Source of the DNA: Pseudomonas anguilliseptica | GTDB lineage: Bacteria > Pseudomonadota > Gammaproteobacteria > Pseudomonadales > Pseudomonadaceae | Reading direction: 5' to 3' | Assembly (NCBI RefSeq): GCF_900105355.1 | Contig: NZ_FNSC01000001.1 | Span: forward strand, 3,162,001-3,226,000 | DNA: 64,000 nucleotides | Shown here: positions 1-64,000 of the stretch, piece after piece | Position numbering within the stretch: position 1 is the stretch's first letter | Layout: each line of letters opens with the position of its first letter | Notes under the pieces: generated by a model | Databases searched by the model: none | What the model was told of the DNA's origin: nothing | What the model saw: only the letters and a program-made list of their open reading frames with translations | Translations under genes and position numbers: made by a program

Positions 1-352
1 ACATCACGCCCAGGCCATTAAGCTTGCCGCGAGCCTCGGCGCTTAGAGTCAGCTCCTGGCCGCTCTGTACCAGTGCCAGCTCCACTTCACCGCTGCCGAG
101 TTTGCCCAGGTTGTCTTCGGAGCCGGCGCTCTCAACCAGCTCCAGGCTAAAGCCCTGCAGTTCCAGCTCCGCCTGCAGGCGCTCGCCAAATGCATGATAG
201 CCACCACCCACGGCACCGGTCGCCATGCGCGCATGGATTGGCGGCGGCGGCGCGGCGAAATAGAACAGCGCGCCGACCAGTCCGGCCAGCACCGGCACTA
301 TCCACAGGTTGGTGAGGATCAGGATTTTCAGATCATGGAGAATGCGGCGCAT
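1..352 (-). CDS. TAXI-family TRAP transporter solute-binding subunit (partial)
   Basis: The reading frame starts at the ATG at 352 and runs off the left window edge after 117 codons. An N-terminal hydrophobic segment (about residues 12-33) looks like a membrane anchor or uncleaved signal. It is followed by the pattern ATGAVGGGYHAFGE, then a segment with E-x-A-G-S-E-x-N-L and G-E-V-E-L-A-L-V-Q-S. This matches TAXI solute receptors, which bind a small organic anion in the periplasm and pass it to a TRAP permease. No TRAP permease gene is visible, so the partner would lie beyond the edge or be absent. The family call rests on these motifs only. Confidence 0.6.
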   Translation of the reverse strand, partial: MRRILHDLKILILTNLWIVPVLAGLVGALFYFAAPPPPIHARMATGAVGGGYHAFGERLQAELELQGFSLELVESAGSEDNLGKLGSGEVELALVQSGQELTLSAEARGKLNGLGVM

Positions 353-426
353 GGTCAGTCCTTGTCATCAGTTGGGCTCAGAATAGCCGCAATGACTGAC
401 CAAGCTAAATGCCGAGTGTGTTCTGA

Positions 427-1695
427 TCAGTTGCTCACGCCAGCCAGGCGCATGCTGCGCTGTTCGCGCCAGCGATCGAGTAACCCGAGTACCACCAGCA
501 AGCCCAGGGCATACCCGGCATCCATGCCCAGCATCAGCAGCACCAGGGCGCAGAGCAGGCAACTGAATGCGGCCAGCCAGCGCCAGATACCGCGCAGCAG
601 CGCCATGCCTGCGGCCATGCTCAGCAGGTAAATCACAACGAAGTTGCCATTGGCGTAGCGAATCAGGTCGTCCACGGTCAAATTGAGCCACTGAGCCAGG
701 CTGGCGCACAGGGCGCAGCTGAGAATCACCCACAGCAGGGCGCGGGCCGGTACGCCGTGGCGGTTGCGTTGGGCCAGGGCAGCCGGCAGTTTGCCTTCGT
801 CGGCCAGGCTCCAGATCAGCCGGGCGAAGCCCTGCATATAGACGTTCATCGAGGCGAAGCAGGCCAGATAGCCCACAGTGGCGGCGATCCAGCGCGCCTG
901 CTCGCCCAGCAGCAGGTCGAGCATACGCGGCAGCGATGCGGCATCCGTTGTGACGTCGCCGTAGCTATGCAGGCTCAGCACCGCCACCGAACAGGCCCAG
1001 TACACCAGGCCCGCCAACAGCACGCCAAATAGCTACGCCAGGGGGAAGTCGCGCTCGGGGTTCTTGAACTCTTCGCCCATATGGGTAAAGGCCTCAATGC
1101 CGACAAAACACCAGAACATCACCCCCAGCGCCGCCGGCAGTAGATGCCAAGAGCCGCTAATTGGCGGCAGCAGCGGCTGGCTGGGGGCGGGCAGATCACC
1201 GACCCACCAGATCAGCGCGATGGTGGCGATAATCGCCACGGCAATCGCGCCCTGAATCATCCCGCTTGCCTTGGCCGGACGTTGGCCGAGCAACAGCATG
1301 GCTGCGAGGGTAGCCAACTGGATCGCTAGGGCTTGGCCGCGGCTGAGATCGAACAGCGCCTGCCAGAAACCGCTGGCGATATTCAGCGCCGCCGGCAAAC
1401 CCACCGGCAGCACGGCGAGGAACAGCAGGGCGCTGAGGCGCTCCATCCGTGCCCCAAAGGCGCGGCCAATCAGGTGCGGCGCGCCGCCGGCATGGGGAAA
1501 GTGGCGGCCCAGCTGAGCAAAGGTAAATGCCACCGGCAGCACCAGGGCGATCAGCAGCATCCAGGCCCATAACGATGCCTCGCCTGCAGCGGTGGCTGCC
1601 AGCGCCGGGATCACGAAAATCCCGGTGCCCAGTAGCGAGGTACTCAGCAGGCCAATCCCTTGCAGCAGGCCCAATTCCTGGTTCAGACGACTCAT
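427..1695 (-). pseudogene. yjeH: YjeH-like amino-acid exporter, broken by an in-frame stop
   Basis: The frame starts at ATG 1695 (MSRLNQELGLLQGIGLLSTS) and reads as an APC-superfamily permease very close to E. coli YjeH, the exporter of methionine and branched-chain amino acids. It shows the conserved stretches GTGIFVIPALAA, EEFKNPERDFP and LLAGLVYWACSV, and about 12 membrane segments over the whole length. A TAG at 1035-1033 follows FPLA. Translation continues in the same frame with LFGVLLAGLVYW down to the stop at 427, so no frame shift is involved. YjeH has Leu at the corresponding position, so one base change (TTG to TAG) explains it. An upstream extension to 1800 is open, but MSRLNQ matches the family start. 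The gene diverges from an Lrp-type regulator. A sequencing error is the main alternative. Confidence 0.85.
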
Positions 1696-1824
1696 GTTGT
1701 ATGCTCTGGCGTTTTGCCGGCTATGGTAGGGCGCGTCCCTGCAAAACACCGCCGTAGAAGTGTCGGCGTTGCCCGGCAGAATGACGGAATTGGCCGTCAA
1801 ATTGCTTTTTGCCTGAGAGTTGCC

Positions 1825-2244
1825 GTGGACAAGTTTGATCAGCAGATACTCGCCCTGTTACGCGCCGATGCGCGTTTACCCGTCAGCCAGATCGCCCGCG
1901 AGGTCAACCTGTCGCGTTCGGCGGTCAGCGAGCGGATTCGTCAGCTGGAACACAGTGGCGTGATCGGCGGCTATCACGCCCAGGTGGCGCTGCCGGGTGA
2001 GGCGGCGATCAAGGCCTATCTGGAGCTGTTCTACCAGGACGGGCGCTGCGAGCACTATGTTGAGCTGATGCGTGTCTACCCCGAGGTGCGCCGCTGCAGT
2101 GGCATCAGCGGCGAGACCGATATGCTGGTGGTTATCGAGGCCGCCTCAATGCAGCGCCTGAGCGAGATTCGCGGCGAGATCGAAAACTTCCCCGGTATGC
2201 AGAAAGTGAAGACCCATATGGTGGTCAAGGATTGGGTGTTTTGA
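1825..2244 (+). CDS. Lrp/AsnC-family transcriptional regulator
   Basis: A 139-residue protein with an N-terminal winged helix-turn-helix (about residues 4-60, including VSQIAREVNLSRSAVSERI) and a C-terminal RAM/AsnC ligand-binding domain (GISGETDMLVVIEA). Lrp/AsnC proteins form oligomers that sense amino acids and switch nearby transport or catabolic genes. The GTG start at 1825 is chosen because homology begins there and a GAGAG lies just upstream; the frame is open further upstream without family similarity. It diverges from the YjeH-like exporter 129 bp away, the usual arrangement for an exporter and its Lrp-type activator. With the exporter broken, the regulator may have lost its main target. 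The stop lies 2 bp before sbcD. Confidence 0.85.
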   Translation: MDKFDQQILALLRADARLPVSQIAREVNLSRSAVSERIRQLEHSGVIGGYHAQVALPGEAAIKAYLELFYQDGRCEHYVELMRVYPEVRRCSGISGETDMLVVIEAASMQRLSEIRGEIENFPGMQKVKTHMVVKDWVF

Positions 2245-2246
2245 GC

Positions 2247-3467
2247 ATGCGCATTCTGCACACCTCCGACTGGCACCTCGGCCAGCACTTTATGGGCAAG
2301 ACCCGCCAGGCCGAGCATCAGGCCTTCTGCGCCTGGCTGATCGAGCAAGTATGCGCGCACGGGGTCGATGCCGTGCTGATTGCTGGCGATATCTTCGACA
2401 CCGGCGCGCCGCCCAGCTATGCCCGCGAGCAGTACAACCGCTTTATCGTCGAGTTGCGTGGCACCGGCTGCGAGCTGGTGGTGCTCGGCGGCAACCATGA
2501 TTCGGTGGCCATGCTCGGTGAGAGCAAGACACTGCTGGCGCAACTGGGTACGCGGGTGATTCCGGGGGTTAGCGAAAGCCTCGAAGAGCAGCTGCTGGTG
2601 CTGCACCAACGTGACGGCTCGCCCGCTGCAATTCTCTGTGGCATCCCCTTTATCCGCCCGCGCGATGTGTTGCAAAGCCAGGCCGGGCAGAGTGCGCAGG
2701 ACAAGCAGCAGTCGCTGCAGCAGGCGATCCAGCAGCATTACCAGGACCTCTATGCCCTGGCCGAGGCCAAGTGCGCCGAACTGGGCGGCGACCTGCCGAT
2801 TATTGCCACTGGGCATCTGACCACTGTGGGTGCCAGCGCCAGCGATTCGGTGCGCGAGATTTATGTCGGTAGCCTGGAGGCCTTTCCCACCAGTGCCTTT
2901 CCGCCGGCGGCCTATATCGCCCTGGGGCATATCCACCGGCCGCAGAAGGTCGGCGGGCTGGAGCATATCCGCTACTGCGGCTCGCCCATTCCCCTGAGCT
3001 TCGATGAAGCCAAGCAGCAGAAGGAAGTGTTGCTAGTCGAGCTGGATAGCAGTGGTTTGCGCCAGATCAGCGCGCTGCTGGTGCCGCGTTTTCAGCCGTT
3101 GCTGTCGCTGCGCGGTTCGCTTAAAGAGTTGGACGTGCAGATCAAGCAAGCGGCAGAGCAGGGCAGTGCCGAACAGCCGGTGTGGCTGGAGGTGTTGGTC
3201 GGTACCGACGATTACCTGAGCGATTTGCAGCTGCGTATCGCCGCCCTATGCGAAGGGCTGCCGGTGGAAGTGCTGCGTATCCGCCGCGAACGCGGTAATG
3301 CCAGCGCGAGCTTGCAGGGCCAGGCCAAGGAAACTCTGGATGAGCTAAGCGTTGAGGATGTATTCGCGCAACGGCTTAGTAGCGAAAGCCTGGATGACGC
3401 TGAGCAGCAACGCTTGCTGGGGCTGTATCAGCAGGTGGTCAGTGAGCTGCGTGAGGGCGAGCTATGA
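2247..3467 (+). CDS. sbcD: Exonuclease SbcCD, nuclease subunit SbcD
   Basis: A 406-residue Mre11-type metallophosphoesterase. The metal-binding motifs are visible in order: TSDWHLG, IAGDIFDTGAPP, LGGNHDS, ATGHLTTVG and ALGHIHRPQ. With SbcC it forms the Mn-dependent nuclease that cuts hairpins and protein-blocked DNA ends in the cytoplasm. The ATG at 2247 is preferred because homology begins at MRILHTSDWHLG; the open frame starts five codons earlier. The stop overlaps the sbcC start by 4 bp (ATGA), so the two genes are translationally coupled. Nothing unusual was seen. Confidence 0.95.
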   Translation: MRILHTSDWHLGQHFMGKTRQAEHQAFCAWLIEQVCAHGVDAVLIAGDIFDTGAPPSYAREQYNRFIVELRGTGCELVVLGGNHDSVAMLGESKTLLAQLGTRVIPGVSESLEEQLLVLHQRDGSPAAILCGIPFIRPRDVLQSQAGQSAQDKQQSLQQAIQQHYQDLYALAEAKCAELGGDLPIIATGHLTTVGASASDSVREIYVGSLEAFPTSAFPPAAYIALGHIHRPQKVGGLEHIRYCGSPIPLSFDEAKQQKEVLLVELDSSGLRQISALLVPRFQPLLSLRGSLKELDVQIKQAAEQGSAEQPVWLEVLVGTDDYLSDLQLRIAALCEGLPVEVLRIRRERGNASASLQGQAKETLDELSVEDVFAQRLSSESLDDAEQQRLLGLYQQVVSELREGEL

Positions 3468-6400
3468 AGATCCTTAGCCTGCGCCTGAAAAACCTTAATT
3501 CGCTGAAAGGTGAATGGAAGATCGACTTCACCGCCGAGCCGTTCAAGGACAACGGTTTGTTCGCCATCACCGGGCCGACCGGCGCGGGCAAGACCACGCT
3601 GCTGGATGCCATCTGCCTAGCCCTGTACCACCGCACGCCGCGTATTAGCTCGCTGTCGGATAAGACCAATCAATTAATGACCCGCCACACCGCAGACTGC
3701 CTGGCTGAGGTCGAATTCGAGGTCAAAGGCGTCGCCTACCGCGCGTTCTGGAGCCAGCGCCGCGCCCGTGATAAGGCTGACGGTCAATTGCAGGGGCCCA
3801 AGGTTGAGCTGGCCGCCGCTGACGGGCAGATCATCACCGACAAGATCAACGAGAAGCTGCATGAGACCGAGCGCCTCACCGGTCTGGATTTTGAGCGCTT
3901 TACCAAGTCCATGCTGCTGGCCCAGGGCGGTTTTGCCGCCTTTCTCGAAGCGGGTGCCAACCAGCGCGCCGAGCTGCTGGAAGAGCTGACAGGTACCGAT
4001 ATCTACGGGCAGATATCCCAGCGGGTGTTTGAGCAGACCCGCGAGGTAAAAAACTCACTCGACCAGCTACGTGCCAGGGCCGAAGGGGTGGAGCTGCTTA
4101 ATGCGGAGCAGCGCCAGGCACTGCAGGATGAAGTCACGCAACTGGCTGAGCAGGAAGTGTTGCTCAACGGCCAGCAACAGAGTTGCCAGCAGCAACGCCA
4201 ACATGTTCTCGATCTGAGCAAGGCGCATAGTCAGCATCAACAGGCCCAGGCCCAAGAACAGCAGGCGCAACACGCCTGGCAGGATGCACAAGTGCAATTG
4301 CAGCAGCTTGCAGACTGCGCGCCGGCACTGCGTCTGCAGCCCGCTCATCAGGCCTGGCAGCAGGCCCAGCAACTGCTGGCGCAACGGCAGGATGAGTTGA
4401 ACAACATCACCATTGCCCAGCAGCAGGCCACCGAGCAGATGGCCCAGCAACTGTGGCTGGCCAGTCAGTTCAGCCAGCAGTTGGTGGCGCTCAGGCAGTC
4501 GCGTATTGGCCAGCTCGTTAACCAGCAGCAGAGCGTGCAGACGCAGTTGGCGCAGCACCCGCAGCGCGCTCAGTTGGGTGTGCAACTGGGCATCTGGCGT
4601 GAGCAACTGACTGCGCGGCAGCAGTTGAGCAACGCTGTCACCGAGCAGTTGAATAGGCAGCAGCAAGAGCAGGCTGATGCGGCGCAGTTGGCGCAGCAGA
4701 TACAGAGCCTGCAGGCCCAGTTGCAGCAGGCCGAGGCGGCACTGCTGGTTGCAGAGGCCCGTGAGCATGAGCAGCAAGCGGCGCTTGAGCAACTGCTGGC
4801 CGGGGAAGCCGAAGCCGTCTTGCGTGAGCACTGGCAGCGCTTGCTGGAGCAGGGGCACGTGTTGCAGCGTCTGGAGCAGATTGCTCAGCATCGTCAGGAG
4901 CTGGCCAGGCAGGCCGGGCAACTGAGCGATGCCATGCTGGAGCAGCAACAGCACAAGGCCAAGCAGGAACAGGCGCTGGTCAGCCTGCGCGAGCAGTACC
5001 GCGATCTGCAGCAGCAGGTGCGCGACAAGGAAACCCTGTTATTGCAGGAACAGTGCATTCAGGCCCTGGAGCAATACCGCGCCCAGCTACAGCCTGAGCA
5101 GGCCTGCCCGCTGTGTGGCTCCCTGGAGCATCCGGCCGTGGCGGCTTACCAGGCGCTGGACAGCTCGGTCACGGTCTCTGCGCTGGAACTCAAGCGCGAG
5201 CAGTTGAAAGCCCTGGGCGAGCAGGGCGAAGGCCTGCGCAGCACTGTCGCCACTTTGAATGAACGTATCGAACAGCAACAGGTGCAGGTGCAGCGGGTCG
5301 AGCAGGAACGTCAGCAGCAGGCCGATCTCTGGCAGCAACAAACCGAACTGCTGGGCCAGCAACTGGCGGACGCCGCCGCGCTCAAGGTTGCCATGCAGAT
5401 CCATGCCGAACAGGCGCAGCAGTTGCAGGCGCGCCTGAGCCAGCTTGAAGAATGTAAGGTCGCTCTGGATAGCGCCCGTACCGCCAACCAGCAGGTGCAG
5501 GGTAGCCTGCAACAGCAGCGCACCGAGCAGGCAGTGCTGCTCAGCAAACAGGAGCAGCAACAGCGTCAGCAGCAAGACATCGCCAAGCAGTTGCAACACC
5601 TGCAGCAACAGCAGCAACAGCAGCAGGAGCAGCTGGGCGCAGCCTTGGCGCAGTTCGGTTACAGCCTGCCGGAGCAAGGTGATAGCTGGCTGCAGCAGCG
5701 CGAGGAGGAATGGGCGCAGTGGCAGCAGTATCAGCAGCAACTGGCGGAGCTGCAGGAGCGTCTGCGTGATGAACAGCATGGTCTGAGCAGCAGCCAGGAA
5801 GTAGCCGACCTCTGGCAGCAGCGGTTACATCAGCAGCCGTTGCCTGCCTTGCCGGAGCTGCCGCAGGTGGCGGATGCCCGCGAACGTCTGGCGGCTGCGC
5901 AGCAGGGCTACGACGACGCTGTGCAAGCACTAAGTAGCTGGCAGGGCAAACAGCAGACCCACAATGAACTGCTCAGCCAGGCGCAGGCGGGTCTGCATCG
6001 GCAACAGCAAGCCTGGATCGACGCGCTGGCCCTCAGCCCCTTTGCCGATGTAGCCAGCTACCAGGCGGCGCTGCTTGATCCTGAGCAGCAAGCGCAACTG
6101 ACAGCCCTCAAGCAGCGTGTGGACAAGGCGCTGGCCGAAGCACAGGCACTGATGCTGTCCAGCACTCGGCATCTTGAGCAATTGCAGGCGCTACCGCACA
6201 GCGTGCTGAGCCTTGAGCAGCTTGATGAACAGTTGCAGTCTCTCAACGCTCAGCTGAAAACCCTGAGTGAGCGCCAGGGAGAGATCCGCGCCCAACTGCA
6301 GGGTGACGACGCGCGCAGGCAGGGCCAGCAGAGCCTGTTTGCCGAGAACCAAGCCAAGCAGGGCGAATACGATCTATGGCAGCAGCTCAACAGCCTGATC

Positions 6401-6898
6401 GGCTCGGCCGATGGCGCCAAATATCGCAAGTTTGCCCAGGGCCTGACCCTCGATCATCTGGTCTACCTGGCCAATCAGCAGCTCGAACGTTTGCATGGCC
6501 GCTACCAGTTGGCGCGGCGCAGCAGTGGCGAGTTGGAGCTGGAGGTGATCGACACCTGGCAGGCCGATGCGGCGCGCGACACCAAGACCTTGTCCGGCGG
6601 CGAGAGCTTTCTGGTCAGTCTGGCCCTGGCCCTGGCGCTGTCCGATCTGGTCAGCCACAAGACCAGCATCGACTCGCTGTTTCTCGACGAAGGCTTCGGC
6701 ACGTTGGACGGTGAAACCCTGGAGGTCGCTCTGGACGCCTTGGATAACCTCAATGCCAGCGGCAAGATGATCGGCGTGATCAGTCATGTCGAAGCGCTTA
6801 AGGAACGCATCCCGGTGCAGTTGAAAGTGCACAAGGGCGTCGGCATGGGTTATAGCGGCCTGGATAAGCGCTTTGCGGTGAATGCACGGGACAATTGA
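3464..6898 (+). CDS. sbcC: Exonuclease SbcCD, ATPase subunit SbcC
   Basis: A 1144-residue Rad50-like SMC ATPase. The N-terminal half-domain carries Walker A GPTGAGKTT (residues 37-45). Two very long coiled-coil arms flank a zinc hook, CPLCG (Cys548 and Cys551). The C-terminal half-domain has the signature TLSGGESFLVSLALALALSD and Walker B DSLFLDEGFGTLDG. The protein tethers DNA ends and uses ATP to control SbcD. The coiled coil is extremely glutamine-rich, with a run of eight Gln near 5603-5626 and many QQ pairs. Long antisense open frames over this gene are by-products of that composition. It is the second gene of the sbcDC operon. Confidence 0.95.
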   Translation: MKILSLRLKNLNSLKGEWKIDFTAEPFKDNGLFAITGPTGAGKTTLLDAICLALYHRTPRISSLSDKTNQLMTRHTADCLAEVEFEVKGVAYRAFWSQRRARDKADGQLQGPKVELAAADGQIITDKINEKLHETERLTGLDFERFTKSMLLAQGGFAAFLEAGANQRAELLEELTGTDIYGQISQRVFEQTREVKNSLDQLRARAEGVELLNAEQRQALQDEVTQLAEQEVLLNGQQQSCQQQRQHVLDLSKAHSQHQQAQAQEQQAQHAWQDAQVQLQQLADCAPALRLQPAHQAWQQAQQLLAQRQDELNNITIAQQQATEQMAQQLWLASQFSQQLVALRQSRIGQLVNQQQSVQTQLAQHPQRAQLGVQLGIWREQLTARQQLSNAVTEQLNRQQQEQADAAQLAQQIQSLQAQLQQAEAALLVAEAREHEQQAALEQLLAGEAEAVLREHWQRLLEQGHVLQRLEQIAQHRQELARQAGQLSDAMLEQQQHKAKQEQALVSLREQYRDLQQQVRDKETLLLQEQCIQALEQYRAQLQPEQACPLCGSLEHPAVAAYQALDSSVTVSALELKREQLKALGEQGEGLRSTVATLNERIEQQQVQVQRVEQERQQQADLWQQQTELLGQQLADAAALKVAMQIHAEQAQQLQARLSQLEECKVALDSARTANQQVQGSLQQQRTEQAVLLSKQEQQQRQQQDIAKQLQHLQQQQQQQQEQLGAALAQFGYSLPEQGDSWLQQREEEWAQWQQYQQQLAELQERLRDEQHGLSSSQEVADLWQQRLHQQPLPALPELPQVADARERLAAAQQGYDDAVQALSSWQGKQQTHNELLSQAQAGLHRQQQAWIDALALSPFADVASYQAALLDPEQQAQLTALKQRVDKALAEAQALMLSSTRHLEQLQALPHSVLSLEQLDEQLQSLNAQLKTLSERQGEIRAQLQGDDARRQGQQSLFAENQAKQGEYDLWQQLNSLIGSADGAKYRKFAQGLTLDHLVYLANQQLERLHGRYQLARRSSGELELEVIDTWQADAARDTKTLSGGESFLVSLALALALSDLVSHKTSIDSLFLDEGFGTLDGETLEVALDALDNLNASGKMIGVISHVEALKERIPVQLKVHKGVGMGYSGLDKRFAVNARDN

Positions 6899-6943
6899 TC
6901 TGCGCCAGCGTTGCTTGGGCTATGCCTACCTATACTGAAACCT

Positions 6944-7107
6944 AGGAGCCTGTCGGACTTAACGCTGTTCTACTGCGGCAAAGCCGGAGTTGGTCATTTT
7001 TGCTGCTTTCCCTCGTTAAATAGCCAGCTATTCGCCTCGGAAAACCAGCAAAACTGCCTCAAGCCGGGCTTTCCCTCGCTACGAACGGTTAAGTCCGACA
7101 GGCTCCT
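6944..7107. repeat. 164-bp element bounded by 20-bp perfect inverted repeats
   Basis: The outer arms 6944-6963 and 7088-7107 are perfect inverted complements beginning AGGAGCCTGTCGGACTTA. The interior has no open frame of interest and is fairly AT-rich. Size and structure resemble a small non-autonomous palindromic element (MITE-like). No target duplication is evident. It fills the gap between sbcC and the next gene and may also act as a transcript end for sbcC. Confidence 0.55.
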
Positions 7108-7169
7108 GGCGCGCAGGAAGCCGCACTCGCCCTCAGGGAACGACGCTTTCACTGTCTCGGAGCATTGCC

Positions 7170-7961
7170 TTGGCCAAGCTGTTGATCTGCCTGCTGTGCT
7201 GCTGTTGTCTGGTTGTTGAGGCCCATGCGGCCCCACGTTCGGCCGATGCCTTGATCCTCTGTTATGAGGATCAAAACTCCTACCCCTGGGTGATGACCGA
7301 CGGCAGCGGGCTCAACCTGCAGCTGCTACGGCTGGTCGACGAGAGCTTGCCGCTGCAGTTCAGCTTCGTTGCCGTGCCCTGGAAGCGCTGTTTGTCTGGC
7401 ATGGCTCAAGGCACCTATGACGGCGCTTTTGCCTCCAGCTTCAAGGAGGAACGTCTGCTTCTCGGCCGTTACCCGCAGGATGCCGATGGCCGCCTGGATG
7501 AGCGCAAACGGCTGCACACCTCGATCTACGCCCTGTACCGGCGTAAGGGCAGCCCTGTGAGCTGGAACGGCGAAGAGTTTCGCCAGTTGCAAGGGCGGGT
7601 TGGCTCCCTGAGCGGCTTTTCGATTGTCGACTTTATTCGCGCCCAGGGCGCCGAGGTTGATGAAGCCAGCCGTGATCCGCTGGCGCTGTTGCAGATGCTT
7701 AGCCATAAGCGCATCGAAGCGGCTGCGCTGCAGAGCCTGCGCGGCGACTTTGTGCTGCAGAGCAATCCTGAGCTGGCGGCGCGGCTGGAAAAGGTCAAGC
7801 TGCCGCTGGAAGAGAAGGCTTACTACCTGATGCTGTCCAACGCCTATGTGGCGGCTAACCCTGCGTATGCCGCGCGTATCTGGGATGAAATTGAGCGTCA
7901 GCGCGAGTCGGTGACGTATCGGCAGCAGGTGCGGGATTTTCTGGCACGCTCTCAGCCCTGA
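7170..7961 (+). CDS. Periplasmic substrate-binding protein-like (SBP_bac_3 type)
   Basis: A 263-residue protein with a short, cysteine-rich hydrophobic N-terminus ending AHA|AP, a likely signal peptide. The motif YPWVMTDGSGLNLQLLRLV, then FVAVPWKRCLSGMAQGTYDGAF, fits the PBPb fold of family 3 amino-acid-type binding proteins, which Pseudomonas also carries in many orphan copies. There is no ABC permease or ATPase beside it, so it may be a receptor or an orphan. The TTG at 7170 is chosen as start because GGAG (7159-7162) sits 7 nt upstream and the signal peptide begins there. The ligand cannot be deduced. Confidence 0.7.
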   Translation: MAKLLICLLCCCCLVVEAHAAPRSADALILCYEDQNSYPWVMTDGSGLNLQLLRLVDESLPLQFSFVAVPWKRCLSGMAQGTYDGAFASSFKEERLLLGRYPQDADGRLDERKRLHTSIYALYRRKGSPVSWNGEEFRQLQGRVGSLSGFSIVDFIRAQGAEVDEASRDPLALLQMLSHKRIEAAALQSLRGDFVLQSNPELAARLEKVKLPLEEKAYYLMLSNAYVAANPAYAARIWDEIERQRESVTYRQQVRDFLARSQP

Positions 7962-7997
7962 GTCGGTTAATGCTTGGAGCCTGTTAAGGGCAGGCGC

Positions 7998-9317
7998 ATG
8001 ATCGTGCTTCGCCTCGATGAGTATTGCCGCATGGCTAAGCCTCCCGCCGCTCCACCGTCTGCCTCTGCGCTTGGGCGCTTTCTGACCTTGGCCGGTACGG
8101 CCACGCGCATCGGCGGCAGCGTGCTGGGGCAGCGTCTGCGTCCTGGGCGCAGTGGAATTGATTGGCAGCCGGTGGGCGATCTGCTCACGGATGTGCTGGG
8201 CGAGATGAAAGGCCCGGTGCTCAAGCTGGGGCAAATGGCCTCACAGTGGCAGGGTGTGCTGCCTGAGCCGGTGGCTCTGGCGCTGGCCTCGTTGCAGAAC
8301 CGTGTGCCGGCCTTGCCCTTCAGCGCGCTGCGCGAACACCTGCAACAGGTGTATGGCGCGGACCTCGGGCAGTTTTTCCAGCAGATCGACGAGCAACCCT
8401 TTGCCGCCGCCTCCTTGGGCCAGGTGCATCGCGCGATAGCGGCAGATGGCCGGGCGCTGGTGCTGAAAGTGCAATACCCGGGTATCGCCGAGAACTGCCA
8501 GGCGGATCTGCGCCAGCTGCGCCGTTTGTTGCCGCTGGGGCGCTTGTTCCGCGCGCCCGCCGAACAGCTGGAAGGCTTGTACCAGGAACTGGCAGCGGTG
8601 ATCGCAGCTGAGCTGGATTACCCGACGGAGATGCGCCGTCTGCAGGACTTTCGCGCGCATTTCGCCGATTGGCCGGGCTTGCGTCTGCCGCAGCCGCAGG
8701 AAGATCTGTGCCGCCCCGGTGTACTGGCGCTAAGCGAGGAGGCCGGCTTGCCGTTTGCCGAGGTTAGCCGGGCCAGTGCTGAAGTGCGTGAGCGTCTGGC
8801 CCTGCCCCTGGTGCTCTGGCTGAGTGCCCAGGCCTTCGAGCTGGGGCTGCTGCATGCCGATCCGCATCCGGGCAATTTCGCCTACACCGCAGCCGGTGAG
8901 CTGGTGGTGTATGACTTCGGCTGTGTGCAGGCGCTGTCTGCGCCGTTACTGGCGGCCTATGTGCAAACCTACAAGGCGTTGCAGGCCCGCGACGGCGAGC
9001 AGCTGGAGAAGGCCTTCCAGGCGCTCGGTACACGCCAGCCGCAATCCACCACGCCCTATGGCTTGTACCGTCAGCTGCATGGCTTGCTCGGGCCGCTGTT
9101 GCAGCCTGGCGTGCACTGGGACTTTGCCGCCACGCCGCTGCATGAACAGGTGCAGCGGCTGTTGCCCGATGTGCTGGGCGCATTGGGCAGTCTGCAACCC
9201 GCACCGGCCACCTTGCTGGTCAATCGCACGCTGGAAGGGCATTACTGGAACCTCAGCCGCCTCGGTGTCGCGCTGCCGGTGGCCGATCTGTTGCAGGTAC
9301 AGCTGGTCGGGCGTTAG
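7998..9317 (+). CDS. ABC1/AarF/UbiB-family atypical kinase
   Basis: About 439 residues with the marks of the UbiB/ADCK family. These are the KxGQ motif (KLGQMASQWQG), the alanine-rich nucleotide loop (AAASLGQVHRA), the ATP lysine in LVLKVQYPGI, the catalytic region HADPHPGNF and the metal-binding DFG (VYDFGCVQ). Family members support quinone biosynthesis or lipid handling through an unorthodox ATPase activity. This is a paralogue rather than ubiB itself: it lacks the C-terminal membrane segments and is not beside ubiE/ubiJ. The start is set at ATG 7998 because AAGGG lies 7 nt upstream; ATG 8031 is an alternative. The stop overlaps the convergent next gene by 4 bp. Confidence 0.85.
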   Translation: MIVLRLDEYCRMAKPPAAPPSASALGRFLTLAGTATRIGGSVLGQRLRPGRSGIDWQPVGDLLTDVLGEMKGPVLKLGQMASQWQGVLPEPVALALASLQNRVPALPFSALREHLQQVYGADLGQFFQQIDEQPFAAASLGQVHRAIAADGRALVLKVQYPGIAENCQADLRQLRRLLPLGRLFRAPAEQLEGLYQELAAVIAAELDYPTEMRRLQDFRAHFADWPGLRLPQPQEDLCRPGVLALSEEAGLPFAEVSRASAEVRERLALPLVLWLSAQAFELGLLHADPHPGNFAYTAAGELVVYDFGCVQALSAPLLAAYVQTYKALQARDGEQLEKAFQALGTRQPQSTTPYGLYRQLHGLLGPLLQPGVHWDFAATPLHEQVQRLLPDVLGALGSLQPAPATLLVNRTLEGHYWNLSRLGVALPVADLLQVQLVGR

Positions 9318-10456
9318 CGCATGCTGGTAACGGGTATGGCCTGGCCGTTTTCGATGCGAGTCAGGAAGACCAGACTGGAACCCTGGTGCTGGCGGCGTGA
9401 GAATGCCACCTTGAAACCGCCGAGGTCCGTGTCGAGGTGTTCCAGCGCATCGAGAAACGTCTCGCGTGTAGGCTCAGCGCCGGCTTTGCGCAGCGCCTGA
9501 GTAAACACCGCTGCACCGATATAGCCCTCCAGTGACGCGTGGTCAAAATCGCCAGGCTGCATATCGGCTTGATAGGCGCGCACCAGCGCCAGCGAACTAT
9601 CGTCAGGTGAGGGCACCACCTGGGATATATATACCCCATCGCCGTCACTGCCGATCTCACGGATAAACCCCTCGGTGCCGATAAACGACACGCTGATAAA
9701 GCGTGTATTGAAGCCCAGCGCTTTCGCCTGTTTGATTGCAGCCGCCAGTTGCCTGTAAGTGCCGACAAAGAACACCGCTTCCGGCTGGGTGCGCTGCAAG
9801 GCCTTGATGGCAGCAGTCACGTCCAGCGAATTGCGCTGGATGCGCGCCTGCGCATGGATCTTCAGCTCGCGTTTGAGCAGCGCGCCGTTGAGGCCGCCCT
9901 TGACCGATTCACCGAAGGAGTCGTCCTGCATCAGGATGGCAATCTTGCTCAGCTTGAGGTCCTGGGTCATGTGCTCGACCAGTTGCTCGGTTTCCTCGAT
10001 ATAGGATGCGCGGATATTGAATACCCCGGGTTTGGCCGGTGTGCGCAGAAACTCGGCCCCAGTAAAGGGGAACAGGTACGGCACTTGCGCCCGCAGCGCC
10101 AGCGGCACCGCGGCGCGTGAGGTGGGCGTGCCGACATAGCCGAGCAGGGCAAACACCTGCCGGGTTTTCAATAGGCTGCGGGTATGCGCGGCGGTCTGGC
10201 TGGGCTCATAGCCATCGTCCCGGCTGAGCAGGTTGATACGCCGACCATGTACCCCACCTTCGGCGTTGACGCGTTTGAAGTAGGCTTGAGCGCCATTGAG
10301 CATGCCCAAACCCAGAGCTGCCGCCGGGCCGCTCTGTGCGTTGACCATGCCGATCCGTACTTCATCCGTGCTCAGGCCTGGCTCCGCTGCGCTGGCGACT
10401 CCCGGTATCAGCAGGCAGCTGATCACCAGGCCACGCAGCAGCTGTCGAGAGGTCAT
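9314..10456 (-). CDS. Branched-chain amino-acid-type ABC transporter substrate-binding protein
   Basis: About 380 residues with a signal peptide (to about ASA|AEP) and a type I periplasmic binding fold of the LivJ/Peripla_BP_6 family. Recognisable pieces are IGMVNAQSGPAAALGLGMLNGAQAYFKRVNAEGG and the central ILMQDDSFGESVKGGL. Such proteins bind amino acids, amides or aromatic acids. No liv permease genes are adjacent, so the ligand and partner are unknown. The start is ATG 10456, because AAGGAG lies 7 nt upstream; the ATG six codons earlier lacks a ribosome site. It converges on the UbiB-type gene with overlapping stops. Confidence 0.8.
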   Translation of the reverse strand: MTSRQLLRGLVISCLLIPGVASAAEPGLSTDEVRIGMVNAQSGPAAALGLGMLNGAQAYFKRVNAEGGVHGRRINLLSRDDGYEPSQTAAHTRSLLKTRQVFALLGYVGTPTSRAAVPLALRAQVPYLFPFTGAEFLRTPAKPGVFNIRASYIEETEQLVEHMTQDLKLSKIAILMQDDSFGESVKGGLNGALLKRELKIHAQARIQRNSLDVTAAIKALQRTQPEAVFFVGTYRQLAAAIKQAKALGFNTRFISVSFIGTEGFIREIGSDGDGVYISQVVPSPDDSSLALVRAYQADMQPGDFDHASLEGYIGAAVFTQALRKAGAEPTRETFLDALEHLDTDLGGFKVAFSRRQHQGSSLVFLTRIENGQAIPVTSMR

Positions 10457-10577
10457 CGATACGCTCCTTGGCATGATCGCGGGCCACTATAGGGTCCGCT
10501 CGTCCATTTCTTCTTATTCTGGGTGTGCATGTGATTCTCTAAAACACTCTAGTCAGTTGTGCATAAAAGACCGGTTT

Positions 10578-11372
10578 TTACTCGCCTGTGGCTGATGCTG
10601 ACGGCTCCTGCTGGTACTTGCCTTGCTGTAGATCATCGAAATAACGCTGATAACGGCCGCTGTCACGGTAGAGCTGCAGGCGCTTATTGAAGCGCTCAAG
10701 CAGCGCCGGGCTGCCTTCCAGGGCTTTCGGCAGCATCAGGTAGCTCAGATTGACTAGCAGCGGCTTCGGGTGATGGGTGATCTTGGCCTGATCTTCCGCG
10801 CTGAAGTGACTGCGCAGGGCGGCATAACCGACGTTCATCTCCTGCGGGTAGAGCACCACGCGCTCCTTGAGCAGCTTCTCGAAGTTCTGCTGGTCGTTTG
10901 AAACGCGCTCGATCTTCACCTTGTTCTCGGCGAGAAAGGCATCGAACTGCGGGCCGTAGCTGTATTCCAGGCCGCCGCCGAGGGTCATGCCGGTGAGGTC
11001 GTCAAAGCGTTGCCAGTCAAAGGGTAGGCTTTTCAGGTGAAAGAACACGAACTGTTCATCGAGCAATGGCGCGCTGAACAGAAAGTCCGCCTCGCGCTCG
11101 GTCTTGTGCATCCATACCGCAGTGCCGTCAAAGCGGCTTGCAGCCGCTGCGGCATAGGCCCGCGGCCAGGGTAGAAACTGGAACGTGACACGATAGCCCT
11201 CATCGGCGAGCAGGTCGCTGATCAGGTGGGCAATCACCCCGTTGTGTTGTAAGTCGCTGGACAAATAAGGCGGCCAGTCGCCGACGCTGATCTTCAGTTC
11301 TGGCTGTTCGCTGGCTTGCGCGGGCAGCCCCAGCAGCAGGCAGAACGCGACGAACAGGTTTTTCCACTTCAT
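10578..11372 (-). CDS. Substrate-binding protein, SBP_bac_3 family
   Basis: 264 residues with a typical signal peptide (LLLGLPAQAS|EQ) and a family 3 binding fold: LKISVGDWPPYLS at the start of the mature protein and FLPWPRAYAAAAASRFDGTAVWMHKTERE. Many Pseudomonas genomes hold such orphan receptors without transporter genes. The ligand is unknown. It reads toward lower coordinates. The adjacent IS5 copy inserted only 13 bp upstream of its start codon, between the gene and whatever promoter it had, so expression may now depend on the element. Confidence 0.75.
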   Translation of the reverse strand: MKWKNLFVAFCLLLGLPAQASEQPELKISVGDWPPYLSSDLQHNGVIAHLISDLLADEGYRVTFQFLPWPRAYAAAAASRFDGTAVWMHKTEREADFLFSAPLLDEQFVFFHLKSLPFDWQRFDDLTGMTLGGGLEYSYGPQFDAFLAENKVKIERVSNDQQNFEKLLKERVVLYPQEMNVGYAALRSHFSAEDQAKITHHPKPLLVNLSYLMLPKALEGSPALLERFNKRLQLYRDSGRYQRYFDDLQQGKYQQEPSASATGE

Positions 11373-11385
11373 TAAAGCCCCTTAG

Positions 11386-12577
11386 GGATGGTCTGAAAAA
11401 GACTTCCTGATTTTGGCAAAATATCCGCACTCCACCCGCCGAGTTTTCCGATGAAGCAGATGACCTTCGCCGACGCCGAGTACGCCGGCAAGCGCAAGCA
11501 GACCCGCAAAGAATTGTTCCTGATCGAGATGGATCGGGTAGTGCCATGGAAAGGGTTGATCGCTTTGATCGAGCCGCATTATCCAAAGGGTGAAGGCGGC
11601 CGACCGTCCTATCCGCTGATGGCGATGCTGCGAGTGCATCTGATGCAAAACTGGTTCGGTTACAGCGATCCGGCGATGGAAGAGGCGCTGTACGAGACCA
11701 CCATCCTACGCCAGTTTGCCGGGCTGACTCTGGAGCGCATTCCTGACGAAACCACCATCCTCAACTTCCGCCGCTTGCTGGAAAAACACGAACTGGCTGC
11801 CGGCATCCTGGCCGTGATCAATGGCTACCTGGGTGACCGTGGTTTGTCGCTGCGCCAAGGCACCATCGTCGATGCCACGCTGATCAACGCGCCGAGTTCA
11901 ACCAAGAACAAGAACGGTAAGCGTGACCCTGAGATGCACTCAACCAAGAAAGGCAATCAGTATTACTTCGGCATGAAGGCGCACATCGGGGTGGATGACG
12001 AGTCTGGCTTGGTGCACAGCGTGGTGGGTACTGCCGCCAACGTGGCGGATGTCACCCAGGTCGATAAGCTGCTGCACGGCGAGGAAAACATGGTGGGGGG
12101 CGATGCCGGATATACCGGTGTCGAGAAGCGCCCCGAGCATGAGGGCCGTCAAGTGATCTGGCAGGTTGCAGCACGGCGTAGCACTTACAAGAAACTCGGT
12201 AAGCGCAGCGCGCTGTACAAAGCCAAGCGCAAAATCGAGAAGGCCAAGGCCCAAGTGCGAGCCAAGGTCGAGCATCCGTTTCGGGTGATCAAGCGTCAGT
12301 TCGGTTATGTGAAGACGCGCTTCCGTGGCCTGGTCAAAAACACGGCGCAACTGGTGACTTTATTCGCGCTGTCAAATCTGTGGATGGCGCGCCGACATTT
12401 ACTGACGAATGCAGGAGAGGTGCGCCCGTAATGCTGGAAATGGCTGCCGCGAGGTGCTCGCGGCGGCTAAAAACACAGAAATGAGCCGGTAATCTGATCG
12501 TTTTTGATCGATTTATCACTTTCGAAATCAGCAGAGGCTGACGTCAGCCAGAAATGCATGGCTACTTCAGAGGATCC
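11386..12577 (+). mobile_element. IS5-family insertion sequence, copy 1 (complete, 1192 bp)
   Basis: The ends are GGATGGTCTGAA at the left and, inverted, GGATCCTCTGAA at the right. A 4-bp target duplication TTAG is present on both sides (11382-11385 and 12578-12581), as expected for IS5. The intact ends, transposase and duplication indicate a simple insertion. An almost identical copy of the same length lies inverted at 57981-59172. Confidence 0.95.
11451..12431 (+). CDS. IS5-family transposase (copy 1)
   Basis: 326 residues. The DDE catalytic residues appear in TIVDATLINAP, GGDAGYTGVEK and the YREK-like region EHPFRVIKRQFG. The N-terminal part FADAEYAGKRKQTRKELFL is typical of the IS5 subgroup. 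It is full length and apparently functional. It differs from the copy at 58127-59107 by a few residues only (for example GGDAGY here, GADAGY there; LGKRS here, LGARS there). It is flanked by the terminal inverted repeats. Confidence 0.95.
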   Translation: MKQMTFADAEYAGKRKQTRKELFLIEMDRVVPWKGLIALIEPHYPKGEGGRPSYPLMAMLRVHLMQNWFGYSDPAMEEALYETTILRQFAGLTLERIPDETTILNFRRLLEKHELAAGILAVINGYLGDRGLSLRQGTIVDATLINAPSSTKNKNGKRDPEMHSTKKGNQYYFGMKAHIGVDDESGLVHSVVGTAANVADVTQVDKLLHGEENMVGGDAGYTGVEKRPEHEGRQVIWQVAARRSTYKKLGKRSALYKAKRKIEKAKAQVRAKVEHPFRVIKRQFGYVKTRFRGLVKNTAQLVTLFALSNLWMARRHLLTNAGEVRP

Positions 12578-12637
12578 TTAGTGACAACCGGGAATATCGC
12601 CTGCATGTATTTATGCCCTAGTAATACCACTGCGCAG

Positions 12638-12677
12638 ACGCAGATAAAACGCCATTAATGCTTCATTAAAACGTCAT
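12638..12677 (+). promoter_or_regulatory. Possible Pho box array (four half-sites, 11-bp period)
   Basis: Four 7-bp half-sites repeat every 11 bp: ACGCAGA (12638), ACGCCAT (12649), GCTTCAT (12660) and ACGTCAT (12671). They are separated by AT spacers TAAA, TAAT and TAAA. PhoB binds tandem 11-bp units made of a CTGTCAT-like 7-mer plus a 4-bp AT spacer. The match to consensus is moderate (best half-site 5 of 7), but the exact period and spacers are convincing. The array lies 63 bp before the start of the downstream gene. Confidence 0.5.
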
Positions 12678-12740
12678 CGTGCGGATGAAGACTGCTGCGG
12701 ATTTGTTCAATCCCCATGTCTCTGCATAAGGATAGTTACT

Positions 12741-14108
12741 GTGCTGCGAATCTCTACACTTTGCGCGCTTTTTGCCCTGGCTCCATTGGCCTCTGCTCTT
12801 GAGCTTAAACCCCTGGCGCTGTACGAGAGCGGCTTCGCTGCCGACACTGAAATTGTCAGCGCGCAGGCTTCGAGCATGCGCGTGATTGTGTCCAATAGCG
12901 CCGAAGGCTTGGTCGATGTGCTGCAGCTGGACCCGGCCAAGGGGCTCAAGCGCATTGCCCGGCATAACCTGGTGGCAGCCGGCACGGGGGAAATCACTTC
13001 GGTAATTTTCCACCCCAGCGAAGACCTGTTTGCCGTGTGTATTCGCAATAGCGATGGCCTGAAAAACGGTCGCGTCGAGTTGCGTTCGGTGGCCGATGGC
13101 AAGCTGCTTAATACCGTTGAAATTGGTATCTGGCCTGACAGCCTGGCGTTTTCGCCTAAAGGCGACTTCATCGTGGTGGCCAACGAAGGCGAAGGCTATG
13201 TGCGTGACGGCGAGGGTTTTCGCAGCGGTGAAGGCTCGATCAGCCTGATCGACCTGCGTGGCGGCGTGGCGGCGGCCAAGCACAGCCTGATTACCCTGCC
13301 GGACCTGAAAGGTGTCGAGGGCGCGACCCAGGCTGAGCATAAGCGTCTGCTGGAACGGGTGATCGACGGCGAAGAGTTGAAAGTGCCGTTCGGCACCAGC
13401 CCCGAGCATATCGAGCCGGAATACGTGACCTTCAGCCCGGACGGCGCGCGTGCCTACGTCAGCCTGCAAGAGAACAACGCGATTGCGGTGGTTGATGTGC
13501 TGCAAGGCAAGCTGGACAAGGTGTTTGGTCTGGGTACCGTGCGCCATGCCGCGGATATCGTCGATGACGGAAAATACACCCCGGCGGCCGAGCTGTTTGC
13601 CCTGCGCGAGCCGGATGCCTTGGCGGTGAGCGCCGATGGCCGTTACCTGGTTAGCGCTGATGAAGGCGATACCGACCCGAAAGTCGCCAAGACCAAGGCT
13701 GGCCTGCCCAGCGGTGGTGGACGCACGGTCAGTGTGTTCGATGCCATGAGCGGCAAGCTGCTCGGTGATACCGGCAGCCAGCTGGATGATATGGCCGCTC
13801 AGGCCGGTGTTTACCCGGATGCGCGCAGTCCCAACAAGGGCAGCGAGCCGGAAGGTGTGGTGAGTTTCGATGCCTTCGGCAAGCGTCTGGCGGTGGCGAC
13901 CCTGGAGCGCGCCGATGCCCTGGCCCTGATCGACCTTGACCTGGCCGAGCAACCCAAGGTGTTGCAGGTGGTGGGTGCCGGTGAAGGCGCAGGCTCCGGC
14001 AACCTGGCGCCGGAAGGGTTGGCTCATGTTGAGCGTGAGGGGCGGCATTTCCTGGTCACTGGCCTGGAGAAGAGCGGCAACGTGGCGGTGTTCGAGTTGC
14101 TCAAGTAA
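12741..14108 (+). CDS. Secreted beta-propeller protein, choice-of-anchor I type
   Basis: 455 residues. A signal peptide (ending ASALE) is followed by WD/YVTN-like propeller repeats: VTSVIFHPSED-like, DSLAFSPKGDFIVVANEGEG, EYVTFSPDGARAYVSLQENNAIAVVDV and DALAVSADGRYLVSADEGD. The long inserts and GSEPEGV/LAPEGLAHV motifs match the choice-of-anchor I family, which contains phosphatase-like extracellular proteins. The GTG start at 12741 has AAGGA upstream. A Pho-box-like array precedes it, so phosphate control is a reasonable inference. A terminator follows at 14161. Enzymatic activity is not established from sequence. Confidence 0.7.
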   Translation: MLRISTLCALFALAPLASALELKPLALYESGFAADTEIVSAQASSMRVIVSNSAEGLVDVLQLDPAKGLKRIARHNLVAAGTGEITSVIFHPSEDLFAVCIRNSDGLKNGRVELRSVADGKLLNTVEIGIWPDSLAFSPKGDFIVVANEGEGYVRDGEGFRSGEGSISLIDLRGGVAAAKHSLITLPDLKGVEGATQAEHKRLLERVIDGEELKVPFGTSPEHIEPEYVTFSPDGARAYVSLQENNAIAVVDVLQGKLDKVFGLGTVRHAADIVDDGKYTPAAELFALREPDALAVSADGRYLVSADEGDTDPKVAKTKAGLPSGGGRTVSVFDAMSGKLLGDTGSQLDDMAAQAGVYPDARSPNKGSEPEGVVSFDAFGKRLAVATLERADALALIDLDLAEQPKVLQVVGAGEGAGSGNLAPEGLAHVEREGRHFLVTGLEKSGNVAVFELLK

Positions 14109-14160
14109 TACGCCTGTTGTGGTCAGGCGCGCTGCCTGCGTCTGGCCGAGTACCGAACAA

Positions 14161-14183
14161 GCCGGCCGTTGCGCCGGCTTTTT
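14161..14183 (+). terminator. Rho-independent terminator
   Basis: GCCGGC (14161-14166) pairs with GCCGGC (14173-14178) across a 6-nt loop and is followed by TTTTTAT. It lies 50 bp after the propeller gene. Confidence 0.8.
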
Positions 14184-14247
14184 ATGGCCTGCCATCCCTG
14201 GCGGCCACCCTTCGGGCCGTCGTTGCGCGGCGTTGAAAATTGCTCCT
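14182..14247. repeat. Dispersed intergenic repeat (same family as 29321-29470)
   Basis: The segment containing GGCGGCCACCCTTCGGGCC and the following GTCGTTGCGCGGCGTT recurs, reverse-complemented, as two tandem copies at 29321-29470. It is non-coding and lies between a terminator and the next gene. Confidence 0.65.
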
Positions 14248-14341
14248 GGCGCTTTTTTCTTTGCGGCCAGTTCCCCGTCAGCCTCACGCCCTTTAGAGTG
14301 CTGCAGCGCAATCGCGCAGGTATGAGGGGGATGGCAGGCGC

Positions 14342-15580
14342 ATGACCGTTTGGGTCGTATCGATTCTGTTTGTACTGACCTACCTGGGCATGGCCGCAGG
14401 GGGCATCCGTGGCCTGCGCGTCGATCGCAGCTGGATTGCCGGCTGCGCGGCGTTGTTGCTGCTGGTCAGTGGTGCGCAGACACCCAGCGAGGCAGCCAGC
14501 CATTTGGATGCCGGCGCGCTGTTGCTGCTGTTGGCGCTGATGCTGATCAGTGCGCAGTTCGACTTCTCTGGTGTGTACGCCTGGCTTAACCAGCAACTCA
14601 GCCACTATGCCGAGCAGTCGGTGCTGTTGCTGCTGGGGGTGGTCCTGTTGGGCGGTGTGCTGTCGGCGTTGCTGGTCAATGACATCGTCGCCTTCGCTCT
14701 GACTCCGCTGCTGTGCCACAGCCTGCTGGCCCGTGGCCTCGACCCGCGGCCGTTTCTCCTGGCATTGGCGCTGTCGTGCAATGCCGGCTCCAGCGCCAGC
14801 CTGATCGGTAATCCGCAGAACATCCTGATTGGCCAGGCTGGTGGCCTGGATTTCTGGTCCTACACCTGGATTGCCGGCCCGCCGGCACTGGCGGCGTTAG
14901 CCATCACCTATGCGGTGATCTGGCTGCAGTGGCGCAAACGCTGGGGTACGGCCAAACCGGCGGTGCAGGCGGAAACCCCGGTGCAGCACATTTGTGGCGT
15001 GCGCAGTTACCTGAAACCGCTGCTGGCCAGCCTGGTGCTGCTCGGGCTGTTTTCCACCAGCATGCCGCGGGAGATTTCCGCCCTGTTGATTGCGGTACTG
15101 GTGATGCTGTCGCGGCGGGTGGACAGCCGCGACTATGTGCAGAAGGTTGACTGGAACCTGTTGCTGCTGTTTGCCGGGTTGTTCGTGGTGACGGGCGCGG
15201 CGATGAGCCTGCCGCAGGTCGTCGGTTTGGCCGGCAATCTGGCCGATTTGGGCCTGTTACCCCATGGGGTGATCACCCTGGCGAGCTTGTCGCTGCTGGC
15301 CGGCAACCTGATTGGCAATGTGCCCTACGTGATGTTGCTGTTGGGCGTGTTGCCGGAGGCCGGCGAGGCCTTGCTGGTGGGTTTGGCGATCATGTCGACG
15401 CTGGCCGGCAACCTACTGCTGATTGGCAGCGTGGTGAATCTGATCGTCGCCGAAAGCGCGCGGCGTCAGGGCGTGCCGCTGAGTTTTGTCGACTTTGCCC
15501 GCAGCGGCGTGCCGGTAACCCTGCTGAGCATGGGGCTGGCTGGGGTGTGGCTGGTCCTAGGCGGCTGGCTGCCCTGGTAG
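14342..15580 (+). CDS. IT-superfamily permease (ArsB/NhaD/SLC13-like)
   Basis: 412 residues with 10-11 predicted hydrophobic segments. Motifs shared with the ion transporter superfamily are LLVNDIVAFALTPLL, NAGSSASLIGNPQNILIG and a second, inverted-topology counterpart GNLIGNVPYVMLLLGVLP with GNLLLIGSVVNLIV. The GNPQN and GNVPY loops form the substrate and cation site in this superfamily. Members move arsenite, sodium/proton or dicarboxylates; the substrate here cannot be chosen, and no arsenic resistance genes are adjacent. It stands alone on the plus strand, facing rlmF. Confidence 0.75.
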   Translation: MTVWVVSILFVLTYLGMAAGGIRGLRVDRSWIAGCAALLLLVSGAQTPSEAASHLDAGALLLLLALMLISAQFDFSGVYAWLNQQLSHYAEQSVLLLLGVVLLGGVLSALLVNDIVAFALTPLLCHSLLARGLDPRPFLLALALSCNAGSSASLIGNPQNILIGQAGGLDFWSYTWIAGPPALAALAITYAVIWLQWRKRWGTAKPAVQAETPVQHICGVRSYLKPLLASLVLLGLFSTSMPREISALLIAVLVMLSRRVDSRDYVQKVDWNLLLLFAGLFVVTGAAMSLPQVVGLAGNLADLGLLPHGVITLASLSLLAGNLIGNVPYVMLLLGVLPEAGEALLVGLAIMSTLAGNLLLIGSVVNLIVAESARRQGVPLSFVDFARSGVPVTLLSMGLAGVWLVLGGWLPW

Positions 15581-15607
15581 ATGAGATATGGCCGTTGCGT
15601 GTAACTG

Positions 15608-15693
15608 GTAGGTTGGTGCTGAGCGCAGCGAAGTCCAACGTGTACCGGCATACCCTGTTGGGCTTCGTCGCGTTGCTCCTCAACCCAACCTAC
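15608..15693. repeat. Palindromic intergenic repeat
   Basis: GTAGGTTGG near 15608 pairs imperfectly with CCCAACCTAC ending at 15693. The arms also share GCGAAGTCCAAC/GTTGGGCTTCG. It lies between two convergent genes and may serve as a bidirectional transcript end. The type is common in Pseudomonas intergenic DNA. Confidence 0.6.
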
Positions 15694-15719
15694 GTTCGCC
15701 GTGTCATCGCGTTGCCAGC

Positions 15720-16748
15720 CTACGACCAGCGGGCTTTGCGCCAGGCCTGCTGCTGTTCCGCCGTCTGAAAGGTCCAGGCAACAAAGCGGCTCTGCTTCTG
15801 CCCCTGAGCCATCTCCACAGTCTGCACCTGTAGCGCGCCGGCCTTTTTTAGCGCGCTGTATACGCCCGGCAGGTTACCGGCCTTGGAAATCAGGCTGCTG
15901 AACCACAGTACCTGCTGGCCAATCTCGGCGCTTTCCTTAACCAGTTGGCTGGCAAACGCCGCTTCACCGCCCTTGCACCACAGCTCTGCCGCCTGACCGC
16001 CGAAGTTCAGCACTGGCAGTTTGCGTTTGGGGTCGAGCTTGCCGAGGTTGCGCCATTTGCGTTTGCTGCCGCTGCTGGCTTCTTCCGCACTGGCGTGGAA
16101 GGGCGGGTTGCACAGCGTCAGGTCGAAGCGCTCATCGGGGTGCAGCAAGCCCTGAAAGATATGCGCGCTGTCGCGCTGCTGGCGCAACTCAATTGCCTCG
16201 CTCAAACCCGGATTGGCCTGCACGATGGTCTTGGCTGAGGCGATAGCGCTGGCGGCGATGTCCGAGCCGAGAAACTGCCAGGCATATTCGCGGTGACCCA
16301 GTAGCGGGTAGATGCAGTTGGCGCCGACGCCAATATCCAGTGCACGCACCCTGGCCCCGCGTGGAATCTCGCCGCCATTGCTGGCGGCCAGCAGGTCGGC
16401 CAGGTAATGCAGGTAATCGGCACGCCCCGGAATCGGCGGGCACAGGTAATCCGTCGGAATATCCCAATGCGCGATGCCATAGAACTGCTTGAGCAGCGCG
16501 CGGTTGAACACCTTGACCGCTGCCGGGTTGGCGAAGTCGATGCTCTCCTTGCCATAGGGGTTGATGATCACGAAGGCCGCCAGCTCCGGGCTGGCCTTGA
16601 TCAGCGCGGGAAAGTCATAACGGCCCTGGTGGCGATTGCGTGGGTGCAACTGGCCCTTGCTCGCATCGGCCGGGCTGGCCACAGGTTTACTGGGCGCAGT
16701 GCGCGGTGTGGCAGGTTTACGGCTGGGACGTTTCGGCGGCAAGGACAT
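15720..16748 (-). CDS. rlmF: 23S rRNA (adenine1618-N6)-methyltransferase RlmF
   Basis: 342 residues. A basic, proline-rich N-terminal extension (about 35 residues) precedes the RlmF core [16 protein letters not shown]. The SAM-binding motif is [15 protein letters not shown] and the catalytic motif NPPF appears in [15 protein letters not shown]. The enzyme methylates A1618 of 23S rRNA using SAM. Length and order fit the family. The start ATG at 16748 precedes [11 protein letters not shown]. It is a single gene in a run of minus-strand genes. Confidence 0.93.
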
Positions 16749-16838
16749 GGCAGACGAATCTAAGGCTTGGGGCGCGGGATTTTCCCACAGCTGGGCGCAG
16801 GTTGCTTGCTGACTGGAGGTAAACGCTGAATGCCGGTG

Positions 16839-17402
16839 CTAGTGGGCAATATTGAGCAGCATGGCCAGGTAGTCGAAGAACACGCAGTACAAGGCAATGG
16901 GTAGCGGCAGGCCGAGCAGGGTGCCGAGCAGGTAGATGCGAAAGCGCACGCCAGATAAGGCTAGCGCGTAGTTCAACGCCGGCACGGTCTGAAACAGCAT
17001 GCGCAGACTGATGATGCTGGCCAGTGGGTGGCGATCAAGGCCGTTTAACAGACGTTGCGCCAGCGGGTTGTCCAGCTCACGCAGGGCGTTTCCGCCCAGA
17101 TAGCGAATGGCGATGTAGGTGGCGGTGCAGGACACGCAGGCCGCGATATAGGTGACGACGCCGCCATATACCCGTCCCAGGGCCAGCACCGCAGCGGCGA
17201 GAAATACCCAGCCGGGAATCTGGATCAGATTGCCCAGAGCAAATAGCAGGGTAAACAACAGCAGGCCGACGACCGGGTGCATCAGGAGCAGCGCCTGCAA
17301 GGCGTCGAGGTTGAACTGCGCGCGTATGCCCAGGGTTTCGAACAGCACGAACAGGCCCAGCAGGAACAGGATGACCAGCAGCAGGCGGGAGGAACTGCGC
17401 AT
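16839..17402 (-). CDS. TVP38/TMEM64 family membrane protein
   Basis: 187 residues with about five hydrophobic segments and the family core: NLIQIPGWVFLAAAVLALGRVYGG, then LRMLFQTVPALNYALALSGVRF. TVP38/DedA-type (VTT-domain) proteins sit in the inner membrane and are linked to lipid scrambling or membrane homeostasis. The next gene upstream (17418-17714) ends 15 bp before its start, so the two may be cotranscribed. The precise function is unknown. Confidence 0.8.
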   Translation of the reverse strand: MRSSSRLLLVILFLLGLFVLFETLGIRAQFNLDALQALLLMHPVVGLLLFTLLFALGNLIQIPGWVFLAAAVLALGRVYGGVVTYIAACVSCTATYIAIRYLGGNALRELDNPLAQRLLNGLDRHPLASIISLRMLFQTVPALNYALALSGVRFRIYLLGTLLGLPLPIALYCVFFDYLAMLLNIAH

Positions 17403-17417
17403 GGCGGCCTCGTGGCT

Positions 17418-17714
17418 TCAGGGGTAGCCGAGTACGGCTTTTATCTGCGCCAGGTTTGCGGCAATCCACTGCGGATTGATCGCGCCCCAGTCACGAATTT
17501 CATAGTGCCCGGCGTTATTACGCTCACCGCTTTGTTGGGCAAAGGCGCAATCGATATCCAGCTCGGCCAGGGCGTTCAAGGTGTCCTGGGCGGTGCGCCG
17601 GGGCATGCCGGTAGCGTCTATCAACGCGGGCACGTTGGTGGCGGTGCCGCTGTCGATCAGCCAGGCCACGTACAGGCGGCGGTAGAAGCTGCTGCGGGTT
17701 TTGCTGACGTCCAT
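17418..17714 (-). CDS. Small winged helix-turn-helix protein
   Basis: 98 residues. FYRRLYVAWLIDSG is followed by a helix-turn-helix NVPALIDATGMPRRTAQDTL and NALAELDIDCAF, then a short C-terminal part (YEIRDWGAINPQWI). This looks like a stand-alone winged-helix DNA-binding protein conserved in Pseudomonas; I know of no assigned role. It lies between nhaD and the TVP38 gene on the same strand (32 bp and 15 bp gaps), so it may be part of that transcript. Confidence 0.7.
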   Translation of the reverse strand: MDVSKTRSSFYRRLYVAWLIDSGTATNVPALIDATGMPRRTAQDTLNALAELDIDCAFAQQSGERNNAGHYEIRDWGAINPQWIAANLAQIKAVLGYP

Positions 17715-17746
17715 AGAGGCTCCTGTGCCTTGGTTTGGGTTTCAAG

Positions 17747-19120
17747 CTACATGGCAAAGAGCGCGATATAGCTCAGGGCGCCGGCGATATAACCGGCAAA
17801 GGCCAGGCCGCTGATGTACTTCAGGTACCAGATAAAGTTGATCTTTTCCATGCCCATGGCGGCCACGCCGGCTGCCGAGCCGATGATCAGGCAGCTACCG
17901 CCGGTGCCTGCGCAGTAGGCGAGCATTTCCCAGAAGTGGCCGTTGACCACGAAATTGCTTAACCAGCCGCTTTCGTTGCTCGCTACGGCCAGGGCTTCAG
18001 GGCTGACCAGCGGGTACATTTTCATCGCGCCGGCAACCATCGGCACGTTATCCACCACGGCGGAGAGCAGGCCGATGGACATGGCGATGGTGTAGACATT
18101 GCCCAGGCTGTCTTTCAGGTAGGTGGCGACGTCGATCAAATGACCGGCAGTCGACAGGCTGGACACCGCCAGCAGGATGCCGAGGAAGAACAGCACACTG
18201 GTGACGTCGATGCGGCGCAGTACACCGACCACCGAGAGGGGGTCCTTGTCTTCGCTGTTCTTGCTGCGGTGGATGATTTCGGTGGTAACCCAGAGTACGC
18301 CGAGGCCGAACAGGATGCCCATATACGGCGGCAGGTGGGTGATGGTCTTGAACACCGGCACGAAGATCAACGCACCGAGGCCCAGCACGAATACCAGGTT
18401 GCGCTCGAATGGCGTGGTCGGGTCACGACGGCTTTCGCGGCTTTGCTTGAGCTTGGGCGGGGTAATTTCGCCCTTGAGCACGAAGCTCATGATGGTCAGC
18501 GGCACCAGCAGGCAGATCAGGCTGGGGATGATCAGCTTGACCACGATGCCACTGGCGGTGATCTGGTTGCCGATCCACAGCATGGTGGTGGTCACGTCGC
18601 CTATTGGCGACCAAGCCCCGCCGGCGTTGGCGGCGATCACCACGATGCCGGCGTAGAACCAGCGTTCTTTCTGATCATCAATCAGTTTGCGCAGCAGCGA
18701 GATCATCACGATGGTGGTGGCCAGGTTATCCAGCGCCGCCGACAGGAAAAAGGTAATCACGCCCACCAGCCACAGCAGGTGCACACGCTTGTTGGTGCGA
18801 ATACGGTCGGTGATGACCTTGAAACCTTCATGGGCATCGATCAGCTCGACGATGGTCATGGCACCCATGAGGAAGAACAGGATTTCGGAGATTTCACCCA
18901 GATGATGGCGCAGCTCTTCGGTGACGTGATGGTCATTACCACTGGCGCCGGCGGTAGCGGCGCCGATCAACGGCAGGATGCTGTCGGCACCCAGTACCAG
19001 CAGGGTCCAGCAGATCACTGCGGTAAGGATGGCTGACGCGGCTTTATCGATTTTCAGCGGGTGTTCGAGGGCGATGCACAGGTAACCGAGGACAAAGATC
19101 AATGCCATCAACGCATACAT
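17747..19120 (-). CDS. nhaD: Na+/H+ antiporter NhaD
   Basis: 457 residues, about 12 membrane segments, IT superfamily. Family marks are EHPLKIDKAASA at the start, EISEILFFLMGAMTIVELIDAHEGF, FFLSAALDNLATTIVM and ANAGGAWSPIGDVTTTMLWIG. NhaD exchanges sodium or lithium for protons at the inner membrane and is typical of salt- or alkali-tolerant bacteria. It is preceded by nhaC in the same orientation (about 211 bp gap). No riboswitch or operator was recognised in the gap. Confidence 0.88.
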   Translation of the reverse strand: MYALMALIFVLGYLCIALEHPLKIDKAASAILTAVICWTLLVLGADSILPLIGAATAGASGNDHHVTEELRHHLGEISEILFFLMGAMTIVELIDAHEGFKVITDRIRTNKRVHLLWLVGVITFFLSAALDNLATTIVMISLLRKLIDDQKERWFYAGIVVIAANAGGAWSPIGDVTTTMLWIGNQITASGIVVKLIIPSLICLLVPLTIMSFVLKGEITPPKLKQSRESRRDPTTPFERNLVFVLGLGALIFVPVFKTITHLPPYMGILFGLGVLWVTTEIIHRSKNSEDKDPLSVVGVLRRIDVTSVLFFLGILLAVSSLSTAGHLIDVATYLKDSLGNVYTIAMSIGLLSAVVDNVPMVAGAMKMYPLVSPEALAVASNESGWLSNFVVNGHFWEMLAYCAGTGGSCLIIGSAAGVAAMGMEKINFIWYLKYISGLAFAGYIAGALSYIALFAM

Positions 19121-19289
19121 GGTCAGAATTCCATTTGCAGGGCTTTTTTATTGAATTAGAGGTGCCGGAGGCTTTTGATGCGTCGACGAAGATGCCTGAA
19201 ATACTCGGAAATTGGGAGGGTATTTATCGCCAGCGAGCCTGCCTGCGACTTGCGCAGGTGTTTTCTGACTGATTGGTTAGCGCTGACGC

Positions 19290-19321
19290 GCCCGAACTGC
19301 GCGGGGTACGCAGTCGCGGGC
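19290..19321 (-). terminator. Stem-loop after nhaC, possible terminator
   Basis: GCCCGAACTGCG (19290-19301) pairs with CGCAGTCGCGGGC (19309-19321) with a one-base bulge. On the minus strand this follows the nhaC stop. There is no clear uridine run, so termination is uncertain. Confidence 0.35.
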
Positions 19322-19331
19322 GGGTTTTGGC

Positions 19332-20783
19332 TCAGGCCTGCGACAGGTCGTCGCGTTCGGCGTGGGCAGGCATCACAGCCTGTGGCGGGAAGATAAAGGC
19401 CAGGGTGATTGCCAGCAGTGGCATCAGCAGGTTGAAGAAGCAGTACGGCAGGTAACTCAGGGTCGCCACGCCAAGCGTCGCAGCCATATAAGCGCCGCAG
19501 GTGTTCCATGGCACCAGTACCGAGGTCAGGGTGCCGCCGTCTTCCAGGGCGCGCGACAGGTTGACCGGTGCCAGCCCGCGTTTTTCATACTCGGCGCGGT
19601 ACATGCGGCCCGGCAGGACCAGGGCGATGTACTGGTCGGAGGTGATGATATTGGTGCCGATGGTGGTGGCAATGGTGCTGGCGATCAGGCTGCTGGTGCT
19701 TTTTGCCAGGTGCAGGGTGCTTTGCAGCAGGCCGAGTTTTTCCAGCACGCCGCCAAAGCACATGGCGCAGATGATCAGCCACACGGTGGTGAGCATGCTG
19801 GCCATGCCGCCTTTGGACAGCAGACCGTCCAGCGCGGGGTTGCCGCTGTTTGACTCGTAGCCGGCAAACAATGCGCTCCACACAGTTTTCAGCGGTGCCA
19901 GACTGCCGGCGGCTGGATCGGCCAGGCGGGCCATTACCTCGGGCTGAAAGACCACGGCAAAGATGCCGCCGAGCAGCGCGGCGACAAACACCGCCGGAAA
20001 GGCCGCCCACTGGCGCACGGCGAGAAACAGCAGCAGCGCCACCGGCAGCAACAGGTGCCAGCCCAGGCTGAACTGAGCTTCCAGCGCCGTCAGCACCTCG
20101 GCGATGCGTGCGGTGTCATGGCTGGCACTGGCCTGCTGGCCGAGGATAAAGAACAGCACCAGGGCAATCAGCAGGGCCGGCACCGTGGTGCGCAGCATCA
20201 GGCGAATGTGCGCAAACAGATCCGCTCCGGCTGCAGCGGGTGCCAGGTTGGTGGTGTCTGACAGCGGAGAGAGTTTGTCGCCAAAGTAGGCGCCGGAAAT
20301 GATCGCCCCGGCGGTAATCGCCGGGTCCAGGCCCAGGCCGGCGGCCACACCCATCAGGCCGATGCCCAGGGTGCCGGCAACCGTCCAGGAGCTGCCGATG
20401 GAAAGCGCGGTGAGGGCGCAGATCAGGCAACTGGTAACGTAGAAGTACTCTGCTGAGATCAGCTTGAGGCCGAGCCAGATCATGGTCGGCACGGTGCCGG
20501 CGAGAATCCAGGTGCCGATCAGGGCGCCGACTGCCAGCAGAATCAGGTTGGCCTTCATCGCCATATGGATGCCGGCGAGGATGCCTTCTTCGATCTGCGC
20601 CCACTGCAGGCCGTTCTTCAGACCGACCAGGCCGGCGACAAAGGCCGCACACATCAGTGCGATCTGGTTCGGCCCGCTGGAGGAGCTGTCGCCATACAGG
20701 TAAACGGAGAGACCCAGCAACACCACCAGCACGCCAATCGGCAGCAGGGCATCAAGCAGGGAAGGGGAGCGCGTATCAGTCAT
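19332..20783 (-). CDS. nhaC: Na+/H+ antiporter NhaC
   Basis: 483 residues with about 11 membrane segments. NhaC motifs include AMKANLILLAVGALIGTWI, SIGSSWTVAGTLGIGLMGVA, GAIISGAYFGDKLSPLSDTTNLA and SALEDGGTLTSVLVPWNTCGAYM (here SRALEDGG). It extrudes sodium in exchange for protons. Together with NhaD and the IT permease at 14342 it forms a cation-handling neighbourhood. The start ATG at 20783 gives MTDTRSPSLLDALL. A REP palindrome lies directly upstream, between this gene and valS. Confidence 0.9.
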   Translation of the reverse strand: MTDTRSPSLLDALLPIGVLVVLLGLSVYLYGDSSSSGPNQIALMCAAFVAGLVGLKNGLQWAQIEEGILAGIHMAMKANLILLAVGALIGTWILAGTVPTMIWLGLKLISAEYFYVTSCLICALTALSIGSSWTVAGTLGIGLMGVAAGLGLDPAITAGAIISGAYFGDKLSPLSDTTNLAPAAAGADLFAHIRLMLRTTVPALLIALVLFFILGQQASASHDTARIAEVLTALEAQFSLGWHLLLPVALLLFLAVRQWAAFPAVFVAALLGGIFAVVFQPEVMARLADPAAGSLAPLKTVWSALFAGYESNSGNPALDGLLSKGGMASMLTTVWLIICAMCFGGVLEKLGLLQSTLHLAKSTSSLIASTIATTIGTNIITSDQYIALVLPGRMYRAEYEKRGLAPVNLSRALEDGGTLTSVLVPWNTCGAYMAATLGVATLSYLPYCFFNLLMPLLAITLAFIFPPQAVMPAHAERDDLSQA

Positions 20784-20809
20784 GGGTGTACCGGTAAATC
20801 AGGTGAGCC

Positions 20810-20867
20810 GTGGGAGGGGCTTTAGCCGCGACTTTTCTGTTAAAGCTCGCGGCGAAGCCCCTCCTAC
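20810..20867. repeat. REP-type palindrome
   Basis: The left arm (20810-20832, GTGGGAGGGGCTTTAGCCGC...) and right arm (20845-20867) form an imperfect hairpin. It belongs to the same family as the copy inside the carboxylase gene at 41799-41859 and the half copy near 40407. Confidence 0.8.
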
Positions 20868-20879
20868 AAAAAAACGAAA

Positions 20880-20901
20880 CCCGCGCCGATTAGGGCGCGG
20901 G
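20880..20901 (-). terminator. Terminator of valS
   Basis: CCCGCGCC (20880-20887) pairs with GGCGCGGG (20894-20901) across a 6-nt loop. On the minus strand the hairpin is followed by TTTCGTTTTTTT. It ends the valS transcript. Confidence 0.85.
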
Positions 20902-20921
20902 CTGCGGGTGTTGCCAGTGGA

Positions 20922-23753
20922 TCAGAGTGCGGCGATCTTGCCGCGCTGCTCAACCATCTTGCTCAGGGCTTGCTCGGCTTCGGCCAGTTTGGCGCGCTCT
21001 TTATCGAGCACTTCGGCCGGGGCCTTGGCGACGAAGCCTTCATTGCTCAGCTTGCCGCCGACGCGCTTGACCTCGCCGTCGAGACGGGCGATCTCCTTGT
21101 CCAGGCGCGCCAGTTCGGCGTCCTTGTCGATCAGCCCGGCCATCGGCACCAGCACCTGCATATCGCCAACCAGAGCGGTAGCGGACATCGGCGCTTCTTC
21201 CGAGGCGCTCAGTACGCGTACCGATTCCAGCTTGGCCAGCTTGTTCAGCAGCGGCGCGTTGTCGGCCAGGCGGCGGCGATCTTCGTCACTGGCGTTGGCC
21301 AGGATGATGTCGATGCGCTTGGCCATGGATATTTTCATCTCGCCACGGATTTGCCGCAGGCCGAGCATCAGCTGCTTGACCCACTCGATGTCGCCTTCGG
21401 CGGCAGCATCGATGCGGCTTTCATTGGCCACTGGCCAGGCCTGCAACATGATGGTGTCACCGCTGACGCCGGCTTGCGCCTTGATGCGCTGCCAGATTTC
21501 TTCGGTGATAAAGGGCATAAAAGGGTGGGCCAGACGCAGCGCCACTTCCAGCACACGCACCAGCGTACGGCGGGTGCCGCGCTGACGCTCGACGGGTGCG
21601 TTCTCGTCCCACAGCACCGGCTTGACCAGCTCCAGGTACCAGGCGCAGTACTCGTCCCAGATAAACTCGTACAGCGTTTGCGCGGCCAGGTCGAAGCGGA
21701 AGGCGTCGAGGTGGCGGGTGACGTCGGCTTCGGTGCGCTGCAGGGCAGAAATGATCCAGCGGTCCACCGAGGACAACTCAGCCGGCTCGCCATTGACGCC
21801 GGTGTCCTGGCCGTCGGTGTTTTCCAGTACGAAGTTGGCGGCGTTCCAGATCTTGTTGCAGAAGTTGCGGTAACCCTCGACCCGGCCCATATCGAACTTG
21901 ATATCGCGACCGGTGGAGGCCAGCGCCAGGTTGGTGAAACGCAGGGCGTCGGTGCCGTAGGCGGCGATGCCTTCGGGGAACTCGGCGCGGGTCTGCTTGG
22001 CGATCTTCTCGGCCAGCTTGGGCTGCATCATGCCGCTGGTGCGTTTCTCCAGCAGGGCGTCCAGCTCGATGCCGTCGACGATGTCCAGCGGGTCGAGCAC
22101 GTTGCCCTTGGACTTGGACATCTTCTGGCCCTGGCCGTCGCGCACCAGACCGTGCACGTACACGGTCTTGAACGGGATCTGCCCGGTCAGGTGGGTGGAC
22201 AGCATGATCATCCGGGCGACCCAGAAGAAGATGATGTCGAAGCCGGTGACCAGCACGTCGGTAGGGTGGAAGGTCTTGAGGAAGTCGGTCTGCTGCGGCC
22301 AGCCGAGGGTGGAGAAGGTCCACAGGCCGGAGCTGAACCAGGTGTCCAGCACGTCTTCGTCCTGGCGCAGGTTGGCATCGCCCAGGTTGTGCTTGGCGCG
22401 GACTTCCGCCTCGTCACGGCCGACGTAGACGTTGCCGGCCTCGTCGTACCAGGCTGGAATACGGTGGCCCCACCACAGCTGACGGCTGATGCACCAGTCC
22501 TGAATGTCGCGCATCCAGCTGAAGTACATGTTCTCGTACTGCTTGGGCACGAACTGAATTTCGCCGCTCTCGACCACGGCGATGGCTTTTTCGGCCAGCG
22601 GCTTGGTGGAGACGTACCACTGGTCGGTCAGCCAGGGCTCGATGACGGTGCCGGAGCGGTCACCCTTCGGCACTTTCAGGGCGTGGTCGTCGATGCTTTG
22701 CAGCAGGCCGGCGGCCTCGAAGGCGGCAACGATCTGCTTGCGGGCGACGAAGCGGTCCAGGCCGGCGTATTCGGTCGGCAGGCTGCCGTCGATCTCGCTG
22801 TTGACGCTGCCGTCGATGTTGAACACCTGGGCCTTGGCGAGAACCTGGGCATCCTTGTCGAAGATATTCAGCAGCGGCAGGTTGTGGCGCTTGCCGACTT
22901 CATAGTCGTTGAAGTCGTGGGCCGGGGTGATCTTCACGCAGCCGGTGCCGAACTCGGGGTCGCAGTAGTCGTCGGCGATGATCGGGATACGGCGGCCCAC
23001 CAGCGGCAGCTCGACGAAGGTGCCGATCAGGGCTTTATAGCGCTCGTCTTCCGGGTGCACGGCCACGGCGCTGTCGCCGAGCATGGTTTCCGGGCGGGTG
23101 GTGGCGACGATCAGGTAGTCCTTGCCGTCGGCGGTCTTGTTGCCGTCGGCCAGTGGGTAGCGCAGGTTCCACAGGTGGCCCTTCTCGTCGTGGTTTTCCA
23201 CTTCGAGGTCGGAGATGGCGGTGTGGAACTTGGTGTCCCAGTTGACCAGGCGCTTGCCGCGGTAGATCAGGCCGTCCTGGTGCAGGCGCACAAAGGCTTC
23301 CTTCACTGCTTCCGAGAGGCCTTCGTCCATGGTGAAGCGCTCGCGCGACCAGTCCACCGAGCTGCCCAGGCGACGGATCTGCCGGGTGATGGTGCCGCCG
23401 GACTGCTCCTTCCACTCCCAGACCTTCTCCAGGAACTTCTCGCGGCCCAGGTCGTGGCGGCCGACACCTTCAGCAGCAAGCTGGCGCTCAACCACCATCT
23501 GGGTGGCGATGCCCGCATGGTCGGTGCCCGGTTGCCACAGGGTGTTACGGCCCTGCATGCGGCGGAAGCGGATCAGGCAGTCCATGATCGAGTTGTTGAA
23601 GCCATGGCCCATGTGCAGGCTGCCGGTGACGTTCGGCGGCGGGATCATAATGCTGTAGGGCTCGCCCGAACCCTGCGGGGCGAAATAGTTGTTCGCTTCC
23701 CAGTTCTGATACAGGGCAGTTTCAATGGCGTGCGGCTGGTAGGTCTTGTCCAT
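20922..23753 (-). CDS. valS: Valyl-tRNA synthetase
   Basis: 943 residues, class I synthetase. The HIGH-type motif is in [18 protein letters not shown] and the KMSKS motif in [16 protein letters not shown]. The editing domain and the [10 protein letters not shown] segment are present. The C-terminal coiled coil ([20 protein letters not shown] onward) is typical of ValRS and binds the tRNA elbow. It charges tRNA-Val and hydrolyses mischarged threonine. It lies downstream of holC in the usual Pseudomonas order. A long antisense open frame covering the gene is a composition artefact. Confidence 0.97.
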
Positions 23754-23859
23754 GCGCGGCGGGACCCTTATGACGGCTAGATGGAAAAGCCGGCAAGTAT
23801 AGCGGGGATGGCCTGTGTGACGTAAGGGCGCGCGCGGTACGGCTGACTGGTGGGCGTGG

Positions 23860-24258
23860 TTATGGCCGACGCGGCGGCAGCAAGCGAGTCAGGCGCGCAT
23901 CCAGGCGGCGTTTCAGCTCGGCCTCGATCTGCGGTACGAAATCGTCGATCACATCCTGCAGGATCAACTGGGCCGCAGCCCGCAGCTCGCTGTCCAGACG
24001 GTTCAGTTCGCTGTCGCGGTTGACGCTCTGGCTGACGGTTTCACGCAGGTTTTGCGCAACCGCTGGCTTTGGCGTTGGTGCTATCGCTGCCACGCTGGGT
24101 GGTGGTGTAACGATATCCGAAAGCAAGGGGATGCTATCCGGGTCGAGGGAATCGACCAGCAGCGGTGGTTCGAGGTTTTCATCGCCCAGCAGTTGGCGGA
24201 TCGACTCCAGGTCGTTCAGCAGTTGAGCGGGTTTTTGCGGCGGTTTTGGGGTGTCCAT
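23860..24258 (-). CDS. Conserved hypothetical protein between holC and valS
   Basis: 132 residues from ATG 24258 ([20 protein letters not shown]). The N-terminal half is proline-rich and probably disordered. The C-terminal half (about 80-130) is a predicted helical region, [39 protein letters not shown]. No domain is recognised. From its position I take it to be the small hypothetical often found between holC and valS in Pseudomonas. The longer open frame from 24303 is rejected because it would start inside a palindromic repeat. Confidence 0.6.
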
Positions 24259-24267
24259 GGTGGCAAC

Positions 24268-24413
24268 TAGCAGGCGGTTGAAAAGCGTAGGCGAGGCAGG
24301 CAAGGCAAGGCAAAAGCGGCCGAGGAAGCAGAGTTTACGTGTTGTAAATGAGCATTCCGAGGCCGCTTTTAACGCAGTATTGCCAACGCAGGTAGTTTTT
24401 CAACGGCCTGCTA
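24268..24413. repeat. Nested palindromic intergenic element, about 146 bp
   Basis: The outer arms 24268-24284 (TAGCAGGCGGTTGAAAA) and 24397-24413 are inverted complements with one mismatch. The inner arms 24312-24327 and 24355-24370 (AAAAGCGGCC...) are inverted with two mismatches. It lies exactly between holC and the hypothetical gene, and its right edge supplies the holC stop codon. It looks like a small mobile palindrome rather than a simple terminator. Confidence 0.65.
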
Positions 24414-24830
24414 GAGTTCGACTCGTTTGGGATCATACCCGCGCTGCCGGTAGCTGCGGAAATTCTCCCGGCAGGCGGTCAGCAGGCCGGGTTCCTGGTT
24501 GACGATTTCAATCACCCGACTGAAGTGCTCGACTTGCGGCGAAAGCGTGTTGCCCAGGTTAATCAGCACGCCCTGCGCGCTGGTAGGCACTTCGTCCAGG
24601 CCGATAACTACTGGTGCTTGCGCGTCTTCCTCGTACAGGCTGTGCGGCACAAAGCTTTCCGCTTTAAAGCGCCACAGCAGTTCATCCACCTCGCTGCACT
24701 GCGCTACATCGCTGCCGCGCAGAAACACCGGCAGGCCGGCGCGCCAGGCTTTCATCGCCAATTGGCAGGCCGCACGCAGGCGGTCGCCCGGGATAGCGGA
24801 AGAAAGGACGTAAAACTCTATTCGGGGCAT
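24411..24830 (-). CDS. holC: DNA polymerase III chi subunit
   Basis: 139 residues. MPRIEFYVLSSAIPGDRLRAACQLAMKAW, LLWRFKAESFVPHSLYEED and the C-terminal FRSYRQRGYDPKRVEL match HolC, which links the clamp-loader psi subunit to SSB at the replication fork. It lies between pepA and valS, as in other Pseudomonas. The stop codon (24413-24411) is formed by the edge of the palindromic element, so the last residues may have been altered by its arrival. Confidence 0.92.
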   Translation of the reverse strand: MPRIEFYVLSSAIPGDRLRAACQLAMKAWRAGLPVFLRGSDVAQCSEVDELLWRFKAESFVPHSLYEEDAQAPVVIGLDEVPTSAQGVLINLGNTLSPQVEHFSRVIEIVNQEPGLLTACRENFRSYRQRGYDPKRVEL

Positions 24831-24853
24831 TGCGATTCCGCGTATGGAAAGGC

Positions 24854-24878
24854 GTAGCCCGGATGCAGTCCGGGCTAC
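24854..24878. repeat. Short perfect palindrome between holC and pepA
   Basis: GTAGCCCGGA (24854-24863), a 5-nt loop and TCCGGGCTAC (24869-24878). This hairpin type is widely scattered in gammaproteobacterial intergenic DNA. It may act as the pepA transcript end, although no T-run follows. Confidence 0.6.
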
Positions 24879-24885
24879 GGGGTGG

Positions 24886-26424
<1,539 letters not shown>

Positions 26425-26519
26425 CTATTTTTCGATGGTTCGCCAGTTGGGCGAGCCGGCAAGCAGTGCGGCTAGTTTGATCTTAGCCGCCTGAGCCTGA
26501 CAACCCTGGAGTGTCTGGT

Positions 26520-27641
26520 TTGATCGTCTTCCGTTATCTGTCCCGTGAAGTGTTGTTGACCCTGAGCGCCGTGAGCGCGGTGCTGCTGGTCATCATTATG
26601 AGTGGTCGCTTTATCCGTTACCTGGCCCAGGCGGCGCAGGGTCTGCTCGACCCTGGAGTGCTGCTGATGATCATGGCGTACCGGGTGCCCGGCTTCTTGC
26701 AGCTGATTCTGCCGTTGGCGCTATTTCTCGGCTTTCTCCTGGCCTATGGGCGGATGTACCTGGACAGCGAGATGACTGTGCTCTCGGCCACCGGCATGAG
26801 CCAGCAGCGCTTGTTTGCTTACAGCCTGGCTCCGGCGGCCTTGGTGGCCTTGCTGGCTGGCTGGTTGAGCCTGGGCCTGGCTCCGCAAGGCGTTGAGCAT
26901 GTGGCGCGGATTCTCAATCAGCAGAGCGCCATGACTGAGCTCGATACTCTGGTGCCGGGGCGTTTTCAATCGATGAAAAACGGCTCGCGGGTGACCTATA
27001 CCGAGGAGTTGTCCGAGGATCGGGGGGAGTTGTCTGGGGTGTTTATCTCCGAGAAGCAGCTGTCCAGCCAGGGTGATAAGGAGCGCGGCATCTCCGTGCT
27101 GGTGGCCGAGTCCGGTCGTCAGGAGATCCAGGCGGATGGCAGTCGCTACCTGATTCTGGAAAATGGTTACCGTTATGACGGCAATCCAGGTCAGGCTGAT
27201 TACCGCGCAATCAAATACGACACGTACGGCGTGCTGCTGCCCAAGCCAGAAGTGGCGGTGGAGGTCACCGATCGCGAGGCGATGCCGACGCGCGAGCTGA
27301 TTGGTAGCGACAAGCCGCGCATGCAGTCCGAACTGCAGTGGCGTTTGTCGATCCCGGTGCTGGTGTTCGTGGTCACCCTGCTGGCTGTGCCGCTGTCGCG
27401 AGTTAATCCACGCCAGGGGCGCTTCCTCAAACTGTTGCCGGCCATTCTGCTTTATATGGCTTACCTGGCATTGCTGATTGGCGCGCGTGGCGCCTTAGAT
27501 AAAGAGAAAATCCCCGCAGCGCTTGGCTTGTGGTGGGTGCATGGGGTGTTCGTATTGATCGGGCTACTGCTGCTTTATTGGGAGTCGCTGCGTTTGCGCT
27601 GGGCGGCCCGTCGTGTGGCACAGGAGGTGGCCCGTGGTTAA
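26520..27641 (+). CDS. lptF: LPS export permease LptF
   Basis: 373 residues, YjgP/YjgQ family. There are six membrane helices in two groups of three, with a large periplasmic jellyroll between them. LIVFRYLSREVLLTLSAV begins the protein and SEMTVLSATGMSQQRL is the cytoplasmic coupling region. LptF pairs with LptG and the LptB ATPase to extract lipopolysaccharide from the inner membrane. The TTG at 26520 is preferred to the GTG at 26511 because GGAG (26508-26511) lies 8 nt before it and homologues begin at IVFRYLS. It overlaps lptG by 8 bp. Confidence 0.93.
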   Translation: MIVFRYLSREVLLTLSAVSAVLLVIIMSGRFIRYLAQAAQGLLDPGVLLMIMAYRVPGFLQLILPLALFLGFLLAYGRMYLDSEMTVLSATGMSQQRLFAYSLAPAALVALLAGWLSLGLAPQGVEHVARILNQQSAMTELDTLVPGRFQSMKNGSRVTYTEELSEDRGELSGVFISEKQLSSQGDKERGISVLVAESGRQEIQADGSRYLILENGYRYDGNPGQADYRAIKYDTYGVLLPKPEVAVEVTDREAMPTRELIGSDKPRMQSELQWRLSIPVLVFVVTLLAVPLSRVNPRQGRFLKLLPAILLYMAYLALLIGARGALDKEKIPAALGLWWVHGVFVLIGLLLLYWESLRLRWAARRVAQEVARG

Positions 27642-28695
27642 GTTGGATCGTTACATCGGTGTGCAGGTATTTGTCGCCATCCTTGCCGTGCTGGGGATCA
27701 TTGTTGGCCTGGCGCTGCTGTTTGCCTTTATCGACGAGCTGGGCGATGTCCAGGACAACTACAGCCTGCTTGATGCCCTCGGTTATGTACTGCTGACGGC
27801 GCCGCGACGTATTTATGAAATGCTGCCAATGGCCGCGCTGATTGGCTGTCTGATCGGCTTGGGCTCGCTGGCCAGTAATAGCGAGCTGACCATCATGCGT
27901 GCGGCCGGGGTGTCGATCGGTCGGATTGTCTGGGCAGTGATGAAGCCGATGCTGGTGCTGATGCTGGTCGGTGTGCTGATTGGTGAGTACCTCGCGCCCT
28001 ATAGTGAAAACCAGGCTCAGGCCAGTCGTGCCATGGCTCAGGGCGGCGGTGAGGCGCAAAGCGCCAAGCGCGGTCTGTGGCATCGCCAAGGGCAGGAATA
28101 TGTGCATATCAACGCCGTGCAGCCCAATGGCGTGCTGCTGGGCGTTACTCGCTACCGCTTCGATGAACACAAGCGCATGCAGTCATCCAGCTTCGCGCGA
28201 CGTGCGCAGTACCAGGGCGATCACTGGAAGTTGGAAGATGTTACAACCACGCACTTCCGTGAGCGCAGCAGTGAGGTCATTAAGCAGGGTAGTGAGCGCT
28301 GGGATGTTGAATTGACGCCGCAGTTGCTTGGCACCGTGGTGTTGGCGCCGGACGCGCTGTCGATGACCGGTCTGTGGAATTACATCCATTATCTGGCCGA
28401 GCAGGGGCTGAATAACAGTCAGTACTGGTTGTCGTTCTGGACCAAGGTGCTGCAGCCGTTGGTAACGGCGGCACTGGTGCTGATGGCGATCTCCTTTATC
28501 TTCGGCCCGCTTCGCTCGGTAACCCTGGGGCAGCGCGTATTTACTGGTGTGCTGGTGGGCTTTGTGTTCAAAATCAGCCAGGATCTGCTCGGCCCGTCGA
28601 GCCTGGTGTTCGGCTTCTCGCCGTTGCTGGCGGTCTTGATTCCTGCCGGTATCTGCGCGCTGGCCGGCGTCTGGTTGCTACGCCGCGCAGGTTGA
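27634..28695 (+). CDS. lptG: LPS export permease LptG
   Basis: 353 residues, YjgP/YjgQ family, same topology as LptF: VVKLDRYIGVQVFVAILAVLG, LPMAALIGCLIGLGSLASNSELTIMRAAGVSIGRI and the C-terminal FGPLRSVTLGQRVFTGVLVGF. The GTG start at 27634 has AGGAGGTG just upstream and lies inside the end of lptF, so the pair is translationally coupled. It is followed by a strong terminator. Confidence 0.95.
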   Translation: MVKLDRYIGVQVFVAILAVLGIIVGLALLFAFIDELGDVQDNYSLLDALGYVLLTAPRRIYEMLPMAALIGCLIGLGSLASNSELTIMRAAGVSIGRIVWAVMKPMLVLMLVGVLIGEYLAPYSENQAQASRAMAQGGGEAQSAKRGLWHRQGQEYVHINAVQPNGVLLGVTRYRFDEHKRMQSSSFARRAQYQGDHWKLEDVTTTHFRERSSEVIKQGSERWDVELTPQLLGTVVLAPDALSMTGLWNYIHYLAEQGLNNSQYWLSFWTKVLQPLVTAALVLMAISFIFGPLRSVTLGQRVFTGVLVGFVFKISQDLLGPSSLVFGFSPLLAVLIPAGICALAGVWLLRRAG

Positions 28696-28704
28696 TTCAG
28701 GCGT

Positions 28705-28745
28705 AAAAAAGCCGGCGTGCACCCAGTGTGTACGCCGGCTTTTTC
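28705..28745. terminator. Bidirectional terminator after lptG
   Basis: GCCGGCGT (28711-28718) pairs with ACGCCGGC (28732-28739), flanked by A6 on the left and T5 on the right. It can serve both lptFG and the convergent RDD gene. Confidence 0.9.
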
Positions 28746-28756
28746 ATGCCTGTTAG

Positions 28757-29251
28757 TTACTTCTTGTGGATATTCTTCGGCAGCTGAATCACCTGGCTGT
28801 CCGAGTAGATGTCATGCCAGCTGCGCTTTTCTTTATCCCAAAGCACCCAGAAAAAGCCCAGGCCCAGCAGTAGCCAGGAACCAATGGCGACCAGAAAGCG
28901 CAGCAATGCTTGCCATAGGCTGATCGCTGTACCGTCGCTGTTCTGAATACGTAGGCCCCACACCTGCATGCCCAGGGTCTGGCCGTTGTGCGTCCAGAAT
29001 TTGGCGAAGAAGCCAAACAGGCTGAGAAACAGCACAGTCGAGAGCAGGGGGTCGCCATCTAATGCGCCTGCGTCGGACATCTGTTTGAGCTGCGCCTCTC
29101 CGTAGAAACCCATCAGGATCAACTTGTAGATAAAGGTCACGACGATCAGCAAGGCGATGCACAGCAGAAAGTCATAGAACATCGCGGCGAGGCGGCGGAT
29201 CAGTCCCGCGCTGGGGAATTCACCCTGCGGGCGCAGTAGGTGTTTCGGCAT
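28757..29251 (-). CDS. RDD family membrane protein
   Basis: 164 residues from ATG 29251 (MPKHLLRPQGEFPSAGLIRRLAAMFYD). The RDD signature Arg/Asp residues appear in the first helix region (RRLAAMFYDFLLC), and TLGMQVWGLRI precedes the later helices. There are three to four membrane segments. RDD proteins are inner-membrane proteins, some implicated in ion transport; the function here is unknown. The open frame upstream to 29383 crosses repeat DNA and is rejected. It converges on lptG. Confidence 0.8.
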   Translation of the reverse strand: MPKHLLRPQGEFPSAGLIRRLAAMFYDFLLCIALLIVVTFIYKLILMGFYGEAQLKQMSDAGALDGDPLLSTVLFLSLFGFFAKFWTHNGQTLGMQVWGLRIQNSDGTAISLWQALLRFLVAIGSWLLLGLGFFWVLWDKEKRSWHDIYSDSQVIQLPKNIHKK

Positions 29252-29320
29252 GGACGGCTCGTTACTCAATCGGCTAGCAGAATGGCGGCAACAATACGGC
29301 ATTCGTGGGAATGCTCGGCC

Positions 29321-29470
29321 ATAAAAATGACCGGGAGTCATTTTCAACGTCGCGCAGCGACGGGCCAAAGGGTAGCCCGCCATGGATGGCAGAGCATAAA
29401 AAATGATCGGGAGTCATTTTTAACGTCGCGTAGCGACGGCCCGAAGGGTGGCCGCCATGGATGGTAGGAC
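29321..29470. repeat. Two tandem 75-bp repeats
   Basis: Copy A is 29321-29395 and copy B 29396-29470. Both run ATAAAAATGA..., then GGGAGTCATTTT, ACGTCGCG.AGCGACGG and CCATGGATGG. They differ at roughly ten positions. A third, inverted relative lies at 14182-14247. The array separates the RDD gene from the cold-shock gene. Confidence 0.8.
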
Positions 29471-29474
29471 ATAA

Positions 29475-29507
29475 AAAACCCCCGATGTTGCCATCAGGGG
29501 TTCTTCA
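29475..29507 (-). terminator. Terminator of the cold-shock gene
   Basis: AACCCCCGATG (29477-29487) pairs with CATCAGGGGTT (29492-29502). On the minus strand the hairpin ends in a T-run (GGTTTTTTAT). Confidence 0.88.
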
Positions 29508-29518
29508 AAGCGGCAGGA

Positions 29519-29731
29519 TTACTCCTGGATTTGCACTTCGTCAGCCTGCATGCCTTTCTGGCCTTGCACAGCGATAAAGCTGACTTTTTGGCCTTCTTTC
29601 AGGCTCTTGAAGCCGTTGCCTTGGATCGCGCGGAAGTGTACGAACAGATCCGGACCGCTTTCTGGAGTGATAAAACCAAAACCTTTCTCGTCGTTAAACC
29701 ACTTGACGGTACCGTTCTGACGATTCGACAT
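29519..29731 (-). CDS. Cold-shock domain protein (CspA family)
   Basis: 70 residues forming one OB-fold cold-shock domain. RNP1 is KGFGFIT and RNP2 is LFVHF, with the usual [14 protein letters not shown] opening. These proteins bind single-stranded RNA and DNA and melt mRNA structure in the cytoplasm. The 5' region (29732-30060) contains no other gene and probably holds a long structured leader, as in other csp genes; I did not identify a defined element in it. Confidence 0.93.
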
Positions 29732-30065
29732 GGTGTATTTCCTTGAACCTTGAGTTGATGACAGCCGCTACTCGACATGAGGGACTGAATACTGGTTGCA
29801 AGGCGGTATGCGACGTCGAGCGGGATGTAGCGGATCTAGATGATCTACTGCATCAGGTCACGATTTTCGGCGACCCATGCAAACACAGTGGGCAAACTCT
29901 ACGCTAACTTCCTGGCAAATGCCAAGCCCCTGCAGGGCATGCCGTTGCTGGGTTGTAGGTGTTTTGCTTGGCGTCTCGTGTGTGCGCTCTGCGGGCCTGT
30001 GGCGCATGGGCAAGGGTTGTGTCTGAGCGTTGTTTTGGCGTGCTGTAGCTTTATTGCGGGCAATA
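29732..30065. other. Gene-free leader region upstream of the cold-shock gene
   Basis: About 330 bp without a convincing coding frame. It presumably contains the promoter and 5' leader of the cold-shock gene. The palindromes seen (for example around 29930-29945) are short. Nothing further is supported. Confidence 0.5.
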
Positions 30066-30094
30066 AAAAGGCCTTGAGTCTCAAGGCCTTTCTT
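30066..30094 (-). terminator. tRNA-type terminator
   Basis: AAAGGCCTTGA pairs with TCAAGGCCTTT across a short loop. On the minus strand it follows the tRNA 3' remnant by about 10 bp and ends in TTTTTATTG. This is the arrangement expected downstream of a tRNA gene. Confidence 0.85.
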
Positions 30095-30102
30095 CGAGTT
30101 TA

Positions 30103-30123
30103 TGGTGCCCGGGGGAGACTCGA
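30103..30123 (-). other. 3' end of a tRNA-Leu gene, probable att site
   Basis: On the minus strand this reads TCGAGTCTCCCCCGGGCACCA. That is the T-arm plus acceptor strand CCCGGGC and ACCA of a tRNA-Leu whose 5' strand would be GCCCGGG. The rest of the tRNA is absent to the right; foreign-type genes follow instead. Site-specific islands commonly integrate here and leave the 3' end of the tRNA at one border. An intact tRNA-Leu would be expected at the other border; none was found in this window. Confidence 0.7.
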
Positions 30124-30403
30124 TTTTCCTTATGGTAGCTGGTTTCTGAGTGCTTTTTATTGGTTGGCATACAGATAGGCATACACGTTGTTGGCTGCTG
30201 GGCGTTCTTTAAACTCAGGTTTCCTTGCGAGCTCTGTGGGTCTCGATGTGTAGAGCGAGCGGTGCGCGAGCATTGACGCCGGTTCCTGCGCAATCTGCTT
30301 TGCTGCGTTTTGCATAGCTATCAGTTGGCGTAGGGTACTTCGCTTGCCAGCGATAGAAACGTGCGTAAATTGAGGGGCGTCTTCCACCCATGAGTATCTC
30401 TCG

Positions 30404-30709
30404 ATGCACTCAGACGCACCTAAAAATTTGCTGGCGATCACCCTTGCAAGAAACGTCAGCGAACCTTCACTGCCTGACTTTACTAGCCCTGTCCCTATCC
30501 AGATGATGAGTTTCACCGCCGCTTGCGACCTGCTGTGTCGTTCGCGGAGTGGGCTGTATAAGCTAATGCGAAACGATTTAACTTTCCCGGTGCCGATCAA
30601 GGACAGTGATGCACGTACGGCCCGCGCTTTTTTTGTAGCTGCAGAGATTGCAGCTTGGCAAAACGCTCAATTGGCCAGTCGCTCTGCTGCTTCAGAGTGG
30701 GTCGAATAG
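30404..30709 (+). CDS. AlpA-like phage/island regulator
   Basis: Up to 101 residues. The core SFTAACDLLCRSRSGLYKLMRNDLTFPVPIKDSDARTARAFFVAAEIAAWQ has the AlpA/MerR-like helix-turn-helix layout, in which the protein is a small excisionase or transcription activator in integrated elements. The start is uncertain: ATG 30404 gives the longest frame, but homology begins near ATG 30503. The stop TAG is one base before the GTG start of the RepA-like ATPase, so the two are coupled. It lies just inside the tRNA-Leu border. Confidence 0.65.
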   Translation: MHSDAPKNLLAITLARNVSEPSLPDFTSPVPIQMMSFTAACDLLCRSRSGLYKLMRNDLTFPVPIKDSDARTARAFFVAAEIAAWQNAQLASRSAASEWVE

Positions 30710-30710
30710 C

Positions 30711-31781
30711 GTGGAAGAATTTCCATCTACCCTTGATATCCAGCCCATGCCCAGTGTTGGGCGTTGGGCTGCTGAGTTAACACCTGCCTCGTCTATCAAG
30801 CCTCGGGCAATCCGCTGGCTTTGGCCGCAGTGGCTAGCAAAAGGGAAACTGACTGTGCTTGCCGGGGCGGGAGGCTCCGGCAAAACAACATTGGCTATTG
30901 GCCTTATCGCGACTCTGACCAATGGCCGACATTGGCCGGACGGGACTGGTTGCCACAAGCGCGGCAATGCACTGATCTGGAGTAGTGAGGATGATCCAGC
31001 AGATACCTTAATCCCGCGCCTGATTGCAGCAGGTGCTGACCTCACGCGTGTACACATAATCGAAGGACGAATAAATGCTGCTGGGGAGCGAGAGCCATTC
31101 GACCCGGCAACAGATTTTGATCTATTACGAGAGGCTGTAGAGCGTATCGGCGGGGCGGCATTACTGATGCTTGACCCACTGGTCAATATGGTGCGCGGCG
31201 ATATGCACAAGGCAAACGATGTTCGTCGCTCACTGCAGGTGGTGGTCGACTTTGCCGAGACTCACGGCTGTGCCGTGCTGGGAATTACTCATTTCAGCAA
31301 AGGTAGCAATACCTCAAACCCTGCGGAGAGGGTCATTGGCAGCCAGGCATTCGGCGCGCTGGCTCGTACGGTACTTGTCGCAGCAAAGTCGTCGGACTCC
31401 GACTCTCGGGTGTTGGCTCGCGCCAAGTCGAATATCAGCGACGACCAAGGAGGCGTTGGTTACACGATTGAGACTTGCTTGCTGGATGAGGGTATTGAGA
31501 CAACGCGTGTGGTCTGGGGGGCGTCCATAGAGGGAAGTGCCGGCGAAATTCTGGCTGAGGTTGAGTGTGCGGGTAGTGAAGATGAATCGGGTGACGATCC
31601 GGCGGAGGCTTTACGCCGGATTCTCCGAGACGGGCCAATAGGCGGAAAGCTGGCGAAGCAGTTGATGGCAGAGAATGGATATACCACCAAGCAAACGCGC
31701 ACTGCTCGTGAGCGTCTCGACGTGGTTGCCTGTCGCGAAGGTTTTGGTAAAGACATGACTACTTATTGGTCTTTGCCATAG
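30711..31781 (+). CDS. RepA-like AAA ATPase of a mobile element
   Basis: 356 residues. Walker A is AGAGGSGKTT (about 51-60), an IWSSEDDPADTLIPRL segment follows, and the Walker B-like region is ALLMLDPLVNMV. This is the RecA-fold helicase-type architecture (AAA_25/RepA) found in plasmids, phage and integrative islands, where it takes part in replication or transfer of the element. A C-terminal winged-helix-like part (AKQLMAENGYTTKQTRTARERL) fits. The GTG at 30711 is chosen because homology starts near it and it is coupled to the AlpA-like gene. Confidence 0.75.
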   Translation: MEEFPSTLDIQPMPSVGRWAAELTPASSIKPRAIRWLWPQWLAKGKLTVLAGAGGSGKTTLAIGLIATLTNGRHWPDGTGCHKRGNALIWSSEDDPADTLIPRLIAAGADLTRVHIIEGRINAAGEREPFDPATDFDLLREAVERIGGAALLMLDPLVNMVRGDMHKANDVRRSLQVVVDFAETHGCAVLGITHFSKGSNTSNPAERVIGSQAFGALARTVLVAAKSSDSDSRVLARAKSNISDDQGGVGYTIETCLLDEGIETTRVVWGASIEGSAGEILAEVECAGSEDESGDDPAEALRRILRDGPIGGKLAKQLMAENGYTTKQTRTARERLDVVACREGFGKDMTTYWSLP

Positions 31782-31804
31782 AACTAGGGTCACTCAAAGT
31801 CGCT

Positions 31805-31874
31805 ATTCATGCCCTGAAAACACATTCATGCCCACGTTAATTGTTGGGCATCAATGGAAAAAATGGGCACGAAT
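31805..31874. promoter_or_regulatory. Symmetric array of four ATTCATGCCC-type boxes
   Basis: Two direct boxes ATTCATGCCC stand at 31805-31814 and 31824-31833. Two inverted boxes follow, GGGCATCAAT at 31846-31855 and GGGCACGAAT at 31865-31874. Within each pair the start-to-start distance is exactly 19 bp, and a 12-bp gap separates the pairs, so the whole is dyad-symmetric. It lies between the RepA-like gene and the restriction-modification gene. It could be an operator for a control protein or iterons for the RepA-like protein. Confidence 0.6.
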
Positions 31875-31986
31875 GATGAGCCGATACCCGCGAGGTTCTT
31901 TGCCAAATATCGGGTAGCTAGATGATAAACTCGCGCCCATTTGGCGCACGTGATGCGCCTGGCGTAGCTCAAAAGGAATTCCCCCG

Positions 31987-34900
31987 ATGTCCGCCCTCTC
32001 TGCCCTGCTCAACACCTACCGTGCCGCCTCCGCTTCCGAGCGTGAAAAAGGCACCTACTTCGAAGAGCTGATCTGTACATACCTGCGCAATGAAGCGACC
32101 TATCGCGACCTGTACGACAAGGTGTGGACGTATTCGAACTGGGCGAAAGAGCAAGGTGTGGACGGTCGCGACACCGGCATAGACCTGGTGGCGCGAACCC
32201 AGGGCACAGGCGAGTACCACGCCATCCAGTGCAAGCTGTACGCCGAGGACTATCGGGTTCAGAAGAAGGACATCGACAGCTTCTTCACTGCCTCGGGCAA
32301 AGCTCCGTTCACTCACAGGATCATCGTTGCAACCACCAACAACTGGAGCGAACACGCCGAGGACGCATTGCAGGGGCAACACCAGACGATCAATAAGATC
32401 GACCTGCAAGCCTTGGAAGAAAGCCAAATCGACTGGGCCAAGTACCAGCCCCACCAAGCCGTCGCACTCAAGGCCAAGAAAACTCTCAGGGATCACCAGC
32501 AGACCGCGCTCAACGCTGTATCGGCTGGCCTGAAGACCGCCGAGCGCGGCAAGCTGATCATGGCCTGCGGTACGGGCAAGACCTTCACCAGTTTGAAGAT
32601 CGCCGAGCGTCTGGCTGGCAAGGGCAAGCGTGTGCTGTTCCTGGTGCCCAGCCTGTCCCTGCTATCGCAGACTCTCACCGAATGGACGCAGGAAAGCGAA
32701 ACTCCGCTCCATAGCTTCGCCGTGTGCTCGGACAGCGACGTAGGTAAGAAGCGCAAGACCGATGAGGACACCGTGCAGGTGTTCACCCACGAACTGCGCT
32801 ACCCAGCCACCACCAAGGCGGATCGCCTCGCCGCCGAAATGCTCAAGCGCCACGATGCCGAGCACATGAGCGTGGTCTTCTCCACCTATCACTCCATCGA
32901 CGTGATCAGCCGCGCCCAGCACGATTTCGACCTCTCAGCGTTCGACCTGGTGATCTGCGACGAAGCGCACCGCACAACCGGCGCGACCTTTGATGACGAT
33001 GATGGCGAAAGTACCTTCGTTCGCATCCACGATGCAGACTACGTTCGTGCCACCAAACGCCTGTACATGACCGCAACGCCGCGCATCTATGGTGACGCTG
33101 CGAAGGTCAAAGCCGAGTCCGGTGAAGTCACCCTGTGCTCGATGGATGACGAAGCGCTGTACGGCAAGGAGCTGTTTGTCATCAACTTCTCCGAGGCCGT
33201 CCAGCGCGGCCTGCTCACCGACTACAAAGTGCTGGTACTCACGGTTGAAGAGAGCGTGATCAATCGCCGCCTCCAAGAACTGCTGAAGGACGAAGACAAC
33301 CAACTCAAAGTGGACGACGCTGCCAAAATCGTCGGCTGCTGGAAGGCGCTGGCCAAACAGGGACTAGCCGAAAACCTGGTGGGTGATGATCAGCCAATGA
33401 AGCGCGCTGTAGCCTTCTGCCAGGTCATCTCGCCCAGCTACAAGGGCACCAAGCACAAGGTCAGCTCCGTCAATATCGCCAGCATGTTCCAATCTGTTGT
33501 GGAGGCTTACCAAGAGTCAGAAAACATTGATGAGGCCTCGCGCATCGTCTGTGAGGCAAAACACGTCGATGGCGGCATGAATGCCAGCCAGAAGGAAGCC
33601 AAGCTCAACTGGCTGAAGGAAGAAGCTCCGGTCAATACCTGCCGCATTCTCAGTAACGTGCGCTGCCTGTCCGAAGGCGTGGACGTACCGGCGCTGGATG
33701 CTGTGCTCTTCCTCACCCCGCGTAACTCCCAGGTGGACGTTGTGCAATCCGTAGGTCGGGTGATGCGCAACGCACCAGGCAAGAAGCGCGGCTATGTCGT
33801 GCTACCCGTGGTCATACCGGCCGGTATGGAGCCGCACGAAGCCCTCAACGACAACCAGACCTACAAGGTGGTCTGGCAGGTACTCCAGGCGCTGCGTTCC
33901 CACGACGACAGCTTTGACGCCATGGTCAACAAGCTCGATCTGATTGGCTCAGACCCGCGCAAGATGGAAGTCATCGCCATCACTGACAAGGCCGACAAGA
34001 AGGCCAAGAAAGCCAGCGGCACCAGCAACGGCAAAGCCGGCAAAGGCAAGTTCGGCATCGGTAGCAATAACCACGATGCTCCTGGCCAGATGACCCAGCA
34101 GGCTGACCTGACCTATGAAGTAGGTGAGATAGAAAAAGCCATCTACGCCAAGATCGTCGACAAGTGCGGCAACCGCCACCACTGGGAAGACTGGGCCAAC
34201 GACATCGCCAAGATTGCCCGCACCCACATCGACCGCATTCAGGGCATTCTAGAAAACCCCGCCAACACCCAAGAAAAGGCCGCGTTCAACGCCTTTGCCG
34301 CCGAGCTGCGTGACGATCTCAACGACAGCATCAATGATGGCGAGATTATCGAAATGCTCGCCCAGCACCTGGTAACCAAACCGGTCTTCGATGCGCTGTT
34401 CGAAGAGTACAGTTTTGCCAGTCACAACCCCATGTCCAAGGCTATGCAAGCCGTGCTGGACGCGCTTCATGAGCATCACCTGGCCAAGGAAACCGACACC
34501 CTGGCGAAGTTTTACTCCAGCGTGCGGCAGCGCGCCTCGGGTATCGACAGTGCTCAGGGCAAACAAAAGATCATTGTCGAGCTATACGACAAGTTCTTCC
34601 GCAACGCTTTCCCCAAGATGACCGAGCGCTTGGGCATCGTTTACACCCCAGTTGAGGTGGTGGACTTCATCCTTCACAGCGTCAACCACCTGCTGCAACA
34701 GGAGTTCGGCCAGACCTTGGGCAGCAAGGGCGTACACATCATCGACCCGTTTACCGGCACCGGCACCTTCATCACCCGCCTGATCCAGTCAGGTCTGATC
34801 AAACCGGAAGAGTTGCCGCACAAGTACAAGCACGAAATCCACGCCAACGAGCTGGTACTGCTGGCTTACTACATTGCAGCTATCAATATCGAAGCGGCCT

Positions 34901-35330
34901 ACCACGGCGAGGTGATCGACGAGTACACCCCGTTCGAAGGTATCTGCCTGACCGACACCTTCCAGATGTATGAAAAGGACGATCTGGTAGATGCCCTGCT
35001 GGTGGACAACAGCGCCCGCCGTAAGCGGCAGAAGGCGCTGGATATTCGGGTGATTGTGGGCAATCCGCCATATTCGGCGAAGCAAGAAAGCGTCAATGAC
35101 AACAATGCGAATCTAGCCTACCCCTCACTAGATTCTCGTATTCGCGATACATATGCGGCTAGGTCTGACGCTACCAACAAAAACGCACTATACGACAGCT
35201 ATATTCGGGCAATCCGTTGGGCCGCTGATCGAGTAGGTGATTCTGGCATTGTTGGATTTGTAACCAATGCCGGCTTTGTTGAATCCAACACTGCTGATGG
35301 CATTCGAAAGTGCCTGACGGAAGAGTTCTC
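31987..35330 (+). pseudogene. Type ISP restriction-modification enzyme, truncated
   Basis: The first 1115 codons of a single-chain restriction enzyme. An Mrr-like nuclease comes first (Asp66 in GIDLVAR and the QCK at 81-83). Next is an SF2 helicase with ACGTGKT near 193-199, DEAH at 325 and YMTATPRIY. Then comes an N6-adenine methylase with DPFTGTGTF near 920 and NPPY at 1026. This order is that of type ISP enzymes such as LlaGI/LlaBIII (about 1600 residues). The target-recognition domain that should follow is missing: the frame enters an IS630 element and stops. The sequence beyond the element does not resume the gene, so the 3' part is deleted. AAGGA lies 9 nt before the ATG. Without target recognition neither cutting nor methylation is expected. 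Confidence 0.88.
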
Positions 35331-35332
35331 TA

Positions 35333-36516
35333 GTGGCCTGTCTGGTTAATCCAATAACTCATTCCGAATTACAGCCAGCTTTGCTCGATGCACGGAGCTG
35401 ATAATCGACTCAGCCGTTTTGCTCCAGCGGAACGGCTTAGCCGAATGTTCGTTATGAGCCTCAATGAAGCGACGTATCGCCGCTCTCAGGTCAGCCACGC
35501 TGCTGAAGGCATCACGATAAAGCGCCCGTCTTTCCAGTTGCGCAAACCAGCCCTCCACGGCGTTCAGCCACGAGGCGCTGGTCGGTGTGAAGTGCAGCTT
35601 GAAACGGGGATGCTTCTCCAGCCATTCCCTGACGGCAGCGGTCTTGTGAGTCGAGCTGTTGTCCAGAATTACATGCAGGTCCAGCTCGGCGGGGGTGCTG
35701 CGGTCGATCTGTCGAAGGAACTCCAAAAACTCCTTGGCCCTGTGCCGCTGGGTGATACGGCCGATGACCTTACCCGTCAGGATGTCAAAGGCTGCGTACA
35801 GACTGGCCGTACCGTGGCGCTTATAGTCATGCGTCCGCCGCTCAATCTGCCCGGGCTTGAGCGGCAGCATGGGCTGTGTGCGGTCCAGCGCCTGGATCTG
35901 TGTTTTTTCGTCAACAGATAGCACCAGGGCGTTGTCGGGCGGATTCAAATAGAGCCCGACGACATCGACCACTTTGTCTGCAAAGTGCGGGTCGTTACTG
36001 ATCTTGAAGGTTTTCAACCGGTGCGGCTTGAGGTCGGCAGCAGCCCACACCTGTGCGACCTGCCAGATGCTGACCCCAGCGTACTTGGCCATCAACCGTA
36101 GGCTCCAGTGGGTAGCTTCGCGCGGGACTCGCTGGGTCGTCAGCGTCAGGATTTCCTTGATCTTCGCTTCGTTGAGCTTGCGAGGCGCTCCACTGCGCCG
36201 CAGGTCACTCAGCCCCTCCAGACCGGTCTCCTGGTAGCGTTTACGCCATTTGAAGACCACTGGCGCAGAGACTTGCAGCTGCTCGCTGATCTCCTTGGGC
36301 GTGAGACCGTTGGCCAGCAGCAACAGAATTCTGGCCCGCTGGCCGATGCTCTGAGGCAGCGATCCCATGCGTAACCAGCCTTGCAGCATGTCGGCATCAC
36401 TGGGACTCAAGAAGAATGGGGCTGCTGGCCGGGCCATATGGGAGCTCAATTCATGACGATAGAGCGCGCAGTATACTGGCCCGGCATTGGATTAACGAAT
36501 TTTACAGACAGTTCAC
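35333..36516 (-). mobile_element. IS630-family element, copy A (complete, 1184 bp)
   Basis: The ends are GTGGCCTGTCTGG on the left and, inverted, GTGAACTGTCTGT on the right, flanked by TA at 35331-35332 and 36517-36518. It has the same length as copy C at 50650-51833 and its transposase is identical. The flanking gene does not continue on the far side, so insertion was accompanied or followed by a deletion. Confidence 0.92.
35346..36449 (-). CDS. IS630-family transposase (copy A)
   Basis: 367 residues. The N-terminal helix-turn-helix PKEISEQLQVSAPVVFKWRKRY is followed by the DDE catalytic residues in LVLSVDEKTQIQALDR, LHVILDNSSTHK and SWLNAVEGWFAQLERRAL. IS630/Tc1-mariner transposases insert at TA. 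Full length and intact; the ATG four codons downstream is an equally plausible start. Confidence 0.95.
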   Translation of the reverse strand: MSSHMARPAAPFFLSPSDADMLQGWLRMGSLPQSIGQRARILLLLANGLTPKEISEQLQVSAPVVFKWRKRYQETGLEGLSDLRRSGAPRKLNEAKIKEILTLTTQRVPREATHWSLRLMAKYAGVSIWQVAQVWAAADLKPHRLKTFKISNDPHFADKVVDVVGLYLNPPDNALVLSVDEKTQIQALDRTQPMLPLKPGQIERRTHDYKRHGTASLYAAFDILTGKVIGRITQRHRAKEFLEFLRQIDRSTPAELDLHVILDNSSTHKTAAVREWLEKHPRFKLHFTPTSASWLNAVEGWFAQLERRALYRDAFSSVADLRAAIRRFIEAHNEHSAKPFRWSKTAESIISSVHRAKLAVIRNELLD

Positions 36517-36582
36517 TAGGGTATTACCACTATACGACGCCCGCAGCGGGTGCCTTTATACCGGAAGTCTTGGCTGAAATGA

Positions 36583-36622
36583 AGCCTGCAGCGCGGCTAT
36601 CTGTACTGACGCGCTGCAGGCT
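36583..36622 (-). terminator. Stem-loop downstream of phaG
   Basis: AGCCTGCAGCGC (36583-36594) and GCGCTGCAGGCT (36611-36622) form a perfect 12-bp stem with a 16-nt loop. On the minus strand it lies 18 bp after the phaG stop and is followed by TTCATTTC. The T-run is weak. Confidence 0.55.
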
Positions 36623-36639
36623 CGGGGTGTGGCGGTGCG

Positions 36640-37524
36640 TCATACGGCTATCGCGTGGTGCTGGTCGTGCTGTGGGCGGTAGCTGGAGCTGTTGCGTGCC
36701 GGGGCCTGCAGGAAGCCCAGCATCACGGCCTGACTCTGCAGCCAGGCCTTCTTGTGCTCCATATCGAGAAAGTGCCCGGCGTTGTTGATGATGGCGAACT
36801 GGCAGTCGCTCAGGTGCTCCGCAAACAGGCGCACGTCATCCGGCGAGGTGTATTCGTCGTGCTCGCCGTTGATAAACAGCAGCGGGATGTCGATGGCCGC
36901 CAGGCAGTCCATCTGGCAGTGGTTGTCCATGTGCACCACCTGGTTGATGTGCGCGTGCATCTGCAGGTACTCGTGACTGTCCAAGCTGCTGATATGGCGA
37001 TGGTTGTAGCGCTTGAACAGTGAGGGCAGGTATTTGCCGATGGTGCTGTTGACCAGATGACCGACCTTTTCGCCGTCTATGGCATGCAGGTAGGTCATGC
37101 CTTTTTCCAGATAGTCGAGCATCGGCGCGTTGAGCAGCGGCGAGAAGGAGGTGATCACCGCCTTTTCGATACGCGCCGGGCGTTGCGCCAGGGCCAGCAT
37201 GGCTGCGACGCCGCCCCAGGAGAACGACAGCAGGTAGTCGACCTGAAACTGTTCGATCAGCTCGAGCAGGATGGCGGCTTCATCTTCCTTGCTGATGGGC
37301 CGGCTATGGCTGTTGTGCGGTTTGGACTGGCCAGCGTAGGGCTGATCGTAAAGCACCACATTGAACTGCGGCTGCAGGTACTTGATGGTTTGCGCAAAGG
37401 CGGCGGTGGTGGCCAGCGAACCGTTGATCAGGATGATGGTCTTGCGTGCGCTGGGGTTGGCGTAAAACTCCGTGTGTACCTTGAACGTCCTGTGAATATC
37501 GACGACAGCGATGGCTGGCTTCAT
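36640..37524 (-). CDS. phaG: 3-hydroxyacyl-ACP transacylase PhaG (RhlA/PhaG family)
   Basis: 294 residues of alpha/beta-hydrolase fold. It begins MKPAIAVVDIHRTFKVHTEFY and carries TIILINGSLATTAAFAQTIKYLQPQFNVVLYDQPYAGQSKPHN, LLSFSWGGVAAMLALA, FINGEHDEYTSPDDVRLFAEHL and NAGHFLDMEHK. It is much closer to PhaG than to RhlA, for example in the FSWGG nucleophile region and the SLFKRYNHRHISSLDSHEY segment. PhaG links fatty-acid synthesis to medium-chain polyhydroxyalkanoate by releasing 3-hydroxyacyl groups from ACP. The ATG at 37524 has AGGAGG a few bases upstream; the longer frame to 37623 lacks homology. No other pha genes are adjacent. Confidence 0.85.
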   Translation of the reverse strand: MKPAIAVVDIHRTFKVHTEFYANPSARKTIILINGSLATTAAFAQTIKYLQPQFNVVLYDQPYAGQSKPHNSHSRPISKEDEAAILLELIEQFQVDYLLSFSWGGVAAMLALAQRPARIEKAVITSFSPLLNAPMLDYLEKGMTYLHAIDGEKVGHLVNSTIGKYLPSLFKRYNHRHISSLDSHEYLQMHAHINQVVHMDNHCQMDCLAAIDIPLLFINGEHDEYTSPDDVRLFAEHLSDCQFAIINNAGHFLDMEHKKAWLQSQAVMLGFLQAPARNSSSYRPQHDQHHAIAV

Positions 37525-37926
37525 GTCGTTTCCTCCTGGCGCAAAAATGGGCATGGCAAAACGGCTGGGCCGTTGAACCGGGCTAAGTAGGACAGTCAGG
37601 AAAGCGCCTGGACGTGACAGCAAGATGTCAGGCTGGAGGATTTTATAAGTTATTTATTTTCAATCAGTTAGGGCTGAAATAGAGCATCCGTCCACGACCT
37701 TTTGGCAGGTGTGGAGCTGCGTCTTTGACCAGGCAGGAACCCATTTCGCGCAGTGCGCAAGTAACCGATGGAACGCTTAGATGGCTTCTTGTGACTGATG
37801 AGTCACTAAAAGACCTTATGATTCGATTTAAGCAGCCACGTTCGGGCTGGTGCAAGTGAATATTGGGCTATCGAACAACCGTTTGTCGGTTAGCTAGCTA
37901 AGTATGTGACTTGAGTACGAGCAGTC
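37525..37926. other. Gene-free region between phaG and rsuA
   Basis: About 400 bp. The part next to phaG (37525-37680) should hold its promoter and contains an AT-rich stretch at 37640-37665. The rest has a short dyad (GTGACTGATGAGTCAC, 37788-37803) and no convincing coding frame. No RNA family was recognised. Confidence 0.45.
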
Positions 37927-38619
37927 CTAGATGCCGGCGATTTCTGTGGTGCTAAGTGCACGGTACTGTCCTGGGAGTAACTGCGGGTCGAGTTGGATGG
38001 CGCCCATGCTCAGGCGGTGCAGGCCGATGACCTTGTTCTGAAAGTGGCCAAACATGCGCTTGACCTGATGGTAACGGCCTTCATGCAGGGTCAGCAGGGC
38101 GCTGTGGCTATCGAGAATGACCAGCTCAGCGGGCAGGGTGGTGAGGTCTTCGTAGGCGAAGTACAGGCCGCGGGCGAATACTTCGATGTACTCAGAAGTG
38201 ATCGGCTGTTCGGTCTCAACCCGATAGACCTTGCCCAGGCGGCTGCGCGGTTCGGTGAGGCGGCGTGACCATTGACCATCGTTGGTGAGCAGCAGCAGGC
38301 CGCTGGTATTCAGATCCAGGCGGCCGGCCAGATGCAGCTCGGATTTGTCTGGCTCATCGAGCAAATCCAGCACCGTGCGGTGTTGTTCATGCTCGGTGGC
38401 GCTAACTACGCCGATGGGTTTGTGCAGCATGAAATAACGGGCGGGTTTGCCGGCTTGCTTCAGCTCGCTATCCACCTCTATGCGACTGAACTGGCTGACT
38501 TCGCGCAGACCATCGCAGACCACTGCACCGTCAACTTGTACGCGGCCGCTGGCCAGCAGTTGGCGGGCGCTTTGGCGATTGAGCTGGGGCAGGTTGCTGA
38601 GAAAACGGTCGAGGCGCAT
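37927..38619 (-). CDS. rsuA: 16S rRNA pseudouridine(516) synthase RsuA
   Basis: 230 residues. An N-terminal S4 RNA-binding domain (MRLDRFLSNLPQLNRQSARQLLASGRVQVDG) is followed by the RsuA/RluB/E/F catalytic domain, with the catalytic Asp in GRLDLNTSGLLLLTNDG. It also has YRVE and LTLHEGRYHQVKRMF. It converts U516 of 16S rRNA to pseudouridine. It starts 2 bp after the CWC gene stop and so is the third gene of a dgc-CWC-rsuA transcription unit. Confidence 0.9.
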   Translation of the reverse strand: MRLDRFLSNLPQLNRQSARQLLASGRVQVDGAVVCDGLREVSQFSRIEVDSELKQAGKPARYFMLHKPIGVVSATEHEQHRTVLDLLDEPDKSELHLAGRLDLNTSGLLLLTNDGQWSRRLTEPRSRLGKVYRVETEQPITSEYIEVFARGLYFAYEDLTTLPAELVILDSHSALLTLHEGRYHQVKRMFGHFQNKVIGLHRLSMGAIQLDPQLLPGQYRALSTTEIAGI

Positions 38620-38621
38620 GG

Positions 38622-38837
38622 CTAATCAGCTGCTGGCTGCGTCTCGGGCGGAAAGCCCTGGGCGCAGCGTGGACACAGGCAGCTGCGGTTGCGCTGTTCG
38701 GGCGGCAGTTTGGCCAGCTGATCGGCATCGATGGGTACGCTAAAACACCAGCACTCGCTCACTGGCGCGTCGGCGCCAGCCTGGGCGCACTGGTTAAGCT
38801 GCCCACAGCAGGGGCAGCGGCTGGTGTCAGCATTCAT
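38622..38837 (-). CDS. Cysteine-rich CWC family protein
   Basis: 71 residues with cysteines spaced CPCCGQLNQC, then ECWCFSV, then CLCPRC. The central CWC and paired CxxC motifs suggest zinc binding. The family is common in proteobacteria beside rsuA and has no established function that I know of. Its ATG overlaps the stop of the diguanylate cyclase gene (ATGA), and rsuA follows after 2 bp, so all three are coupled. Confidence 0.85.
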   Translation of the reverse strand: MNADTSRCPCCGQLNQCAQAGADAPVSECWCFSVPIDADQLAKLPPEQRNRSCLCPRCAQGFPPETQPAAD

Positions 38838-40306
38838 GCAATTTCTTCACACAGGCGGTTGCGGCCGCCCTGTTTGGCCCGGTACAGGGCGCGGTCGGCG
38901 CGGGTGATCAGCTGCTCCAGCGACTCATCGGCATGCAATTGCGCCAGGCCGATGCTGGTGGTGATGCGCAGCTGCGCGCCGTTGAAGCTGATGCTGCTTT
39001 GCTCGGTTTGCTGGCGTATTTTCTCGCCCAGCTCGCGGGCCTGCTCGGGGGTGGTGTCCTTGAGCAGCAGGATAAATTCCTCGCCACCCCAGCGGCAGAT
39101 GATGTCGGACTGACGCAGGGTGCTGCGCAGGTCGCTGGCAAAGCGGCGCAGCACTTCATCACCGGCCATATGGCCATGGCTGTCGTTGAGCTGCTTGAAG
39201 TTGTCCAGGTCGAGCATCAGCGCGGACAGCGTGCTTGGGCTGCGCCGGGCTTCCTGCACGGCCTGGTTGGCCAGCAGGTCGAAACCACGGCGGTTGGGCA
39301 GTTCGGTGAGCAGGTCGGTGGTGGCCAGGGCGCTGATGCGCCGTTGATAGCGGCGCAGCACCAGGCTGACCAGGCTGATGACAATAGCGGTGACCAGCAA
39401 GCAGATCAGCAGGTTGAGGTACAGCGACTTGCGGACGCCGGCGACTGCGTCGTCTTCGTGTTTGTCGACAAACAGGTACCAGTTCAGCTCGGGGATAAAA
39501 CGCACATTGAGGAAGTGGTCGCGGCCGTGTTCCTGATACTCGAAGTCGCCGCTTTGCGGGTGCGGCAGCTTGGCCTGCAATTCTTCCAGGCCGGGGATTT
39601 CACTGAGCGACTGGCCAACCCTCGCGTCCATCGGTCCGCCGCTGGCGCCGGTGAGGACCAACCGGCCATTGGTGTCGACGAAGAACACGCTGCGCTCATA
39701 GCGCTGCTGGTAGGTGTCGATCAGTTTGACCACTGCATCCACGGTCAGGCCTACGCCGGTGGCACCGATAAAGCGCTGCTGGTAGTCGAATACCTTGTAG
39801 TTGATAAACACGGTCAGGCGGTCGTCGTTGGCCATGTCTACGTCGACATTGATCTCATAGGGCGCCTGCATATCGCGCACGCGGAAATACCAGTCATCGC
39901 GCGGCTCGTCTTCTTGCACCTGCTTGAGCACGCCCTTGGCCTGGTAGTAGGTGTGGGTTTTCTCCGAGACGAAGAAGCTGGTGACCGTGGCGTAATGCTC
40001 CTGCACCTCGCGCAGGTAGCGGGTGATCTGCTCGGGGTCCTTCTCGCCACACAGCACCCAGTCGCGCACGTAGGTGTCGCGAGACATCATCGAGGAAATC
40101 AGGATGGGCCGAACCAGGTCCTTCTGGATTTCCGAGTAGACGTTATCCGAGGTCAGCGGCAGCTCGGTGTTGATGATGCCGGCGCGGATCGAGTCCAGAG
40201 CGGTGTAATAACTGGCAAGGGAGGTGGCGAGGAAGCCACAACCGAGCAGAACCAGCAGCAACACAATCAAGGACCATTGGCGGGTCAGCGGGGATGGATG
40301 AGGCAT
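38834..40306 (-). CDS. Membrane sensor diguanylate cyclase (dCACHE-GGDEF)
   Basis: 490 residues. A first membrane helix (about 12-32) precedes a periplasmic double-CACHE-type sensor (about 35-285, with GATGVGLTVDAVVKLIDTYQQRY and FFVDTNGRLVLTGASGG). A second helix follows (about 300-320), then a GGDEF domain. The active-site motif is GGEEF, and an RQSD inhibitory site lies five residues before it, so product feedback is expected. It makes c-di-GMP in response to an extracellular ligand that cannot be named. It is the first gene of the dgc-CWC-rsuA unit, an unusual pairing with a ribosome-modifying enzyme. Confidence 0.9.
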   Translation of the reverse strand: MPHPSPLTRQWSLIVLLLVLLGCGFLATSLASYYTALDSIRAGIINTELPLTSDNVYSEIQKDLVRPILISSMMSRDTYVRDWVLCGEKDPEQITRYLREVQEHYATVTSFFVSEKTHTYYQAKGVLKQVQEDEPRDDWYFRVRDMQAPYEINVDVDMANDDRLTVFINYKVFDYQQRFIGATGVGLTVDAVVKLIDTYQQRYERSVFFVDTNGRLVLTGASGGPMDARVGQSLSEIPGLEELQAKLPHPQSGDFEYQEHGRDHFLNVRFIPELNWYLFVDKHEDDAVAGVRKSLYLNLLICLLVTAIVISLVSLVLRRYQRRISALATTDLLTELPNRRGFDLLANQAVQEARRSPSTLSALMLDLDNFKQLNDSHGHMAGDEVLRRFASDLRSTLRQSDIICRWGGEEFILLLKDTTPEQARELGEKIRQQTEQSSISFNGAQLRITTSIGLAQLHADESLEQLITRADRALYRAKQGGRNRLCEEIA

Positions 40307-40406
40307 GCAAGGCTCTGCTGGTTAAATAATCGCCGCATTGTAGCCTTCGGCACCGGCTCGCGCTGCTGAAACATGGAGCGCTGGCCGTATGGTCTCAGTC
40401 ATGTGC

Positions 40407-40523
40407 AAGGGGCTTTAGCCGCGACTGACCGCTAACGTGTTGGCAGCGCATAGGGTGGATGACGCTTTTCTCATCCACCATCAGGCCGCAGTTGGTGGAT
40501 GGGTGAAGCGTCATCCACCCTAC
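40407..40523. repeat. Half REP followed by a long palindrome
   Basis: 40407-40426 contains GGGGCTTTAGCCGCGAC, one arm of the REP family seen at 20810 and 41799. 40451-40523 is a separate palindrome whose arms TAGGGTGGATGACGC and GCGTCATCCACCCTA are inverted complements. Both lie between the carboxylase remnant and the diguanylate cyclase gene. Confidence 0.7.
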
Positions 40524-40525
40524 CT

Positions 40526-43031
40526 CTACTGAGCCTCTTCCAGCACCACTACACGCTGCCCTGCGCGTACCGGCGAGCCGGGCTGCACCCGTACCTCGCG
40601 CACCGTTCCGGCGACAGGGGCGAGCAGAGGGATTTCCATCTTCATCGACTCAAGAATCACCAGCACGTCGCCGGCTTTCACTGAGCTGCCTGCCTCGACC
40701 TGCACCTGCCAGAGGTTGCCGGCGATATGGCTGTCGATACTGTGCTGGCCGGCGCCGAGCGGCGCGTCATCGCCCAGTTCAGGAGCCACCTCTTCACTGT
40801 CGAAATGCGCCTGGCCGGATTCGATCCAGCGCTGGCGTTCGGCGTCGAAGGCGGCGCGTTGCTGGCTGCGGAAGGAGTCGATACCTTCGGCTTCCTTGGC
40901 GAGGAAGTCCTGATAGTCGGCCAGGGCCAGCTCGCTGTCCTCGATGCGCAGATCAAAGCGGCCGAGCGGGAAGTCGCGGCGGATCTGCAACAGCTCGTCC
41001 GCCGATACCGGGTAGAAGCGGATCTGGTCGAAGAAACGCAGCAGCCAGGGCTTGCCGTGGAAGGCTTTGAGGTCGCGGTAGCGGTTCCACATCTGCAGGG
41101 TGCGGCCGACGAACTGGTAGCCGCCGGGGCCTTCCATGCCATACACGCACATGTAGGCGCCGCCGATGCCCACCGAGTTCTCGGCGGTCCAGGTGCGCGC
41201 CGGGTTGTACTTGGTGGTGACCAGGCGATGGCGCGGGTCGAGCGGGGTGGCCATCGGCGCACCGAGGTAGACGTCGCCCAGGCCCATCACCAGGTAGCTG
41301 GCGTCGAACACGGTCTTGTAGACCTCATCCAGGTTGGGCAGGTCGTTTATGCGGCGGATAAATTCCAGGTTGCTTGGGCACCAGGGCGCGTCCTTGCGCA
41401 CCGTGGTCATGTACTTGTCGATGGCCAGTTGGCAGGCCGGGTCGTCCCAGGACAGCGGCAGATGGACGATGCGTGACGGTACGCGCAGGTCCTGCGAGGC
41501 GCACACCGCATCCCACTCTCCGACGACGGTATCGAGCAGTTGCTGCAGTGGAAGGGTTTCCGGCTGGTAGTGCACCTGCAGCGAGCGAATGCCTGGCGTC
41601 AGGTCGATCACACCGCTGAGGTTTTTCGCTTCAAGCGCCTGCATCAGCGCATGGCCGCGGAAACGCAGCACCAGGTCCAGCTCCGGCTGGCCGATTTCCA
41701 ACAGCAGATGGGTGTCGCCGGAGAGGCGCGCCACCAGGCGTTTGTCGTCCTGGCCGATGTCGAGGACGATGGGCGAGGTGAGGGAGGTCGTGGCTTTTGT
41801 GGGAGGGGCTTTAGCCGCGACATCAGTGCTGCTTGGGTCGCGGCTAAAGCCCCTCCCACAGAGATCGGCGCACTCGAGATTTTTCGTTCTGGCCAGTTGC
41901 CGTGCGACTTCGATGCTTACGGGCATGAAACGCAGCTTGTCACCAGCCTTGAGTTGCCCCAGTTGCCACAGGTCCGCCTCGATAATGGTCACCGGGCAGG
42001 CGAAGCCGCCCAGGCTCGGGCCGTCCGGGCCGAGGATCACCGGCATGTCGCCGGTAAAGTCCACGGCTCCAATCGCGTACGGATTGTCGTGGATATTCGA
42101 CGGGTGCAGGCCGGCTTCACCGCCGCTGTCGCGCACCCACTCCGGTTTCGGGCCGATCAGGCGCACGCCGGTGCGGCTGGAGTTGAAGTGCACTTCCCAG
42201 TCGGTGGCGAGGAAGCGGTCGATATAGGCCGGGGTGAAGTATTCCGGCGCGCCGTGCGGGCCGTAGATCACGCGAATTTCGCGCACGGCGGGCAGGGCGG
42301 TGCACAGCGCGGCGGGCAGTTGCGCGCCGTTGCTCGTATTGCCGAGAGGTGGAATGTGCAGCACATCGCCGGCGGGCAGGGCGCGGCCGCCGTGCCCGCC
42401 GAACTGGCCGAGGGTGAAGGTGCTTTTCGAGCCCAGGTACTCGGGCACCTGCAGGCCGCCGCGCAGGGTGAGATAGGAACGCGCACCTGAGCCGGCGATG
42501 GTGCCGAGGCTCAGGGTGCTGCCGGCCTTGATCAGCAGCGCGGTATTCATCGGCTGTGCAACGCCATCCACGCTCAGCGGAATCGCCGCGCCGGTCACCG
42601 CCACCACCGCATCGGTGTTGAAGCGCAGCAGCGGGCCGCTCATGGTGATTTCCAGGCCGGCGGCGCCTTCCGCGTTGCCCAGCAGGCGGTTACCCAGGCG
42701 CAGGGCACGGTCGTCCATCGGGCCGGACGGTGGCACGCCGACCGCCCAGTAGCCGAGGCGGCCGGGGAAGTCCTGCACCGTGGTCTGGGTGCCGGCGGAC
42801 AGCACCTCGAAGGTGTTCGCCTGGTAGACCAGGCCTTCCAGGCAGCGGGTCCAGGGCGAGCCGCTGGCGAAGGGCGTGTCGACCAGGATCTGCCGCAGGT
42901 ACTGGCTGTTGGTTTCCACGCCGTACAGCAGGGTGTCGGCCAGGGCCTGGTTCAGCGCGGCGCTGGCTTCTTCGCGGGTTGGCTGCCAGGTGATGACCTT
43001 GGCGATCATCGGGTCGAAGTAGGGCGGAACC
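40526..43031 (-). pseudogene. Guanidine/urea carboxylase, N-terminal third deleted
   Basis: About 835 codons remain in frame from GVPPYFDPMIAKVITW to the stop. The order is the tail of biotin carboxylase, the AHS2-type half (VQDFPGRLGYWAVGVPPSGPMDDRALRLGN), the AHS1-type half (RLSGDTHLLLEIGQPELDLVLRF) and a biotinyl domain with the biotinylation motif ESMKMEI. The full enzyme has about 1200 residues, so roughly 400 residues carrying the ATP-grasp carboxylase are missing. They are replaced by a partial IS630 copy. A REP palindrome also lies inside the frame (41799-41859). The guanidine-I riboswitch upstream indicates that the substrate was guanidine, as now established for many enzymes once called urea carboxylases. 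The partial ORF could still make a non-functional fragment. Confidence 0.85.
41799..41859. repeat. REP palindrome inserted in frame within the carboxylase
   Basis: The arms 41799-41821 and 41837-41859 (GTGGGAGGGGCTTTAGCCGC...) are perfect 23-bp inverted repeats with a 15-nt loop. Read in the carboxylase frame they add CGRGFSRDP...VAAKAPPTK between the AHS2 and AHS1 halves without a stop. This is the same family as 20810-20867. Confidence 0.9.
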
Positions 43032-43393
43032 CCTTGATCTTCGCTTCGTTGAGCTTGCGAGGCGCTCCACTGCGCCGCAGGTCACTCAGCCCCTCCAGAC
43101 CGGTCTCCTGGTAGCGTTTACGCCATTTGAAGACCACTGGCGCAGAGACTTGCAGCTGCTCGCTGATCTCCTTGGGCGTGAGACCGTTGGCCAGCAGCAA
43201 CAGAATTCTGGCCCGCTGGCCGATGCTCTGAGGCAGCGATCCCATGCGTAACCAGCCTTGCAGCATGTCGGCATCACTGGGACTCAAGAAGAATGGGGCT
43301 GCTGGCCGGGCCATATGGGAGCTCAATTCATGACGATAGAGCGCGCAGTATACTGGCCCGGCATTGGATTAACGAATTTTACAGACAGTTCAC
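43032..43393 (-). mobile_element. IS630-family element, copy B (partial, 362 bp)
   Basis: Only the transposase-start end survives: the right terminus GTGAACTGTCTGT (inverted) with TA at 43394-43395, and the first 98 codons of the transposase. It is identical there to copies A and C. The internal break at 43032 joins directly to carboxylase sequence, so the other IS end and the DNA between were deleted. The scar marks the loss of the 5' part of the guanidine carboxylase and of the genes upstream of it. Confidence 0.92.
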
Positions 43394-43456
43394 TAGGGTT
43401 GTGCGCCCTGGCGGTGCGTGGCGGTGCCCGTGTGCTGCATTGCGGGGCGCTGCGCG

Positions 43457-44533
43457 TTACAGATTTTTCTCGGCGGCCATTTGCATATAGCTGCCATCGA
43501 AACGCAGCAGGATGTTGTCGGCATTGCCCAGGCTACGTTCACCACTGAAGGCGATACCCAGCTTGTCCAGGCCCTTGCCGTCGTTTCCGAGCAGCTTCTG
43601 CTGGTCGGCGAACTGGGCGACCCGCTGCATCAACTCGGGCATCTTGTTGGCGCGGGCAAAGGCCAGGGCGTAACGCGGCGAGTAGAACGAGCGCAGGGTG
43701 TCGAGTTGCTGGCTGAAATCTTCCGGCGTGGTGCCGGCGGCGCTGGCCATCTTGGCTCGCGCAGTTCTCCCCGCATCGGTGGGCATGCCCATCAGGCGCT
43801 GGGTTTCGAACCAGGCGCCGGTCAGCGCCTTACCCAGTTCCGGGTGGGCGGCGAGGACCTTGCTGTTGACCACGGTGAGGTCGACGATCTCGCCGGGAAT
43901 CAGGTTGGAGCTGAATACCTGGCTGACCTGGGTCTGCTGCTTGATCTTGGCCAGGATTGGGTTCCAGGTGATTACCGCATCGCCCTGGCCGGCGAGAAAG
44001 GCCTCGGCAATCTGCGTGTCCGACACGTGCTCAATGGTCACATCCGCAGGCGTGAGCAGGGCCCATTCCAGGGCGCGGCTGAGCAGGTAGTGCGACACCG
44101 AGTTCTCCAGCAGCAGCACGGTCTTGCCCTTGAGGTCTTTCAGCGTCAGGCCCGGGCCACGCAGCAGAATGGCATCGGCGCCGTTGGAGAAGTCACCGAT
44201 GATCAGCGCGGTGGAGTCCACGCCGGCAGCGGCTGGGATGGTCAGCGCATCCATATTGGTCATCGAGCAGGCATCGAACTCACCGGCGCTGTAACGCTCG
44301 ATGGAGCCGACGTAATCCGGCACCTCGCTGACGTCGACGCGGATGCCGTACTGCTCGGCCCACTTGTTGACGATGCCTTCGCTGGCGGCATAGCCCCAGG
44401 GCATCCAGCCGGCGAAGATCGACCAGCACAGCTTGAAGGTTTTCGGCTCACTCGCAGCATGGGCCGGTTGCAGCAGCAGGGCGGCGAGCAGGCAGGTGGC
44501 AGTCAGGCGGGCGAGCAGGGTGCGTAGGGGCAT
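43457..44533 (-). CDS. Guanidine/urea ABC transporter substrate-binding protein
   Basis: 358 residues with a signal peptide (LLLQPAHAA|SEP) and a NrtA/TauA-like fold. The opening FKLCWSIFAGWMPWGYAAS and DVSEVPDYVGSIERYSAGEFDACSMTNMDAL are typical of the binding protein encoded with urea-carboxylase-type genes. A guanidine-I riboswitch lies 54 bp upstream, so guanidine is the likely ligand. The permease, ATPase and carboxyguanidine deiminase subunits that normally follow are absent: 60 bp after the stop comes an IS630 scar. The transporter is therefore incomplete unless parts lie elsewhere. The start ATG 44533 has only a weak ribosome site. Confidence 0.85.
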   Translation of the reverse strand: MPLRTLLARLTATCLLAALLLQPAHAASEPKTFKLCWSIFAGWMPWGYAASEGIVNKWAEQYGIRVDVSEVPDYVGSIERYSAGEFDACSMTNMDALTIPAAAGVDSTALIIGDFSNGADAILLRGPGLTLKDLKGKTVLLLENSVSHYLLSRALEWALLTPADVTIEHVSDTQIAEAFLAGQGDAVITWNPILAKIKQQTQVSQVFSSNLIPGEIVDLTVVNSKVLAAHPELGKALTGAWFETQRLMGMPTDAGRTARAKMASAAGTTPEDFSQQLDTLRSFYSPRYALAFARANKMPELMQRVAQFADQQKLLGNDGKGLDKLGIAFSGERSLGNADNILLRFDGSYMQMAAEKNL

Positions 44534-44587
44534 GGGTAACTTCGGGTCAGTCAGCGGGAACAGGAAAGCGAACAGCGGTGCTGTGCG

Positions 44588-44706
44588 TTCTCCCGGGCTT
44601 TTATCCCGCCGTGTAACCCCATGGCCGTGGCCACTGCTTGAGGTCGTCGACTCTCGGACCAGCCATTCGCTGCAGGCTTGCTCAGCGAACCGGAACCCTA
44701 GTCGAC
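44588..44706 (-). promoter_or_regulatory. Guanidine-I (ykkC) riboswitch
   Basis: On the minus strand the conserved elements follow in order: CTAGGGTTCCG (44701-44691), CTGGTCCGAGAG (44662-44651), then ACGGCGGGATAAAAGCCCGG and GAGA (44613-44590). These are the hallmark segments of the guanidine-I aptamer. The riboswitch sits directly upstream of the binding-protein gene of the guanidine operon. Guanidine-I riboswitches turn on carboxylase, transporter and exporter genes when guanidine binds. The aptamer looks complete; an expression platform was not resolved. Confidence 0.92.
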
Positions 44707-44959
44707 CATTGCAGATTGTCTGGCTGCAAGCTGCTTGCCGCTGTACGCATTTCCTTTATGCGCAGAACGCTAAGCGAGGACTGTGCCAGGTTGGCCTGTG
44801 TAAGCCGAAGCGAAGGCAGTATCAGTGCTGAGATAATTTGTCATGAAATCTGCAGAGCAGGCGCTGCGCACTGGATGGCCTGCGCCGTTGTCTATTCATT
44901 GGTAGCAATCCCTGGCAGCGACAACGGTCGTTGCCGCATCCGCGGTCGAGGAGGCCGCC

Positions 44960-45406
44960 ATGTCATACAAATCCATGCTGCTGGCGTTGTTGGTTTTGAC
45001 TTTAAGCGGTTGCGCGGTCTATGGCGGCGGTAGTGGTTATGGCCACCGTGGTTATGATCGCGGCCATTTGAATACCTACTATCAGGTACAGCGCTACCCG
45101 GTTTGTGTGGTGCCGCAGCCGCAACGCTACAAGGCTTACCAGCATGACGGGCGACGCTACGATGATCACCGTCACCCATCGCGCTATTACGTGCCGGCCC
45201 CGCAGCCGCGCCATTACCAAACGCACAAATACCAGAAGCGCCATGATTACCGCGTTGTGCAACCGCAGGCTGGCTGGGATGGCCGCCGTGACCATTACCG
45301 CGACCATCAGCAGCGCGCGCAGCGTCATGATGCCCAATGGGGCGGAGAGCGCCGAGGTGGTGATCGACGCGATGATCGTAAGGGTTGGGAGCGGCAGCGC
45401 AACTGA
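44960..45406 (+). CDS. Small basic His/Arg/Tyr-rich lipoprotein
   Basis: 148 residues. The signal peptide ends in a lipobox LTLSGC (Cys18), so the mature protein is probably a lipoprotein. The rest is low-complexity and rich in His, Arg, Tyr, Gln and Gly: YGHRGYDRGH, DDHRHPSRYY and GGERRGGDRRDDRKGW. No domain was recognised. The charge suggests binding to an anionic surface or to metals, but that is speculative. GAGGAGG lies just before the ATG. It faces the LysR gene convergently. Confidence 0.7.
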   Translation: MSYKSMLLALLVLTLSGCAVYGGGSGYGHRGYDRGHLNTYYQVQRYPVCVVPQPQRYKAYQHDGRRYDDHRHPSRYYVPAPQPRHYQTHKYQKRHDYRVVQPQAGWDGRRDHYRDHQQRAQRHDAQWGGERRGGDRRDDRKGWERQRN

Positions 45407-45424
45407 CCACTATTCCCAGATGCG

Positions 45425-46351
45425 CTACGAATTCGGCTCGCCTTCAAGCTGACGGCCGAAGAGTCGATCTTCGGCCAGTATCTCTTCCCGCATGGCCTGC
45501 GCCGCTGGAGACAGACTATGCCCCGCGCGGCTGATCAGGGCGTAGGCGGATTGCTCGGTCAACGCACCTGCTTCCAGCGGCAGCCGGGCCAGGCGTCCGG
45601 TCTGGATATCCTCAGCCACCACATCCCAGGGCGCCATGCTTAGCACGTCGCTGTCGGCCACCAGAGCTTTGAGCACCATAAAGTTGTCGCACTGAATACT
45701 CAGCGGCTGTTCGCGGTCGCTGAGTGTGCGCAGGTTCTGCTCGACCGCCTGCGGTAGCTGGGTTCCGGCAATGGGGTAGTCGAGCAGATCGTGCATACGC
45801 AGCGTCGGTTGCTCCAACAGTGGGTGCCCTGGGCGGCAGAACAGTACGCCGCTGTGGCGGTGCAGTGGCTCGATGCACAGCGTGGGGTCATCAAGCAGCT
45901 CGCGGCTATCGGCGACAAACAACTCCAGGGCGTCATCCAGCAGGCTGCTGCGCAGTTCCAGCCAGTTGCCAATCTGCAGATTGATCCGCACCCGTGGGTA
46001 ACGCTGCGCCATGCGTCCCAGCGCTCGTGGCACCAGGCGCGCGGCCGGGTAGGGACCGGTGCCCAGACGCAGTTCACCGGTTTGCAGATTACCCAGCTGG
46101 CTGACGGCATTCTTCAGCGCGCGGCTGCCGGCCAGCAGGCGTTGGGCATGTTCGAGCACCAGCTGGCCGTGGGTAGTCAGGCTGATACCGCGGCTGTGTC
46201 GGTCGACCAGGTTGCAGCCGAGGCTGGCTTCCAGCGCCTGGATGTTACGGCTTAGGGCTGGCTGACTGAGGTGCACGGCTTCGGCGGCGCGGGCGAAATG
46301 GCCGTGTTCGGCGAGGGCGACAAAGTGGCGGAGCTGGCGAAGGTCGTTCAT
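45425..46351 (-). CDS. LysR-family regulator beside the alkylsulfatase
   Basis: 308 residues with an N-terminal winged helix-turn-helix (FVALAEHGHFARAAEAVHLSQPALSRNIQALEASLG) and a C-terminal LysR ligand-binding domain. It diverges from the alkylsulfatase gene with 97 bp between the starts. In Pseudomonas the LysR protein SdsB activates the adjacent sdsA alkylsulfatase, so the same role is likely here. The inducer is inferred only. Confidence 0.88.
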   Translation of the reverse strand: MNDLRQLRHFVALAEHGHFARAAEAVHLSQPALSRNIQALEASLGCNLVDRHSRGISLTTHGQLVLEHAQRLLAGSRALKNAVSQLGNLQTGELRLGTGPYPAARLVPRALGRMAQRYPRVRINLQIGNWLELRSSLLDDALELFVADSRELLDDPTLCIEPLHRHSGVLFCRPGHPLLEQPTLRMHDLLDYPIAGTQLPQAVEQNLRTLSDREQPLSIQCDNFMVLKALVADSDVLSMAPWDVVAEDIQTGRLARLPLEAGALTEQSAYALISRAGHSLSPAAQAMREEILAEDRLFGRQLEGEPNS

Positions 46352-46448
46352 GCCTGTAATGCATCGCTATTGAGTTTGGAATGCATTGGAATTATTGACT
46401 TCGTTTGGCCAATCTTCCAGCACTGTCAATAACAATGAGCGCCTTCGC

Positions 46449-48236
46449 ATGTTTTCACTCAATCGAACTGCCGCCGTGCTGCTGAGCCTGGCGTTACCCA
46501 TGGCCGGCCATGCGGCCTTGCCGGAAGAGCAGATCAAAGCCTCGATCCACCCGGAGTTGGCCGAGCACACCCAGCACTTCGCGCAGAAGGTCTACCAGGT
46601 GGCCGGCAACGTCTATTCGGCGGTTGGCTGGCAGCTGGGTAACGTGGCGATGATCGAGGCGCCGGAAGGGCTGATCATTATCGACACCGGCGAAGCGGTC
46701 AGCGAGTCGCGCAAGATCATGGCCGAGTTCCGCAAGATCAGCGACAAGCCGGTCAAGGCTGTGGTCTACACCCACTTCCATCCGGACCATATCAACGGTG
46801 TAAAGGCTTTTGTCACGGAAGAGCAGGTGCGCAGCGGCGAGGTGCAGATCATCGCCCACGAAACCCTGTTGGCCAATGTGGTGGCCCAGGGCGCGTTGGT
46901 CGGGCCGATTCTCTCGGTGCGTTCCGGTTACAGCTTCGGCGCCGGCCTGCCGGACAGTGACCACGAGCAGATGAACGCCGGGATCGGCCCGCTGGCCAAG
47001 GTCGAGGCTTCGACCTTTATCGCGCCGACCCTGACCTTCAAGGACAAGCTCGACACGCGTATCGCCGGCCTGGATCTGCAGTTTTTGCATGTGCCCAGCG
47101 AAGCGCCAGACGAAATCACCGTCTACCTGCCGGATAACCGCGTGCTGATCAGCGCCGAGGTGGAGCAGGGGCCAACCCTGCCGAATATCCACACCCTGCG
47201 CGGTACCAAGTTCCGCGACCCGGTGGTGTGGGTCGAGAGCCTGGACAGGCTGCGCGCCTACAAAGCCGAGCATATGGTGCCGCTGCACGGCCGCCCGGTC
47301 AGCGGACAGGATAAGGTCGAGGAAGTGCTGCGCATGACCCGCGACGGCATCGCCTATATCCACGACCAGAGCGTGCGCTGGATGAACAAGGGCCTGACTC
47401 CGGACGAACTGGTCGAGAAGGTCAAGCTGCCGCCGCATCTGGCCGGCTACACGCCCTATCTGCGCGAGTACTACGGCACGGTGAAACACAGCGTACGGCA
47501 GATCTACAACGGCTATCTGGGCTGGTTCCAGGGTGACCCGGTGGCCCTCGATCCGTTGCCGCCGAAAGACAAGGCCGAGCGGTTGATCGCCTTGATGGGG
47601 GGCCGGGAAAAACTGCTGCTGGCCGCCGGTGACGCCTACCTAAAAGGCGATTACCAATGGGCCGCCGAGCTTTCCAGCTACGCCATTCAGGCGGACAACG
47701 AGGACAAGCTGGCGCGTGATATCAAGGCGCGCAGCTTCCGTAAGCTGGGCTACGCCAGCATGAATATCAACTGGCGTAACTGGTACCTGATGAGCGCCAT
47801 GGAGCTGGAGGGCAAGCTGGCCGGTGAGGATGTCCAGCAGATGGCCGTGAGCATGCGCAGCGCGTTTCTCTCGGCGGATATGCTGCAAAACTTCCCGGCG
47901 CGGATATTCCTGCAGAACTGGATTACCCGTGTCGATCCGGACAAGGCCAATGATGTTGAGCTGACCCTGGGCTTCGGCTTCCCGGATATCGGCGAGCAGT
48001 GGGCGCTGGAAGTGCGCCGCGGTGTGGTGCAGTTGCACCAGGGCATCCCCGAGGGCACCACCCTTAAACTGACCCTCGACAAGACGTATCTGGACACTGT
48101 GATGAGTGGCGAGAACGGCCTGCTCAAAGGCGCGCTGCTGGGCGATGTAAAGGTCGATGGCAGTCTGCTGGAGATCAAGACCTTCCTTGGCTGCTTCGAT
48201 TTCAGCGATGAGCCGATTGCCCTGACGCTGCGCTAG
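46449..48236 (+). CDS. Alkylsulfatase, SdsA-type metallo-beta-lactamase fold
   Basis: 595 residues from ATG 46449 (MFSLNRTAAVLLSLALPMAGHA, a signal peptide). The zinc motif THFHPDH is at 108-114. Later parts correspond to the alkylsulfatase dimerisation domain (about 395-510) and a C-terminal SCP2-like domain (from about 515, IFLQNWITRVDP onward). Such enzymes hydrolyse alkyl sulfates like SDS in the periplasm. The zinc-site wording (HFHPDH, EAPDE) differs from classical SdsA1 (HSHADH), so it may be a subfamily with another substrate. A LysR gene is adjacent and divergent. Confidence 0.85.
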   Translation: MFSLNRTAAVLLSLALPMAGHAALPEEQIKASIHPELAEHTQHFAQKVYQVAGNVYSAVGWQLGNVAMIEAPEGLIIIDTGEAVSESRKIMAEFRKISDKPVKAVVYTHFHPDHINGVKAFVTEEQVRSGEVQIIAHETLLANVVAQGALVGPILSVRSGYSFGAGLPDSDHEQMNAGIGPLAKVEASTFIAPTLTFKDKLDTRIAGLDLQFLHVPSEAPDEITVYLPDNRVLISAEVEQGPTLPNIHTLRGTKFRDPVVWVESLDRLRAYKAEHMVPLHGRPVSGQDKVEEVLRMTRDGIAYIHDQSVRWMNKGLTPDELVEKVKLPPHLAGYTPYLREYYGTVKHSVRQIYNGYLGWFQGDPVALDPLPPKDKAERLIALMGGREKLLLAAGDAYLKGDYQWAAELSSYAIQADNEDKLARDIKARSFRKLGYASMNINWRNWYLMSAMELEGKLAGEDVQQMAVSMRSAFLSADMLQNFPARIFLQNWITRVDPDKANDVELTLGFGFPDIGEQWALEVRRGVVQLHQGIPEGTTLKLTLDKTYLDTVMSGENGLLKGALLGDVKVDGSLLEIKTFLGCFDFSDEPIALTLR

Positions 48237-48373
48237 CAGGTTTACAGCGGGCACTCGCAATGGGGGCCCGACAATGACCGCAACTGGAGCCTGTGCGCCT
48301 CAAACAAAGATCGGCAGGCACACCTTGGTCGGCACTGCATACTCAGCCCTCCCTTAATCGAGGAGTGTGCAAT

Positions 48374-48625
48374 ATGCATGTGTTGAGTTTTGCCAAAGGC
48401 GCGCTGGCGCTGTTCTGGTTGCTGGCGCTGGCCAATCTATTTGTTCCGCTGGGTGAGGCCAGGTACTGGCCGGTCAACCTGGCAGCTGTCAGCATCTTGG
48501 TGGCGCATGTGGGCGAGTTATTACTGTTCAAACAGCGCCTGCAGCAACGCCCTCAGGTGTGGTTGGATCGCGCGCAGGTCATGCTGTTCGGCATGTTGCA
48601 CCTGCAGGGGTTTCCCAAGCGCTAG
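48374..48625 (+). CDS. DUF1145 family small membrane protein
   Basis: 83 residues from ATG 48374, preceded by GAGGAG. Two hydrophobic segments (about 6-26 and 32-50) and a short cytoplasmic tail (LFGMLHLQGFPKR) match the DUF1145/YhhL family. The function is unknown. Confidence 0.75.
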   Translation: MHVLSFAKGALALFWLLALANLFVPLGEARYWPVNLAAVSILVAHVGELLLFKQRLQQRPQVWLDRAQVMLFGMLHLQGFPKR

Positions 48626-48776
48626 ACGTCTGCCGACGTTGCTTGTCCATAGCAAGAAGCCGTTCGGGGTGAAATAGGGTTGTCGATTTTATGACGCGGA
48701 CAGCGGGTTATTCGGCGCACAACAATCGGCAGCCCCGACTGTTTCGTCATGGCCTGCCTCAGAGTTGAACAGTCGC

Positions 48777-49415
48777 CTATACCTCCGTATCGCGATCGCT
48801 CATCAGCATCAGGCTGCGTGCAACTGCAATGGCGATAAACATCACCCCGGCCACGGCTTCCGCTCCGGCCAGTAAACGTGCCGCCGGAGCCAGGGCGTGA
48901 ATATCGCCGTAGCCTACGGTGGTGAGTGTGACCAGGCTGTAGTAGACAAAGTCATCCAACTGCAAGTTGCCGTGGCTACTCCAAAAGGCATCCGCCACCA
49001 GGCTGTTAATCATCTGATAGGCCATGGCAAATGCCAGTGCCAGCAGCAGATAAAAGGCCAGCAGGCCGTAAATCAACTCGCCAGTCACCGGGCGCTCGTG
49101 GGTAACGCGGTGAAACAGTGACGCGACCATCGCTAAGTAGAAAACGAACAAGCCGATGCCATGGGTTAGGTTCTCCGGGAGCTCAAGCATCTGCTCAATA
49201 CCCAATAGCGCCATATTGGTAAAGCCCAGGATCAACACCAGGCTCAGAAATATACGCTTGTGACGCAAGGTGTTAATCGCCGTGACAACCACCAGCAGCA
49301 GCGAAGTCCATTGCAGCCATAGTGGCGGCTGCGGCCAACCCATGACCATCACCAGCATTACACTGGCGCCGAACAGCAGGCGCAGGCGAAAGAGCAACAG
49401 AAATTTTTGCAACAC
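48777..49415 (-). CDS. Two-pore-type potassium channel domain protein
   Basis: 212 residues with about five to six hydrophobic segments. The pore signature TLTTVGYGD is followed by a last helix LLAGAEAVAGVMFIAIAVARSL. The four N-terminal helices make it longer than a simple two-helix channel; it has no RCK domain. It probably forms a tetrameric K+-selective ion channel in the inner membrane. It faces lapD divergently. Confidence 0.8.
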   Translation of the reverse strand: MLQKFLLLFRLRLLFGASVMLVMVMGWPQPPLWLQWTSLLLVVVTAINTLRHKRIFLSLVLILGFTNMALLGIEQMLELPENLTHGIGLFVFYLAMVASLFHRVTHERPVTGELIYGLLAFYLLLALAFAMAYQMINSLVADAFWSSHGNLQLDDFVYYSLVTLTTVGYGDIHALAPAARLLAGAEAVAGVMFIAIAVARSLMLMSDRDTEV

Positions 49416-49719
49416 GGGTCAATCTCCACGTTCAGGCGTGTTCGTTGTGCTGTTGTCCGAACCATTGAGCACGGAGCTGGGGCGGTAATGCCGATCGGGG
49501 GCGGACGATGTGTGGATTTAACCCGGCCCCTCCATCATTGTTCTTCGCCCAGCAGGGCTATGCTAAGCGCCGGCATGATAAACCCTGAGTCGTGCCCGTG
49601 TGTGAACGCAACATCCCTGAGTGTTCATCTGCAAGGTTTTAATCCTAAGCAGGTTCCCGTGACGTTTGTGTGGGAAAATGCGCGCAGAGTTGCCTTGTTG
49701 CATTCGTTAGGAACCCTTG
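49416..49719. other. Gene-free region upstream of lapD
   Basis: About 300 bp without a convincing gene. In several pseudomonads the lapG protease gene lies directly upstream of lapD; no lapG-like frame is seen here. The AGGAA before the lapD start is the only signal identified. Confidence 0.5.
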
Positions 49720-50649
49720 ATGTCGTTGTTCAAGCAGTTGTTTATCGCCATCTGTGTGCTGATGTTGGTGAATTTCACCGGCAGTTTTCTGGTCAGCGTC
49801 GAGAGCTCGCGTGAGCAACAGGTCAACCAGCTGCGTGCCCATGCCCAGGATGCCGCCACAGCACTGGGCTTGTCGCTCAGCCCGCATGTCAACGATACCG
49901 CGATGATCGAGTTGATGGTCAGCTCGATTTTCGACAGTGGCTACTTTGAAAGCATTCGTGTGACCGATCCTGCCACTGGCGAGCTGTTAGTCGAGCGCAG
50001 CGGCGTGCCGGTCAGCGGCGAAGCGCCGCAATGGTTTGCCCAACTGGTGGATCTGGAGGCCGCACAGGGTGATGCGATTGTCAGTGACGGCTGGCGGCAA
50101 GCCGCGCAGGTGCAGGTGATCAGCCATCCACTGTTTGCCGTCGGTAAGCTCTGGCAGAGCCCTCTGGGCAATCTGCTGTGGCTGACCCTCAGCGGCGTGT
50201 TGTGTATTGCTCTGGGTGTGCTGCTGCTCAAGCGTCAGTTGCGCCCGCTGGACTATATGGTTGCGCAGTCCAATGCAATTGCCCGCCGTGAATTCCTCAG
50301 CCTGCCGGAACTGCCGAAAACCCCCGAGTTTCGCCGGGTGGTCAACGCCATGAACCAGATGGTTGGCAAGCTTAAGGCATTGTTTGCCGAGGAGGCCGCG
50401 CGTAGCGAAGTGCTGCGTGCCGAAGCCTATCAGGACAGCCTGACCGGGCTGGCAAACCGGCGCTATTTCGATTTGCAGCTGCATGCGCGGCTTAACGTTG
50501 AGGAGCAGGCCTGCAGCGGTTACCTGCTGTTGCTGCGGGTTAATGACCTAAGCGGCCTTAATCTGCGTTTAGGCGGTCAGCGTACCGATCAGCTGCTGGT
50601 CAGCGTCGCCGAGCAACTGCAGCAGCTCAGTCGGGGGCGTTTTGTATTA
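49720..50649 (+). pseudogene. lapD: lapD, 5' part (interrupted by IS630 copy C)
   Basis: Starts at ATG 49720 with AGGAA upstream. MSLFKQLFIAICVLMLVNFTGSFLVS is the first membrane helix. A periplasmic LapD_MoxY_N domain follows, then a second helix (LLWLTLSGVLCIALGVLLL), a HAMP segment (RQLRPLDYMVAQSNAIARREF) and most of a GGDEF domain (DSLTGLANRRYFDLQL). LapD is the inner-membrane c-di-GMP receptor that sequesters the LapG protease. The frame runs through the target TA at 50648-50649 into the element and stops shortly after. Joined to 51836 without the element it reads FVLARNRGGEFALLAPG, restoring the gene exactly. Confidence 0.93.
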
Positions 50650-51833
50650 GTGAGCTGTCTGTAAAATTCGTTAATCCAATGCCGAGCCAGTATACTGCGC
50701 GCTCTATCGTCATGAATTGAGCTCCCATATGGCCCGGCCAGCAGCCCCATTCTTCTTGAGTCCCAGTGATGCCGACATGCTGCAAGGCTGGTTACGCATG
50801 GGATCGCTGCCTCAGAGCATCGGCCAGCGGGCCAGAATTCTGTTGCTGCTGGCCAACGGTCTCACGCCCAAGGAGATCAGCGAGCAGCTGCAAGTCTCTG
50901 CGCCAGTGGTCTTCAAATGGCGTAAACGCTACCAGGAGACCGGTCTGGAGGGGCTGAGTGACCTGCGGCGCAGTGGAGCGCCTCGCAAGCTCAACGAAGC
51001 GAAGATCAAGGAAATCCTGACGCTGACGACCCAGCGAGTCCCGCGCGAAGCTACCCACTGGAGCCTACGGTTGATGGCCAAGTACGCTGGGGTCAGCATC
51101 TGGCAGGTCGCACAGGTGTGGGCTGCTGCCGACCTCAAGCCGCACCGGTTGAAAACCTTCAAGATCAGTAACGACCCGCACTTTGCAGACAAAGTGGTCG
51201 ATGTCGTCGGGCTCTATTTGAATCCGCCCGACAACGCCCTGGTGCTATCTGTTGACGAAAAAACACAGATCCAGGCGCTGGACCGCACACAGCCCATGCT
51301 GCCGCTCAAGCCCGGGCAGATTGAGCGGCGGACGCATGACTATAAGCGCCACGGTACGGCCAGTCTGTACGCAGCCTTTGACATCCTGACGGGTAAGGTC
51401 ATCGGCCGTATCACCCAGCGGCACAGGGCCAAGGAGTTTTTGGAGTTCCTTCGACAGATCGACCGCAGCACCCCCGCCGAGCTGGACCTGCATGTAATTC
51501 TGGACAACAGCTCGACTCACAAGACCGCTGCCGTCAGGGAATGGCTGGAGAAGCATCCCCGTTTCAAGCTGCACTTCACACCGACCAGCGCCTCGTGGCT
51601 GAACGCCGTGGAGGGCTGGTTTGCGCAACTGGAAAGACGGGCGCTTTATCGTGATGCCTTCAGCAGCGTGGCTGACCTGAGAGCGGCGATACGTCGCTTC
51701 ATTGAGGCTCATAACGAACATTCGGCTAAGCCGTTCCGCTGGAGCAAAACGGCTGAGTCGATTATCAGCTCCGTGCATCGAGCAAAGCTGGCTGTAATTC
51801 GGAATGAGTTATTGGATTAACCAGACAGGCCAC
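50650..51833 (+). mobile_element. IS630-family element, copy C (complete, 1184 bp)
   Basis: The left end is GTGAGCTGTCTGT and the right end, inverted, GTGGCCTGTCTGG. TA is duplicated at 50648-50649 and 51834-51835. Removing the element and one TA restores lapD precisely, so this is a clean and probably recent insertion. Confidence 0.97.
50717..51820 (+). CDS. IS630-family transposase (copy C)
   Basis: 367 residues, the same protein as copy A, with the DDE residues in LSVDEKTQ, LDNSSTHK and NAVEGWF. Full length; it reads in the same direction as the interrupted lapD. Confidence 0.95.
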   Translation: MSSHMARPAAPFFLSPSDADMLQGWLRMGSLPQSIGQRARILLLLANGLTPKEISEQLQVSAPVVFKWRKRYQETGLEGLSDLRRSGAPRKLNEAKIKEILTLTTQRVPREATHWSLRLMAKYAGVSIWQVAQVWAAADLKPHRLKTFKISNDPHFADKVVDVVGLYLNPPDNALVLSVDEKTQIQALDRTQPMLPLKPGQIERRTHDYKRHGTASLYAAFDILTGKVIGRITQRHRAKEFLEFLRQIDRSTPAELDLHVILDNSSTHKTAAVREWLEKHPRFKLHFTPTSASWLNAVEGWFAQLERRALYRDAFSSVADLRAAIRRFIEAHNEHSAKPFRWSKTAESIISSVHRAKLAVIRNELLD

Positions 51834-52840
51834 TAGCGCGTAACCGTGGTGGTGAGTTCGCTCTACTGGCGCCGGGTCTTGCCCGTAGTGAAGTCCAACA
51901 ACTGGCCGAGCAGCTTGAGCAGACCCTGCACAGCCTGCAGCAGACCGGTGCCAGCGACTGTTTGCCTGTGGCCCACATCGGTTTGACCAGCTTTGCCCCA
52001 GGCGCGGCCGAAGATGAGCTGTACCGAGCGTTGGATGCGGCTTTGGCTCTTGCTGCCTGTCAGGTGCAGCCGAGTTGGGCGTTCAATGAATTGGCCGAGC
52101 AAGCGCTGGTCGTGGACGAGAGGCAAAGTTGGTACAACCTGCTGGATCAGGCGCTGAAGCATGGCCGCATTCAATTGTTCTTCCAGCCGGTGGTGGCTGC
52201 CGACGAGCCCGCGCGGGTGCTGCACCACAAAGTGTTGGCGCGGGTAATTGATGAGCAGGGTGGGGTGATTCCCGCCGGGCGTTTTCTGCCCTGGGTGGAG
52301 CGTTTCGGTTGGGCGGCGAGACTGGATCGGGCCATGCTCGGTCTGGTGTTGACGCAACTGCAAAGTCATCAGGCTGCCGTTGCGCTGAGCCTGTCTGGCA
52401 GTACCCTGCGTGAACCGCAGGCTCTGGCGGAGTTGTATGCCCTGTTGCAGCAATACCGGCAACTGGGGCCGCGCCTGACCCTGGAGCTGGATGAAGACCA
52501 GTTGCCTGATCAGGCCGCGTTGGAAAGCCTGACCCAGCGTCTGCACAGCCTGGGTTTTGGCCTCGGTTTGCAGCACTTTGGTGGGCGCTTCAGCATGATC
52601 GGCAACCTGGCCAAGCTTGGCCTCGGTTACCTCAAAGTCGATGGCAGCTTTATCCGCGATATCGACCAGGAAAATGACAAGCGCCTGTTTATCGAAGCCA
52701 TGCAGCGTGCAGCTAACAGCATAGATCTGCCACTGATTGCCGAACGAGTTGAAACCGAAGGGGAGTGGCAGGTACTGCGCGCCATGGCTATCAACGGCGT
52801 ACAGGGGCGTCTATTTGGTGAGCCGGGACCTTGGCGCTAG
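51834..52840 (+). pseudogene. lapD: lapD, 3' part (end of GGDEF plus EAL domain)
   Basis: Continues the lapD frame from ARNRGGEFALLAPGLARSE. The GGDEF motif is degenerate (RGGEF), and the EAL domain has KVL in place of EAL (LHHKVLARVIDEQG), as in other LapD proteins that bind but do not make or degrade c-di-GMP. The EAL part ends IAERVETEGEWQVLRAM...LFGEPGPWR. An internal ATG at 51962 could start a soluble EAL fragment, but it would lack the membrane and periplasmic output parts. Confidence 0.93.
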
Positions 52841-52855
52841 CGCTATCAGCCTTCT

Positions 52856-52877
52856 AGGAGCGGGCTTGTCCGCGAAC
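52856..52877. repeat. Half REP-like motif
   Basis: AGGAGCGGGCTTGTCCGCGAA is one arm of a REP type common in pseudomonads. No partner arm is nearby. Confidence 0.35.
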
Positions 52878-52927
52878 TGCTCTTAGACCGACGCGGCAAC
52901 AGCTCTGAATAGCTGGCCCAGTCAGGG

Positions 52928-53266
52928 TTAGATCAGCTCCGACTCATCGTCGTTGATCAGTCGATGTAAACCACCCAAGGCGTCTCGTGCCTTGCTACGG
53001 CCGACCAGCTTGCCCTGCGCTGCTTCTGGTAGATCAGTAATACGCACCACACCCTTGCGGATCAGTACGGTAATCAGGTCTTCCAGTACCCGGATCATAT
53101 CCAGGTCACTTTGCTTGAGCTGCAGCAGGCTGCTTTCTACCGTTTGGTTGGCATACCAGGCTTCAGCCTCCTGGCTATCCGCCAGGAGCTCACCATCCAT
53201 ACCTTCGAAAGGCGCTGCCTCAACCTGCTGCAAATTGCCCCAGGCATCACGCTTTACATACAACAT
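52928..53266 (-). CDS. Small conserved Pseudomonas protein (tryptophan-synthase-beta-like annotation)
   Basis: 112 residues from ATG 53266, preceded by AAGGAA. It begins MLYVKRDAWGNLQQVEAAPFEGMDGELLADSQE. The central helix LQLKQSDLDMIRVLEDLITVLIRKGVVRITDLPEAAQGKL resembles small Pseudomonas proteins often labelled tryptophan synthase subunit beta-like. It lacks any PLP-enzyme fold, so that label says nothing about function. It lies downstream of the adhesin gene on the same strand, separated by a terminator. Confidence 0.7.
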   Translation of the reverse strand: MLYVKRDAWGNLQQVEAAPFEGMDGELLADSQEAEAWYANQTVESSLLQLKQSDLDMIRVLEDLITVLIRKGVVRITDLPEAAQGKLVGRSKARDALGGLHRLINDDESELI

Positions 53267-53303
53267 CGACCGTTCCTTGCCTTGTTGGCCGCCCTGAATA
53301 AAC

Positions 53304-53331
53304 AACCCCGCTTCCTTATGGTAGCGGGGTT
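53304..53331 (-). terminator. Terminator of the adhesin gene
   Basis: AACCCCGC (53304-53311) pairs with GCGGGGTT (53324-53331). On the minus strand the hairpin ends GGGGTTGTTTATT, directly after the adhesin stop. Confidence 0.85.
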
Positions 53332-53338
53332 GCGGTCA

Positions 53339-56300
53339 TCAGTTATGGTCGATTTTGATCAGTGGGTCGGCACCGGCAATCAGAGAGTTGACCAGATCAG
53401 CCTGGCTGAGATTGCCAGGATTGATATTGAAATTACCGCCGCTGCCGTTCTCCAGCTTGATGGTTACATCGGGGCTACCACCAGCGCCGAATTGGCCTGT
53501 AGTACTGATCTGCAGCGTTGAAGTTGCAGTATCGACGCGCAGGTAATTGAGAATATTGCCGTCATTCTCGCCTTGCAGCAGATCGTGCAAATCAATACGG
53601 TCACCTTCGCTGGCGTTGAAGTCCCGGACAATATCCCGACCACCCGCAGTGTTCAGATCACCGCGTTGCCAGAGGAACAAATCCTTACCTGTACCGCCAG
53701 TCAGCGTGTCGTTACCGAGACCGCCGCGCAGAATGTCGTCTCCGGCACCGCCATTGAGAATATCGTTGCCGGATTCACCATTGAGGAAGTCATTCCCTGC
53801 ATCGCCATTCAAGGTATCGTTGCCAAGCCCGCCGTAAAGATGATCGTTCCCGGCACCACCGTTGAGGGTGTCATTACCGTTATACCCACGAATGAGGTCA
53901 TTGCCCGTTGTACCGGTGAGTGTGTCGTTGCCGGAGGTCGCATTAGTCAGCGTATTAGTGGTTTCACTAACGGTTATGCTGAACGATTGCGAGCTGCTGG
54001 TTGTGTGGTTGTTAGCTGTTTCTGTGGCAGTGCCGGTTAGCGTCAGGTTCAACGTACCGGTATAGCCAGCAGGCGGCAGCAGATGCAGGTTGTTCAGGTC
54101 GCTGGCAGTCAGCGTCCAGCTGCCGTTGCCATTATCTGTACCTGCGCTCAGGCGTGCGCCTGCAGGAAGACCAGAAAGCACTAGGCCTAAAGTTTCGGAG
54201 CCATCCTTATCAGCCAGTTGTGCCGCAAGTGATAGCGCTATCGGTGCACCGTATAGCGTGGCGCTACCACTTTGGGTGAAGCTGGCCTTCGCTAAGGACA
54301 GCGATGAGTCCTTGGACGAGTCACCACCGTTTAGCACCAACCAACTAAAACTGTAATTACCACTTTGCGTCGCGGTATAGCTGAAGCTGCCATTGCTGGT
54401 GAGGCTAGGGAATTTGGATTCAGAAGAGTCAACTAGGAAGGTTTCGCGACTGGCATTTGGGCCTGTAACGATGACTACAACCAAATCGTTATAGCCACTC
54501 TGTACTTCGTTTGTGAGGCTTTCACCATTGGTAAAGGCGAAGTTCCACTTAACCGTGGTTCCATTTGCCATGTCGTAGTCGGAGTGCGTGACTTTACCGT
54601 CAACGACATTGACATTGACATTGCCGTTGTGGTTGACGTTTGGTCCCGTTGGGTTGAAACGGCCATCCAGGAACCCCGATGTAAGACCCAGCTCTGCTTC
54701 CAAGTCAGCTTGTGAGATACCGTTTCCTGCATCGAACGCTACAGTGTTGATCGCCGTATCGGTGCTGCCTGTCGAGATAACAGTGGCGCCTGGATTGAGT
54801 GCGAAAATATTCGCAACTGGCGATAGCAGCGGGTCATCCGCTTGCGGTGTGACCGTCACGGTAACTTGGGAGCTCGAAGTCCCACCCTTGCCATCACTGA
54901 CGCTGTACTGAATCAGCGCTGTGCCGCTGAAGTTGCCGGTTGGAGTAAAGCTCAGGGTGTTGTCGGCATTGACTACCACGGTACCGTTACTGGCTGTAGC
55001 CCCTGTAACGATCAGGCTGTCGCCATCGACGTCAGTATCATTAGCCAGCACATTGATGGTAACGGGCGTGTCTTCATTGGTTGTAGCGCTATCGGCAACT
55101 GCCGCAGGTGCATCGTTGACCGCTTTGACGCCGACTGTCACCGTTGCAGTGGACAGGCCACCCAGGCCATCACTCACGGTGTAAGTAAAGGTGGCCGCAC
55201 CGTTGTAGTTGGCGTCAGGGGTAAACACCACGTTGCCGCCAATCAGCGCGACGCTGCCATGCGTCGCCCCTTGCACACTGATGATGTTGATCGGGTTGCC
55301 ATCCGGATCCGTATCATTACCCAACAGAGTCGCTGGGCTGATGGTAAGAGCCTGATCTTCGTTGGTGACCAGGGCTGGGATTTCATTTTGTAGCGCACTG
55401 CCTCCCAATACGCTGTAGGAGCCGCCTTGCGGGCGAAGTTCAACAGTCAGTTGAGCCGCTCCACCCTGATCCCAGTAGACGATTTCGATTTGCTGAGCCC
55501 CACCCTGTGGAACGGTAAAGGTCAGAGACTCTCGAGCGGTCGCACCTTGGTTGCCGTTGTATTCGGCAACCGTCTGACCGTTGATGCGGATGCTGTAACC
55601 ATCATCTGCAGTTACGCGGAACTGATAAGTACCAGCGGCCAGGTTAACGATACCGTTGAGTTTGAGGATGGCATCGGAGGTATTTGCCGGATCAGTTGAC
55701 AAGCTGCCAGCATCAGCTTTGAGGAAGGTTTGCAGGCTGGTGCCGTTACCCAAGACGTCATTGCTCACCGGCCCGTAGTTCAGGTTGGTGGCTGTGAAGG
55801 TGGCAGTAGGTGCGCGGCCATTGATGAAGGTTTCAACCTGGCTGAGGCTGGTCAGGTTGGCGCCGTTAGTCCCTTCGTTGTAGCCAAAGTACTGACCAAC
55901 CAGCCCGGAAACCAGGTAGTTGTCGTTACTGGCAATTGGGTCACTATTGAGGTTCAGGCTGCCAGCACCACCTGCATTGCCGGCCAAATCGGTATAGCTA
56001 CCTGCAGGTAGGCTGACGCTCGGCGAACCGCCTCCTGTTGAGGTGAAAGTCGCCGTCCAGATGGCCGAGTTACCTGTCGACTGCACGAGATTACTGATCG
56101 TGCCGCCTGTAGGAACGATGTCACCTGCTGTAAAGCCAGTGACCGATTCGCTGAACGTAAAGGTCAGTGTTGTGGCCTCCCCGACCGACAGATTGCTGTC
56201 GTTGGTGCTGATGACAACGCTTGGGCCGCTGGTGTCGATGGTGACTTCACCGCTGGTGATATCGGTGGTGGTGTTGCTGGCGGCATCGGTGACGTCATAG

Positions 56301-57814
56301 GACTGGCCATCGACGAAGCTGCCCAGGGTGCCGGAAGCCGGCGTGGCGGTACCGGTGTCGAGGCTCCAGTTGCCGCTGCCATCGACAGGGACATTGGTGT
56401 AGGTCGCGCCGTTGACGGTGACGGTCAGGGTCTCGCCGGCGCCCAGGGTGGCGCTGCCGGTGATGACCGGGGTGGTGTCACTGGTGGTCTGGGTGTTGAC
56501 CACCGGCACGCTCGGCGCGCTGGTGTCGATGGTACCAACGTCTGTAGCGCTACCTGTATTGCCTGCAAGATCAGTGACGCTGGCAGTGACGTTGTAAGGT
56601 CCGTCAGTCAGGGCCGTCGGGGCGTCAACGCTATACGTGCCACCGTTAACTGTAGTAGTGACGTTATAGGTGTTTGAGCCTTGAGTGATACTAAGGCTGA
56701 TAGTGCTGCCGTCAGTGGCATCTGTAGTGCCACTAATAGTTGGGGTTGCGTCGCTAATATTATCTGGGGCGTCGCCGGTTATAACCGGCGGAATGGTATC
56801 CAAAGTGAATGTGAGCGCCGACGGAGCTGAGGTGTTGCCGGCAACGTCGGTCTGGCGCACTTGAATGGTGTTGATGCCTTCTACGGCGACCGGCGCCGTG
56901 GTGCTCCAGGTAATGCCGTCGGTGCTGTACTCGACGGTGGCGCCTGGCTCTGTGCCACTGACGCTGTAGGTGCCATCGTTGCTAACCAGGTCGCCTGGCA
57001 CGCCGCTGTCAGTAGTGAGGGCGAGGGTAGGCGCTGCGACCTGGGTATCGAGGGTAAAGGTCAGCGATGTTGAGGGCGATGTGTTGCCAGCAGTATCTGT
57101 TTGGCGAACCGAGACGGTGTTGCTGCCTTCGCTTGGTGTGAATGTATTGCTCCAAGTCGTTCCGCCATCGGTACTGTATTCGACCACTGCACCGGGTTCG
57201 ACTCCGCCAATAATCAACGTGCCGTCATTGCTGATGAGATCATTGGCACTGGTACCGCTGTCGTTAGCCAGGTTTACGCTGGGTGCAGTAGGGGCGGTGG
57301 TGTCCAAGTTGGCGTTTGCGGTAGTGGCTTGGTCTGTTTGTCCATCCGCACCGAACAACTCGTTCTGGCCAGCGCCGTCCAGGCCGATGTTTGACGTTTC
57401 AAAACCAATTGTTGCCTCAAGCTGCTGGCCAGTTTCCCCTAGCAGTACAAAGCTATGCCCGCCACCCGCTGCGCCACCAGTGCCTCCGCCTGCACCGGGA
57501 CCAGCCGCTGGGGCTTCGAGGTCGACAGTGGGGTCGAAGCCGGCGGTCAGGGCTTGCTCGAGGCCGGGGCTCGGCTCGGCTTTATCGTCCTCAGCTTGAG
57601 CCGCGCTGGGCGCTGCTTGCCAGTTACTGTTCTGCGCAACGTTGACCAGGTCACCATTAGCCAGTTGCAGGGTCACTTCGCCACCCAGGCCAGTCAGGAC
57701 CTGTTCGCCGATGAGCAGGCGTTCACCTTCGAAGATCTGCCGCTTCAGCCCGTCGAGGGAAACAGCAAATACTTGGCCAACAAGACTTTTTACGATGGCG
57801 ACGATAGTGCTCAT
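53339..57814 (-). CDS. LapA-like RTX adhesin with LapG-cleavable retention module
   Basis: 1491 residues. The N-terminal 125 residues form a LapA-type retention module (VGQVFAVSLDGLKRQIFEGERLLIGEQVLTG) with a di-alanine LapG site PAAG at 102-105. Ig-like Big repeats follow (about 165-630), then a PA14 domain (FRVTADDGYSIRINGQTVAEYNG), cadherin-like repeats (VNDAPAAVADSATTNEDTPV), and RTX calcium repeats of the GGxGNDxLxGG type near the C-terminus. A type I secretion signal closes the protein. Such adhesins stay in the outer membrane until LapG cuts them. It is short for the family, and no type I exporter genes (lapEBC) are in the window. lapD nearby is disrupted, and an IS5 copy sits 166 bp upstream of the start. 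Confidence 0.9.
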   Translation of the reverse strand: MSTIVAIVKSLVGQVFAVSLDGLKRQIFEGERLLIGEQVLTGLGGEVTLQLANGDLVNVAQNSNWQAAPSAAQAEDDKAEPSPGLEQALTAGFDPTVDLEAPAAGPGAGGGTGGAAGGGHSFVLLGETGQQLEATIGFETSNIGLDGAGQNELFGADGQTDQATTANANLDTTAPTAPSVNLANDSGTSANDLISNDGTLIIGGVEPGAVVEYSTDGGTTWSNTFTPSEGSNTVSVRQTDTAGNTSPSTSLTFTLDTQVAAPTLALTTDSGVPGDLVSNDGTYSVSGTEPGATVEYSTDGITWSTTAPVAVEGINTIQVRQTDVAGNTSAPSALTFTLDTIPPVITGDAPDNISDATPTISGTTDATDGSTISLSITQGSNTYNVTTTVNGGTYSVDAPTALTDGPYNVTASVTDLAGNTGSATDVGTIDTSAPSVPVVNTQTTSDTTPVITGSATLGAGETLTVTVNGATYTNVPVDGSGNWSLDTGTATPASGTLGSFVDGQSYDVTDAASNTTTDITSGEVTIDTSGPSVVISTNDSNLSVGEATTLTFTFSESVTGFTAGDIVPTGGTISNLVQSTGNSAIWTATFTSTGGGSPSVSLPAGSYTDLAGNAGGAGSLNLNSDPIASNDNYLVSGLVGQYFGYNEGTNGANLTSLSQVETFINGRAPTATFTATNLNYGPVSNDVLGNGTSLQTFLKADAGSLSTDPANTSDAILKLNGIVNLAAGTYQFRVTADDGYSIRINGQTVAEYNGNQGATARESLTFTVPQGGAQQIEIVYWDQGGAAQLTVELRPQGGSYSVLGGSALQNEIPALVTNEDQALTISPATLLGNDTDPDGNPINIISVQGATHGSVALIGGNVVFTPDANYNGAATFTYTVSDGLGGLSTATVTVGVKAVNDAPAAVADSATTNEDTPVTINVLANDTDVDGDSLIVTGATASNGTVVVNADNTLSFTPTGNFSGTALIQYSVSDGKGGTSSSQVTVTVTPQADDPLLSPVANIFALNPGATVISTGSTDTAINTVAFDAGNGISQADLEAELGLTSGFLDGRFNPTGPNVNHNGNVNVNVVDGKVTHSDYDMANGTTVKWNFAFTNGESLTNEVQSGYNDLVVVIVTGPNASRETFLVDSSESKFPSLTSNGSFSYTATQSGNYSFSWLVLNGGDSSKDSSLSLAKASFTQSGSATLYGAPIALSLAAQLADKDGSETLGLVLSGLPAGARLSAGTDNGNGSWTLTASDLNNLHLLPPAGYTGTLNLTLTGTATETANNHTTSSSQSFSITVSETTNTLTNATSGNDTLTGTTGNDLIRGYNGNDTLNGGAGNDHLYGGLGNDTLNGDAGNDFLNGESGNDILNGGAGDDILRGGLGNDTLTGGTGKDLFLWQRGDLNTAGGRDIVRDFNASEGDRIDLHDLLQGENDGNILNYLRVDTATSTLQISTTGQFGAGGSPDVTIKLENGSGGNFNINPGNLSQADLVNSLIAGADPLIKIDHN

Positions 57815-57980
57815 AAAACGGGCTCCGAGGTGGACGCGGTAAAATCGTTAAACACAGTGAAGCAATGTTTTGATTTAAAGGCTGATAATCTGACGAAAAT
57901 ATTGTCGTCATAAATTTGGCTTATTCCATTATGGAATTACGGATATGACAAACTATTGACCGAGTGCTCGCGATAATAAA

Positions 57981-59172
57981 GGATCCTCTGAAGTAGCCAT
58001 GCATTTCTGGCTGACGTCAGCCTCTGCTGATTTCGAAAGTGATAAATCGATCAAAAACGATCAGATTACCGGCTCATTTCTGTGTTTTTAGCCGCCGCGA
58101 GCACCTCGCGGCAGCCATTTCCAGCATTACGGGCGCACCTCTCCTGCATTCGTCAGTAAATGTCGGCGCGCCATCCACAGATTTGACAGCGCGAATAAAG
58201 TCACCAGTTGCGCCGTGTTTTTGACCAGGCCACGGAAGCGCGTCTTCACATAACCGAACTGACGCTTGATCACCCGAAACGGATGCTCGACCTTGGCTCG
58301 CACTTGGGCCTTGGCCTTCTCGATTTTGCGCTTGGCTTTGTACAGCGCGCTGCGCGCGCCGAGTTTCTTGTAAGTGCTACGCCGTGCTGCAACCTGCCAG
58401 ATCACTTGACGGCCCTCATGCTCGGGGCGCTTCTCGACACCGGTATATCCGGCATCGGCCCCCACCATGTTTTCCTCGCCGTGCAGCAGCTTATCGACCT
58501 GGGTGACATCCGCCACGTTGGCGGCAGTACCCACCACGCGGTGCACCAAGCCAGACTCGTCATCCACCCCGATGTGCGCCTTCATGCCGAAGTAATACTG
58601 ATTGCCTTTCTTGGTTGAGTGCATCTCAGGGTCACGCTTACCGTTCTTGTTCTTGGTTGAACTCGGCGCGTTGATCAGCGTGGCATCGACGATGGTGCCT
58701 TGGCGCAGCGACAAACCACGGTCACCCAGGTAGCCATTGATCACGGCCAGGATGCCGGCAGCCAGTTCGTGTTTTTCCAGCAAGCGGCGGAAGTTGAGGA
58801 TGGTGGTTTCGTCAGGAATGCGCTCCAGAGTCAGCCCGGCAAACTGGCGTAGGATGGTGGTCTCGTACAGCGCCTCTTCCATCGCCGGATCGCTGTAACC
58901 GAACCAGTTTTGCATCAGATGCACTCGCAGCATCGCCATCAGCGGATAGGACGGTCGGCCGCCTTCACCCTTTGGATAATGCGGCTCGATCAAAGCGATC
59001 AACCCTTTCCATGGCACTACCCGATCCATCTCGATCAGGAACAATTCTTTGCGGGTCTGCTTGCGCTTGCCGGCGTACTCGGCGTCGGCGAAGGTCATCT
59101 GCTTCATCGGAAAACTCGGCGGGTGGAGTGCGGATATTTTGCCAAAATCAGGAAGTCTTTTTCAGGCCATCC
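57981..59172 (-). mobile_element. IS5-family insertion sequence, copy 2 (complete, 1192 bp)
   Basis: The left end is GGATCCTCTGAA and the right end TTCAGGCCATCC, the same termini and length as copy 1 but inverted. The flanking 4-mers are TAAA (57977-57980) and TCAA (59173-59176), so there is no perfect target duplication, unlike copy 1. This suggests that DNA on one side was rearranged after insertion. Confidence 0.93.
58127..59107 (-). CDS. IS5-family transposase (copy 2)
   Basis: 326 residues, full length, with the DDE residues in TIVDATLINAP, GADAGYTGVEK and EHPFRVIKRQFG. It differs from copy 1 at about three residues (HRVV, GADAGY, LGARS). Transcription runs away from pncC and toward the adhesin gene. 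Confidence 0.95.
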   Translation of the reverse strand: MKQMTFADAEYAGKRKQTRKELFLIEMDRVVPWKGLIALIEPHYPKGEGGRPSYPLMAMLRVHLMQNWFGYSDPAMEEALYETTILRQFAGLTLERIPDETTILNFRRLLEKHELAAGILAVINGYLGDRGLSLRQGTIVDATLINAPSSTKNKNGKRDPEMHSTKKGNQYYFGMKAHIGVDDESGLVHRVVGTAANVADVTQVDKLLHGEENMVGADAGYTGVEKRPEHEGRQVIWQVAARRSTYKKLGARSALYKAKRKIEKAKAQVRAKVEHPFRVIKRQFGYVKTRFRGLVKNTAQLVTLFALSNLWMARRHLLTNAGEVRP

Positions 59173-59781
59173 TCAATAGTTTCACTATCCGGCTAGCGCG
59201 AAACCGCCGTGCTTTGTATTGCTTGAGCGTTAGCTGTATCGATTTAACCAGCAGGGTGTTTAGACTTTTTCGGTTCAAGGTGTCAGGTTAGGCCAGCAGG
59301 GTGTTCACGTTGGTGCAGCGCCTACAGCTGTGGGGCACGTTGCAGCCGTGCCGGGTGCCAATAGCGCCGGGCTTGGGAATGAAGCGCGAGATTATGAGCC
59401 TGAGCTATATCACCAGGTGGGATCAGCTGCGGACGGTGAGGGCGGTTTAGGTTTGATAGGCGCCAGATAAACAAGGCCCGGTGTTGTGGGGTTACCCACG
59501 GCGCCGGGCCTTTTTTGTGCCTGGAATTTATGGGGCAAAATTGGGGCAAACCATACGCTACTCAATGCCACTCTATGCCGGCATGCTTGTTTGTGCCCTT
59601 GCTGCTGAAAGCACTCCAGCCCTTGCCGTGCGTGGCTTGCGCTTATTTGCCGCTGCTACTACCTCACAATCGGCGTGTGAGAACTGAGGTCGCTTTGGCT
59701 CATCGTTTTAACTGTCCGGCTGAATCGCAAAAGCGCCTAGTGTACGGTATCGGCCTGGCTGGCTTTAACCCCGGAGTGCAG
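59173..59781. other. Gene-poor region between IS5 copy 2 and pncC
   Basis: About 600 bp without a recognisable gene. In Pseudomonas, mutS normally lies upstream of pncC/cinA and recA; no mutS sequence is seen here. A strong terminator lies at 59473-59516. A frame reading QQGVHVGAAPTAVGHVA ends at about 59470, but it is open only from a stop near 59260 and resembles nothing known to me. The lack of a target duplication at the IS5 boundary fits lost DNA here. Confidence 0.5.
59473..59516 (+). terminator. Strong Rho-independent terminator
   Basis: AAGGCCCGGTG (59473-59483) pairs with CGCCGGGCCTT (59502-59512), with a further inner stem GTGGG/CCCAC and a T6 tail. The gene it once served is not evident. 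Confidence 0.85.
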
Positions 59782-60294
59782 ATGACTGCTAATGAATATG
59801 CCCTGACCCAATTGGCTGCCGAGCTGGGCAGGCAACTGATTGCCGCCAAGGCCCAGGTGACCACCGCAGAATCCTGTACTGGCGGCGGCATTGCCGAGGC
59901 GATTACCCGGATTCCCGGCAGCTCGGCCTGGTTTGAAGCGGGTTATGTCACTTACTCCAACGCGCAAAAGACTAAACAGTTGAATGTTCCCGAGGCGCTG
60001 TTTGCCACGGTTGGCGCAGTGAGTCAGGAGGTGGTCGAGGCCATGGTGCACGGGGCGCAGGCCCATAGTGGCGCGCGTTATGCCGTGGCAGTCAGCGGTG
60101 TCGCGGGGCCGGATGGCGGCTCGGCGGAGAAACCGGTGGGCACCGTCTGGCTGGCCTGGGGTGATGGTGAGCGGCTATTTAGCGTGCACCGGCAGTTTGC
60201 CGGGGATCGCAGCGAAGTTCGCCGACAAACGGTTGAGGCCGCGCTGGCTGGGCTGTTGCGCCTGCTGGCGCAAGAAAATCCAAACGCGGGGTAG
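59782..60294 (+). CDS. pncC: Nicotinamide-nucleotide amidase (CinA C-terminal domain, PncC)
   Basis: 170 residues from ATG 59782, with GGAG (59773-59776) upstream. It is the single CinA amidohydrolase domain: TTAESCTGGGIAEAITRIPGSSAWFEAGYVTYSNAQK and AVSGVAGPDGGSAEKPVGTVW, carrying the Ser/Lys catalytic region. The enzyme deamidates nicotinamide mononucleotide to nicotinate mononucleotide for NAD recycling. It lies directly upstream of recA, as in other pseudomonads. The longer open frame from 59515 lacks homology and is rejected. Confidence 0.9.
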   Translation: MTANEYALTQLAAELGRQLIAAKAQVTTAESCTGGGIAEAITRIPGSSAWFEAGYVTYSNAQKTKQLNVPEALFATVGAVSQEVVEAMVHGAQAHSGARYAVAVSGVAGPDGGSAEKPVGTVWLAWGDGERLFSVHRQFAGDRSEVRRQTVEAALAGLLRLLAQENPNAG

Positions 60295-60321
60295 GCGGGC
60301 AACTTGCCCTGTGGAATAATA

Positions 60322-60337
60322 CTGTCTACTTATACAG
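60322..60337 (+). promoter_or_regulatory. LexA box of the recA promoter
   Basis: CTGTCTACTTATACAG fits the CTG-N10-CAG LexA consensus of gammaproteobacteria. It lies 48 bp before the recA start. It indicates SOS control of transcription through the truncated host recA and, by read-through, the downstream recA. Confidence 0.9.
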
Positions 60338-60384
60338 TTGTTGGTGGCCGCTAGCTGGCCCTTCTTGATTACGTGAGGACTTAA

Positions 60385-60909
60385 ATGGACGAGAATAAGA
60401 AGCGCGCCTTGGCGGCAGCTCTGGGCCAGATTGAAAAGCAATTCGGCAAGGGCGCGGTGATGCGTATGGGCGATCATGATCGCCAGGCGATCCCGGCCAT
60501 CTCCACCGGCTCGCTGGGGCTGGACATCGCCCTGGGCATTGGCGGTCTGCCGAAAGGCCGTATCGTTGAAATCTACGGCCCTGAGTCCTCCGGTAAAACC
60601 ACCCTGACCCTGTCGGTAATTGCCGAAGCGCAGAAGCTGGGCGCCACCTGCGCCTTCGTCGATGCCGAACACGCCCTCGACCCTGATTACGCTGGCAAGC
60701 TCGGCGTCAACGTCGATGACCTGCTGGTGTCGCAGCCGGATACCGGCGAGCAGGCCCTGGAAATTACCGACATGCTGGTGCGCTCCAATGCCATCGACGT
60801 GATCATTGTCGACTCGGTTGCTGCCCTGGTGCCGAAAGCAGAGATTGAAGGCGAGATGGGCGACATGCACGTCGGCCTGCAGGATGCAGTATTCGGTGTT
60901 GCAGCATAG
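60385..60909 (+). pseudogene. recA: Host recA, truncated at codon 166
   Basis: A good ribosome site (GAGGA) precedes ATG 60385. The sequence is a typical high-GC Pseudomonas Rec[31 protein letters not shown], Walker [10 protein letters not shown], Walker B VIIVDSV and the L1 lead-in [14 protein letters not shown]. Homology ends at Gln166 (about 60883), where ARLMSQ should follow. Nine unrelated codons lead to a stop at 60909. The missing half contains L2 and the C-terminal domain, so the fragment cannot form active filaments. No 3' half is found in the window. It is followed 98 bp later by a complete, divergent recA. Confidence 0.93.
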
Positions 60910-61007
60910 ATTTGGTTCACTTAGGAGGTATCCTTTCCTCTCGTAGGGGCACGCTCTAAGCAAATCAGTAAGATTCGATTAATTACTAATTCGAGTGGTC
61001 GATAAGA

Positions 61008-62051
61008 ATGGATCAGGCAAAAAGCAAAGCGTTAGAAGCGGCTCTCTCACAGATTGAGAAGCAGTTTGGTAAGGGTTCCATTATGCGACTGGGTTCAGAT
61101 CGCACTATGGATATCGATGTCATATCGACCGGCTCGCTTGGTCTGGACATCGTTCTAGGCGTAGGCGGTTTGCCGCGCGGTCGTATTGTAGAGATATACG
61201 GGCCTGAGTCTTCGGGTAAGACGACTCTAACACTCTCAGTTATTGCTGAAGCGCAACGTCAAGGGCTGACATGTGCATTTATCGATGCCGAGCATGCACT
61301 TGACCCAATCTACGCAGCAAAGCTTGGCGTTAATATTGATGATCTCCTGTGCTCGCAGCCAGATACCGGAGAGCAGGCGCTCGAGATCGTGGATATCCTT
61401 ACTAGATCTGGTGCTATTAATCTTATTGTTGTCGACTCAGTGGCAGCTCTTACACCCAAAGCTGAAATCGAAGGTGAAATTGGGGATATGCACGTTGGGT
61501 TGGCCGCGCGCATGATGAGTCAGGCAATGCGTAAGATTACGGGTAACCTTAAAAACTCGAACACTATGTGTATCTTCATTAACCAAATTCGTATGAAGAT
61601 AGGTGTTATGTTTGGGAGCCCTGAAACTACAACTGGCGGTAACGCCCTGAAATTCTATGCCTCTGTACGTCTGGATATCCGTCGCACCGGTGCAGTGAAG
61701 GAAGGTGACGAAGTTGCCGGCAGTGAAACCCGTGTAAAAGTTGTAAAGAATAAAGTTGCAGCACCTTTTAAACAAGCAGAGTTCCAAATTATTTACGGCC
61801 AAGGTATTAGTAAGGTAGGTGAAATTGTAGACTTGGCGGTCGCAAATAATTTTATCGATAAATCAGGTGCTTGGTATGCCTTTGAAGGCAATAAGATCGG
61901 CCAAGGCAAGGCCAATACCATGAAGTGGCTGTTGGAAAACAAAGCCACCATGGACAAGATTGAAGGTATGATCCGCGAGAAAATGATGCCTAAGAAACAA
62001 GCTGAATCCGGTGCCCCGGCGCCTGAAAAACAGCCTGAAGTCGAAGTTTGA
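61008..62051 (+). CDS. recA: Recombinase RecA, complete divergent second copy
   Basis: 347 residues with every RecA landmark: Walker [14 protein letters not shown], Walker [11 protein letters not shown], loop L1 [26 protein letters not shown], loop L2 [27 protein letters not shown] and a C-terminal domain ending in a mildly acidic tail (EKQPEVEV). The codons are far richer in A/T wobble bases than the truncated host copy (ATA, TTA and AAT are frequent), and the C-terminus ([28 protein letters not shown]) is not of Pseudomonas type. It has no LexA box of its own that I can find and only a weak ribosome site, so it probably depends on the host recA promoter. It should supply RecA function to this cell. 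Origin in a lower-GC gammaproteobacterium, carried by an island, is inferred. Confidence 0.93.
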
Positions 62052-62120
62052 TAGTTTGCAGTCCAGCGAAACTTGGCCGAAATTATTACAGCTTCCGGTA
62101 GTGTCAGTCAGTCTTGGAAG

Positions 62121-62148
62121 ACCTGGCTGCTAAAGCCAGGTTTCCCTT
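62121..62148 (+). terminator. Terminator after the second recA
   Basis: ACCTGGCT (62121-62128) pairs with AGCCAGGT (62134-62141) over a 5-nt loop, followed by TTCCCTTT. Confidence 0.75.
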
Positions 62149-62178
62149 TAGGCTCTGTAAAGGTTAAATATCTAATAC

Positions 62179-62210
62179 GGCCTGGCTTTCAAAGCTGGGC
62201 CTTTTATTTT
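62179..62210 (+). terminator. Second hairpin terminator after recA
   Basis: GGCCTGGCTTT pairs with AAAGCTGGGCC with two imperfect pairs, followed by TTTTATTTT. It stands about 40 bp after the first hairpin and resembles it in sequence. Confidence 0.65.
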
Positions 62211-62616
62211 GTGTTGAGGCGGATTTTAGATCGTGTCGCTAATTTGCACTATCCGCAGATTATAAGTCTAGTAGAGATGGTGGGTGCTCCCCTATCTGCT
62301 AAGCAACTGTTTTGTTTCTTTTAAATTTTTTGGACTTTTATGTTAGTCCAGGTGATCTGAAAAAAGATCTGCTCATTTATTGGCAATCTAACTAACGCAG
62401 GATGTAGTGATCCGTGTTTTTCAGTGAGTATGGAAGGTTCTCTCCTGGATTGCTCCTCTACTCGACTAGCTAACAATACAGCCTCAGTTAACGGATAGTG
62501 CTGCAGAAGACTCTAGGCTTGGTTTCTTACGCTCTCAGGACGAGTTTTATCCCTGGCCAGCTACTGTAAGAATCCCGGGGCGTACAACGCTACGGGTACG
62601 CTCATAAGCCCTGAAT
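62211..62616. other. AT-rich gene-free stretch after the second recA
   Basis: About 400 bp, lower in GC than the Pseudomonas background, with no convincing coding frame. recX, the usual neighbour of recA in Pseudomonas, is absent. It probably belongs to the foreign DNA that brought the second recA. Confidence 0.5.
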
Positions 62617-62780
62617 TCATAGAATAAGTGCAACGCTTGAAACGATAGGCAGAGGGCCAGCCACCGATAGAATCCAGGCTCTCACACCAAAAGATTCAAG
62701 CGCAGATGACTACGCATTACCCGCAGCTGACCCTGGCCCAACGTTACCAGATTGAGGCTGGATTGGCCTGTGGCATGAGT
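62617..62780 (+). mobile_element. IS30-family element, 5' fragment
   Basis: The transposase start at 62706 reads MTTHYPQLTLAQRYQIEAGLACGMS, the characteristic IS30 N-terminus, and is cut after 25 codons by the IS66 end at 62781. The left limit near 62617 is estimated from the leader; the terminal repeat was not verified. The rest would lie beyond the IS66 element, outside the window. Confidence 0.7.
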
Positions 62781-62863
62781 GTAAGCGCTCCATAAACCTC
62801 ATCTACAAATGATCCGCAGGCCAGCCAATGCTGAGCTCCAATTTCTTTCTGGAGCCAGCCGTC

Positions 62864-63223
62864 ATGATGCGCCCCGACGCCAAAGTCGAAAAAGTCTATC
62901 TATACCCCAAGCCGGTGGATTTCCGAAAATCCATCGATGGCCTGGCCGCCCTGGTCGAGCTGGATATCAAGGTGGCGGTGTTCGACCCGGTGCTGTTCGT
63001 CTTCCTCAACCGCGCGCGCAGCCGGGTGAAGATTTTGTATTGGGAGCGCAACGGCTTTTGCCTGTGGCTCAAGCGATTGGAGGCTGAACGCTTCAAGTCG
63101 CATCCGGAACCTGGCGAAGATGCGATCGTGCTGACGGCCCAGGAGTTGAACTGGTTGTTGGACGGTATCGACCTGTGGCGCAACCGGCCGCACCAGGTTT
63201 TGACCCCTAGGTTCGTCACCTGA
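62864..63223 (+). CDS. tnpB: IS66 accessory protein TnpB
   Basis: About 119 residues. KVYLYPKPVDFRKSIDGLAALV and VFLNRARSRVKILYWERNGFCLWLKRLE are the TnpB (IS66 Orf2) signature. It is required with TnpC for transposition of most IS66 elements. The start is ATG 62864 or 62867; a longer frame from 62828 is open. tnpC follows after 18 bp. Confidence 0.92.
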   Translation: MMRPDAKVEKVYLYPKPVDFRKSIDGLAALVELDIKVAVFDPVLFVFLNRARSRVKILYWERNGFCLWLKRLEAERFKSHPEPGEDAIVLTAQELNWLLDGIDLWRNRPHQVLTPRFVT

Positions 63224-63241
63224 GCCGGTATAATCCACGGC

Positions 63242-64000
63242 ATGATTTCTGTGCCCGAAACCCTTCCTGATGACCCCGCCGCGCTCAAGCAATTGCTCGC
63301 TGAGGTGTTGTCGTCGGCGCAGGAATTGGCCAAGGACAAGGATGGGCAGATCGAGCGCCTGCGCGAACAAAACGCGCTGTTGATCCAGCGCCTGTTCGGC
63401 CGTAAATCCGAGCAGAGCAGCGACCCGGATTCACCGCAGCTAGAGATGTTCAACGAAGCGGAAAGCCTGGCCGAAGCGGCGGCTGAAGCTCCGGCCGCTG
63501 AGGTCGAGGAAGAAGTCGTTGCGCCGACCAAGCGCCGCGGCAAGCGCAAGCCGTTACCGGCCGAACTACCGCGTGTCGAGGTCATCCACGAACTGCCCGA
63601 ACACGAACTGACCTGCGAATGCGGTTGCCGCAAGCAGGCCATCGGCGAAGAAACCAGCGAGCAGCTGGAAATCATCCCGATGCAGGTTCAGGTGATCCGC
63701 CACATTCGCAAGACCTATGCCTGCAAGGCCTGCGAAAGCGCGCCGGTCACCGCTGACAAACCGGCCCAACTGATCGAGAAAAGGCTGGCCAGCCCGAGCG
63801 TGCTGGCGATGCTGCTGACCAGCAAATACGCCGACGGCATCCCACTGTATCGCTTCGAAAAGATGCTCAGTCGCCATGGCATCGACATCCCCCGGCAGAC
63901 CCTGGCGCGCTGGGTGATCCAGTGCGGCGAACTGCTACAACCGTTGCTCAACCTGATGCGCGACAGGCTGCTGGACAGTCCGGTGATCCACTGCGATGAA
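63242..64000 (+). CDS. tnpC: IS66 transposase TnpC (partial, 3' end outside window)
   Basis: 253 codons to the window edge. An N-terminal leucine-zipper-like helix (AQELAKDKDGQIERLREQNALLIQRLFGRKSE) is followed by a zinc-binding cluster CECGC...CKAC and the start of the DDE domain (SVLAMLLTSKYADGIPLYRFEKML...). The frame is open through 64000. It appears intact as far as it can be seen. Confidence 0.92.
   Translation, partial: MISVPETLPDDPAALKQLLAEVLSSAQELAKDKDGQIERLREQNALLIQRLFGRKSEQSSDPDSPQLEMFNEAESLAEAAAEAPAAEVEEEVVAPTKRRGKRKPLPAELPRVEVIHELPEHELTCECGCRKQAIGEETSEQLEIIPMQVQVIRHIRKTYACKACESAPVTADKPAQLIEKRLASPSVLAMLLTSKYADGIPLYRFEKMLSRHGIDIPRQTLARWVIQCGELLQPLLNLMRDRLLDSPVIHCDE

Follow-up and report, generated by a model that had tools for sequence, protein, structure and literature searches.

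How did a recA gene of Pseudomonas anguilliseptica come to stop at a single codon and to be followed at once by a second, divergent recA? The question is raised by a stretch of 64,000 nucleotides (assembly GCF_900105355.1, contig NZ_FNSC01000001.1, positions 3,162,001 to 3,226,000), called here the window. The contig carrying the window is designated C1, while C2 is a separate 206-kb contig of the same genome. The relevant features are the following, where coordinates without a prefix are those of the window.

58001 to 59172, minus strand: IS5-type element (type assigned by eye), belonging to a set of at least 40 near-identical genomic copies.
59669 to 62307, plus strand: duplicated block, whose second copy starts from C2:192427, with 5 base differences.
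60322 to 60337, plus strand: SOS box CTGTCTACTTATACAG upstream of host recA, an exact CTGT-N8-ACAG, which we take to be of LexA type.
60385 to 60882, plus strand: 5' part of host recA, codons 1 to 166, closing in the target hexamer CTGCAG (Leu165-Gln166) at 60877-60882.
60883 to 60909, plus strand: left end of the element, composed of the 9-bp terminal repeat GATGCAGTA and in-frame codons, jointly encoding DAVFGVAA and a stop that close the truncated RecA.
60910 to 61007, plus strand: rest of the element leader, a hairpin-like conserved stretch in which a consensus scan found neither a LexA box nor a sigma-70-like plus-strand site.
61008 to 62051, plus strand: complete element-type recA, 347 aa, with Leu-Ala at the target codons and Val49 in place of the Ala49 of the C2 copy.
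62179 to 62201, plus strand: hairpin resembling an intrinsic terminator, 3' of the element recA.
62781 to 64000, plus strand: IS66-type insertion sequence (type assigned by eye), which adjoins the C2 copy as well.
C1:41180-41734, minus strand: 3' half of host recA, with the RecA family match at C1:41423-41734.

A native-type recA starts at 60385 and is intact to Gln166, its match ending past codon 166 at 60882, as claimed in the initial annotation. The foreign tail appended to it consists of 8 codons and a stop, producing a 174-aa ORF (60385-60909), and the distance between the host cut and the next recA corresponds to a leader of 125 bp. The presence of a complete, AT-richer recA starting after this leader was likewise confirmed: its product scores 551.6 bits against an NCBIfam recA cut-off of 325.3, and the GC content is 0.47, compared with 0.42 in the leader and 0.62 in the host recA 5' part. 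Terminator-like hairpins were found at 2 sites vs 2.0 expected in shuffled sequences, so that the one at 62179-62201 is weak evidence on its own.

Two further segments of the window were recorded. A 496-bp stretch (59173-59668) has the IS5 on one side and the duplicated block on the other, and a 102-base piece of it recurs, at 91% identity, at C1:2550670. On the minus strand, 53339-57814 contains a 1491-aa ORF which, by eye, resembles a large repeat adhesin.

Very probably, the locus represents a recA mobile element (RME), seen here at its left end and later broken by the activity of insertion sequences. As far as can be judged from the sequence, a mobile DNA island located at one exact recA codon inactivated the host gene and supplied its own, distant recA.

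Other insertions at the same codon were found in seven Pseudomonas or Stutzerimonas genomes (one a MAG), one IMG/VR contig and four plasmids. Scanning the species-genome collection with a pattern made of recA joined to the element end detected 19 stretches; 12 are without a recA match, and the seven that hold recA, each with its 5' half, the leader and an element recA, all show the same cut. They belong to MAG MM_PW_MetaG.mb.5 (whose match coordinates coincide with those of G075), P. frederiksbergensis SI8, P. mendocina EF27, S. chloritidismutans AW-1, P. chengduensis 402, S. kunmingensis 28M-8 and P. indica NBRC 103045, and in 7/7 the recA 3' half lies on another contig. The scan of viral_contigs returned a single stretch, with cinA upstream. 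The plasmids are those of P. putida YC-AE1, pNY11173-DIM, pKF715A, for which no separate recA 3' half was found, and pTTS12, the P. putida S12 megaplasmid (L117 9598-15248), where the plasmid recA is split, the element recA is missing and an insertion sequence sits in the leader. Since the identical cut and the identical joined sequence occur in other species and on plasmids, a chance cut is excluded.

In a DNA search of the window against 398 genomes of the genus, the element recA was found, among the matches listed, in this genome and in G075 only, the other listed matches showing 70-74% identity, as for native recA. A wider host range was considered and rejected: ORF2 of the element (see below) gave one weak 76-residue match in 369 genomes of the class and only 28-38% matches in 10 of the 398 genus genomes, and a search of 72,556 plasmid records detected ORF2 in 2 and ORF4 in 1. 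In the recA loci of Vibrio plasmids, recA is unsplit and no integrase is listed.

Both ends of the element are identifiable in this genome, the left one in the window and the right one at C1:41.7 kb, and they carry short inverted repeats (GATGCAGTA / GAAGCAGTA). In general, right ends read GAAGCAGTA or AAAGCAGTA, inverted relative to GATGCAGTA or TATGCAGTA at the left. Eleven right ends were read: nine are full, that of pNY11173-DIM is interrupted a short way inward by other DNA, and the eleventh is that of pTTS12. Each shows TACTGCTT, then three bases, then a Leu-Gln codon pair, then Ala167. The right hexamer thus encodes Leu-Gln in 11/11, differing from the left hexamer in 7/11 and matching it in 4/11. 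In this genome the left hexamer is CTGCAG and the right one CTCCAG; this imperfect pair is the only repeat that was observed to be shared by the two borders, and a direct repeat matching 60870-60884, as initially predicted, was not found.

Two empty sites bear on the origin of the right hexamer. Plasmid p12969-DIM, whose two recA halves are 100% identical to those of pNY11173-DIM, is the empty site for the latter: the empty hexamer is CTGCAG, and the occupied site has CTGCAG at the left and CTTCAG at the right. In this one clean case the right Leu-Gln hexamer was brought in by the element; since it always codes for Leu-Gln, we infer that it stems from the recA of a previous host. For YC-AE1 an empty-site relative is 100% identical on both sides, and all three hexamers are alike, which makes the pair uninformative on this point. 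The elements span 19,824 bp in YC-AE1 and 4,138 bp, as a remnant, in pNY11173-DIM. Plasmid records matching the recA 5' half of this genome number 122, of which 105 at 99% identity or more.

The tail of the truncated RecA reads LQ[D/Y]AV...AA in all 13 left ends read, several of which are identical. A role of this tail as a degron was considered and is speculation only, because the variable sites by codon position (3/3/5 for the left end, 11/6/9 for the in-frame extension on the right) do not demonstrate a coding constraint. An RNA hairpin in the leader was also discarded as a candidate: it is partly kept in 7 aligned leaders, with pairing that, by eye, is not clearly compensated.

In the better-preserved elements, recA occupies one end and a recombinase operon of four genes the other; the cargo enclosed by these fixed ends varies, by eye, from element to element. 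From the right end inward, the operon comprises ORF1 (582-602 aa), ORF2 (626-638 aa), ORF3 (184-186 aa) and ORF4 (427-428 aa). ORF4 matches Phage_integrase with 27.7 bits (cut-off 27.1), XerD-like models remaining below cut-off; ORF2 matches the PHROG 1 integrase (3.5e-7), without any match in Pfam or NCBIfam; ORF1 and ORF3 gave no convincing match in Pfam, NCBIfam and PHROG searches. Among the database relatives listed for ORF2 (34) and ORF4 (29), all named organisms are Pseudomonas or Stutzerimonas, in a search reaching only sequences that share short exact words. The operon would be responsible for integration. Mobility is suggested by the relatives, one of which (YC-AE1) has ORF4 in pieces.

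The origin of the second RecA was evaluated with a quick maximum-likelihood tree of 77 rows, obtained from 96 collected RecA rows after removal of 5 that were odd or hybrid and of every other row among the 28 natives. All 27 element RecAs form one group (support 99), whose nearest neighbours are the RecAs of Alteromonas and Shewanella, and the 14 native Pseudomonas RecAs form a separate group (support 98); the second RecA therefore falls outside native Pseudomonas RecA, as the initial annotation had anticipated. Element RecAs are about 73-78% identical to the native halves. The target codon specifies Ala in 12/12 element RecAs (two from this genome), Gln in 28/28 native Pseudomonas RecAs and Gln in 28 of 29 other RecAs, taken as the best-scoring loci of a 66-genome sample of the class. 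Having Leu-Ala at the target codons, the element recA should not be its own target, and self-immunity would fit the anatomy; immunity may also be mere ancestry, since the sister RecAs of Alteromonas and Shewanella share Leu-Ala. Hybrid recAs were observed in the database: P0079, P0080 and P0082 combine an element front with a native-like rear, and P0086 shows the reverse. They suggest that recombination may occur between element and host recA.

Lying 125 bp inside the left end and in the same orientation, the element recA is placed behind the SOS-controlled promoter of host recA. With up to one mismatch allowed in its two conserved ends, a LexA box was detected in none of 12 leaders (two from this genome). 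Upstream of host recA an exact box is present in this genome and in L061, and a one-mismatch box in five more chromosomal hosts, the sequence of L064 being too short upstream for the search. A scan of the plus strand between 60280 and 62330 detected no sigma-70-like site, and hence would also have overlooked such a promoter of host recA. It is thus likely that on chromosomes the element recA is expressed from the host promoter; on plasmids this would be conjectural, because the upstream stretch searched for three plasmid-borne recA 5' halves contains no LexA box. In the C2 copy, an IS5 is interposed between the host promoter and the element recA. For comparison, the LexA box of V. cholerae is given as CTGT-(AT)4-ACAG, and the recA_RME promoter described there has a LexA box of its own, unlike the leaders analysed here (PMC4405046).

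The search for the remaining parts covered the ORFs of 30 kb to the right of the window, out of the 100 kb proposed initially, and the whole genome for RecA and ORF2. The RecA family search gave five matches: two complete element-type RecAs and two native 5' halves, in both cases one on C1 and one on C2, and a single native 3' half. The element type is the sole complete kind of recA found in the genome, an absence that would fit the idea, advanced at the outset, of an element making itself indispensable. The native 3' half, expected beyond the window, does exist and is accompanied by recX; it lies, however, on C1 at 3.18 Mb from the window copy (or at 1.84 Mb in the other direction, were C1 circular) and in opposite orientation. 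The gene recX, reported as missing, is not adjacent to the window copy; it was recognized by eye at C1:40704-41168, adjoining the 3' half.

The order mutS-cinA-recA and that of recA-recX are typical of Pseudomonas. ORFs resembling mutS, cinA and the recA 5' part were recognized by eye in line on C2, which also holds the only trmD match of the genome and ORFs resembling ffh, rimM and prfB. On the basis of the trmD match and of the mutS-cinA-recA 5' arrangement, C2:1-206092 is probably an unplaced piece of the chromosome, or possibly a separate replicon; a plasmid was ruled out by the core-type ORFs (ffh, rimM, prfB, mutS, by eye) together with the sole trmD match. As the typical synteny survives on C2 to the left of the cut and on C1 to its right, the break is located inside the element.

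The window and C2 blocks differ at 60301, 61153, 61664, 61848 and 62293; the C2 copy has in addition an IS5 within the leader, with a further mismatch at 60961, corresponding to the edge of that IS5. With the near relative L061 as a reference, three of these positions are derived in the window copy, namely 61153 (Ala49Val), 61664 (silent) and 60301 (before recA), and one, 61848 (Asn281Asp), in the C2 copy, while 62293 could not be polarised. The segment around Val49 of the window copy is conserved. At 59669, the duplication begins at a point which is not the end of an IS. The window copy appears to be a displaced duplicate of the recA end of the element.

The initial annotation had predicted a recombinase at the far border. 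Such genes do occupy the right border in relatives; here the terminal repeat is found together with pieces of ORF1 around an IS5, the remnant covering residues 1-39, 34-121 and 117-198 of 582 and being broken by a frameshift and the IS5. ORF2 has no match anywhere in this genome, and no match for ORF2 to ORF4 was found in the window, on C2 or in L006, L007 and L008. IS5 has at least 43 matches in the genome, 40 of which are full length at 99-100% (40 of 199 candidates scored). With ORF2 absent, ORF1 broken and the halves scattered, the element of this genome appears to be a fossil, and simple excision would no longer be able to restore the host gene.

A compatible late stage of the mobile element reading, considered rather probable, is a domestication of the element recA: the element would be dead, its recA would be an ordinary chromosomal gene, and one of the two copies would be dispensable. 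The lack of an ORF2 match, the broken ORF1 and the absence of any other complete recA point in this direction, as do the hybrid recAs of the databases, suggestive of recombination between element and host genes; either of the two copies might be the active one.

Less probable, and on the whole unlikely, is an assembly artefact: collapse or misjoining of IS repeats, or a mixture of strains, would then have produced the split recA and its duplicate. The presence of two copies is known from a single assembly, and in a genome so rich in IS, with near-identical IS5 copies, misjoins could arise; the unplaced 206-kb C2, with its core genes and the sole trmD match, and the duplication edge lacking an IS end are in keeping with such an origin. 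The same recA/element junction is however present in independent assemblies and in complete plasmids, and the window and C2 copies are distinguished by 5 bases as well as an IS5, so that an artefact could account for the position of the window copy, not for the cut. Plain horizontal gain of another recA through IS-mediated recombination, the truncation of the host gene being accidental, is suggested by the IS elements crowding the region, but is hardly credible, being already contradicted by the recurrence at the exact site, with conserved terminal repeats at the same codon in 12 other insertions, fixed ends enclosing (by eye) different content, and exact empty sites.

According to the preferred explanation, a recA mobile element, site-specific and provided with tyrosine-recombinase genes, would have entered host recA at the boundary of codons Gln166 and Ala167, so that the host CTGCAG stayed at the left and another Leu-Gln hexamer was brought in at the right. 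Its own recA would replace the lost host function. IS activity would later have broken the element, with decay of the recombinase genes and the host recA halves ending 3.18 Mb apart, and the recA end would have been copied to the position of the window.

The kind of element is already known from Vibrio; what is new is its Pseudomonas branch, the footprint and the fossil state described here. In V. cholerae S24 recA is disrupted at bp 494 by an RME with a divergent recA at one end, an integrase at the other and 9-bp inverted repeats; it differs from the present one in carrying umuDC and other repair genes (PMC4405046). The similarity of strategy to V. cholerae proposed initially is upheld, as bp 494 falls by coordinate within the hexamer of the window (bp 493-498); with the same codon used in relatives, this agrees by coordinate with the RME range of bp 491-494. 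Excision, re-insertion and UV protection in E. coli are described for the V. cholerae RME (Rapa et al., PMC4405046). Islands in recA with a second recA are reported in V. parahaemolyticus (PMC4334540, PMC7820670). In strain 090-96 the insertion lies inside recA at bp 491, and the 3' half adjoins four genes of ~650, 674, 243 and 435 codons, the first two large and hypothetical, the third smaller and the last a phage integrase; by coordinates they are similar to ORF1-ORF4. Unlike here, the repeats are of 6 bp (PMC4334540). A parallel of gene damage and compensation is drawn in PMC5991714. PMC9345347 and PMC4993456 yielded nothing of relevance.

Other integrative elements share single traits. Strand-biased circularizing integrative elements have a recombinase operon at one end, imperfect inverted repeats and 6 bp of the old site carried on to the new one, a trait found here in one clean case (pNY11173-DIM); they differ in their genes (intA-tfp-intB-srap) and in that recombination of the ends makes no empty site (PMC10214605). 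GInts, present in Pseudomonas, have a four-gene recombination operon at one end and variable cargo, but consist of three integrases followed by the small ginD and then cargo, whereas here the small gene is third and the integrase fourth; their targets are an ABC transporter and ssb, and the word 'recA' is absent from the text describing them (PMC5385486). In the open-access literature covered by the searches, no paper on a recA mobile element in Pseudomonas was listed.

Tentatively, and with considerable doubt, the Pseudomonas RMEs could be viewed as gene-replacement elements specialised for recA itself: their target would be the Leu-Gln codons of the L1 region, their own RecA would lack it and escape self-hits, the absence of an SOS box of their own would commit them to the host promoter, the Ala-Ala tail might mark the truncated RecA for proteolysis, and six bases of the last host would be kept as a record.

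The recA gene is a standard marker and is central to repair and the SOS response. The element has swapped it repeatedly across Pseudomonas, is also present in the recA genes of megaplasmids, which could be its carriers, and may be the source of hybrid recA genes. Phylogenies would be misled by such an element, and both repair and the SOS response could be altered in a single step. The locus of P. anguilliseptica represents a natural test of whether a foreign RecA alone can run a Pseudomonas cell.
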